Source of the DNA: Deltaproteobacteria bacterium | GTDB taxonomy: Bacteria > Desulfobacterota > DSM-4660 > Desulfatiglandales > HGW-15 | Assembly (NCBI GenBank): GCA_019308525.1 | Contig: JAFDIC010000004.1 | Location: 1 to 37,562 of the forward strand | Reading direction: 5' to 3' | DNA: 37,562 nucleotides | In this document: piece by piece, positions 1 to 37,562 of the stretch | Layout of the letters: the number at the start of each line of letters is the position of its first letter | How positions within the stretch are numbered: position 1 is the first letter of the stretch | Notes under the pieces: generated by a model | The model's database searches: none | Told to the model about the DNA's origin: nothing | What the model saw: the letters and a program-made list of their open reading frames with translations, nothing else | Program-made: the position numbers and the translations under genes

Positions 1-866
1 ATCAGCGTGGTATTGACTATGCCGAATGCCATGGCAAAAAACACCACCAGGTACCATATGAAGATGAACCATTCATAGAGCTTCTGAATGGCAGAGACCA
101 TTGGCAGCAATTCCTCCCAGGTATGCACATCGTAGGTAGATGGATCGAGGACATCTTTCAACGATCCAGCCACCCGGTGTACCTTTTTCCGGTCAGGGAG
201 GAAAATGGAGATCTCCGAAATACCCTCACCCATCTTCAGCATGTGCTGGGCCGCAGGGAGATCCACAAAAACGTATTGCTCCTCCGTGGCCTCCATTTCA
301 GCCCTGAAGACCCCCACGATGCGAAAGGCCTTCGAGGCAATCTCCCCCCTGCCGTCCTGGCACATAAGAACCAGCTTCTTGCCGAGCCCGGTATCAAACT
401 TCTCCGCCAGGGCCTTCCCAATAATGATCCCGTTCCTGTCTCCCGTCCTCAAGTAACGTCCCTCGGTAACTGCCCCGTATATGAAGGACATATTGGCCTC
501 CCTTTCCGGCAGTATCCCTACGAGTGTCACGCCGCTTGAATGGCGCGCATTGGTGGCAACCGCGTTCACCCTGACACGGACAGTCCAACGGGCGCTCCTT
601 GGAATCCTTCCTCGCAAGAGGGCCAATACACCCTTTGGATCCCCTATGCTGTTTTCCACCACCGGATCTTCCCTGTAACCCTTCAGGTGAACCTGAATAT
701 GACCCGTGAGGGTTGAAATACCATTTCTTATCATCTGGTCCACTATGCCCCGCATCAGCGCCCCGAGGCATATCATGCTCCATACACCTATGATAACAGC
801 GGTCATGATGACCCATGTCCGCCTAGGATTACGCCATATGTTTCGCCACGCTAACCTGGAATACAC
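1..866 (-). CDS. ABC transporter permease, FtsX/MacB fold (3' end outside window)
   Basis: Inner-membrane permease of the LolC/LolE/MacB class. The readable part is 288 codons. It opens with the family's amphipathic start (AWRNIWRNPRRT, residues 6-17) and a first membrane helix at about 18-40. A long periplasmic domain follows, and a second helix starts near residue 266 and runs off the window edge. I chose a GTG start at 866: an in-frame TAA lies six bases upstream, AGGGG sits 9 nt before it, and the N-terminal motif begins directly after. The next in-frame ATG would fall inside the first helix. It lies 89 nt downstream of a second permease and in the same operon as a LolA-like protein, so it probably moves lipoproteins or other lipophilic cargo out of the inner membrane. 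An ATPase gene would be expected past the edge. Family assignment is firm; the cargo is inferred. Confidence 0.85.
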   Translation of the reverse strand, partial: MYSRLAWRNIWRNPRRTWVIMTAVIIGVWSMICLGALMRGIVDQMIRNGISTLTGHIQVHLKGYREDPVVENSIGDPKGVLALLRGRIPRSARWTVRVRVNAVATNARHSSGVTLVGILPEREANMSFIYGAVTEGRYLRTGDRNGIIIGKALAEKFDTGLGKKLVLMCQDGRGEIASKAFRIVGVFRAEMEATEEQYVFVDLPAAQHMLKMGEGISEISIFLPDRKKVHRVAGSLKDVLDPSTYDVHTWEELLPMVSAIQKLYEWFIFIWYLVVFFAMAFGIVNTTL

Positions 867-955
867 CGCTTAATTCCCCTCTCGCCGGATGCCGGTCGTG
901 GACCGCCATTTGTCCCATCCATGGCGAAAACTCAGGTCCCGCTGGGTCGTCCCCC

Positions 956-2194
956 TCAGTTTGCTGCCATGGCTTCAATCGGTCTCACACCGTGTACTTT
1001 GAAGGCCGGGTAAAGCGCCGTGATCAGAGTAATGGCCAGCACTATACCCGATCCGATGGAAACCGATAGCATTGAGAGGCGGGGATACATCCGCTCCGGC
1101 AGTCCGTATTGCCTCAGAAGGTCTGAGGCCTCTGAGACGTATATCCCGTGTATCTGGAAATAATATGTTACAAGACACCCCGAAAGGACACCCACCAGGA
1201 TCCCCGAAAGGGTCAGTACCCCCGACTCCATGAGGAGGATCTTGGTCAATCGTCCGGGCTTTGTGCCGATAGCCATGAGCACCCCAAACTCCCGGGTCCT
1301 TTCAAAAATGGCCATGAGAAAGGTATTCAGGATGCTGAAGGCCACCACGATGATCAGCAGGATATACATGATGAATCCGCTGAAAAGGTCCATCCGAATG
1401 GCCTGGATCAGTCCGGGCATGAGTTCCTTCCAGTCCAGCACGACAAGATCGTCTTTCCCACCAAGCCGCTCTATGTAAGAGGCCAAGGTCGCCCTGACCG
1501 CTTGTACCCTGTCCAGGTCCTTGCAAAGCACCACTACTTCATGGACCGCCTTGCCCATGCTATAGACTTCCTGGAACGTCTTCAGGGGTATCTGGATGAA
1601 CGAACGGTCGGAGACGTCCTGGCCTGAAGAATAGATGCCCTTCACCTTGACCACGGTGGCTGCTATGGAACCGTCTCTCCCCTGGCCCAGGACCACCACT
1701 TCATCACCTACACTTACGCGCAGGTTTCTGGCCAGGAGTTGACCCAGCAGTGCCCTGTTTTCGTCTCCTTCTGAAAGGTAGTGTCCCTTGCGGATCAATT
1801 GCTTTATGGTGGAAACCCGGGACTCCCGGACAGGATCAATGCCTATGACCAGTGCGCCGTAGGTGCGTGCTTTGGAGGAGAGCAGGGAAAAGGCATTGCC
1901 TCGAAAGGTATGGGCCGTCACCCCGGGAATCTCCTTGAGGAAGGCACCGATCTCATCGGGATCGGCCACGACTAAACGGATGTCCTTCTTTTCCAGATAG
2001 CCCTTTGGCTGGACCTGTACGTGGCCGTAATAGGTCCTGACTGCCGAATTTATCATAGTGTCATAGGAACCGAACTGCCACGAGAGCATGAATACCAGGA
2101 GGGTTGTGGCAAAGGCTATGGCTCCCATGGTCATGAGGGAGCGCCTGGAATTCCGCCATACGTTTCTCCAGGCTATCTTGATGTCTATTTTCAT
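956..2194 (-). CDS. ABC transporter permease, FtsX/MacB fold
   Basis: Complete 412-residue permease of the FtsX/LolCE type. Residues 1-18 carry the typical AWRNVWRNSRRS start. The first helix lies at about 20-42, a periplasmic core domain fills the middle, and three helices lie in the last 150 residues. The coupling-helix motif FERTREFGVLMAIG follows the second helix and is where this family contacts its ATPase. The ATG at 2194 begins 6 nt after the stop of the upstream LolA-like gene, so the two are probably translated together. Two non-identical permeases side by side suggest a heterodimer like LolC-LolE. No ATPase gene is visible, and the one it needs should lie left of the window. Confidence 0.9.
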   Translation of the reverse strand: MKIDIKIAWRNVWRNSRRSLMTMGAIAFATTLLVFMLSWQFGSYDTMINSAVRTYYGHVQVQPKGYLEKKDIRLVVADPDEIGAFLKEIPGVTAHTFRGNAFSLLSSKARTYGALVIGIDPVRESRVSTIKQLIRKGHYLSEGDENRALLGQLLARNLRVSVGDEVVVLGQGRDGSIAATVVKVKGIYSSGQDVSDRSFIQIPLKTFQEVYSMGKAVHEVVVLCKDLDRVQAVRATLASYIERLGGKDDLVVLDWKELMPGLIQAIRMDLFSGFIMYILLIIVVAFSILNTFLMAIFERTREFGVLMAIGTKPGRLTKILLMESGVLTLSGILVGVLSGCLVTYYFQIHGIYVSEASDLLRQYGLPERMYPRLSMLSVSIGSGIVLAITLITALYPAFKVHGVRPIEAMAAN

Positions 2195-2200
2195 GAGCGC

Positions 2201-2962
2201 CTATCTTACCGGAAGTCTCAGTTTCGAAAGGGTGAAAGTATCCCGTGGCAGAGGCCTGTCAAAGACAAGCTCTCTGTAATTCAACAGGGTGTACTCATCT
2301 TCGGCATCAGCCCTCTGCATTTTCCAAACCCTTGGAAACAGTCTCCCCCCGAGAATACCTATGTCGTGAGCGGACATCTTCTTGACCAGTTTCAGGTCCT
2401 CGTCAAAAAACCCTTCTTCCAGGAATATGAGATCCTCTCGGATCTTGAGCCGCTGCATGCCCCATATCACCGGGGCATCTGGCTTGGGCACGGACTCGAC
2501 AACATACACCTTCTTACCATCGTGTATCTCAGTGCCTACGATCCGGTGAACATAATCCTGGATGATACTGTCAGTCTTTGCCAGGTCGTTATTGGAAAAA
2601 TCCGATCCCATCCATGCCTGAGACATCATGGATGGCGGGATCTTGATCACCCTGTTGACCTTTGGGTTGAAGATCCACATCTCCCTGCCCTTCTTGAGGG
2701 TTCCGTTGCCCTTGTCCTTGGCCGGGGCTATGATCTTGATGAGGCTCTTATCTTGCCCCCGGGTCCATGCCTTGATGGTCATCACCCTCTCCCACCCCGG
2801 TCGGTGAATGACCATGTCCACCAGGGCGATTGATGTCTTGCCCCTCAAATAATTGAAACTTGCTTCGACAAGTTCCCGGGCCTCCTGACCACGGGCACTT
2901 CCCGACGGAAAGGAGGCAGCAAGAAAGATCAAGCTTGATACTAAGGCGAGTTTTTTGATCAT
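2201..2962 (-). CDS. LolA-like outer-membrane lipoprotein-sorting protein
   Basis: Periplasmic protein of the outer membrane lipoprotein-sorting (LolA/LolB fold) family, 253 residues from the ATG at 2962. I prefer this start over a longer frame opening at 3076 because it begins a clear signal peptide: MIKK, a hydrophobic stretch to about residue 18, and a cleavage zone near SGSARG. The mature part has the alternating basic and hydrophobic strands of this fold, including a GREMWIFNPKVNRVIKIPPS segment that is typical of the family. It is the first gene of an operon with two FtsX-type permeases, a frequent pairing. It probably binds or hands over a lipid or lipoprotein for those permeases. A weak promoter-like pair, TTGACC (3068-3073) with TAATGA 17 nt downstream, lies upstream. 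Confidence 0.8.
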   Translation of the reverse strand: MIKKLALVSSLIFLAASFPSGSARGQEARELVEASFNYLRGKTSIALVDMVIHRPGWERVMTIKAWTRGQDKSLIKIIAPAKDKGNGTLKKGREMWIFNPKVNRVIKIPPSMMSQAWMGSDFSNNDLAKTDSIIQDYVHRIVGTEIHDGKKVYVVESVPKPDAPVIWGMQRLKIREDLIFLEEGFFDEDLKLVKKMSAHDIGILGGRLFPRVWKMQRADAEDEYTLLNYRELVFDRPLPRDTFTLSKLRLPVR

Positions 2963-3233
2963 ACCAGGCCCCGTAGAGGTTCTGTTGGAATCAAGCATCT
3001 GCCGGGTCTTGAAGCTGGTAGAAGCTACTGTGCCGTTCCAGCAATCATTAGCTTTTTTTGGTCCTCTGGTCAACAAAAAGCAGACCCGGCCGGTTGTGCA
3101 TAGAATTTGCTTGAATCAAGGATAAATCTTTGTGATCATGCTCCGTGTTTTGCAACTGGATACGCTTTTAATGTCTTGCGATCCTTTGTTGAATCCCATC
3201 TTCTCTATTTTCAAACCCGGGAATCGGTGAACC

Positions 3234-4085
3234 ATGAAGCAAGTTAAAGGTCGCATAACCATTCTCGTAGACAATATTGTCCCGGGCAGGAGCGAAGCCA
3301 TTGGCGAACATGGCTTCTCCGCTTACGTGGAGACTGACCAGGGGAACTTCCTCTTCGATACGGGCAAGGGTAAGGCCCTTCTGCATAATGCTCTTCTATT
3401 TCAAAGGGATCTTGGCAAGGTAAAGGAGATCATCCTGAGCCATTCCCATGGTGATCATACTGGCGGACTCCCTGACGTCTTACGCTTACAGGTGAAGCGG
3501 CCTGTTAATGTCCGGAGCCATCCGGACATATTCATAACCCGGTACAGGATAAAGGACGGGAAGAAATCCTATAGCGGAATCCCATACACCCGCGGCTACC
3601 TGGAAAAAATGGGCGCCAGGTTTGTCTTCAATAGGGGATACACAAGAATCCAGGAAGGTATTTACCTCACCGGCGAGATTCCCCGTGAAACATCCTTTGA
3701 AGGTGGGGACATGGGAGACCGTTTTGCACTGCATGATGGCAAGCAGGTTCCTGATATCATCTTGGATGACCAGTCATTGGTCATTCACACTGAAAAGGGA
3801 CTATTAATACTATTGGGTTGCGCCCATTCTGGGATGATCAATATCATCAAATACGCCATGGCCATGTCTGGGATTGACACTATTTACGGGGTTATCGGGG
3901 GGACCCATCTGGGCTTTTCCGGAGAAGCCCAACTGAAAGCAACGATAAAGGCATTAAAATCCTTTGACATCCACCATTTCATTCCTTCCCATTGTACTGG
4001 CCTTGAAGTCCTCATGCACCTTAGAGAAGAATTTGGTGACATATTCCGGTTTTCCTATGCCAGCCTGCAATTTGAATTCTTATAG
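3234..4085 (+). CDS. Metallo-beta-lactamase fold hydrolase, dihydropterin phosphate synthase-like
   Basis: Soluble 283-residue metallo-beta-lactamase fold protein of the COG1237 group. This group includes the enzyme making 7,8-dihydropterin-6-yl-methyl-4-(beta-D-ribofuranosyl)aminobenzene 5'-phosphate. The metal motif HSHGDHTGG is at about residues 70-78. Later ligands are probable at GCAHSG (near residue 198) and SHC near the C-terminus. No signal peptide is present, so it should act in the cytoplasm. Its neighbours on both sides are on the opposite strand, so it is a single-gene unit. Known relatives in bacteria are mostly uncharacterised; the methanopterin link is a family name rather than evidence of that pathway here. 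Confidence 0.8.
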   Translation: MKQVKGRITILVDNIVPGRSEAIGEHGFSAYVETDQGNFLFDTGKGKALLHNALLFQRDLGKVKEIILSHSHGDHTGGLPDVLRLQVKRPVNVRSHPDIFITRYRIKDGKKSYSGIPYTRGYLEKMGARFVFNRGYTRIQEGIYLTGEIPRETSFEGGDMGDRFALHDGKQVPDIILDDQSLVIHTEKGLLILLGCAHSGMINIIKYAMAMSGIDTIYGVIGGTHLGFSGEAQLKATIKALKSFDIHHFIPSHCTGLEVLMHLREEFGDIFRFSYASLQFEFL

Positions 4086-4860
4086 GGGAACGCGTTAAGT
4101 CGGCATTTCTTCCCAGATACTCCCTACAGAAGGCACTCATCCAATTCCCTGTAAATAGGGAACTTTATCCTTTCACAAACATCTCATAGTTTTTTCTGTT
4201 ACTGCTGTGTGACTGGGCTCAACCGGATATGCTACACATAACCAGGCATATAATGCCGATTTGCCCCTGGCATTTTGTTGCTTTTAGCCTTGACATCTCT
4301 AATTTTCGTACAAAAAATGAACGACCCCCATTACATGGGGATGAGGTCGGTGATACTTCAGAATTTTTGGATTCTCCTGGGTTTTGAATTGAAAGAATTT
4401 TCTTCTGGAATTCCGATATAAGGATGAAAAAAGAGTAAATTTCTTTCAAAGAAATGGCATTTCTGTGATTTTCCTTTGCTTTTTCATATTGCCACGAAAA
4501 GGAGGCTGAGAACGCACAGGAAGCTCGGTAGTCCACGATCAAATCGAGAGCAGGGAAAAGGGGGTATGTGGCACAAAAAAACCCCTATAAAACCGCCAAA
4601 AAATATGGCCGATCTAGCTGATATAATTAGGTAATTAGGTCAGGCCCAACTTGACTTCGACTCCCTTTGTGCTTAGTTTCCATCCATGACCAGCCGCGAT
4701 CAACTCGATGAAACACTTTGCAACCGCCTAGTTTGGCATACCGCTGAGCGGGATGATGCCAAAGTTGCAGAGCACCTCCTCCATCGTCACGAGATGGATG
4801 TGGTCTATGCCGTGGATGAGGCCACCCTGTTTGACTCCTTCTTCAATTACCTCCGTCAAA
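4086..4860. other. Gene-poor stretch with one unassigned short reading frame
   Basis: This 775-base stretch separates convergent genes. It is visibly richer in A and T at 4140-4600 than its neighbours. I see no convincing terminator: a 6-bp stem with a 3-base loop (CCCCAT/ATGGGG, 4326-4340) has no adjacent T-run. On the minus strand an open frame overlaps the end of tctA out of frame and runs to a TAG at 4728-4730. It encodes about 60 protein-like residues, with IDLTEVIEEGVKQGG and HIHLVTMEEVL, but has no ribosome-binding site or ATG at its beginning. It may be the tail of a deleted gene. I could not assign a family. Confidence 0.4.
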
Positions 4861-6351
4861 TCAATGACTACCGGTTCTGGATCTTCGTTGGGTGTAAAGG
4901 CCCCAGAAATGGGCGATGAGTGCTATTATGATGATGCCAAAGATAGCTGCTGCGACCGGCCTGTTGATCAGGTCCAGGGGCGTTTCTATACGTGCCAGGC
5001 CGCTGCGGAATTTGTCGTCCAGGATCCTGCCGAGCACCATTCCCAGGATGATGGGCACTATGGGCAAATCAAGCCGTTTCAGCACGTAACCGAAAGTGCC
5101 AAAAGCGGCTGCTACCGTGCAGTCCGCAAGTGAATTGCGCACCGAGTACACGCCTACCAGGGAGAGGGCGAGAATGAGAACACCCAGGAAACGAGAGGGG
5201 ACCCTGATGAGATACAGGATCTTGTTGGTCGTCAAAACCAGAAACAGGAGTATGATCAAATTGCCGACAAACAAGCAAAGGTAGAGGCTCACAGGGAATT
5301 CGGGCGTGGTGGAGAACAGGGCAGGGCCAGGAATAATGTTGTGGACGTAAAAGACCGATAACATCATGGCTGTGAGGGCTTCCCCCGGAATACCGAGTGA
5401 AAGCAGCGGGATCATGGCCGCGGCAGGTACGGCATTATTGGCTGTTTCCGAGGCTACTATTCCTTCAGGAGCGCCCCTGCCAAACCGCTCAGGCGTCTTT
5501 GATATTCGCTGGGCGAGGGAATAGGAAAAAAACTGCGCCAGGAATTCTCCAACACCGGGAATAATACCCATGATCACACCGAACCCGGCAGAAGGTGTGG
5601 CGATCTTCTTGAAGCGCAGCACCACCTCTGCCAGTCCCTGGAAAAGCCCGCCCTCGAGTTTAGGGACCTCGGGCTGTTCATTTTCGTTGATCAGGAGCAC
5701 AAAGGCCTGGGAAAGGGCAAAAAGACCGATCACCACCGGAATCAAATCAAATCCGCCGTAAAGCCACTTTAGCCCGAAGGTGTATCTCTGGGTGTATCGT
5801 ATGTTTTCCATCCCCACCGTGTTGAGAAACATACCGAAAAAGACAAACATCCCTGCCGCAAGAGACCTTCCCCTGTGGGCTATAATGACCAGCACAATCC
5901 CCAGGAGGGCGGCCATAAAGATGTCCCGTGAACCAAACATGGGCGCAATCGCTGCAAGAAAGGGGGTAATCAAGATCAGGCATACAACGGAAAAGATTCC
6001 GCCGAAAAAAGAAGAGCTGTACGCCAGGGACAGGGCGCGCCTGCCTTCCCCCCTCCGGGTCATGGGATACCCGTCATAGGTCGTCAGGGCATTGACAGGG
6101 GTCCCCGGTGTATTGATGAGGACTGCCGGAATAGCGCCCCCGTAAGCGGAAGCAGCGTAGATACCTAAGAGGAGTGTCAGACCCACGAGGGGTTCCATAT
6201 GGAAGGTGGCAGGCAATACGATTGCGATGGCTATTGCAGCCCCTACACCGGGAATGGCACCGATGATTACGCCGCCTATGGCGCCAACCAGGAGCGCAAC
6301 AAGGATATTGATACTGAGCACCGCCTTAAGTCCATCAAGAAACAGCTCCAT
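4861..6351 (-). CDS. tctA: Tripartite tricarboxylate transporter, large membrane subunit TctA
   Basis: Large membrane subunit of a tripartite tricarboxylate transporter (TTT), 496 residues, the usual length. It shows the family hallmarks: the N-terminal GAIPGVGAAIAIAIVLPAT segment (about residues 30-48), the NTPGTPVNALTTYDGYP loop, and a second GIIPGVGEFLAQFFS repeat in the middle. About 10-12 membrane helices are expected. The ATG at 6351 is preceded by GGGGGAG. It is the last gene of tctC-tctB-tctA, 101 nt after tctB. The system imports a carboxylate with the sodium or proton gradient, using TctC as periplasmic receptor. The substrate cannot be read from TctA. Confidence 0.93.
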   Translation of the reverse strand: MELFLDGLKAVLSINILVALLVGAIGGVIIGAIPGVGAAIAIAIVLPATFHMEPLVGLTLLLGIYAASAYGGAIPAVLINTPGTPVNALTTYDGYPMTRRGEGRRALSLAYSSSFFGGIFSVVCLILITPFLAAIAPMFGSRDIFMAALLGIVLVIIAHRGRSLAAGMFVFFGMFLNTVGMENIRYTQRYTFGLKWLYGGFDLIPVVIGLFALSQAFVLLINENEQPEVPKLEGGLFQGLAEVVLRFKKIATPSAGFGVIMGIIPGVGEFLAQFFSYSLAQRISKTPERFGRGAPEGIVASETANNAVPAAAMIPLLSLGIPGEALTAMMLSVFYVHNIIPGPALFSTTPEFPVSLYLCLFVGNLIILLFLVLTTNKILYLIRVPSRFLGVLILALSLVGVYSVRNSLADCTVAAAFGTFGYVLKRLDLPIVPIILGMVLGRILDDKFRSGLARIETPLDLINRPVAAAIFGIIIIALIAHFWGLYTQRRSRTGSH

Positions 6352-6452
6352 TTCTCTACTCCCCCAGGATCTGGATCTGCCGGACCGTGGTCACCTCGCC
6401 CTGCTGGCCTGATTCGTGTCCCGCGGATAAACAATCAAGATCAGACAATCTC

Positions 6453-7046
6453 CTAAAAATAAATCATCAGGAAGTTGCGAATTGCATCAGGAAAAAGGTT
6501 GTAAAGCTCCCCGGCCGGCAGTTTCACCTTCAGGATAGCCTTGAAGACGAGCGTAATGAGAAAGGCTGCCAGCACCGAACCGACCAATATTTTTCTTTCC
6601 CTGTAACCCTCCCGAACGGTCAGCAGAGGACAAAATACGAGGGTTGTGGGAAGATAGCCCAACTTGGGCACCATGAAAACATAGATCAGGAAATAGGCCG
6701 AATACTCCAGTGTCCTGACCCAGTTCCACACTTCATCGAGGGGCAGGATCTGGTCACAGAAATGGACTTGTTCACGACGCACGGTCTTGAGAAGGGACTG
6801 GATTAGAAATCCAATGGCAAACAGGAGCAAACCCCCGAGGCATATCAACGGCCAAAAGCAGGGTTGCTGAAAAAAACTGATATTTTCGATCCACTTGGTC
6901 TGGGTTCGGATCTGTGCCAGGAGAACAGCAGTCATTACAACCATGATGGCTGCAAACAGGGCCTCCCCTTTCCGATGAGCAGACGAATCACCCCTTCCCT
7001 TCCCAAAGTCATCTGTCTCTCTTTGAAAAGTCTCTTGGTTGCTCAT
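6453..7046 (-). CDS. tctB: Tripartite tricarboxylate transporter, small membrane subunit TctB
   Basis: Small membrane subunit of the TTT transporter, 197 residues from the ATG at 7046. A longer frame opens at 7091, but AGGGGA stands about 5 nt before the 7046 ATG, and the extra residues would be encoded by the intercistronic hairpin. The start therefore lies just after that hairpin. The protein has four hydrophobic segments: one near residues 33-50, one near 65-85, one around the WNWVRTLEYSAYFLIY region, and a C-terminal one. It ends with a pattern close to the TctB-like fragment at 14162-14338. It sits between tctC and tctA and forms the membrane complex with TctA. Confidence 0.88.
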   Translation of the reverse strand: MSNQETFQRETDDFGKGRGDSSAHRKGEALFAAIMVVMTAVLLAQIRTQTKWIENISFFQQPCFWPLICLGGLLLFAIGFLIQSLLKTVRREQVHFCDQILPLDEVWNWVRTLEYSAYFLIYVFMVPKLGYLPTTLVFCPLLTVREGYRERKILVGSVLAAFLITLVFKAILKVKLPAGELYNLFPDAIRNFLMIYF

Positions 7047-7056
7047 GGTGTCCCCT

Positions 7057-7093
7057 GGTTTGAACCGGGGATAGAGGCCTCCCCGGTTCAACC
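7057..7093 (-). promoter_or_regulatory. Intercistronic hairpin between tctC and tctB
   Basis: Two inverted arms, TGAACCGGGGA (7061-7071) and TCCCCGGTTCA (7080-7090), form a perfect 11-bp stem with an 8-base loop. The stem extends further across one bulged base. It lies 20 nt after the tctC stop and just before the tctB ribosome-binding site. No T-run follows, so it is not a normal intrinsic terminator. Such stems behind binding-protein genes usually protect the 3' end of the upstream message, so more receptor than membrane subunit is made. It also comes close to the tctB ribosome-binding site and could limit tctB translation. Confidence 0.7.
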
Positions 7094-7113
7094 TTGCTTA
7101 TGAGGGATGAGAA

Positions 7114-8055
7114 TCACTTTGCAAGCATTCTATTGATCCTGGCAAAGGTCTCACGGTCAGACCCAATCTGTTTCCTGGATTTCTCAGGACCCATCCAGTA
7201 CAGTTCTGCGCCTGTATCCGCCGCCAGTTTCTGGGCCTTTTTGCTGAATATGGCCGCCTTGGCTGCCGCTGAAACTTTCTCTATTACTTCCTGCGGTGTA
7301 CCTTTCCTGACAAACAGGCCGTTCCAGAGTGTCATCCCCAAGTCCGGGTTGATTTCACCCACCGTTGGGACATGGGGTACCAGGGGTATCCGCTTTCTGG
7401 TAATGGAGACCAGGATCTTCACCTTGTCCATGCACGGCAAGATCGTCTGGATAGTCGTATTTATCACATCCGCGTCGCCGGAGGCAAGGGTATTGCAATC
7501 TAGAGAATCGAAGGAGCCTTCCGAACTGAAGGAAAAACCCATTTCCTTCGCGGTGGCAAGGGTAATCTTGGTGGGGATCAGGTTCACACCGAAGTGACCG
7601 AGGGCCACTTTATGTGATTTGGCATACTTAGCCAGGTCTTGAATCGTGTCATAGGGGGCATCGGCCCTTGTCGCGAGGACAAACGGATATGTCAGGAAAA
7701 TACCCACGGGCACGAAGGTATCCTCCCTCAGGCCCTCTATGCCCACCAGGTGCCCGATGACCGGGACAGCAATTGTGAATGAACCGATCATTGAACCATC
7801 GGGCGGCGCATTGGCCACTACCATGGCTCCTGGAAAGGGCCCTCCCCCGCCGCTCGGCTTGTTTACTACTGCTGCCGGCACACCATACATTGACTGAAAT
7901 CTATCGGCGATCATCCTGGTCAGAACGTCTTCCAGGTCCCCCGGTGGCCAAGGAACGATAAAGGAGACAGGTTTGTCCGGGTATGCCATGGTTGGTGTTA
8001 CCATGAGCCCTACCAATAGTGCTCCCAGGAAAATGCTTGCCAGAACCTTTTTCAC
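7114..8055 (-). CDS. tctC: Tripartite tricarboxylate transporter substrate-binding protein TctC (Bug family)
   Basis: Periplasmic receptor of the TTT system, Bug family, 313 residues. The start is GTG at 8055, with AGGAGG 7 nt before it. A signal peptide (MKKVLASIFLGALLVGLMV) ends at TMA-YPDKPV, and the mature protein begins with the family's YPDKPVSFIVPWPPG motif. There is no lipobox cysteine, so it is a free periplasmic protein. The GGGGPFPGAMVVANAPPDG segment is the usual second ligand-binding loop. It is the first gene of tctCBA and lies 191 nt downstream of the IclR gene, so control by that regulator is likely. A perfect receptor ribosome-binding site plus the downstream hairpin fits high receptor output. 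Confidence 0.92.
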   Translation of the reverse strand: MKKVLASIFLGALLVGLMVTPTMAYPDKPVSFIVPWPPGDLEDVLTRMIADRFQSMYGVPAAVVNKPSGGGGPFPGAMVVANAPPDGSMIGSFTIAVPVIGHLVGIEGLREDTFVPVGIFLTYPFVLATRADAPYDTIQDLAKYAKSHKVALGHFGVNLIPTKITLATAKEMGFSFSSEGSFDSLDCNTLASGDADVINTTIQTILPCMDKVKILVSITRKRIPLVPHVPTVGEINPDLGMTLWNGLFVRKGTPQEVIEKVSAAAKAAIFSKKAQKLAADTGAELYWMGPEKSRKQIGSDRETFARINRMLAK

Positions 8056-8246
8056 GACACTTCCTCCTTTCTTTTCAGCAGCTTCTCTTTGTGGCCGCTC
8101 GCTAAGAGTTAGAACGATTCATTGCTCCAGTGCCATTTGCCTCTCTCCTCTCAAAACCAAGTTGAAGGCAAATCCCTCCCTTGAATTATCTATGGAAAAT
8201 GCCTGTCTTGATAACTTCCTTGAGTATCCAGGGAGAAGCCCTGTAG

Positions 8247-9017
8247 TTAGTACAGTCTTTCGGATATCTCTCTGGCGATTTCCTTCAGTAGAGGAATGAT
8301 GGGATGATCATCTTCCCATGATGAAATTCCCGGAGAAATCCCGACAACCCCGACGGCAGCAATTGGATTGCCTTCAAAATCAAAGACCGGTGAGGCCACT
8401 GCATTGAATCCCGGCTCTACCTCTTCCTTGTCAAATGCATACCCCCGCTCTCTTATTATTTCGAATTGGGTTTTGAGTTCCTCTGGATCGGTCATCGTAT
8501 TGGGTGTGAGTCTGGGCAATTGTCGACTGAAAAGCTCTTCAACAAAGGGTTTCGGCATGAAAGCGTAAATTGCCTTTCCTGAGGCTCCGGCATGAGGCGG
8601 GCTTATCTCTCCTAGTTCTATGTTGACCCTCAAACGTCTTCTGTTGTCTGCAATGTAAGAAACGATGATGTCCTTACCAAAACGTATGTTCAACACAACA
8701 GTTTCATCGATATCGTCCCGCAGCCGATCAATGAAGGGTTTGGCTACAAAGACCATATTCTTCTTGACGGATCTGTTAACCGCCAATCCCAGCCTGACAA
8801 TAGAGCTCCCAAGTCGAAATTTTCTTGTCTGAGGATTCCGCGAGAGGAAGCCGTAATCGAGCAAGCTGCTGACAATGCGAGAAATCGTGGCCTTATTCAT
8901 ACCCAGAAGCTGGGTCATCTCCATGGTACCCAGCTCAACATTCTCGTCAGTGAAGGCCAAGAGGATCTTCAAAGCCTTCTCGATTGATTGGGTTCTTCGA
9001 GCAACCTGATTTTGCAT
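8247..9017 (-). CDS. IclR-family transcriptional regulator
   Basis: Transcription factor of the IclR family, 256 residues, full length. Residues 1-75 form the winged helix-turn-helix (SIEKALKILLAF, then MTQLLGMNKATISRIVSSL as the recognition region). The rest is the IclR effector domain, which binds small carboxylates or aromatic compounds. The gene lies upstream of tctCBA on the same strand and is divergent from an MFS carrier at 9245, so it probably controls one or both in response to the transported acid. It has its own promoter (9042-9070). The ATG lacks a clear ribosome-binding site, which suggests low expression. Confidence 0.92.
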   Translation of the reverse strand: MQNQVARRTQSIEKALKILLAFTDENVELGTMEMTQLLGMNKATISRIVSSLLDYGFLSRNPQTRKFRLGSSIVRLGLAVNRSVKKNMVFVAKPFIDRLRDDIDETVVLNIRFGKDIIVSYIADNRRRLRVNIELGEISPPHAGASGKAIYAFMPKPFVEELFSRQLPRLTPNTMTDPEELKTQFEIIRERGYAFDKEEVEPGFNAVASPVFDFEGNPIAAVGVVGISPGISSWEDDHPIIPLLKEIAREISERLY

Positions 9018-9041
9018 TGTGAAAATAGAGTTTTACAGTGC

Positions 9042-9070
9042 AAGATATTTTGATTTCTTTTGCGTGTCAA
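9042..9070 (-). promoter_or_regulatory. Sigma-70-type promoter of the IclR gene
   Basis: On the minus strand TTGACA (9070-9065) is followed after exactly 17 nt by TATCTT (9047-9042). The -35 box is perfect and the -10 matches four of six positions. Transcription would begin about 18 nt before the IclR ATG. The divergent MFS gene begins 175 nt away, so the regulator could govern both from this interval. Confidence 0.6.
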
Positions 9071-9222
9071 GAAAAAATACGGGGTAGGTGCCATGAAAGA
9101 TACTCGGAAAATGGTTGATCATGGAATTCTCTGTAGACATAAAGGAGTTCTACGCCTTTTGACGACTCTGGCAAAACAAAAACTGGCCTTATGGAAACAG
9201 GGAGAATAGACTGAATTCAGGT

Positions 9223-9238
9223 TATAATTCATAGGTGA
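9223..9238 (+). promoter_or_regulatory. Candidate -10 box and ribosome-binding site of the MFS gene
   Basis: A perfect TATAAT lies at 9223-9228, and AGGTGA at 9233-9238 sits 6 nt before the ATG at 9245. No good -35 box is found at the right distance, so an activator may be needed. Transcription from this box would start very close to the ribosome-binding site and give a leader of only about 10 nt. Confidence 0.35.
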
Positions 9239-9244
9239 ACTGTC

Positions 9245-10513
9245 ATGCATGGAAAGGCAGGCCATCAAACCAAAGACACAACAAAATATCCCTTTTTTTA
9301 CGGTTACATAGTTGCTGCCGCCGGTTTCATGATCTGGATGATCGGTTTTGGCATAAGCGGGACCTTCGGGATATTTTATAAGCCCATTTTGACGGAATTC
9401 GGGTGGAGCAGGGCTGATACCGTCTTCGCGTTTTCCCTGGGGATCTTCATGAGATCCTTCTTTGCCGTCTTTTCGGGTTTCCTGACAGACCGCCTGGGTC
9501 CGCGAATCGTTGTCATGCTCTTCGGGTCTTTCGTGGGAATCTCCTGCCTGCTCATGTCCCGGGTGAACAGCCTGTGGCAGTTCTATTTGTTTTACGGCGT
9601 CATTGGGTCAATAGGAATGAGCGTTACCGCCACACCGGTCATGGCAACGGTAGCCAGATGGTTTGTGAAAAGGAGGGGACTTGTCACGGGTATTGTTCAA
9701 GCTGGCCTGGGTATTGGTGGCCTTATCCTGGCCCCACTCACGGGGTGGCTCATAACAAACTATGGTTGGAGAAGCACTTACGTCGTGCTTGGCATTATCG
9801 CACTGGCGGGGTTCATCCTATCAGGCTTTTTCATGAGGCGCAGCCCCGAGGACATGGGGCAGTTCCCGGACGGGGCAAAGGAGAGAGACAAAACTTTCTC
9901 ACCGACACCAAGGGTCGCGGCCTCCGATGCTGGCCTTCCTCTAAGAAAGATTGTTATTACTTCTCAGTTCTGGATCATCGCCGGTCTTTACTCGATCTTC
10001 GGGTTTTGCCGTTCCACCTTTCTCGCTCACACAGCGGCCCATATCCAGGACCTGGGTTTCTCCCTGATGGAAGCATCCAACGTCATGGCCTTCCTCATGG
10101 CGTCAAGCATGGCAGGCAGGATAGGTATGGGCAGGGTGGGTGATGCGATTGGCAACCGATCCGCCTTCATGATGAGTTATGGCGCCACCACGATTTCTCT
10201 CGTCCTCGTGCTGGCCAGCAGGCATTTGTTGGGCATCTACCTGTTTGCTTTTGCCTTTGGGTTTGGTTGGGGGGCACAGGCCGTACTGAGATTCTCGACT
10301 ACAGCAGAGGTCTTTGGTCTTTCTTCACTGGGGTTTATGATGGGAATCCTGGGAATATTTGAAGCCCTTGCTTCAGCCCTCGGCGCCTACTATGCTGGAT
10401 TTGTCTATGACCTTGTGGGCAGTTATGGGCCTGTTTTCTGGTTTGGCACAGTAGTCTCCCTCATTGGCATCCTCCTTGCTGCTCTTTTGAAGCCGCATGT
10501 GATTCAAATTTGA
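9245..10513 (+). CDS. MFS transporter, oxalate/formate antiporter-like (carboxylate carrier)
   Basis: Twelve-helix major facilitator carrier, 422 residues, closest in pattern to the OFA / monocarboxylate carriers. It begins with a soluble stretch of about 16 residues and then FFYGYIVAAAGFMIWM. The loop 2-3 motif is DRLGPRIV, and the second half carries the matching GRVGDAIGNRSA loop. The start at 9245 has a good AGGTGA ribosome-binding site. The gene is divergent from the IclR regulator, which makes it a likely member of that regulon. It probably moves a small carboxylate across the inner membrane. The gene is intact, unlike the amidohydrolase relic that follows it. Confidence 0.88.
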   Translation: MHGKAGHQTKDTTKYPFFYGYIVAAAGFMIWMIGFGISGTFGIFYKPILTEFGWSRADTVFAFSLGIFMRSFFAVFSGFLTDRLGPRIVVMLFGSFVGISCLLMSRVNSLWQFYLFYGVIGSIGMSVTATPVMATVARWFVKRRGLVTGIVQAGLGIGGLILAPLTGWLITNYGWRSTYVVLGIIALAGFILSGFFMRRSPEDMGQFPDGAKERDKTFSPTPRVAASDAGLPLRKIVITSQFWIIAGLYSIFGFCRSTFLAHTAAHIQDLGFSLMEASNVMAFLMASSMAGRIGMGRVGDAIGNRSAFMMSYGATTISLVLVLASRHLLGIYLFAFAFGFGWGAQAVLRFSTTAEVFGLSSLGFMMGILGIFEALASALGAYYAGFVYDLVGSYGPVFWFGTVVSLIGILLAALLKPHVIQI

Positions 10514-10548
10514 AGACCAACGTTGAGAAATTTCTAACCAAAAACGAT

Positions 10549-10805
10549 TCAGAGTCTCAGCAGGACCCCGGCATTTCCGTGGCATGTCTTGGTTCTTGTC
10601 TCCATCACATATGGGAAGCCTTTGCACGAAGCCCTTTGCCTGTTTGCCCTTTTCAAAGGGATAGTCCGTAGCGAATAGGATCTTTTCCGCGCCCAGGGCA
10701 AGATATGCACACATGAAGGCAGGCATGTGGCGGCACTCTCCTCTGCCTCAAATACTCGACATAGTCTCTCGTGAAGAAGTGGGCTTCCAGGTCAATCAGC
10801 TTCAT
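10549..10805 (-). pseudogene. Amidohydrolase (ACMSD-like) relic with internal deletion and frameshift
   Basis: This is the decayed remains of an amidohydrolase-2 family gene. A proper start survives: GGGGGA, then ATG at 10805, then MKLIDLEAHFFTRDYVEYL, with the usual N-terminal metal-site region altered to EAHFF as in ACMSD-type relatives. After about 23 codons the frame jumps directly to the C-terminal part (MPAFMCAYLALG, then KILFATDYPFE), so most of the barrel is missing. A second frameshift follows NQ: the family's closing CHGNAGVLLRL is read one frame over and ends at a TGA at 10549-10551. The relic is about 257 bp, compared with 850-1000 bp for an intact gene. A similar relic lies at 13568-13713. 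Confidence 0.8.
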
Positions 10806-11067
10806 ACAGTCCCCCTTTCCCAATGAAATCCCCGCTGCCCAACCGAGCAACGCTCGCCCTGGCACCGGGAGAAACCATAAGGCAGGTCAAAAAAAGGTGC
10901 ATAAGCGTCTCATTCATGATAAAAAAGCTCAAAGATTCTCCCGGCCAATTGGGTATCGCATCGGCTGTTAGGTTCCCCAGGTCCCAGTTTTCCATAGATT
11001 TGAGACCAATTATACCCTGCCGGGGTATCACGAATTGGCAGCGCTGTTTTCGAGAGGTACCTTTGCA

Positions 11068-11466
11068 ATGGACATTGAGATACTATTTCCCGGGGGCGAC
11101 AAGGTAGAAGCACGGCTGAAAGGGGCATCCATAACCCTGGGCGCTAAAGAAGAAACAGATTCAGCCTTGGGTAGTGTAGAGCCCCTTGATCTTTTTTTCA
11201 TCTCCATTGGCCTCTGTGCCGCCAAATACGTCATGGGATTCTCCCGATCCCGCGAGATCCCCTATGAAGATTCGCGTATCCTGCTGAGAACCCAGTGGGA
11301 TGAGGACAAAAAAATGCACACACACGTAAAAATCGAAATTGAGCTTCCACCGGGTTTTCCCGAAAAATACAAGAAGGCGGTCCTCAAGGCTGTGAACCTG
11401 TGTTCCGTGAAAAAGCACATCCTTACCCCACCCGCCTTTGAGGTCACTGCCCATATCAAGACCTGA
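11068..11466 (+). CDS. OsmC-family protein
   Basis: OsmC/Ohr-fold protein of 132 residues from the ATG at 11068. The frame can be extended to a TTG at 11035, but the fold begins at MDIEILFPGGDKVEARL. The two conserved cysteines of the family are present, in GLCAAKY and NLCSVKKH, so a thiol peroxidase activity is possible. Family members reduce organic hydroperoxides or act on other small electrophiles in the cytoplasm. It converges with the ferredoxin gene at 11530, 63 nt away. A 6-bp inverted repeat (ATACCC/GGGTAT, about 11011-11028) lies just upstream and could be an operator. Confidence 0.8.
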   Translation: MDIEILFPGGDKVEARLKGASITLGAKEETDSALGSVEPLDLFFISIGLCAAKYVMGFSRSREIPYEDSRILLRTQWDEDKKMHTHVKIEIELPPGFPEKYKKAVLKAVNLCSVKKHILTPPAFEVTAHIKT

Positions 11467-11529
11467 TGCCCCCCTGTCCAACTTCTTGTCAGGCAGGATG
11501 ACAGCCCACGGGGATTAGATTGCCGGAGC

Positions 11530-11757
11530 TCACTTTTCAAAGAACCCCTTTTCATATGCAGGCAACAGCATGGGTATGGGAATGCGATAGGAAATGGCCT
11601 CCTCAGGGCAGTCCAGGAAACAGGCCCCGCAATGGAAACATTCTTCCGGGTATGCCACTTCCGGCTCATCTCCATTCATCCTTATGATATCCCCGGGACA
11701 GATGTCTTCGCATGTCCCGCAACCAGTGCATAACTCCCTGTCTATCACAGGCGGCAT
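11530..11757 (-). CDS. Small 4Fe-4S dicluster ferredoxin (AprB-like)
   Basis: Ferredoxin of 75 residues with two 4Fe-4S binding motifs. Cysteines at 10, 13, 16 and 20 form the first (CTGCGTCEDICP), and those at 40, 43, 46 and 50 the second (CFHCGACFLDCP). The ATG at 11757 follows AGGAGGAG. It lies 23 nt after the flavoprotein gene at 11781-13454, so the pair probably works as a two-subunit enzyme with this protein carrying electrons. The arrangement recalls AprA-AprB of APS reductase, but the long C-terminal tail of true AprB is missing, so I do not call it APS reductase. The last 20 residues resemble the tail of the GltD-like protein at 14368, which ends similarly after its second cluster. 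Confidence 0.88.
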   Translation of the reverse strand: MPPVIDRELCTGCGTCEDICPGDIIRMNGDEPEVAYPEECFHCGACFLDCPEEAISYRIPIPMLLPAYEKGFFEK

Positions 11758-11780
11758 GACTCTCCTCCTGCTATGTTATC

Positions 11781-13454
11781 CTATGCTGATCTTGGTTCCC
11801 GCCAATAAAACTCAGGTTTACCCTGGACCGATTTTAGGACCAGCATCTTGTTCATTTGTTCGTTTTCATCAGGGAAATCCTTCCGGATGAAGTTCTCCCT
11901 CAAGGTCATCCTGCTCTCCCTTCTCTCCAGGGCACACAGCATGCTTGCTTCTCCCACGTCCATCACGTTGAGCGCGGAAATGCAGTGCATGAGTTCGTGA
12001 AGATTGGAGGCCTTCAAGCTCCCGAGGGATTCCTCCCTTATCTTTCCCATATTGTGGACTCCGGCCTTCAAAAGGCTCTCGTACCGCACGAAGCCCCCGT
12101 ACCAGTTCATCGTATCCTGGCATGCAGCCATGGCCTCTTTCCATGATGCCCCTTCCTTGCGCCCAAGAAAGGAATTCAGGATTTCTCGCCTTTCATTGAC
12201 AAAAGCCATCACCCCTTTCTCATCGGCATGCTTCTCCTTGCCGGCATGAAGGGCTGCATTCTCTCCTGCTATCCAGCCCATCGCAAAGGCCCCGGGCGAG
12301 ACACCCCGCTTGATATTTCCGATGGTGTCTCCCGCTGCAAAAAGCCCTTTCACACTTGTAGTTCCCTTTGTATCAATCAAAACGCCTGCTCTCAGCTCAG
12401 GCTCATAGACCGAGAATTCGATGAGGTATTTCTTAGGATCTATCCCCCTCTCGTCCAGGTACTTGAGTAAGATTACGTTGCCCTCGTTCATGAGTGCCCA
12501 TTTCATGTAATCCATATCCTCGTCAGGGGTCTCTGAGCAGTTCATGAGAACCGGCCCTCTGCCTTCCTCATAGACTCGACGCATGTCCCCTGGTGATTCC
12601 ACGGAAATGCTGATCTTCTTCCTGTCCACACCCTCCCTGACCTTGCCGATGGGCTTGCCTCCAGCATCTTCCGTGATACCGATCCAGGTACCCCTTCCCT
12701 TCTTGTTGAAATTCTTGGGACCGGTATGGAGGTAGAGGAACTCAAGTCCGCTCAGCTCCGCACCTGCACGGTAGGCCATGGCCACGCCATCCCCCGTGCA
12801 TTGGGGATTGGTCGCCCTGTTGAACTCCCAGGAAGTCGTCCCCGGGAAAAGCCGTGCTACGGGGCCCGTCGCAATGACGGTGCTCTTCGCCAGAATCACA
12901 TAAAGCTTGGGTTCCCTTACACCCACTCCTATGGCCCCCACGACACGATCATCCATCCTGATGAGGTCGGCTATCACCAGGCGATTTACGACCCGGATAT
13001 TTCTCTCGGCCAACTGCCTTGCAAAGAGGACTTTCTGATCCCTGCCTGACCAGTGGAGAAAGGTGGGCACCCGGTGTATCTTTTTCACGTAATTCCACTC
13101 TCCGTTCTTCCTGACCGGAAAGCCCCACCTGTCCATGTCCTTGAGTCGGTCTTTTATGGTAGAGGCAATGGTGAAGATAATGTCCCTGTCCTGGAGGTGC
13201 CCCATGGCCTTTACATGGTCCTCTACGAGTTGCTCAATGGTAAAACCCATGGGTTCGTGATACTCAGGCATGTAGGACCACGTATGGTCAACCCCGGTAG
13301 CCGCATTTCCACTACGCTGTACGTTTGCCTTTTCTACCAGCAAGACTCCGGCACTACCGGCCACTTCGCCGGCCCTGATAGCGGCCATGCATCCGGCCAA
13401 ACCTCCGCCTACTATCAGGGTGTCCACTCTGATTGTCTCTTGTTCCAGTTTCAT
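11781..13454 (-). CDS. FAD-dependent oxidoreductase, fumarate reductase / AprA-like flavoprotein
   Basis: Flavoprotein of 557 residues in the succinate dehydrogenase / fumarate reductase / APS reductase alpha superfamily. The FAD-binding motif is VDTLIVGGGLAGCMAA (residues 10-25). The QRSGNAATGVDHTW region and the late LFAAGDTIG motif are typical of this group. The C-terminal part is a helical domain. AGGAG lies 7 nt before the ATG. It is followed by a dicluster ferredoxin gene, so electrons probably pass between the flavin and that ferredoxin. It is related to the second flavoprotein in this window (16076-17752), but the two differ too much to be a recent duplication. The substrate could be an enoate, a fumarate-like acid or a sulfur compound. 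Confidence 0.85.
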   Translation of the reverse strand: MKLEQETIRVDTLIVGGGLAGCMAAIRAGEVAGSAGVLLVEKANVQRSGNAATGVDHTWSYMPEYHEPMGFTIEQLVEDHVKAMGHLQDRDIIFTIASTIKDRLKDMDRWGFPVRKNGEWNYVKKIHRVPTFLHWSGRDQKVLFARQLAERNIRVVNRLVIADLIRMDDRVVGAIGVGVREPKLYVILAKSTVIATGPVARLFPGTTSWEFNRATNPQCTGDGVAMAYRAGAELSGLEFLYLHTGPKNFNKKGRGTWIGITEDAGGKPIGKVREGVDRKKISISVESPGDMRRVYEEGRGPVLMNCSETPDEDMDYMKWALMNEGNVILLKYLDERGIDPKKYLIEFSVYEPELRAGVLIDTKGTTSVKGLFAAGDTIGNIKRGVSPGAFAMGWIAGENAALHAGKEKHADEKGVMAFVNERREILNSFLGRKEGASWKEAMAACQDTMNWYGGFVRYESLLKAGVHNMGKIREESLGSLKASNLHELMHCISALNVMDVGEASMLCALERRESRMTLRENFIRKDFPDENEQMNKMLVLKSVQGKPEFYWREPRSA

Positions 13455-13567
13455 TCCTCCACTCCTCTTAAATCGATTGGTTCTGTTAGCTCTGTTTCAG
13501 CAATGCGGTCTCTTTTCCTCATTCCCAGGACCTGAACGACAACAGACAGGCCGATCAGAACCGCCGC

Positions 13568-13713
13568 CTAAATCGGCAGCCTCAGGAGCCTCCGTATGTT
13601 GCCCTCAAATATTCTGCCGCATACTCGCTCCTCTCAAATGGGTAGTCCGATGCAAAGACTATCCTGTCGGCGCCCATGGCCAAATACCCGCACATGACCG
13701 CGGGCATGTGGAG
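13568..13713 (-). pseudogene. Second amidohydrolase relic (C-terminal piece)
   Basis: Only the C-terminal part of an amidohydrolase-2 gene remains. It begins at GLHMPAVMCGYLAMG and continues to RIVFASDYPFE, closely parallel to the relic at 10549-10805. After that a deletion with frame change occurs, and the family's closing IFEGNIRRLLRLPI is found one frame over, ending at TAG 13568-13570. Upstream similarity stops exactly where the palindrome cluster at 13714 begins, so an insertion or an element-linked deletion probably removed the N-terminal two thirds. It lies just upstream of the flavoprotein gene at 13454. Confidence 0.7.
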
Positions 13714-13845
13714 CCCCACGGGCAAGCCCGTGGTACCACTTAGTTTCGCCGAATTGCTTCGCAATCGGCGGGACTTAGTGGTACGACATCCCGCCCTTAA
13801 CCGCATTCATCCACGGCTAAAGCCGTGGTTTTCTGCGGGCGGGGT
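13714..13845. mobile_element. Palindrome cluster resembling a remnant IS200/IS605-type or REP/PATE element
   Basis: Three hairpins follow one another in about 130 bases. The first is CCACGGGC/GCCCGTGG with an AA loop (13716-13733). The second is an imperfect 50-base palindrome whose outer arms are TACCACTTAGT and ACTTAGTGGTA (13734-13783), with an inner CGCCG..ATTGC stem. The third is CCACGGCT/AGCCGTGG with an AA loop (13811-13828), enclosed by CCCGCCC and GGGCGGG. Subterminal hairpins of this sort mark IS200/IS605 ends and their non-autonomous derivatives. No transposase is present. It borders a truncated gene, which fits insertion or imprecise loss. Confidence 0.5.
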
Positions 13846-13939
13846 AAAACATGCCACTGGTTGTTACTCTTCCTTGCCTGCTCAGTGCCTTCGCGGGGTT
13901 CAAACAGTTCAACTCCCTGTCCTGCCAGAAAGAATTTCC

Positions 13940-14089
13940 CTATTCCTCGATGAGCGGGCTCTCTTCCTGGTCGAACGTAGCGTGGCAAAAGGGACAGATG
14001 AGCCTGATGTCCCTGTGCCTCAGGTCCTCGTAGTGACATTGGAACTTTCGCTTGCAATCCGGGCAGACCACGTTAAAGATACGAGCCAT
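13940..14089 (-). CDS. Small zinc-ribbon protein, 49 residues
   Basis: A short gene with an excellent ribosome-binding site (GAGGAGG, 7 nt before the ATG at 14089). The 49-residue product holds two CxxC pairs, VCPDC at residues 8-12 and ICPFC at 31-35, about 20 residues apart. This is the layout of a zinc ribbon. An extra cysteine is at 18. The last 15 residues are acidic (QEESPLIEE). It has no membrane segment or signal peptide. It lies on the same strand as the ligase/flavoprotein operon, downstream of a TctB fragment. It could be a small regulator or a metal-binding accessory protein. I do not recognise a named family. Confidence 0.7.
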   Translation of the reverse strand: MARIFNVVCPDCKRKFQCHYEDLRHRDIRLICPFCHATFDQEESPLIEE

Positions 14090-14161
14090 GGCTTTGCCTC
14101 CTCGTCAAATGGCCCCCTTTGCCTTCAGAATCCTTTCCATCCTTTCAACCGCTGCTTGTAG

Positions 14162-14338
14162 TCATATGGGCGGCACAAGGGAGCCACCCAGAAATCCCGG
14201 GATGATTTCGGGAATGGCGCCTGTCCAGAGATCCACCTTCAACAGGTTCACCATCCCAATATACAGGAGAGCCGTTGTAACGACAGAGTAGATGAAAGCT
14301 TTCCACCACCTGATTCCTGCCTCGTGAAGGATTGTCAT
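14162..14338 (-). pseudogene. TctB C-terminal fragment
   Basis: A 58-codon frame starting at ATG 14338, 29 nt after the stop of the GltD-like gene. It reads HEAGIRWWKAFIYSVVTTA and then LLYIGMVNLLKVDLWTG. The single hydrophobic segment and the closing pattern (LLKVDL, then a proline-containing tail) align with the last 50 residues of the complete TctB at 6453, which has ILKVKLP at the same point. Nothing of the N-terminal three helices is found upstream, because the GltD-like gene occupies that space. The ATG lacks a good ribosome-binding site. It is probably what is left of a second TTT operon, although translation as a small membrane protein cannot be excluded. Confidence 0.6.
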
Positions 14339-14367
14339 TGGGGAAGCCCTATCCCTTTTCTGCGGGG

Positions 14368-16086
14368 CTATATTAACATCGAGAGCGGGAATTCGTAGTA
14401 TATGCAGCCGCAGGGACAATTGATCCGGCATCCACCGCAGTGCCAGCACTCCTTCGGGTAGGCCACGTATGGGCCCTTCTCCCCCATGGCAATGATGTCC
14501 ATGGGACAAATCTCGGCACAGGTCCCACACTCCGCGCAGTGGCCGCAGTGAAAACACCGGCTCGCCTCCCTGACGGCCTCTTCAGGAGTATATCCCCTAT
14601 TCACCTCCTTGAATCCCCTCAGAGATTCCGGGGGGTGTAGTCGGGTCATGGGTACACGATTCTGCTTTTCGTAATAATCGGGATTTAATATCTCATCGAA
14701 GCCCACTATGTGCTGTGGTTTCGCCTCTTTTGCAAAAGAATCTTTGAACTCCGTCTGTACACATCCCTGGGCATCTATGTAAATACAACAAATTTCATCG
14801 ACAGCCCTGCCGCGCAGGTAACAGTCCACGGAAACGGCGGCCAAACGACCCTGCCCGATTGCTTGTGCAATGGAACCGGGTCCGGTCACCGCGTCACCCG
14901 CTGCAAAGACACCTTCCAGCGGGGTGGCCAAGGTCTTTTCGTCAACATCGAGGGTTCCATGCCGGGAAAAACGAAACCCTTCCATGTCCTCGAGAAAATC
15001 AAAGTGCGGCGTTTCTCCAATGGCGGTGATAACGGTATCTGCGGGGATGACATGCTCGCTCCCCCCTATTACTTCCACCTGGAGCCTGCCCTCCGCATCA
15101 AACCGGAAGGACTTTACGTCCATGCACTCAATCCCCTTGACCCTGCCATTGTCGCTCACGATCCTGGTAAATGTCTTGGAATTATGGATGATCACTCCTT
15201 CCTCCATTGCCTGGATCACATCCTCCTCGGGGGCGACCATTTTGTCCCCTGGCTCCAGACAGGCAATGTGGACCTCGGGCTCACCAAGGCGCCTGAGTGT
15301 GGAGGCCACGTCGAAGGCGACTCCCCCGCCTCCCACCACCAGGATTTTCTTGCCGAGATCGGGCCTTTCACCTCCTATTATCCTGGTGAGCACGGCCAGG
15401 GCGTCCATAGCAAGTTCACTGCCAGGCACATCCAGTCGCCTCTCTTTCCACGCACCCGTGGCTATGAGGCATGCGTCGTGGGTATCCTTTACTTCCTTGA
15501 AGGCAATGTCCTTTCCAACCTGCATGTTGGTCTTCACCTCCACGCCAAGATCCAGGATCCAGTCCACTTCCTCATCAACGACCTTCTTGGGGAGGCGGTG
15601 ATCCGGGATTCCCACCCTTGGCATCCCCCCTATTACAGGCAGTGCCTCGAACACCGTAACATGATGGCCAAAAAGGGCAGAGAAATAGGCGCAGGTCAGC
15701 CCCGCAGGGCCGGATCCTACTATTGCGATCTTTTTCCCTGTCTTTGCCCTGGCAATGGGTCGCCTCACTTTGGTCCTGTCGGCAAGGTCGTAGGCGGCCC
15801 TTTCCAGTGCCCTTATGGAGACGGCCTGGTCATAGAATTGTCTGTTACATGGTGTCTCGCAGGGATGGAAGCAGGCCCGCCCACAGACTCCGGGAAAAGG
15901 GTGCTTTGCATGTACGTTTTCCAGGGCCTCTTCGAACCGACTGTCCTGGATCATCAAGATCGTCCTCTGAATATCATGACCGGCGGGGCAGCTTGCCTCG
16001 CAGGGCGATGTCCTGGGCTGATCCTTTGGCGCGCCGGCAAAGAAACTCGTTGGACGTGTGTGCTCCTTGCTGAATCTAGGCGGCAT
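14368..16086 (-). CDS. GltD-like FAD/NAD(P)H oxidoreductase with C-terminal dicluster ferredoxin domain
   Basis: Oxidoreductase of 572 residues related to the small subunit of glutamate synthase. The N-terminal cysteine-rich region (PCEASCPAGHDIQ, then VCGRACFHPCETPC) binds 4Fe-4S clusters. The FAD motif is IAIVGSGPAGLTCAY, and the NAD(P)H motif is ILVVGGGGVAFDVAST. The last 60 residues hold a ferredoxin domain with eight or more cysteines (CGTCAEICP, then CWHCGGCRINCPCGC). I place the start at ATG 16086: AGGAG lies 6 nt upstream, and the gene then overlaps the upstream flavoprotein by 11 nt. The overlap implies coupled translation and a shared complex, with this subunit exchanging electrons between NAD(P)H and ferredoxin or the flavoprotein. 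No glutamate synthase large subunit is nearby, so that role is unlikely. Confidence 0.88.
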   Translation of the reverse strand: MPPRFSKEHTRPTSFFAGAPKDQPRTSPCEASCPAGHDIQRTILMIQDSRFEEALENVHAKHPFPGVCGRACFHPCETPCNRQFYDQAVSIRALERAAYDLADRTKVRRPIARAKTGKKIAIVGSGPAGLTCAYFSALFGHHVTVFEALPVIGGMPRVGIPDHRLPKKVVDEEVDWILDLGVEVKTNMQVGKDIAFKEVKDTHDACLIATGAWKERRLDVPGSELAMDALAVLTRIIGGERPDLGKKILVVGGGGVAFDVASTLRRLGEPEVHIACLEPGDKMVAPEEDVIQAMEEGVIIHNSKTFTRIVSDNGRVKGIECMDVKSFRFDAEGRLQVEVIGGSEHVIPADTVITAIGETPHFDFLEDMEGFRFSRHGTLDVDEKTLATPLEGVFAAGDAVTGPGSIAQAIGQGRLAAVSVDCYLRGRAVDEICCIYIDAQGCVQTEFKDSFAKEAKPQHIVGFDEILNPDYYEKQNRVPMTRLHPPESLRGFKEVNRGYTPEEAVREASRCFHCGHCAECGTCAEICPMDIIAMGEKGPYVAYPKECWHCGGCRINCPCGCIYYEFPLSMLI

Positions 16087-17752
16087 TCTTCTGCTCCTTT
16101 TCCATGGGTTCAAAGGTGACTCTCTGTTCGCCGTCGACCTGGGACAAGACCACGTACTTGTCCCGCAGCTCGGTATCCAGCTTTGGAGGATAGTCCACGA
16201 GCACATAGAAACCCCTCATTCCCTTCCTCTCAATTACCGAACGAACCATTAGCTGACAATACCTGAGGAGATGGATCGCTTCATGTGCCCTCGTCAATTC
16301 GTGGTAGTTACCGGCCCTTATCTCCTCCTTGGCCTCTTCCAGGAGTCTAAACTTGTCCAGGGCGATATTGAGGCCCGTCAAGCTCCTCTTGTGGCCCATG
16401 TAGTGCTCCATGATCTGGCGTATCAGGTCTTCGAACTCCCTCGGCTCATATCCCTCGTTCCTTTTCAGGGGGGCCACGATTCTTTCTATCTCCTTGGCCA
16501 CATGTTGCTGGCCTATTTCACCGGGCCCCTTTCCGCCCCTTATGCTCCTTGCAGCCTCGGTTCCGGTCACGTATCCCCCGCAAAGGGCCGTGGAAAGCAT
16601 CCCCGAGAATGGCAATCCGAACAACCCTTTTATGTTCACGGACTCACAGTTTTCGTTCACGTGCAGGTTGCCCCCACCTGACATCTCCCCTGTCTCTACC
16701 TCCAGGGGTTGCTTGCTGATGTCTATCCCCCTTTGCTCAAGGTAATCTCCGAACGTGTGCTTATCTACCGTAAGAAGGTTATTTCGCAGGTGCTTCAAGT
16801 CCTCCTCGGGTAAATGCGTGGAATCGACGAAAAGGGGTATCCTCCCCTCGGCAATTTCCTGTTCCTCTGCCTTGATGTGAAAGGCCCTGGGCGCCTTGTC
16901 CCCCAGTTCATGGTACTTTTCCATGAACCTTTCGCCCAGTGCATTACGCATGGTCGATCCCATGCCCCCGAAAGCGCACATGGCAGGCGCGCCAAAGCCC
17001 TTGGGCAAGGTTGTCCCCGTGCACCATTCCAGGTTTTTCACCTTTGCCCCCGCCTCATAGGCGACCACTATCTGGGTACCGGTATTTGCAGGGTTCTGCC
17101 ATATGTTGAAGGGATTCCTCGTGGAATTGGTGGTGAAACGGGATTGATGTGCTCCCATTGCCATGACCACTGCCTTTGCCTTGAATACGTGTATGTCTCC
17201 ATTTCGCCTGTTGAATCCCATGGCGCCCGTGATCCTGTTGCCCTGTCGGAACAACTTGGTTATCATCACCTGTTCCACCACCTCGGCGCCCGACTCTCTC
17301 ACCCTTTTTGCCATTATCCTCTTGAGGTATCTTCCGTTCTTCATCATGAGCCACCAGGGCCCTGGCTGGCCCAAGGCCTGGCACCTCCAATAGGTCCCAT
17401 CGGGGTTCCTGTAGAACTCTACACCCCATTCCTCCATCATCTTGACCATCTTCCCCACCACCCTGGAGAAGGTCTTCTCCACCAGTGACGGCCCAACTCC
17501 CCAGCCCGGCCTGCTGTAGTAACCCGTTGCCGCCTCGTCAGAATCCCAGTCAGGGCCCGTGTTCAGGTGGGCCCCGAAATGATCCTGTCCTGCACCTGTG
17601 CACCCACAACTGACAAGTGAGCCCTTGTCCACTATTATCACCCCTGCCCCCTGTTCCCTGGCCCCGTATGCTGCCAGGCAACCGGCAGCCCCTGCGCCAA
17701 GGACAAGGACATCCGTCTCCATTTGGGTTTTCTTGGGTCTTGTTTCTTCCAT
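16076..17752 (-). CDS. FAD-dependent oxidoreductase, fumarate reductase / AprA-like flavoprotein
   Basis: Flavoprotein of about 558 residues in the fumarate reductase / APS reductase alpha superfamily. The FAD motif VLVLGAGAAGCLAAYGA is near residues 16-32 and CGCTGAGQDHFGAH follows. The substrate domain includes MCAFGGMGSTMRNALG, and MLSTALCGGYVTGTEAARS is the late FAD-contact segment. Two ATGs are adjacent (17755 and 17752). AGGAGG fits the second with 5 nt spacing, so I start there. It overlaps the GltD-like gene by 11 nt and lies downstream of the acyl-CoA ligase, separated by a heptamer repeat. It probably oxidises or reduces a CoA-linked or free carboxylic acid, with electrons passed to the GltD-like subunit. 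It is shorter than true AprA (about 620-660), and no aprB is present beside it. Confidence 0.86.
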   Translation of the reverse strand: MEETRPKKTQMETDVLVLGAGAAGCLAAYGAREQGAGVIIVDKGSLVSCGCTGAGQDHFGAHLNTGPDWDSDEAATGYYSRPGWGVGPSLVEKTFSRVVGKMVKMMEEWGVEFYRNPDGTYWRCQALGQPGPWWLMMKNGRYLKRIMAKRVRESGAEVVEQVMITKLFRQGNRITGAMGFNRRNGDIHVFKAKAVVMAMGAHQSRFTTNSTRNPFNIWQNPANTGTQIVVAYEAGAKVKNLEWCTGTTLPKGFGAPAMCAFGGMGSTMRNALGERFMEKYHELGDKAPRAFHIKAEEQEIAEGRIPLFVDSTHLPEEDLKHLRNNLLTVDKHTFGDYLEQRGIDISKQPLEVETGEMSGGGNLHVNENCESVNIKGLFGLPFSGMLSTALCGGYVTGTEAARSIRGGKGPGEIGQQHVAKEIERIVAPLKRNEGYEPREFEDLIRQIMEHYMGHKRSLTGLNIALDKFRLLEEAKEEIRAGNYHELTRAHEAIHLLRYCQLMVRSVIERKGMRGFYVLVDYPPKLDTELRDKYVVLSQVDGEQRVTFEPMEKEQKNAA

Positions 17753-17880
17753 CATACCCTCCTGCTCAAACCATCGCACTCGAGCCGAAAATATCCTCAA
17801 GCTTTCCTGTTATTCCTCGCTGGCTGAGGACTACATTGTCACGTCAGCCGCCTATAGTTCATTTCCCTTGAATCTTGTCC

Positions 17881-17979
17881 CTTGAACTTTGAACTTTGAA
17901 CCTTGAACTTTGAACCTCGAACTTTGAACCCTGAACCTTGAACCTTGAACTTTGAACCCTGAACTTTGAACCCTCGAAC
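17881..17979. repeat. Tandem heptamer repeat, unit YYYGAAC
   Basis: Thirteen consecutive 7-base units run from 17881 to 17971 (TTTGAAC, CTTGAAC, CTCGAAC or CCTGAAC), followed by one 8-base unit. The array fills the space between the acyl-CoA ligase stop and the flavoprotein start and lies inside the presumed operon. A shorter array of the same unit is at 28993-29027. Its copy number may vary between strains. It is not a CRISPR array because there are no spacers. Confidence 0.9.
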
Positions 17980-17989
17980 CTTGTTCTCC

Positions 17990-19636
17990 TCACCCTTTCA
18001 ACCTTTCGAGGACCTGCCTTTTCAATGATATCTTATCTACCTTCTGACCCTCCGCCAACTGGGGAAACTTCTCGAATATCTCCAGTCGCTCCGGGAGCTT
18101 GTGGACAGCCAGCCCCCTATCTCTCAGAAAGTTCGCCATCTCCTCCAGTTCCATTTTCTCTCCTTTTGGGAGGATGACACAGGCGCATGCCCTTTCACCC
18201 ATGACACTATCAGGGATACCTATTACTACCACCTGGGCGACCTTGGGGTGGGAGAGGAGAAGCTCCTCGATCTCCCTGGGATAGATATTCTGCCCTCCGC
18301 GGAGGATGATCTCTTTTTTGCGGCCTACGAGGATGAGATACCCGCCCTCGTCAATCTTTGCAAGGTCCCCCGTGTTATACCATCCCGCTCTGCCAAGTGC
18401 CCCCCAGGCCGCCAGGGTGGCATCCCTGTCCCTGTAGTAGCCTGAACTGGCTGACGCCCCCCTGACATATAACTCGCCAATCTCACCGGGAGGCAAGGGA
18501 TTACCCTTTTCATCCCCTATCTTTATTTCATTCCCGGGGAACGGTCTTCCCAGCGTCTTGAGACGTTTCTCAAAGGTATCATTTACGCCGGATTGGGCAA
18601 AGCTATAGGTTTCCTGCGAGCCCCCGGCAACAAGCACCTTGCAACCGAGCTTCTCCTCTACCTCCGCGCCCAGAGAGGCATCAAGGGCTGCTGCCCCGGT
18701 CCTCACGATCCTGAGGGAGCTCAGGTCATACTTGCTGAGGTCGCATTCTTTGAGAATCCTGACGAGCTGGGTAGGTATCGCCGAAAGGTAGGTGACCCTT
18801 TCTCTCTGGATCAGGTCCAGCGCAGCCTGAGGTGTAAACCGCTCAAGAAGGCACATCTTCGCCCCGATCTGGAAACAGGCCCACCAGTTCTGGAGTCCGG
18901 GCCCTCCGGACAAAGGCGCAATGTTCCCCACGGCATCTTCACGGGTCAACTTTGCCCTCAAGACTACTCCCCGTCCGCCGGCCAGCGAAGAGGCGCCAGT
19001 GTGCTCAATACACTTGGGCATCCCCGTTGTCCCGCTGCTCAAGACTATGCTTGAAACTTCGAAAGGGCTGAAGGCCCGTTTCTCAAAATTTGCCTCCCCG
19101 GCCTGCCCCTCGATGGTCGCAGCTTCCAAGGCCCTGAAAGGTACGCCTCCCAGGGGGGCCTCCTCCCCGGTCACAAGAAAATGGCGCAAATGGCCAGGAC
19201 CGGAGGCCGCGTTCTTTGCCATATCCAGAAAATCCAGGTTCCTGTAACGCCCGGGAACCAATACGGCAGCAGCCTCCAGGGTCTTAAACAGGTGGGCCAT
19301 CTCCTTTTGTCGGAATGTAAGCGGTGCAAGGCAGCAAAGGATTCCTGCCCGGTGACAGGCCAGGAGCAGAATAATGGATGTGGTGGAGCTGGGTATCTGT
19401 GCGATTAGGGCCTGGTCCCGTTCGATATCTCGCCCGATGAGACCCAGGGCTACCCTATCTACCACGTGATCCAGTTCAGACCAGGTGAGCCTCCTCTTGG
19501 AATCGACAATGGCCTCCCTGTCTGGATATTCTTGCGCATTCCTCCTCAGGATTTGATCAATACTGTCCTCACTCCACAGCCCATTGGCCACATATTCAGC
19601 GATCATCTCCTGTGTCAATCTTGTGGGCTTAGCCAT
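17990..19636 (-). CDS. AMP-dependent acyl-CoA synthetase/ligase
   Basis: Soluble acyl-CoA ligase of the ANL superfamily, 548 residues, full length. The ATP-binding motif SSGTTGMPK is at residues 200-208, the adenylate motif YNTGD at about 420-424, and the hinge region GRKKEIILRGGQNIYP soon after. The catalytic lysine near the end lies in GQKVDKISLKR. I use ATG 19636, which follows AGGGGA; an upstream TTG at 19654 is weaker. The pattern resembles the aryl-acid / cyclohexanecarboxylate / long-chain ligase branch, so a carboxylic acid is activated to its CoA ester. It heads the operon with the flavoprotein and GltD-like genes, behind the promoter at 19798-19825. Confidence 0.9.
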   Translation of the reverse strand: MAKPTRLTQEMIAEYVANGLWSEDSIDQILRRNAQEYPDREAIVDSKRRLTWSELDHVVDRVALGLIGRDIERDQALIAQIPSSTTSIILLLACHRAGILCCLAPLTFRQKEMAHLFKTLEAAAVLVPGRYRNLDFLDMAKNAASGPGHLRHFLVTGEEAPLGGVPFRALEAATIEGQAGEANFEKRAFSPFEVSSIVLSSGTTGMPKCIEHTGASSLAGGRGVVLRAKLTREDAVGNIAPLSGGPGLQNWWACFQIGAKMCLLERFTPQAALDLIQRERVTYLSAIPTQLVRILKECDLSKYDLSSLRIVRTGAAALDASLGAEVEEKLGCKVLVAGGSQETYSFAQSGVNDTFEKRLKTLGRPFPGNEIKIGDEKGNPLPPGEIGELYVRGASASSGYYRDRDATLAAWGALGRAGWYNTGDLAKIDEGGYLILVGRKKEIILRGGQNIYPREIEELLLSHPKVAQVVVIGIPDSVMGERACACVILPKGEKMELEEMANFLRDRGLAVHKLPERLEIFEKFPQLAEGQKVDKISLKRQVLERLKG

Positions 19637-19777
19637 TGAATCCCCTTTTTTCAAGTGTTATATCCTGGGGTATCATGGGGAGGCAGATGTTGAATCAGAT
19701 TTTCCTTTTTCTTTTTCAGGGAGTTAAGTCTGGCCTGGCAACACCGGCCAAACCAGATCGTTAGAATTTAAGTCAGT

Positions 19778-19838
19778 TTGTCTGACAATCCGCCAAGATT
19801 ATAAAGAGGTCATAGTTGAAGTCAAGGACAATTTGTCC
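19778..19838 (-). promoter_or_regulatory. Regulated promoter of the acyl-CoA ligase operon with two palindromic operators
   Basis: On the minus strand TTGACT (19825-19820), a 16-nt spacer and a perfect TATAAT (19803-19798) form a strong sigma-70-type promoter. GGACAATTTGTCC (19826-19838), a 6-bp palindrome around one base, directly abuts the -35 box. TTGTCTGACAA (19778-19788), a 5-bp palindrome around one base, lies at about +3 to +13. The second fits the TnGTnnnACnA pattern of FadR/GntR-type regulators. Both contain the TTGTC half-site, with centres 49 bp apart. The leader to the ligase ATG is about 155 nt. No candidate regulator gene of that type is in the window. Confidence 0.65.
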
Positions 19839-20001
19839 CCCAAGCACCCCATCAACGAAGGGGTGGAGGCTCTTTCACCCGAAAGATCAGGCCTCTACTG
19901 AAACATCGAATCATCTCTTTGGGAGATCCCAGCCTACTATCGGCGGGGCTTTTCGTTAAGGGGAGGCGGAAATCGGCTGACTAGCCGCAGGGATCATGGC
20001 G

Positions 20002-20470
20002 TTAATCCCTGATGCCCGGTGTGAAAAACACGGCAATCGCCGCCATGACAGCAGAAATCAGGGAAACCGCTTGTCCGCGATAGCCGAAAATATGGGGACT
20101 GCCGTTCCACCGACACCTAGTGCTGCGAAGATCCCGCAAAGCATGATAAACTCCCGCAGGTCGTGGATAACGGAAATGCCCATGTACCCAAAGGACAAGA
20201 GGAGAGTGGAAGGGATGATCACCCACTTCGGGCCGTAGCGGTCGTACGATTTCTCCACAAAGCTCACTGCCAGGGCGAAAACCACAAAATTGAGGAAAAC
20301 AGCCAGGGATATGGAACTTCGGTCCCAGCCGAGGTCCAGGATCATGGGCTTGAACATGATCCCGATGGATACCCTTGCGCCCTGATTGAAAAAAGGATTA
20401 TGGACGAGACTGCCAGCACATACAAGCCGCAGAAAACCTTCGTCCTCCGGGCTACTACCCCTGAATTCAT
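20002..20470 (-). pseudogene. MFS transporter relic, frameshifted and truncated
   Basis: A gene start with a good ribosome-binding site (GGGGAAGG, 6 nt before ATG 20470) opens a carrier N-terminus, KVFCGLYVLAVSSIILF. The frame then breaks in a T-run near 20390. It continues one frame over as FFNQGARVSIGIMFKP and on through several helices to IADKRF, where a second frame change occurs (GQAVSLISAVMAAIAVFF). Only about 150 of roughly 400 codons remain. This is a decayed major facilitator gene, related in style to the two intact carriers in the window. It lies divergent from argG. Confidence 0.75.
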
Positions 20471-20584
20471 GTGTGGCCTTCCCCTTGGAAAGTTACCCGT
20501 CCACGGTGGTGGCACATCCTATTCTGTCCGTTCAAACCCTGCCAGGCAAGAGGCCTGAATACCGCCTGGGACGAAGAAAAACTA

Positions 20585-20613
20585 TTGACAAAGAATCGGA
20601 GTTTTGCCATACA
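20585..20613 (+). promoter_or_regulatory. Promoter candidate for the argG-carA-carB leader
   Basis: A perfect TTGACA (20585-20590) is followed at 17 nt by CATACA (20608-20613), matching three of six -10 positions; a TACAAG two bases further on is an alternative. Transcription would start near 20620. This leaves about 23 nt before the leader ORF and 190 nt before argG, the right scale for an attenuator leader. Confidence 0.5.
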
Positions 20614-20642
20614 AGGGAAAATGAATTGAAAAGGATACCTTA

Positions 20643-20723
20643 ATGATCTCATATTCAGCCGAGGACAGACGCCGTAACCGCCGATACCCCCTAGGGGCCG
20701 GTGGTTTTCTGCGTTGGACCTGA
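20643..20723 (+). CDS. Arginine-rich leader peptide of argG-carAB (26 codons)
   Basis: A short ORF with its own ribosome-binding site (AAGGA, about 7 nt before the ATG at 20643). Codons 9-14 read Arg-Arg-Arg-Asn-Arg-Arg (AGA CGC CGT AAC CGC CGA, 20667-20684), and one more Arg codon comes near the end. The TGA is at 20721-20723. The peptide has no other recognisable domain and is not expected to act as a protein. Its role would be to make the ribosome stall when Arg-tRNA is scarce. It overlaps the RNA hairpins described in the next entry, and it precedes three genes that serve arginine synthesis. Confidence 0.85.
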   Translation: MISYSAEDRRRNRRYPLGAGGFLRWT

Positions 20724-20785
20724 TGTAACTGTAAAGATATCCCAAGACAAAAGAAAACCCCGGCACCTGCCGGGGTTTTCTTTTT
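20676..20785 (+). promoter_or_regulatory. Transcription attenuator of argG-carAB (competing hairpins)
   Basis: Two alternative structures can be read from the sequence. Structure one: AACCGCCG (20676-20683) pairs with CGGTGGTT (20699-20706), with an inner CCCC/GGGG stem, and leaves the terminator free. Structure two, the antiterminator: GCCGG (20697-20701) pairs with CCGGC (20760-20764) and GGTTTTCT (20703-20710) with AGAAAACC (20752-20759), 13 bp with one bulged base. This uses the left arm of the terminator. A ribosome stalled on the Arg codons (20667-20684) covers the first arm of structure one, so structure two forms and transcription continues. A ribosome that finishes at 20723 covers the 20697-20710 segment and the terminator forms. 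Confidence 0.85.
20749..20785 (+). terminator. Intrinsic terminator inside the argG leader
   Basis: A perfect 17-bp stem, AAAAGAAAACCCCGGCA (20749-20765) with TGCCGGGGTTTTCTTTT (20768-20784), has a loop of two bases in the drawn form, in practice four after opening a pair. The 3' arm ends in the T-run. It lies 24 nt before the argG ATG and no + strand gene precedes it except the leader ORF. It therefore controls entry into argG. The A-rich 5' arm also makes it bidirectional in principle. Confidence 0.9.
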
Positions 20786-20809
20786 CGAAAAAGATCGGGA
20801 GGCAATCAT

Positions 20810-22069
20810 ATGGACAGGATTAGGAAAGTGGTATTAGCTTACAGTGGAGGCCTGGACACCTCAGTCATCGTTCCCTGGTTGAGGAACAATTACAGGGGCT
20901 GCGAGGTAATCTGTTTCACCGCGAACGTGGGGCAGGAAGAGGAGCTGAACGGCCTTGAGGACAAGGCTCTCGCGTCTGGCGCGAGCAAGCTTGTTATTCA
21001 AGACCTCCGGGAAGAGTTTCTCAGGGACTACGTGTTCCCTACAATGCAGGCCGGAGCAGTGTATGAGCGGGATTATCTCCTCGGCACTTCCATGGCTCGC
21101 CCGCTCATTGCGAAAAGGTTGGTGGAAGTCGCGGAATCAGAGCAGGCCGATGCGGTTGCCCACGGCTGCACCGGAAAAGGCAATGACCAGGTACGCTTCG
21201 AACTCACCGTAATGGCGCTCAACCCCAAGCTCAAAATCATTGCCCCGTGGCGCGAGTGGGGGATCCGCAGCCGCGAGGACGCCATCCGTTACGCTGCTCA
21301 ACACAATATTCCACTGGCCCAGACCGAGAAGGACATCTACAGCAGGGATCGCAACATCTTCCACCTCTCCCATGAGGGTGGCCCCCTGGAAAACCCCTGG
21401 AACGAGCCTGAAAAGGATATGTACCAGATGACAAAAAGTCCAGAAGAGGCCCCTGATGATCCTGAATACATTGAAATTGGTTTTGAGCAGGGGAACCCCG
21501 TCAGCCTGAACCGGGAGGAGCTGGATGCCGTGGAGTTGTTTGACAGGCTCAACACCATTGCCGGGCGTCATGGTATTGGCCGTGTGGATATGGTGGAAAA
21601 CAGGCTGGTGGGGATGAAGAGTCGAGGAGTATATGAGACCCCGGCCGGGACCGTCCTCTTCCGGGCCCACCAGGCCCTGGAAAGCATATGCCTGGACAAA
21701 TACACCATGCACTACAAGGATTTCGTCTCCGTCAAGTATGCGGAACTTGTCTACAACGGCATGTGGTTCACCCAACTGAGGGAAGCCCTTGATGCGTTTG
21801 TCCGGGCTACCCAGCGGAATGTTTCCGGCACCGTCAGGCTGAAACTATTCAAGGGGAATACCATCGTGGCAGGCCGCAAGAGCCCGACCAGCCTCTATCG
21901 AGAAGACTATGCCTCCTTTGGAGCCGATGATGTGTACAACCAGAAGGATGCCCATGGCTTTATTCAGCTTTTCGGTCTGCCCCTGAAGGTGGAGGCATTG
22001 CTTGCCATAGATGGCGGTGGAGAGAGTCCGTACAGGAGACCTGACTATAGCAAGTTCAAGAGAGACTGA
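20810..22069 (+). CDS. argG: Argininosuccinate synthase
   Basis: Cytoplasmic ligase joining citrulline and aspartate with ATP to give argininosuccinate, the next-to-last step of arginine synthesis. It has 419 residues, near the family's 400-450. The ATP pyrophosphatase loop AYSGGLDTS is at residues 10-18. The citrulline/aspartate-binding [14 protein letters not shown] follows near 120, and IAPWREW and [14 protein letters not shown] are also conserved. GGGAGG lies 7 nt before the ATG. It is the first structural gene behind the arginine attenuator and is followed after 2 nt by carA, so argG, carA and carB form one transcript. argH is not adjacent. Confidence 0.97.
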
Positions 22070-22071
22070 GA

Positions 22072-23178
22072 ATGGATGCAAGGTTGATATTGGCAGATGG
22101 CTTGTGTTTCGAAGGCCAGTCCCTGGGCGCCATGGGGACCGCTGTCGGCGAAGTGGTCTTTAACACGGCCATGGCAGGTTACCAGGAAATCTTGACGGAT
22201 CCGTCCTATCATTTCCAGTTGGTCACCATGACCTATCCACAGATCGGGAATTACGGCATCAACCCCAAGGGCTTTGAATCCCCACGTCCCTATGCCGCGG
22301 GACTGATCATAAGGGAATACAGCCCCGTAGTAAGCCACTGGCAGGCCAATGAATCCCTCGACGAGTACCTCAAGTGTCACGGCGTGGTGGGTATAAGCGA
22401 AATAGACACCCGGGCGCTCACCAGGCACCTGAGAGACCATGGCGCTCAAATGGGCATGATTACCACTTCGGATGAACCTGGGGAAAGGCTCCTGGAAAAG
22501 CTGCTGGGAGGCAGAAAATTGGTGGGAAGAGACCTTGTAAGAGAGGTTGCCACGCAATCAGAATATACCTGGCCCCTGGAGGATAGGGAGGACAGGGATG
22601 ATAGATTGCGATTGAAGGTTGCAGTATATGATTTTGGGGTGAAATTCTCCATTCTCAGGTCCCTGTACCGGCACGGGTGTGATCTCAAGATCTTTCCGGC
22701 CCGCACACCTGCGGAGGAAATACTCGCCTTTGACCCGGACGGGATACTTCTTTCCAACGGCCCCGGAGACCCAGAACCGGTCGAATATGCCATAGCCAGT
22801 ACCAAGAAGCTCCTGGGGAAGAAACCCATCTTCGGCATTTGCTTGGGCCATCAGATACTTGGCCTTGCCCTGGGCGGTAGCACCGCCAAGCTGAAATTCG
22901 GGCACCACGGGGCCAATCACCCGGTCATGAACCTGTCAACCGGGGTCGTTGAGATAACTTCTCAGAATCACGGGTTTATCTTGGACAAGGACAGCCTTCA
23001 AGATACTGATGTGGAGATTACCCATATCAACCTGAACGACGGCACCCTTGAAGGCATCATGCACAGATCCCTGCCGGCCTTTTCTGTTCAATACCATCCT
23101 GAGGCAGCCCCAGGTCCCCATGACAGTGGCTACCTTTTCGAACTTTTTGTGAAGCAGATGGTGGAGTTCAATGCCTAA
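22072..23178 (+). CDS. carA: Carbamoyl-phosphate synthase small subunit (glutaminase)
   Basis: Glutamine-hydrolysing subunit that supplies ammonia to CarB for carbamoyl phosphate. It has 368 residues, the normal length. The class-I amidotransferase triad is visible: Cys257 in GICLGHQ, and His342 and Glu344 in [10 protein letters not shown]. The N-terminal CPSase small-chain domain ([24 protein letters not shown] region) is intact. It starts 2 nt after argG and overlaps carB by 8 nt. Carbamoyl phosphate feeds both arginine and pyrimidine synthesis, so its position behind an arginine-sensing leader is noteworthy. Confidence 0.97.
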
Positions 23179-26100
23179 ACGAAAAGACATAAAAAGGATC
23201 CTGGTCATCGGCTCCGGCCCAATAGTCATCGGACAGGCCTGTGAGTTCGACTACTCGGGCACCCAGGCCTGTAAGGCCCTCAAGGAAGAGGGCTTCATAG
23301 TGATTCTCGTCAACAGCAACCCGGCAACCATCATGACAGACCCGGAATTCTCCGACAGGACATATATCGAGCCTCTTTACCCTGAAACAGTTGCCAGGAT
23401 CATCGAAAACGAACGACCCGATGCCCTGTTGCCTACCCTGGGAGGCCAGACCAGTCTCAACATTGCCGTGGACCTGGCAGAGAGCGGGATACTGGAAGAG
23501 TACGGGGTCGAGTTGATCGGTGCAAGGCTTGAAACCATCAAGATGGCGGAAGACCGTGAACTCTTCCGCAGGGCCATGCAGGAGATAGGCCTGAATGTCC
23601 CCGCGGGCGGATGTGTGAAGACGCTCCGAAAGGCAGAAGTCCTGTGCGAACAGGTGGGATTTCCCTTGATTATCCGCCCCTCCTATACCCTTGGGGGCAT
23701 AGGGGGGAGCGTGATCTACAACCGGGAAGAATTTGCCCCGGCCGTCCAGTTGGGCCTGAACACAAGCCCGGTTCACGAAGTCTTGTTGGAGCAATCCGTA
23801 CTGGGCTGGAAGGAATACGAACTCGAAGTGATGCGTGATAGCGCCGACAATTTTGTTATTGTCTGCTCCATTGAAAATCTTGATCCCATGGGAATCCACA
23901 CCGGCGACAGCATCACCGTGGCTCCGGCCCAGACCCTTACGGATGTTGAACTCCAGGCAATGCGTGATGCCGCCAGAAGGATCGTGACAAAAATTGGGGT
24001 TGAAACAGGAGGAGCCAACATCCAGTTCGCCCTCAATCCTGCCTCAGGGGAAATGGTGGTCATTGAAATGAACCCCCGTGCTTCCCGCAGTTCGGCCCTG
24101 GCCTCAAAAGCGACCGGGTTTCCCATCGCAAAAATCGCCGCCAAGCTCTCGGTTGGATACCACCTCCACGAGATCCCGAATGATATCACCCGTAAAACAC
24201 CTGCATGTTTCGAACCCGCCATTGACTATGTGGTGGTTAAGATCCCCAGGTGGGATTTTGAAAAATTTCCTAATGAGAACAGGCAGCTCACCTCTCACAT
24301 GAAGTCACTAGGCGAGGCAATGGGGATCGGGAGAACATTCAAAGAGGCATTGAACAAGACCCTCCGTTCCCTTGAAAACGGCTGGTCGGGCTTTCACGCC
24401 AATGACTCTGAAGGAATAGGCAGGCTGACCCGCCAGGAACTGGTAGACGAGCTCCGGCACGGGACCCCGGATAGGATCCTGAAGATTTGGAAGGCCATGG
24501 AAATTGGCATGTCCCCTTTGGAGATAGCTACCATCTCCCAGGTTGATATCTGGTTCCTGGAGAACCTGTACCAGCTTTATGAGTTCGAGAAGGGACTGAA
24601 AGAAGAATTTCAAAACCGACATACCATCTCCGGGAACAAGCTTCGAATGGCCAAGAAATACGGGTTTTCAGACAAGCATATTGCCCTCTTGACCGGAAAA
24701 AGTGAGACCGAGGTGCGCAGGATAAGGAAATCCCATGGCATTATGCCATCTTATAAGATAGTGGATACCTGTGCTGCTGAATTCGATTCATACACTCCTT
24801 ACTACTATTCGACCTATGACCCTGAAAATGAGTCAAAGCCGTCCGCCAGGAAGAAGGTCATAATCCTCGGCGGAGGGCCGAACCGGATAGGCCAGGGGAT
24901 TGAATTCGATTATTGTTGTGTCCACGGTATACTTGCCTTGAAAGAACTGGACATTGAAGCGATTATGATCAACTGCAACCCCGAAACCGTGAGCACGGAC
25001 TACGATGTGGCAGATAAGCTCTATTTCGAACCCCTCACCTACGAGGACGTATTGAACGTAATTGAACTGGAAAAACCCGACGGGGTCATTGTCCAGTTCG
25101 GGGGCCAGACTCCCTTGAAGCTGGCCCTGGACCTGGAAAAGGCCGGTGTGCCGATCTGGGGCACCTCCCCTGATTCCATAGACCTGGCAGAAGACCGTGA
25201 TCGCTTTGGCGCGCTCCTGGACTCCCTTGACATCCCTCACCCCCAGTACGGAACGGTCACCGACCCCGAGGAGGCCATCCAGGTTGGAGAAAAAATCGGT
25301 TTCCCCCTCATGGTAAGGCCTTCATACGTACTGGGTGGACGAGCCATGGAAATAGTGTACGATGCTGATTCCCTCAGGCAATACATGGAGAATGCCGTCA
25401 TGGCATCAGAGAAACACCCCGTCCTCTTGGACCGGTTTCTCGAAGATGCCTTTGAATTTGACGTTGATGCCATGTCGGACGGGAAGCAAACGCAAATCTG
25501 CGGGCTCATCCAGCATATCGAAGAGGCCGGGGTACATTCCGGGGACAGCATGGCGGTATTGCCCCCTTTCCTCCTCAGCCGCGATCAATACGAGGATATA
25601 AGGGAATACACTTCCGCCCTTGCCAAGGCCTTGAACGTAAAGGGGCTCATAAACATACAGTTCGCGATCATGTTTGACACCCTCTTTGTCCTGGAGGTGA
25701 ACCCCAGGGCATCCCGCACGGTCCCCTTTGTCAGTAAGGCCACCGGGATTCCCATGGCCAAGCTGGCGGTTCAGGTAATGGCCGGCAAGACCCTGGGCCA
25801 GCTAAACGTGAATCTCCCTAACCAACTGCCCTACGTTGCGGTCAAAGAGTCCGTCTTCCCCTTTGAACGTTTTCACAATACGGACATCTTCCTGCGGCCT
25901 GAAATGAGGTCCACCGGAGAGGTCATGGGAATCGCACCCACCTTTGGGGAGGCCGTGCTCAAGGCATTTCAGGCAACTGGAACCACGATCCCCGAAAAGG
26001 GGACCGTGTTCATAAGCGTCAATGACAACGACAAGGCCCGGGCGGTACCGATAGCAGAAGGACTGAGGAAGCTCGGGTACCAACTGACCGCTACCAGGGG

Positions 26101-26407
26101 CACATCAGAATACATGAACAAGCTGGGCATAGGGGTAAGGAGCGTCCTGAAGGTCAGGGAAGGAAGACCCAATGTTGTGGACGAGATCAAGAACGGGAAG
26201 ATCAACATCATAATCAACACCCCCCTGGGGGAGCGGTCGAGGGAGGATGAATATGCCATAGGCTGGGCGGCCATCAAGTCCCGCGTGCCTTTTATCACGA
26301 CCCTGTCTGCGGCAGAGGCCATCGTACGGGGCCTCAGGGCCAAGAAAAAGGGACCCTTTACCAACAAATGTCTCCAGGAATACTATGGTCAATGGAAACA
26401 TCCATGA
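23171..26407 (+). CDS. carB: Carbamoyl-phosphate synthase large subunit
   Basis: Synthetase subunit of 1078 residues that makes carbamoyl phosphate from bicarbonate, ammonia from CarA and two ATP. Two homologous ATP-grasp halves are evident: the first begins at [20 protein letters not shown] (residues 9-28), the second at [20 protein letters not shown] (near 560). An oligomerisation domain lies between, and a C-terminal MGS allosteric domain starts at [16 protein letters not shown]. The ATG overlaps the carA stop by 8 nt and GGAG precedes it, so translation is coupled. The gene ends against a convergent MFS gene with a shared inverted repeat. Confidence 0.97.
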
Positions 26408-26448
26408 AACAACCACTAGACTTGATTCTCAGGAATCTTGTTTCATGG
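26402..26448. terminator. Inverted repeat shared by the convergent ends of carB and an MFS gene
   Basis: CCATGAAACAA (26402-26412) and TTGTTTCATGG (26438-26448) are perfect 11-bp inverted arms. The right arm is continuous with GAATC, which pairs with GATTC, so the stem grows to 16 bp across an 11-base bulge on one side. The left arm holds the carB stop and the right arm the last codons of the MFS gene. There is no T-run, so termination may rely on the stem alone or on Rho. It could be a two-way transcript end or protect both messages from 3' decay. Confidence 0.5.
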
Positions 26449-27658
26449 ACGCCCCCTTTGGATTCCCAGGACCAGTCCCAGCCACGGGCCAAAGCAGCAG
26501 CAATGACAGGATGGAGGCTATCACAGCCAGGACAAATGCCCAGAAATAGGTGCCTGTTGCGTCAATCGTCCGTCCGGCAATTACCGGGGAAAGCACTGAG
26601 CCTAAACCATGATACACCGTCCAGAGGCCGATAACACTCCCTGAATAATCCTTGGAGAACATGTCTCGCGCAGAGGCAGCATAGAGAGGCCAGATACTCC
26701 CATAGCCGACTCCAAATACAACCGAAAAGAAAATCAGCATCAAAAACTCATGACCGTATGCAAGCCCGAGACACCCGAAAGCCGTGAGAACCCCGCAAAG
26801 CATCATCACTCTGAGTCTTCCTACGATGTCCGAGACATGGCCCAGGATCAGCTTACCGGCGGCCCCAGAGACCCCGATCACACCAACGAGAGCGGCAGCG
26901 GATGAATAGGATACCTTCAACTCCTGGGTCCCGTATGCGGTGAGGAATGTAAAAGGGATGAGGATGGAAAAGCTGATGAACAGGTAGGAAAGACCGATGA
27001 GATAGAATTTTGTATCCCGAAAAATCGCCACATACGCCTTCCTGATCGATATCCGGATCTCCGGCGTTCTTCCGGATACTTCCGGATCGATCTCTACGGG
27101 CGGATGGTCCTTCACTACGAAGAAATTCATCCCCGCCGCCAGAAAGGTTATGACACCCAGGATCACCCAAACCGTTCTCCAGGTGTAAGACCGCGTAATC
27201 AAAGGGATCAGGATACTCCACACTCCAATACCGGCGGCACTGCCAAGATCAACGATCGAAAGCACGATACCCCTTCGTTTTTCACTGATCCATCGCACAA
27301 CGACGGTCGCTACCGGGACCCAGCACGCGGAGTGCCCGATCCCTGCCAGGGCGAAGAAAAAGCTGGCCTGAACAACTGATGAAGAAAATGACATGAGATA
27401 GGCACCAAGGCCCAGAAGGGCTACAAAGACTGTGAGAAGGTTCCTTGCGTTGGTTCGGTCGACAAGCAGGCCCAGCACGGGTGACAATATGGTATAGGTA
27501 ATGAAATAGGATGAAAAAATGACGCCTGCCTCGGTCTTTGAGATGGAAAGGGTGGAAAGCATCTGAGGCAGGAGAAACCCATAGCAGTACCTTATGGAAA
27601 AGGCTACGAATACGGTGAAGAAACCCGCAATGATGATGGCAACGGCACGTTTGCTCAT
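26429..27658 (-). CDS. MFS transporter, monocarboxylate-type
   Basis: Twelve-helix major facilitator carrier of 409 residues, same broad group as the carrier at 9245 but not a close copy. It begins with MSKRAVAIIIAGFFTVFVAF. The loop 2-3 motif is LLVDRTNARNLL and the second-half counterpart is GHVSDIVGRLRVM. The ATG at 27658 has little ribosome-binding site. A good promoter is at 27721-27749, about 60 nt upstream. It lies downstream of an enoyl-CoA hydratase gene on the same strand, so the two may serve one catabolic route. It is likely to carry a small organic acid. Confidence 0.86.
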   Translation of the reverse strand: MSKRAVAIIIAGFFTVFVAFSIRYCYGFLLPQMLSTLSISKTEAGVIFSSYFITYTILSPVLGLLVDRTNARNLLTVFVALLGLGAYLMSFSSSVVQASFFFALAGIGHSACWVPVATVVVRWISEKRRGIVLSIVDLGSAAGIGVWSILIPLITRSYTWRTVWVILGVITFLAAGMNFFVVKDHPPVEIDPEVSGRTPEIRISIRKAYVAIFRDTKFYLIGLSYLFISFSILIPFTFLTAYGTQELKVSYSSAAALVGVIGVSGAAGKLILGHVSDIVGRLRVMMLCGVLTAFGCLGLAYGHEFLMLIFFSVVFGVGYGSIWPLYAASARDMFSKDYSGSVIGLWTVYHGLGSVLSPVIAGRTIDATGTYFWAFVLAVIASILSLLLLWPVAGTGPGNPKGASMKQDS

Positions 27659-27720
27659 GAGAAATGAACACGCAAAAATGAGATGGGTGATATGATAAGA
27701 AGTCGCTTTTTTGTGAACGG

Positions 27721-27749
27721 AGTATAGGCAATCTCTCCTTGCATATCAA
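27721..27749 (-). promoter_or_regulatory. Sigma-70-type promoter of the MFS gene
   Basis: On the minus strand TTGATA (27749-27744), a 17-nt spacer and TATACT (27726-27721) match the consensus at five of six positions in each box. The transcript would start near 27714 with a leader of about 56 nt. The MFS gene can therefore be transcribed apart from the enoyl-CoA hydratase gene. The rest of 27750-27948 holds no gene I can support. Confidence 0.6.
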
Positions 27750-27948
27750 GCCAAATTGAGCCGTATGGTGTTGTGATGGGAACTCGCTGGCTGGAGTTAG
27801 CCGCTCTGAACAGCAGGGGAGCGGATTCTAAGGTGGATGCAAGGGGCTTGATCTTACCCGCCAAGGATCATGTCGGGGAGGCATCCATGCCATAAAACCA
27901 TGAAGTTGTCATTTCATTGACGCTCCCCTTGGCTCTTTGGCAAGGTGA

Positions 27949-28725
27949 CTAACGCCCCCTCCAACGGGGTTTTCGTTTCTCGAGGAAGGCTCTGACACCC
28001 TCACCGGCATCTTCCGTGATGCACAGGGTGGCGAACATTTGGTTGCTGTATTCCAAGGCCTTGCCCAGTTCGAGATCCAGCATACCGTAGAATGCCTGTT
28101 TGCCCATCTGGAGTGCAATGGGACTTTTCCCTGCCAGCTTTTCCGCCAAGTCCATGGTAGCTTCTTCCAGTTTATCCAGGGGTACCACCCTGTTGACCAG
28201 GCCCCACTGCTCGGCAACACGGGCATCGATGAGATCGCCGGTAAGCAGCATCTCCAGGCACCTCTTCTTACCAAGGTGGCGGGAAAGGGGGACGGCAGGG
28301 CCCATGCAGAAGAGACCGACATTGACTGCCGTAGTCCCGATCTTGGTCCCCTCGGCCACCACGGCCAAGTCGCAGGCAAGGAGAAGGCCGGCGCCGTTAG
28401 CCACGGCATAACCATGGGCTGAAGCAATGACCGGTTTTTTCATTCGCGCAATCATCGGGATCATCTCTTCCATCTGTCCCACCCACTCCTCGTATTCCCT
28501 GTGCGTCTTGCCGAAGAATTCGGATATGTCTATCCCTGTGCTGAAGGCCCTGCCAGCGCCTCGGATCACAATGACGCGGCATTCTTGGTCATCATCCAGG
28601 GTGGCAAGGGACCGGACGAGTTCTCTGGCCATTTCACTGGTAAAGGTATTCATTTTGTCAGGGCGGTTCAGGGTGATGATCCCGATATGGCCCCTTTGCT
28701 CCAGTAGTATTGCCTCGTGATCCAT
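27949..28725 (-). CDS. Enoyl-CoA hydratase/isomerase family protein
   Basis: Crotonase-fold protein of 258 residues from ATG 28725, which follows AGGAGGA 7-8 nt upstream. A longer frame to 28773 has no such site. The oxyanion-hole segments are GRAFSTGIDISEF (near 58-70) and HGYAVANGAGLLLACDLAV (near 103-121). It lacks a long second domain, so it is a single-function hydratase or isomerase. The usual catalytic glutamates are not both evident: the first expected position reads GAGLLL, while a glutamate-rich helix comes later, so the exact reaction is uncertain. It carries a promoter overlapped by an operator at 28789-28817. Confidence 0.85.
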   Translation of the reverse strand: MDHEAILLEQRGHIGIITLNRPDKMNTFTSEMARELVRSLATLDDDQECRVIVIRGAGRAFSTGIDISEFFGKTHREYEEWVGQMEEMIPMIARMKKPVIASAHGYAVANGAGLLLACDLAVVAEGTKIGTTAVNVGLFCMGPAVPLSRHLGKKRCLEMLLTGDLIDARVAEQWGLVNRVVPLDKLEEATMDLAEKLAGKSPIALQMGKQAFYGMLDLELGKALEYSNQMFATLCITEDAGEGVRAFLEKRKPRWRGR

Positions 28726-28788
28726 GGGACTCTCCTCCTTCCCGGGCCACCAAAATCCTGTCGTCGGGTACAAAGTTTGCTTTGCCAG

Positions 28789-28817
28789 ATTCTGCCAAAC
28801 TCATGGCAGAATATCAA
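28789..28817 (-). promoter_or_regulatory. Promoter of the enoyl-CoA hydratase gene with an operator inside it
   Basis: On the minus strand TTGATA (28817-28812), 17 nt, CAGAAT (28794-28789). A perfect inverted repeat, TTCTGCCA/TGGCAGAA with a 6-base gap (28790-28811), covers the whole spacer and the -10 box. A bound repressor would block RNA polymerase directly. The remaining stretch 28774-29076 holds the heptamer repeat and the RidA ribosome-binding site, and no gene. Confidence 0.6.
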
Positions 28818-28992
28818 GCCTTACCGCCTTCAAGCCTGTCCCTGCTAAGATTATCAAGGGCTATTTGGATCTGATCCCAAATGCCCTTTTCCCCCTTGCA
28901 AACCTCTCAGAGTTCTTATATACAGGTCGTGGGTTCGTCAAGTGCACGAAGCAATCTCCACGGGCACACATTTCCAGTTGAAAACCGGGGCT

Positions 28993-29027
28993 CAAGAACC
29001 TCGAACCTCGAACGTTGAACCCTGAAC
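28993..29027. repeat. Second heptamer array, same unit as at 17881
   Basis: Five 7-base units: CAAGAAC, CTCGAAC (twice), GTTGAAC, CCTGAAC, followed by a C-run. The unit is the same YYYGAAC type as the longer array at 17881-17979. It is situated in the leader of the RidA-family gene, about 50 nt before its ATG. Confidence 0.8.
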
Positions 29028-29076
29028 CCCCAAGCATATTGAGCATCATCCCTGCGAAGACTTTAGGAGGTAAATA

Positions 29077-29466
29077 ATGGCGATTGATCTTATCAACCCA
29101 CCGGATTTGGCCAGACCAGTCGGATATAGTCACGGCGCATGGGGTAGCGGCAAGACCCTCTTTGTGGCAGGACAAACCGGTACTGACAAGGAGGGACGCC
29201 TTGTAAGCGCTGACCTGGTGGAGCAGTTTGACCGGGCCCTTGGAAGCGTCGTCCGGGTGGTGGAAGAGGCCGGAGGGAAGCCGGAAGATATCGCGAAGAT
29301 CAACTTACTCGTGGTTGACAAGGATGAATATCGAAACAGGGCAAGGGAAATAGGCACAGCTTACAGGAAGCATATGGGAAGGCACTTCCCGGCCATGACC
29401 CTGGCTGAAGTGAAAGGGCTGTGGGACGAAGCCAAGGTTGAGATAGAGGCCATCGCAATTCTGTAG
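29077..29466 (+). CDS. RidA/YjgF-family protein lacking the catalytic arginine
   Basis: Small cytoplasmic protein of 129 residues with the Rid fold. AGGAGGT precedes the ATG by 5 nt. The LFVAGQTGTDKEG segment near residue 30, LVEQFDRALGSV and the closing VEIEAIAIL are all typical. At the place where RidA enzymes have the imine-binding arginine (usual ARSCVEV), this protein reads PAMTLAEVKG, so the arginine is replaced by methionine. It is therefore unlikely to be a normal 2-iminopropanoate deaminase and belongs with the Rid subfamilies of unknown function. It is a single-gene unit, convergent with the lipoprotein gene. Confidence 0.85.
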   Translation: MAIDLINPPDLARPVGYSHGAWGSGKTLFVAGQTGTDKEGRLVSADLVEQFDRALGSVVRVVEEAGGKPEDIAKINLLVVDKDEYRNRAREIGTAYRKHMGRHFPAMTLAEVKGLWDEAKVEIEAIAIL

Positions 29467-29486
29467 TGGTCTGGCCTCTTAGACGA

Positions 29487-30542
29487 TCAGCCCGCCGGGA
29501 TGGTGATCACCGGCACCTTTTCCGGAGCACCCGTCTCAGCCAAGGTGAAAAGGAACATGAGGAACGAGAACGTACGCTTGGAGTTAAAGTCCCGATCATC
29601 AATGTAGAACCAATACCCGCGATATTTGACGGCGACGAATGGGTCATCCGGTCTCTCCGAACTACTCCGGATTCGTACCCGGCTCTCGGCCTCCCTGGTT
29701 GATTTCCTGAACCCATACACCCCGGGGCTGGCTCGGTTCTCCCGAATATGGGAAGTCGGCACCTCAACCCGGGTGGCAAGCTCGACCATGATCTCCAGCA
29801 TCGAGCGTGTGAGGATGGCAATCTCTCCCTCGTCATTGGCCAGGGCGCCGTAGACCAGTCGATATTCATTGGCTTTCGGGTCAAGGCGCAGAAGCCGTCT
29901 GACCTCAGCCACCTCACGGGCAAGTTTCCCCTTCAACTCTCGCGGGAAGAAGATTAGGGCGACCTCCCCTTCCTTTCTCTTCTCGATGCGGAGTCCCAGG
30001 CCACCGGCTCGCTGAACCCCGGAGAACGCTTTCAAGAGTGGAACCCAATCCGGGTCAGGCTCCCTCATCACCATTTGTAAGCCGGAGCCGTTGCTGATGC
30101 CGTTAACGGTCTTGATACCAATGGCAAACAAAAACTCAACAGACCAGCCCGCCTGGATGAGTGACAGGATGGAGACAGGGGGAATGGGGTTCATCAGGGT
30201 CAAGGCAAATTGCTTGCCCATGATAGGGTTATAGGTGATCGTAGGGCGCTCTGCATAGGTTCCGCGGGCTCCCAGGCTCTGGCTATCGGTGGGAAGGAGG
30301 GCGTTCCAGGAGGCGCTTGCGTTGATCTCACCAAGGAGGGCATACTGGTTAATAATGGAGCTTACTTCCAGAAAGACCGGTGCGTCGCCATAGCGGATCT
30401 TGAGGATGTTGAGAAGCATGACCCGTTTCCAGGATTCCGCTACGGCAGTAGCATTTTCAAACCGGTCTCGGGTGATCGTGCCAGGCCCAATCGATCCACA
30501 CCCGGCGAGCAATAGGAGGCACAATCCCAACAACATGCCCAT
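29487..30542 (-). CDS. Predicted lipoprotein of unknown function, signal peptide start possibly frameshifted
   Basis: A 351-residue protein with a lipoprotein signal: LLGLCLLLLAGC, with the lipobox cysteine at residue 15. The mature part is mixed alpha/beta, with RDRFENATAVAESWKRVMLL at its beginning and KYRGYWFYIDDRDFNSKRTF near its end. I do not recognise a family. The ATG at 30542 lacks a ribosome-binding site, and the signal peptide has no positive charge. Upstream, GGAGG stands 7 nt before GTG 30561, which opens VKSSLF one frame over. Removing one base near 30543 would give a normal KSSLF-MGMLLGL start. So the gene may carry a one-base frameshift, or a sequencing error is present. Confidence 0.75.
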   Translation of the reverse strand: MGMLLGLCLLLLAGCGSIGPGTITRDRFENATAVAESWKRVMLLNILKIRYGDAPVFLEVSSIINQYALLGEINASASWNALLPTDSQSLGARGTYAERPTITYNPIMGKQFALTLMNPIPPVSILSLIQAGWSVEFLFAIGIKTVNGISNGSGLQMVMREPDPDWVPLLKAFSGVQRAGGLGLRIEKRKEGEVALIFFPRELKGKLAREVAEVRRLLRLDPKANEYRLVYGALANDEGEIAILTRSMLEIMVELATRVEVPTSHIRENRASPGVYGFRKSTREAESRVRIRSSSERPDDPFVAVKYRGYWFYIDDRDFNSKRTFSFLMFLFTLAETGAPEKVPVITIPAG

Positions 30543-30561
30543 GAAACAAGGAAGATTTCAC

Positions 30562-31225
30562 ATACTTACCTCCAACAACAAGGGACATTGCATGTCTCCC
30601 GTCACAGCCAAGTTGCGAGAACAACACCCAAAGGTGAAATTCGGTTCTGCTGCAATAGGAAGTGCTTCTGCGCCAACATATACAACCCGATACCTGAGAA
30701 CCGGAGGATGGTCCGGCAAGGTGACAGGGCCTTGTTTTTTTCTCAGGAAGTATAGAGAGCTGGCCCTGGTGGGTCAAGGGGAATTGATCCCACCGGCTGG
30801 ATAGTAACGGTGTCAGAGAAATGGATATTGTGTCTCCCGGCAGAAGGGGCTCCTGTAGATTCAGCACCATGACACATAGTTCGGTTTACCTGAGAATCTT
30901 TTTGTGCTAAATTTGGTACACGGTACGCCGCAAGAATATCTTGACCCATCCGGCCGGGAAGAGTATCCATAGTGTCCTAAAATATTAGGGGCGTAAGGAA
31001 AGAAGAGGGCAGAATGAGCTACAATATCACTATGTTAGCCATGCTGTTCTTTAGTTAGGGCGTGGCATCTCTTGTCCGGGCATCAGGAGGCAAGCGAGGC
31101 GCTGCCTGTCACTCATGTCGTCAGCCAGGACCATGATATCTATCCTGCAATGTATGCCCCGGGAACCTCTGGACCTTTACAAGGACATGGCTATCCTGGC
31201 TCCAGCTTTCGAAGGAGGGCACAGC
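30562..31225. promoter_or_regulatory. Intergenic region between lipoprotein and MscS genes, weak promoter candidate
   Basis: About 660 bases between divergent genes. On the plus strand TTGACC (30941-30946), 17 nt, TATCCA (30964-30969) is the best promoter candidate for the MscS gene, with a leader of about 250 nt. A 13-codon ORF at 31014 (start MSYNITMLAM) has a partial ribosome-binding site and may be chance. The remaining open frames on both strands show no protein-like pattern. Confidence 0.35.
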
Positions 31226-33691
31226 ATGGACCTTCTACGCCGAAAACTAGGTTTCATGGTGATCTTGGTGTCACTGCTTTGGTCTATTTCGACCATCATG
31301 GCTTTTTCATGGGCCGGAACCAAGGAGAATTCGACCCTGACATCAGAAGAGGTCGAGATCCCCGAGGCCCTGAGCCAGCAGAGCATTGATGATCTTGTGG
31401 CTCATCTCAATGACAGCCAGGTACGGCAGCTCGTTATCACCCTGCTGGAAAAAGAGCTGAATCGACGTGCCCTCGAAAGAGGAGAAATCACTGATACCAC
31501 GCCTTCCATGACAGACAAAATCGCGTTGCTGGGCCCGAGGATCAGATTCATGATTTCCGGATCAAAGGCCCTGCCAGGGGATCTGAACCGGGTTTTCCAG
31601 CGTGCCACAGAGGGACAAGGAGTCAGCCGGCTAGCTTCCCTCTTACTCTATCTATTCCTTTTTGTCCTGCTAGGGGCATCGATCGAATGGTTTGTGCGCC
31701 GAAAGACAAGGGCTTCGTACAGCCGACTCCTCAAACCGGATCAATCCACCAGCATGGGCAAAACAGCCCGCATACTTGTCAAGGGGCTCTTTGATCTCGC
31801 CTATCTTGTGGTTTTCCTGGTTGTCCTTGTAACTTCTGCTCTCATCGTTTTTCATGAACACGGACCTTCGCAAACCCTGATCATGACAGGGCTGTTCATC
31901 ATTGTGGCGATCAGGGTGGTCAACATGCTTATGGTGCTTGTATTTGCTCCAAAGCATCCCGCCGTTCGCTTTACACGGTTGGATGATAGCTCCTCCACCT
32001 TCTTTCTTCGCTGGGGCTCGGCATTCCTCTTGGCATGGATCATCCTGCCCAAGCTGATCAACACCTTTTACTACTTTGGCGGCTCTGAACAAGCATTTCT
32101 CTTCCTGCGGACTGTCGGCGGAATGATTATCGCGTCCACACTTGTTATCATGGCCTGGCAGAACAGAAAGCGGATCATCCGCAGGGGTGTGCCCTCTGAA
32201 CTCGGTTCCCTGGAAAGTATGTCTTTCTTCAACGCCAAGAATGCACCCATACTCAACATGATCTTTATCTTTTACGTTCTTTTTCTCTGGGCAATTTCCC
32301 AAACGGAATTGCTGGCGGGTGGAACGGCAAGGGGAAAGGTCATTGTCAGTTTCCTGATTATTCCTGCCTATGTCGCTCTGCACCGCCTGTTTATTCATAT
32401 CTTGCACATTACTTTCGTGAGCCGAACCTCTGACGGCCAAAACGGGGCAGATGAGCAGGAAGAAGATGAAGAACGTATCGAAAGGGAAAGAAGACTCAAG
32501 AACTACCTGGCCGCTTCTTCGAAAGTGATCCAGGTCGTGCTCGCTGTTTTTTCAATCGGTTTTATCCTCTGGCTCTGGGGCATTGAAACGCCCTTTGAGG
32601 GGCGGGCCATCCAGGCATTCTTCAGCATCTTTATCTCTTGCATGCTGGGTTATCTGGTCTGGATCTATACCAAGTCGGCCATTGAAAGAAAACTTGGTGT
32701 GGCAGACAAAACTGCTGCCGAGGAACAATCGGACGAACCTGGCGCCGGCGCCACCAAGACTCGAAGCCAAACATTACTCCCCCTGTTGAAAAAGTTTATC
32801 GGGGTCGTCCTCACCGTCACCGTGGGGTTGATCATCCTGTCATCCCTGGGGGTGAAAATCGCTCCTTTACTCGCGAGCGCAGGTATATTCGGCCTGGCAA
32901 TCGGCCTCGGGTCACAGGCCCTGGTCAAGGACGTGGTGGCCGGCATTTTCTTTCTCATTGATGATGTATTCCGCGTGGGCGACTACGTCACCATCGGGAG
33001 TGAGCAGGGATCAGTCGTGAAGACATCATTGCGTGCCCTGACGTTGCGTCATTACAAGGGCCAGCTCCAGGTCATCCCTTACGGGGACATCAAGTCTGTC
33101 ACCAATTGGAGCCGGGGCCCCATGCTCATGAAATTCAGCTTGCGGCTACCTGCCGACACAAACCTGAAGAAGGTCAAGAAAATCATCAAAAAGATCAACA
33201 AGGAAATGATGGAGGAAGAAGAGTACGGTCCCAACCTGGTGGAGCCCATCAAGTCCCAGGGGGTGAAGAGTATAGAGGATGGTGTCATGAGCGTCAGGGT
33301 AAAATTCAGGGCCCTCCCCGGCACGCAATTTCAGATCAAGCGTGAGGCCTTCAACAGAATTCAAGCAGCTCTGACCAAGGCAGGCATCCCCTTCGCCAGC
33401 CGTGCCGTGATGGTTCAAGTCCCTGATGAACTGAAAGGTAAGGAAGAGGCGGTGGCCCAGGGCCAGACGCCGGCTCCGACTGAACCTGGGGCTGGCAGCG
33501 ATCAAGAAAAGGCGGAGGCCCAAGAGCAACCGCCGACTCCGCCCGAGCCTGAACAGGCCAAAGATCACGAACAAGCAGGGACCCGGGAGCAGCCGCAAGT
33601 TACGCCCACTCCTATTGCGACCAACATATCCGAGGCTGGAGCCGCTGCTGCTGCGTTGCTCCTGGCAGATGGAGAGAAAAAGAAGAAGTAG
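31226..33691 (+). CDS. Large MscS-type mechanosensitive channel with charged C-terminal tail
   Basis: Inner-membrane channel of 821 residues from ATG 31226, which has AAGGAGG 7 nt upstream; an open frame to 31115 is an extension. A signal-like helix (LGFMVILVSLLWSISTIMAF) starts it. A periplasmic part and about eight membrane helices follow, then the MscS core: the pore helix LLASAGIFGLAIGLGSQALV and the beta domain DVFRVGDYVTIGSEQGSV at about residues 542-600. An acidic-basic cytoplasmic linker (QEEDEERIERERRLKNYL) lies in the middle. The last 85 residues (about 735-821) are rich in Pro, Glu, Gln and Ala. It opens when membrane tension rises and protects against osmotic downshock. Confidence 0.88.
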   Translation: MDLLRRKLGFMVILVSLLWSISTIMAFSWAGTKENSTLTSEEVEIPEALSQQSIDDLVAHLNDSQVRQLVITLLEKELNRRALERGEITDTTPSMTDKIALLGPRIRFMISGSKALPGDLNRVFQRATEGQGVSRLASLLLYLFLFVLLGASIEWFVRRKTRASYSRLLKPDQSTSMGKTARILVKGLFDLAYLVVFLVVLVTSALIVFHEHGPSQTLIMTGLFIIVAIRVVNMLMVLVFAPKHPAVRFTRLDDSSSTFFLRWGSAFLLAWIILPKLINTFYYFGGSEQAFLFLRTVGGMIIASTLVIMAWQNRKRIIRRGVPSELGSLESMSFFNAKNAPILNMIFIFYVLFLWAISQTELLAGGTARGKVIVSFLIIPAYVALHRLFIHILHITFVSRTSDGQNGADEQEEDEERIERERRLKNYLAASSKVIQVVLAVFSIGFILWLWGIETPFEGRAIQAFFSIFISCMLGYLVWIYTKSAIERKLGVADKTAAEEQSDEPGAGATKTRSQTLLPLLKKFIGVVLTVTVGLIILSSLGVKIAPLLASAGIFGLAIGLGSQALVKDVVAGIFFLIDDVFRVGDYVTIGSEQGSVVKTSLRALTLRHYKGQLQVIPYGDIKSVTNWSRGPMLMKFSLRLPADTNLKKVKKIIKKINKEMMEEEEYGPNLVEPIKSQGVKSIEDGVMSVRVKFRALPGTQFQIKREAFNRIQAALTKAGIPFASRAVMVQVPDELKGKEEAVAQGQTPAPTEPGAGSDQEKAEAQEQPPTPPEPEQAKDHEQAGTREQPQVTPTPIATNISEAGAAAAALLLADGEKKKK

Positions 33692-33751
33692 AACCATTGT
33701 CCCTGGGTTTTGTCTCCTCCGTCAGATCCAGGGGCCAGGGATATTTTGCCC

Positions 33752-33780
33752 TTGACAGCGAGTGGAGGGGACACTAGTCT
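33752..33780 (+). promoter_or_regulatory. Promoter candidate for the cysteine-rich repeat gene
   Basis: TTGACA (33752-33757) and TAGTCT (33775-33780) are separated by 17 nt. The -35 is perfect, the -10 matches three of six. It would give a leader of about 60 nt. It lies 60 nt after the MscS stop, so the small gene can be transcribed alone. Confidence 0.5.
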
Positions 33781-33847
33781 ACATCACGATAGATTGCTTT
33801 CATTTCATCAATTCAAGTCAACCTACCACCCTGGAAAGGAGAATGAA

Positions 33848-34261
33848 ATGAAATTTTCAAGGACCTTTGCACTTGCTCTTACCCTGATGTTTACTCTGGT
33901 CGTGCCAGCCAATGCACAGCAGCCCCTTGCAGAAATCGTGGCCGAGGGATGCAAGACAGAGCTTGAAGCCTATTGCAAGGACGTAACTCCCGGGGAAGGC
34001 CGGGTCCTCGCCTGCCTGTATGCCCGTTCAGACAAACTTTCCGGAAAATGTGAGTATGCCCTCTACGATGCAGCCGTCCAGCTTGAGCGAGCCCTCACCG
34101 CGCTGACCTATCTCGCCAACGAGTGCGACGATGATCTCGAAACGCTTTGCAGTGACGTGGCCATGGGTAAGGGGCGGCTCATGGACTGCCTGAAAAGCAA
34201 CAGCAAGAAACTTACCAGGCGATGCAATCAAGCCCTGAAGGATGTGGCTGGCGAAAACTAA
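33848..34261 (+). CDS. Periplasmic cysteine-rich (GLG1-type) repeat protein
   Basis: Exported protein of 137 residues. The ATG at 33848 has AAGGAG 6 nt upstream; a longer frame to 33710 is discounted. A signal peptide ends at VPANA-QQP. The mature part holds two copies of the cysteine-rich repeat known from Golgi protein GLG1: GCKTELEAYCKDVTPGEGR with CLYARSDKLSGKCEYAL, and ECDDDLETLCSDVAMGKGR with CLKSNSKKLTRRCNQAL. Each has four cysteines, giving two disulfides per repeat in the periplasm. Function in bacteria is unknown. It stands between a mechanosensitive channel and an outer-membrane barrel, hinting at an envelope role. Confidence 0.85.
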   Translation: MKFSRTFALALTLMFTLVVPANAQQPLAEIVAEGCKTELEAYCKDVTPGEGRVLACLYARSDKLSGKCEYALYDAAVQLERALTALTYLANECDDDLETLCSDVAMGKGRLMDCLKSNSKKLTRRCNQALKDVAGEN

Positions 34262-34526
34262 CTGCCTCAGGATTGGGAATCGTGGTTGGCAGGAATCACC
34301 GAAGACCCGGCTTGCTTTGAGCTTTACAAACCCAGAAATGCCGACAACAGATTGCCGGGATCAATTCCGATTTCTTGCTCCTTAGACATCCCGCGTGCTT
34401 CAAGAGCGGCGGGAGAGCCTTAGAAGATACCGCAGCTTGTACCGGGTCAAGTCAGCGGGCACACCCTGGCCTGGAAGGGAGCAAAATGCCAAACTGCCCC
34501 GGGTGATGCAGGCTTGGCACTTCAGA

Positions 34527-35951
34527 ATGCGATATTTCTTAGTAGTCCTTTTCATAATCATGATTGCCTTCGGTCCTGGGATAACTCCAGATAGAGCTGA
34601 AGCAAAGGCACAACAGCACAAGGTCTCTGCTGGCCCCTGGGAAGCTGAGACGATCCCCAAGGGGCAGCTCTTGGTTGAAGGACCATCGAAATCTGCCGGT
34701 GAAAGTGCCGGTGAAAGGCCAGAGATTCTGGCAAAGAACGACGAGGCTGTTGTGATTCAGGACACTTCTGGGCTTACTGATAATCAAGTTCGTGACAAAG
34801 CAAAAAGAATTGACGAAGAGGAAGCCAAGGAAGCCGCTGGAAGAAGCACCGAGGAAGAGCAGGACGCCCAGCCTTTACAGGGAAAGCCCGAAGAGAAAGA
34901 GAATCTCTGGGAAGATTTGGCTCCTACACCGGAGGGATACGACTGGATCCAGCTAAAGTCCGGGGAATGGCTCAAAGGAGAGTTCAAAAGCCTCTACCGC
35001 AACACCCTTGAATTTGATAGCGATGAACTGGATTTGTTGACGTTTGATTTTGAGGACGTAAGACAGATTCGCACTTACAACGTGGTTACGTTGAGGATTG
35101 AGACCAAGGCGAAAGATCGAAAGGGTCTCTTTGGCCTGCGGGACGCTACGCTCGACTTGAAAGGAATTCTCCGACTGAAAGACGACGAAGTCAGGCTGAT
35201 CCAGGGTGATAGTACGTACAGGTTCCATCGAAATCAAGTGGTCTCTATAGCGATCGGGGAGGGGAAAGAACGGAGGTATTGGTCCGGCAAGGTAACTTTG
35301 AACTTGCAGTTCACAGGTGGAAATACTTCACAGGTGAATTACGGCACCATCGCCTATTTGCAGCGCAGGACCACCCAGACGCGTTTGAGGTTCGATTACT
35401 TGGGGAATTTCTTGAAGGTCAACGGCCAAGAGACAGAGAACAACAACCGGTTGAATGGCAAGTTTGATATTTTTCTGACGCGTTCTCTCTACGTTTCACC
35501 ATTTGCAGAATACTACAAGGATGTGTTCAAGAATATTGACAGACAGACGACATGGGGGCTCGCCGTATGCAAAACTTTTGTTGATACGCCCCGTACCTTG
35601 TTGGATGCATGGGTCGGACCGGCGGCCGTCAGAACGCGATTCGCCACGGTGGAAGAAGGAGAAGATAGACAAAACTCATCCCTCTCTTTCAATGCCGAGA
35701 CCAGAATCGAGCATGAAATAAGCAATGGTCACGACTTGGTCTTTGACTACAGGATTACTGTTTTGGACAAAGCCTCCGGGACTTTCAAGCACCACATGAT
35801 CACGACGTTTGAGAATGAATTGACAAGTTGGCTTGATTTGGACATAAGCTTTCTTTGGGACTACACTCATAACCCAACCCCGACAGAAGAGGGTATAGTA
35901 CCCAAGAAGAGCGATTATCAGTTGATGGTGGGTCTGGGTGTGGAATTTTGA
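34527..35951 (+). CDS. DUF481-type outer-membrane beta-barrel protein with N-terminal extension
   Basis: Protein of 474 residues from ATG 34527. The start is uncertain: 34506 is an in-frame alternative, and neither has a good ribosome-binding site. A signal peptide (MRYFLVVLFIIMIAFG) opens it. Residues 30-130 are charged and low in complexity. A middle domain from about 140 to 240 (WIQLKSGEWLKGEFKSLYR, SM-like strands) precedes the barrel, which covers the last 220 residues (SGKVTLNLQFTGGNTSQVNY to GLGVEF, with the terminal phenylalanine of outer-membrane proteins). The barrel matches the YdiY/DUF481 salt-induced outer-membrane family. It is in a row with an MscS channel and a cysteine-rich protein, suggesting an osmotic or envelope stress group. 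Confidence 0.8.
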   Translation: MRYFLVVLFIIMIAFGPGITPDRAEAKAQQHKVSAGPWEAETIPKGQLLVEGPSKSAGESAGERPEILAKNDEAVVIQDTSGLTDNQVRDKAKRIDEEEAKEAAGRSTEEEQDAQPLQGKPEEKENLWEDLAPTPEGYDWIQLKSGEWLKGEFKSLYRNTLEFDSDELDLLTFDFEDVRQIRTYNVVTLRIETKAKDRKGLFGLRDATLDLKGILRLKDDEVRLIQGDSTYRFHRNQVVSIAIGEGKERRYWSGKVTLNLQFTGGNTSQVNYGTIAYLQRRTTQTRLRFDYLGNFLKVNGQETENNNRLNGKFDIFLTRSLYVSPFAEYYKDVFKNIDRQTTWGLAVCKTFVDTPRTLLDAWVGPAAVRTRFATVEEGEDRQNSSLSFNAETRIEHEISNGHDLVFDYRITVLDKASGTFKHHMITTFENELTSWLDLDISFLWDYTHNPTPTEEGIVPKKSDYQLMVGLGVEF

Positions 35952-35954
35952 GTG

Positions 35955-36263
35955 CCAAGGGACGGTCCATCGATTATCGCTATCTGCAGTCCAGTTTGCG
36001 CGAATGTTTGGCGCGGCTCCGATGTTGGTCGTCTGTGTCACGCGGTAGCGCACTACATACTGGATGTCAGTCAGACTCACGCGCCTCCTGTCGTCGTCGC
36101 CGGCAAAGGACCACCAGTGCTGCGCCCACTGCACCATAAATCCATTTCTGGCCCACGTGAAAACCCAGCGCCATGGGTCCGGCAGACCATTTTCCGGTGC
36201 CGAGCTTCTCAAAGGAAGCGGGTAACCGGGCCGTAGGACCACGAAAGGTATTCTTCCAGAAAT
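35955..36263 (-). pseudogene. Outer-membrane transporter relic (phenol MetA degradation / neuromedin U-like porin)
   Basis: Two frames carry pieces of one barrel protein. The first reads FRGPTARLPASFEKLGTGKW and SAGPMALGFHVGQKWIYGA. About 36138 the frame shifts, and the other frame continues with QHWWSFAGDDDRRRVSLTDI and then APNIRANWTADSDNRWTVP. These are characteristic lines of the PF13557-type transporters. The N-terminal half is missing, and the 3' end is cut at 35955, next to the stop of the DUF481 gene. It is a dead gene fragment. Together with a DUF1254-like tail just upstream it looks like a former two-gene unit. Confidence 0.75.
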
Positions 36264-36264
36264 C

Positions 36265-37176
36265 TCAGAGAATTCTGGACTGTTGAATTTCCTGCCCTAT
36301 TTGACTTCCATTGCTTCGGGGAATTTCCATGTCCCGTCCAGCAGCGGTTTCTGTGGCCTGTATAATCTTACCAGGTAGACCCACCCCGGCACGATCGGCA
36401 GGAAGTTGTCCGCCGATGTAAAAGTTCTGGAAACGGTAAAGGTATTTGAATTGGCTGATGGTTTCCACCTGCGGTGTCGAGGTGGGCCTGTCCGCTGACT
36501 TGGCCGGTTTGGAACACCTGTGTGGAACAAATTCGATACCAGGATAATCGGGCACCTTGGACGGCGGGGCCGAGGCATCAACCTCAATGTACCAGCGGGG
36601 GATTTTCCATTGGCCTTTGCGTTTTTCCAGGCTAGCGTTGTAGGTCCCGCTTGTAAAGACCTTGAAGCCTCCATCGGGCATCGCAAGGGAAATCAGCAAA
36701 TAGGTGCGGACTTCAGCGGTCGCAGCGGTCTGCCGGGCAACGTGAATATTGCCCATTGTGTGCCGCTTGATAACCTTGTTCTTTTCACTGCCCGGTCCGC
36801 GAAAACGAACGTCAACAAATTTACGGAATGCCTCCTTCCCCTTGCAGCGAATAGTTCCAAAGCACGGAACGGTCGTTTCGAAGAGGATGTCGTCAGAGAA
36901 AAGGGCGAACCATTCCTCCCAGCGGTCCTCGTCGATGAGGTAGGAATAGGCGGCCACGTGGTTGATAATGGCCAGTCGGTCCGCCAGGAATTGCGCATCC
37001 GTCGGCAGCGGCTTACCAGAATAGTCGGCCTCCATCATGGGAAGGCGCTGGGGACTCAGCCTTTTTTGAAAATCCGTCTGTGTGCCCCATTCTTTTCCCT
37101 GCCCGGCCAGTGACGGGACCGGGATCAACATGATAAGCACTGCGATGATACTGAACATTTTGATTGACTTTTTCAT
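36265..37176 (-). CDS. Secreted SnoaL/NTF2-like protein, C-terminus replaced by out-of-frame DNA
   Basis: Exported protein of 303 residues. GGAGG lies 7 nt before the ATG, and a signal peptide (MKKSIKMFSIIAVLIMLIPV) ends at SLAG. The domain at residues 60-205 is SnoaL/NTF2-like (ADRLAIINHVAAYSYLIDED, then WEEWFALFSDDILFET, and later TSGTYNASLEKRKGQWKIPR). Members of this fold act as small hydrolases, isomerases or ligand binders. From about residue 256 the sequence no longer looks like a domain: the same DNA, read one frame over, encodes the end of a DUF1254-type protein. So the C-terminus was formed by fusion with a relic, although the SnoaL core is probably still functional. Confidence 0.78.
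   Translation of the reverse strand: MKKSIKMFSIIAVLIMLIPVPSLAGQGKEWGTQTDFQKRLSPQRLPMMEADYSGKPLPTDAQFLADRLAIINHVAAYSYLIDEDRWEEWFALFSDDILFETTVPCFGTIRCKGKEAFRKFVDVRFRGPGSEKNKVIKRHTMGNIHVARQTAATAEVRTYLLISLAMPDGGFKVFTSGTYNASLEKRKGQWKIPRWYIEVDASAPPSKVPDYPGIEFVPHRCSKPAKSADRPTSTPQVETISQFKYLYRFQNFYIGGQLPADRAGVGLPGKIIQATETAAGRDMEIPRSNGSQIGQEIQQSRIL
36297..36410 (-). pseudogene. Tail of a DUF1254-type protein in the alternate frame
   Basis: Within the 3' end of the SnoaL gene, the next frame reads DNFLPIVPGWVYLVRLYRPQ, then KPLLDGTWKFPEAMEVK, and ends at TAG 36297-36299. This fits the conserved closing segment of DUF1254/DUF1214 proteins (a WLP..PG..Y..LRLY.P.....D.TW pattern). The rest of that gene is not found. 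The match is short but specific. Confidence 0.6.
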
Positions 37177-37217
37177 TTTCTGTCCTCCAGCCAGGTGAGC
37201 AATATTGAGTGTTTTTA

Positions 37218-37458
37218 TTACTTGTTTAGAGCGGAAAGATAGGCCTTAATCACCTTGTCCCAGGTGTCGTACTTCGGTTTCCAGCCCCATTCCCTGATCG
37301 AACTGCTGTCGTCCACCATGTGGGAAGCGGACTTCAACAAACTGTCCCATTCCGGATTCACATCGAATGTAATCTGCGCGTCGGGAATTTTTTCTAACCA
37401 CTTCTGCTGCGAGCAACGCGGAGCCGCCTGTGACAATTACATGCTCTTGTACTGTCAT
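37218..37458 (-). pseudogene. NAD-dependent epimerase relic (threonine dehydrogenase-like), internal deletion
   Basis: A gene beginning with AGAGGT and ATG 37458 opens MTVQEHVIVTGGSALLAAEV, a Rossmann start like the TGGSG of epimerases. After about 25 codons the frame must shift to continue with IPDAQITFDVNPEWDSLL and REWGWKPKYDTWDKVIKAYL, the C-terminal end of this family, to a TAA at 37218. About 200 central residues are gone. The C-terminal pattern (DDS, then WGWKPKYD) resembles epimerase-type L-threonine dehydrogenases. Confidence 0.7.
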
Positions 37459-37482
37459 ACTTACCTCTCCTTTTTCATGTGA

Positions 37483-37562
37483 CTAATCAAAATCATACTC
37501 TGTCACGATAGGTTTTCTACCCGTTGTCTTGTCCGTAAAATACTCGTTGAAACAAAGCCCGA
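37483..37562 (-). CDS. C-terminal end of an unidentified protein (5' part outside window)
   Basis: The last 25 codons of a gene entering from the right edge: GLCFNEYFTDKTTGRKP, then IVTEYDFD, stop TAG at 37483-37485. The composition looks like real protein, and the adjacent epimerase relic starts 25 nt later with its own ribosome-binding site. Too short to identify. Confidence 0.5.
   Translation of the reverse strand, partial: GLCFNEYFTDKTTGRKPIVTEYDFD

Follow-up and report, generated by a model that had tools for sequence, protein, structure and literature searches.

A putative arginine-sensing leader-peptide attenuator before argG-carA-carB in deltaproteobacteria, probably acquired with argG from Anaerolineae

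The leader before argG-carA-carB

Bacteria are known to regulate arginine synthesis by ArgR-type proteins, and the textbook example of genes controlled through translation is attenuation by a leader peptide. The deltaproteobacterial DNA analysed here (37,562 nucleotides, the whole of which we call the window) raises the question of whether arginine synthesis can also be controlled in this second way, with a short ORF crowded with arginine codons and a terminator-like hairpin lying ahead of argG, carA and carB. Our answer is that the layout is real and conserved, that an arginine attenuator explains it well, and that the mechanism is read from anatomy and comparison. Very probably the leader before argG-carA-carB would sense charged Arg-tRNA by ribosome-mediated attenuation of transcription, the deltaproteobacterial copy having probably been transferred with argG from Anaerolineae.

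The three genes run in one direction and their identities are backed by NCBIfam models: argG, for argininosuccinate synthase (20810–22069, + strand; NF001770, 628.5 bits, cut-off 334), carA, for the small subunit of carbamoyl-phosphate synthase (22072–23178, + strand; TIGR01368, 492.6 bits, cut-off 307.35), and carB, for its large subunit (23171–26407, + strand; NF003671, 1625.4 bits, cut-off 599). Ahead of them, direct reading of the + strand gives a predicted leader peptide ORF of 26 codons plus TGA (MISYSAEDRRRNRRYPLGAGGFLRWT; 20643–20723), which starts with the ATG at 20643, stops at 20721–20723 and has a Shine-Dalgarno-like AAAGGA (20630–20635, + strand) with the ATG 7 nt downstream; the original prediction had likewise described 26 codons and a ribosome-binding site. 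Its claim of five Arg in six codons is equally borne out, the control codons at 20667–20684 (+ strand) being AGA CGC CGT AAC CGC CGA. In the whole window, counting all frames and whether or not they fall in an ORF, at least five Arg per six codons are reached at three sites on the + strand and at none on the − strand. For the RNA of 20600–20800 the fold lies 4.2 sd lower than those of its dinucleotide shuffles (z −4.2), with 0 of 200 as low.

A likely leader promoter is predicted from the −35 hexamer TTGACA (20585–20590, + strand), an exact match, and the −10 hexamer CATACA (20608–20613, + strand), for which CATATT stands in 7 of 14 other leaders. All 15 deltaproteobacterial leaders scanned have TTGACA with a 17-nt spacer upstream, and in all 15 the promoter-like elements end 28–44 nt 5′ of the leader ORF. 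From the predicted promoter, transcription would start at about 20620. A simple consensus promoter and terminator scan reported neither the leader promoter nor the leader terminator. It gave a different, weak promoter match at 20626–20655, and it missed the terminator because its rule wants five T in the eight positions past the stem and the T-run lies mostly within the stem. Further upstream, about 600 nt (19960–20560) separate an acyl-CoA ligase gene from the leader; this region, with a single listed + strand ORF of at least 100 aa (131 aa), is possibly a gene remnant.

Further segments of the + strand complete the anatomy. Directly before argG, and ending 25 bases 5′ of it, is a predicted intrinsic terminator (20749–20784), whose position agrees with the original prediction but whose stem, on direct reading, is not a perfect 17 bp; it has 16 bp, an ACCU loop and a T-rich 3′ side. 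Segment B (20697–20710), the 5′ arm of the antiterminator, and segment C (20752–20764), its 3′ arm and at the same time part of the 5′ arm of the terminator, are supported by pairing and folding tests and together make 13 bp, the count predicted, with U20702 bulged. Segment A (AACCGCCG; 20676–20683) lies within the Arg codons and, in the window fold, can pair with B.

The mechanism that we propose would run as follows. Transcription would set out from about 20620, with a ribosome translating the leader behind the polymerase. When Arg-tRNA is scarce, the ribosome would stall at codons 9–14 and leave B free, and the free B would pair with C as this emerges, so that the terminator is blocked and argG-carA-carB are transcribed. 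When Arg-tRNA is plentiful, the ribosome would reach the stop at 20721 and cover the 3′ half of B, C would fold into the terminator, and the RNA would end at about 165 nt.

Arginine codons and the proposed RNA switch in related loci

Relatives of argG were sampled from genome contigs as the best 80 of 323 confirmed, and further argG were drawn from the order of one relative, in which 178 of 194 genomes had a match, with 30 loci among the matches listed. Among the sampled loci we counted 20 distinct deltaproteobacterial ones with argG of the window type, the window included, the other 19 having 78–90% identity to the window argG. Two of these (L005 and L009) are without a readable upstream region and one (L091) is cut by a contig end, its Arg codons and terminator still being visible, which leaves 17 loci for the ORF count. 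An ORF with at least five Arg in eight codons no more than 300 nt upstream of argG, the feature whose absence from relatives had been named beforehand as refuting, is present in 15 of the 17 (window included), against a background for the same rule of 8/510 dinucleotide shuffles and 10/458 random places of the same loci. No other amino acid rises above 5/17 under this run rule, Pro coming next with 5/17, and a Lys run of five in eight is found at no locus among the sets tested for amino-acid runs.

The two loci that make up the 17, L093 and L095, have window-type argG and the terminator but no Arg ORF, and in them the sensor is lost or altered. In L095 a promoter-like sequence is followed by an ATG and immediately by TAA. 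Among other deltaproteobacterial argG an Arg leader is found in 0/13 (L103, with only 12 nt upstream, is omitted). A third deltaproteobacterial argG type (L096, L097 and L098; 70–71% identity, about 398 aa) is without an Arg leader.

The interruptions of the Arg run by N, I, S, Y or P vary with the species while the Arg codons are kept, and outside the run the peptides of the 32 leaders compared diverge widely, which speaks against the peptide being a functional small protein. In ten hand-chosen leader pairs, one leader being used twice, Arg positions show 15 synonymous and 14 non-synonymous changes as against 21 and 67 at other codons (p = 0.0096); that Arg positions change synonymously more than the others fits selection for Arg and not for the DNA letters alone. 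One might suppose that the position of the ribosome regulates argG but that the ribosome is slowed by the run of positive charge, or by general translation stress, and not by Arg-tRNA charging. Runs of charged residues can slow translation, and shorter Anaerolineae leaders with merely three Arg in four codons occur. The persistence of Arg codons despite different interruptions in different species, the lack of a Lys run of five in eight at any tested locus, and the service in arginine synthesis of the genes behind the leaders (argG with carA or carAB, argG-argH, argC) speak against this explanation, which we consider very unlikely.

The choice among Arg codons bears on what a sensor of Arg-tRNA charging would read. 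CGU, CGC and CGA make up 88% of the 84 Arg codons in 11 leaders, compared with 62% of 275 in the argG genes of the same species and 32% of 492 in 15 long window ORFs, and for CGU plus CGC the comparison of leaders with argG genes gives p = 0.0022, leader Arg codons being constrained by RNA structure as well. A single isoacceptor decodes the CGU/CGC/CGA box in E. coli, and because the control codons are mostly of this box the sensed tRNA is probably that isoacceptor.

The predicted RNA switch itself was assessed in 32 leaders, selected because of the Arg run that they carry (15 deltaproteobacterial argG, 9 Chloroflexi argG and 8 Chloroflexi argC), the near-copies L014 and L161 and the weaker L115 being omitted from the terminator, pairing and folding sets. 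All 32 have a predicted intrinsic terminator between the ORF stop and the gene, which in the 15 deltaproteobacterial leaders lies 17–31 nt past the leader stop. In 14 of these 15, none of 200 base shuffles equals the B:C duplex in strength, and in the remaining one (L006) the duplex beats 194 of 200. For the 17 Chloroflexi leaders, 0 to 63 of 200 shuffles match its strength, the duplex being weak in L016 (50/200 as low), L020 (45/200), L154 (63/200) and L158 (60/200).

The C arms were also permuted among the B arms, in tests that ignore shared ancestry. For the deltaproteobacterial leaders, own arms reach −24.2 kcal/mol and swapped arms −21.2 kcal/mol (p = 0.0001, n = 15), and restricting the own-versus-swapped comparison to the extension of B:C beyond the terminator stem yields p = 0.00135 (n = 15). 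The Chloroflexi argG leaders give p = 0.0076 for own versus swapped arms (n = 9), with no own-arm advantage in the extension outside the terminator stem (p = 0.68, n = 9), and in the Chloroflexi argC leaders own arms are no better than swapped ones (p = 0.30; extension p = 0.08; n = 8). When the 15 deltaproteobacterial leaders are aligned, 96.4% of terminator cells and 76.2% of antiterminator cells are paired (2/500 shuffles as high for the latter), and change on both sides is seen in 4 of 15 antiterminator pairs (82/500 shuffles as high); these column-wise counts are modest because the distal antiterminator helix shifts between species. The conservation of pairing in relatives on which the original prediction had staked itself is thus seen in the terminators of all 32 chosen leaders and in the co-change of the antiterminator before argG.

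The predicted A:B pairing can form in the window (20676–20683 with 20699–20706, 8 bp with one G-U, in the window fold), but it shows no covariation across relatives in any of three leader sets (permutation p = 0.21, 0.09 and 0.42). A conserved A:B protector hairpin is not supported by this covariation test, though the hairpin is present in the window fold. Folded as free RNA, only 10 of the 32 leaders, the window among them (17 vs 5), favour A:B over B:C.

Folding was carried out with ribosome positions set by a rule of thumb. A ribosome on the third Arg codon, with the 3′ arm of the terminator still unmade, leaves B:C with 9–24 pairs in 32/32 leaders, and a ribosome at the stop codon lets the terminator form with 7–19 pairs, again in 32/32. 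With the ribosome stalled and the full RNA at equilibrium, the terminator side of the minimum-energy fold has at least nine pairs in 21/32 leaders and 0 pairs in the window leader. The switch therefore needs co-transcriptional timing. In trp, the terminated state depends on a ribosome that covers a segment at the stop codon. Here too, on these models, the terminated state would most likely depend on a ribosome that has reached the stop and lies over B, and not on a conserved A:B protector.

The same results have to be weighed against a simpler account, in which the terminator is an ordinary one, the Arg ORF is kept for another reason (as a translated small protein or through GC-rich repeats) and no structural switch exists. 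The lack of covariation in the Chloroflexi argC arms and in A:B is on its side, as are the 21/32 stalled-ribosome folds in which the terminator wins at equilibrium and the retention of the terminator by L093 and L095 without the ORF. It is opposed by the co-change of B and C in the argG leaders, by the wide variation of peptide sequence outside the Arg run, and by the position of the terminator, which directly before a biosynthetic gene would be sensible only if it can be bypassed. We hold this account to be even more improbable than a slowing by charge, and retain the attenuator governed by Arg-tRNA.

Arginine leaders in Chloroflexota and the probable origin of argG

The reach of such leaders was followed to argC, argJ and argF, which were searched in 23 of the genomes with sampled argG loci. 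By the strict rule an Arg leader stands before 8 of 9 arginine-type Chloroflexota argC, the ninth having 4 of 8, in a count that left out a tenth genome (G015). The argC count omits L146 and L162 (no run of five) and the second copies L164 and L165. L165 has a TTG-started ORF with five Arg in eight. Six paralogous Chloroflexi argC loci are without an Arg leader, none is found at the 10 deltaproteobacterial argC counted, and in mixed groups an Arg leader is found for 1/22 argJ and 1/30 argF.

In the class of Bellilinea (Anaerolineae), the 30 best-scoring argC upstream regions, a non-random choice from 129 genomes with a match that shares four with the earlier argC count, include 8 strict cases and 19 that are strict or relaxed with a terminator. 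For 88 argG upstream regions of the class, also non-random (the 30 best-scoring loci plus 60 hand-picked, minus 2 too short), the corresponding figures are 6 and 22, and for 273 random 500-nt control windows they are 1 and 3. The argG leader is patchy in the Bellilinea class.

Other upstream layouts are seen before Anaerolineae argG (L021, L022, L024, L027–L030 and L067; L047, L049, L055, L057 and L061). Some Anaerolineae argG have very short Arg ORFs (such as MKFQRRRRN and MIFQRRRCS) with a ACCACGATGG-type hairpin, and Caldilineaceae argG have upstream peptides with RRRPAGSGR. Short ORFs with ELRFRRPLT occur in Bellilinea L048, where GGTTGG could pair with the CCAACC of the hairpin, and in L053, from Bellilinea caldifistulae GOMI-1, whose argG is preceded by a shorter ORF containing Arg and by a terminator-like hairpin. 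Before argC, a conserved leader of the RFPRIRR type is combined with a very strong CCCCCCGG terminator in L325, L328–L330, L334 and L338.

The Chloroflexi argG leaders have their best −10 match ending 6–10 nt 5′ of the ATG in 9/9 cases (L013, L015, L016, L017, L020, L111, L113, L118 and L131), and their mRNA is therefore predicted to be nearly leaderless.

What lies behind argG bears on the signal that is sensed. In the fetched flanks carA follows argG at 14 of the 20 deltaproteobacterial loci, the window included, and neither carA nor carB is found in the fetched flanks of Chloroflexota argG. The next gene after argG was checked by model search in five loci (L002, L010, L013, L016 and L017). 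It is argH in L002 (followed by carA), L013 and L017, while in L010 aspartate carbamoyltransferase (6581–7759; TIGR00670) stands behind argG instead of carA; the next ORF after argG in L016 has no match at 1e-60. As carAB also feeds pyrimidine synthesis, the terminator might answer to a pyrimidine signal or an RNA-binding protein, with the peptide merely modulating it. The frequency of carA behind argG and the aspartate carbamoyltransferase of L010 would suit such a signal, and for Pseudomonas the part available of one paper discusses a pyrimidine-dependent attenuation of carAB (PMC4997734). The Arg leaders of Chloroflexota, which stand before argG or argC, with argH in L013 and L017 and no carA or carB in the fetched argG flanks, count against it, as does the lack of any Rfam family at gathering in the window or in the loci of 10 relatives. 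We regard a pyrimidine signal or an RNA-binding protein as the least probable of the explanations considered, and keep arginine as the signal that the leader would sense.

A tree built from 65 selected argG proteins nests the deltaproteobacterial type in Anaerolineae, far from ordinary deltaproteobacterial argG. Support is 95/89 for the 20-row set with L020 and 98/95 for the 35-row set, which includes further Chloroflexi; resolution is lacking at 13 of the 62 inner branches, and clean clades of the leader carriers of the two groups are not settled. Among 85 genomes of the order of G001, the nearest relative, 73 had a match and the close argG type was found in G001 only; the argG loci of this order (L228–L256) stand outside the upstream counts. 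From the nesting of the deltaproteobacterial argG inside Anaerolineae it follows that gene and leader would probably have crossed phyla together, and the simplest reading of the sequences is a transfer of argG with its attached leader from Anaerolineae to deltaproteobacteria.

ArgR (PF01316) is over the cut-off in 0/20 relatives, 0/194 genomes and 1/150 genomes, with two sub-cut-off matches in each set, and thus in 1 of the 344 genomes sampled from both groups (194 + 150); the model is over the cut-off in 8 of 14 control genomes. As ArgR is missing across the whole sampled order, its absence does not single out the leader carriers, and the idea of the leader as a substitute for an ArgR lost in the carriers alone was dropped.

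On balance, if with considerable reserve, we favour a wider picture, in which these leaders would form a transcription attenuator regulon specific to arginine, the first of its kind in bacteria. Arg leaders of Anaerolineae would control the pathway at its two ends, argC and argG-argH, as substitutes for ArgR, and would sense how far the tRNA-Arg for CGU, CGC and CGA is charged, for argG from an almost leaderless mRNA. Gene and sensor would then have jumped to sulfate-reducer-related deltaproteobacteria, there to govern carAB and hence carbamoyl phosphate for pyrimidines too.

Comparison with known systems

Arginine-responsive control at the RNA or peptide level has several known forms. On the fungal CPA1/arg-2 arginine attenuator peptide the ribosome stalls at high arginine and the effect is on translation; the resemblance lies in a leader peptide that governs a homologue of carA according to arginine. 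T-box RNA binds tRNA directly, and uncharged tRNA brings about antitermination. Arginine T-boxes share with the leader the control of arginine genes at the RNA level, the proposed sensor of the leader being the translating ribosome, and no T-box is found among the 33 Rfam matches at E ≤ 5 in 20540–20860 or at gathering in the window. T-boxes for arginine are named in the part available of a 2005 survey, which there gives no RNA structure as conserved ahead of the arginine operons of actinobacteria (PMC1262725).

Among bacterial leader peptides, the available portion of the source on the carA region of P. aeruginosa mentions a leader peptide and attenuation second-hand and links them to pyrimidines (PMC4997734); the Pseudomonas carAB leader is set apart by that link. 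The rbfL leader peptide of Staphylococcus aureus has two Arg codons and senses arginine limitation, but according to the excerpt available its action is translational, a paused ribosome blocking the ribosome-binding site of rbf so that scarcity lowers expression (PMC13009471). Consecutive Arg codons in orf34 of Salmonella speF sense the arginine supply and alter RNA folding, as far as the accessible text of that study goes, but there the gene is for ornithine decarboxylase and the means are Rho-dependent termination, exposure of a ribosome site and RNase G (PMC6386406). The Arg leader would instead have an intrinsic terminator, as predicted, before arginine synthesis genes.

A bacterial Arg leader before arginine synthesis genes was not found among the papers listed from the open-licence literature, subscription literature being mostly outside the search, and the original claim that no such attenuator is described for argG or carAB agrees with this. 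Neither 'arginine' nor 'argG' occurs in the main text of one wide-ranging survey of terminators (PMC2965389), and a delta-proteobacterial regulon survey has neither 'argG' nor 'leader peptide' (PMC545781). A proteobacterial regulon survey gives ArgR, in the section available, as conserved in gammaproteobacteria and absent from the other classes studied (PMC5343134).

Should the conserved sensor be true, one amino acid would be added to the class of leader-peptide attenuation. The Arg leader would suggest how bacteria without ArgR control the arginine pathway, would be a natural case of a whole attenuator crossing phyla with its gene, and would let the theory be tested that control codons are those whose tRNA uncharges first. 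The ribosome-mediated mechanism of that class is the textbook one of the his, trp, thr, leu and phe attenuators. On the leader strand, the Rfam models give 24.4 bits for His_leader, 26.8 for Leu_leader and 15.7 for Phe_leader, far below gathering (49, 50 and 55, respectively), and the leader therefore belongs to none of these three families. Like the his, trp, thr, leu and phe attenuators, it has a short ORF rich in the codons of the product, alternative pairings and a terminator before the operon; it differs from them in its Arg codons, in an A:B protector whose conservation is not supported, and in its occurrence in Chloroflexota.
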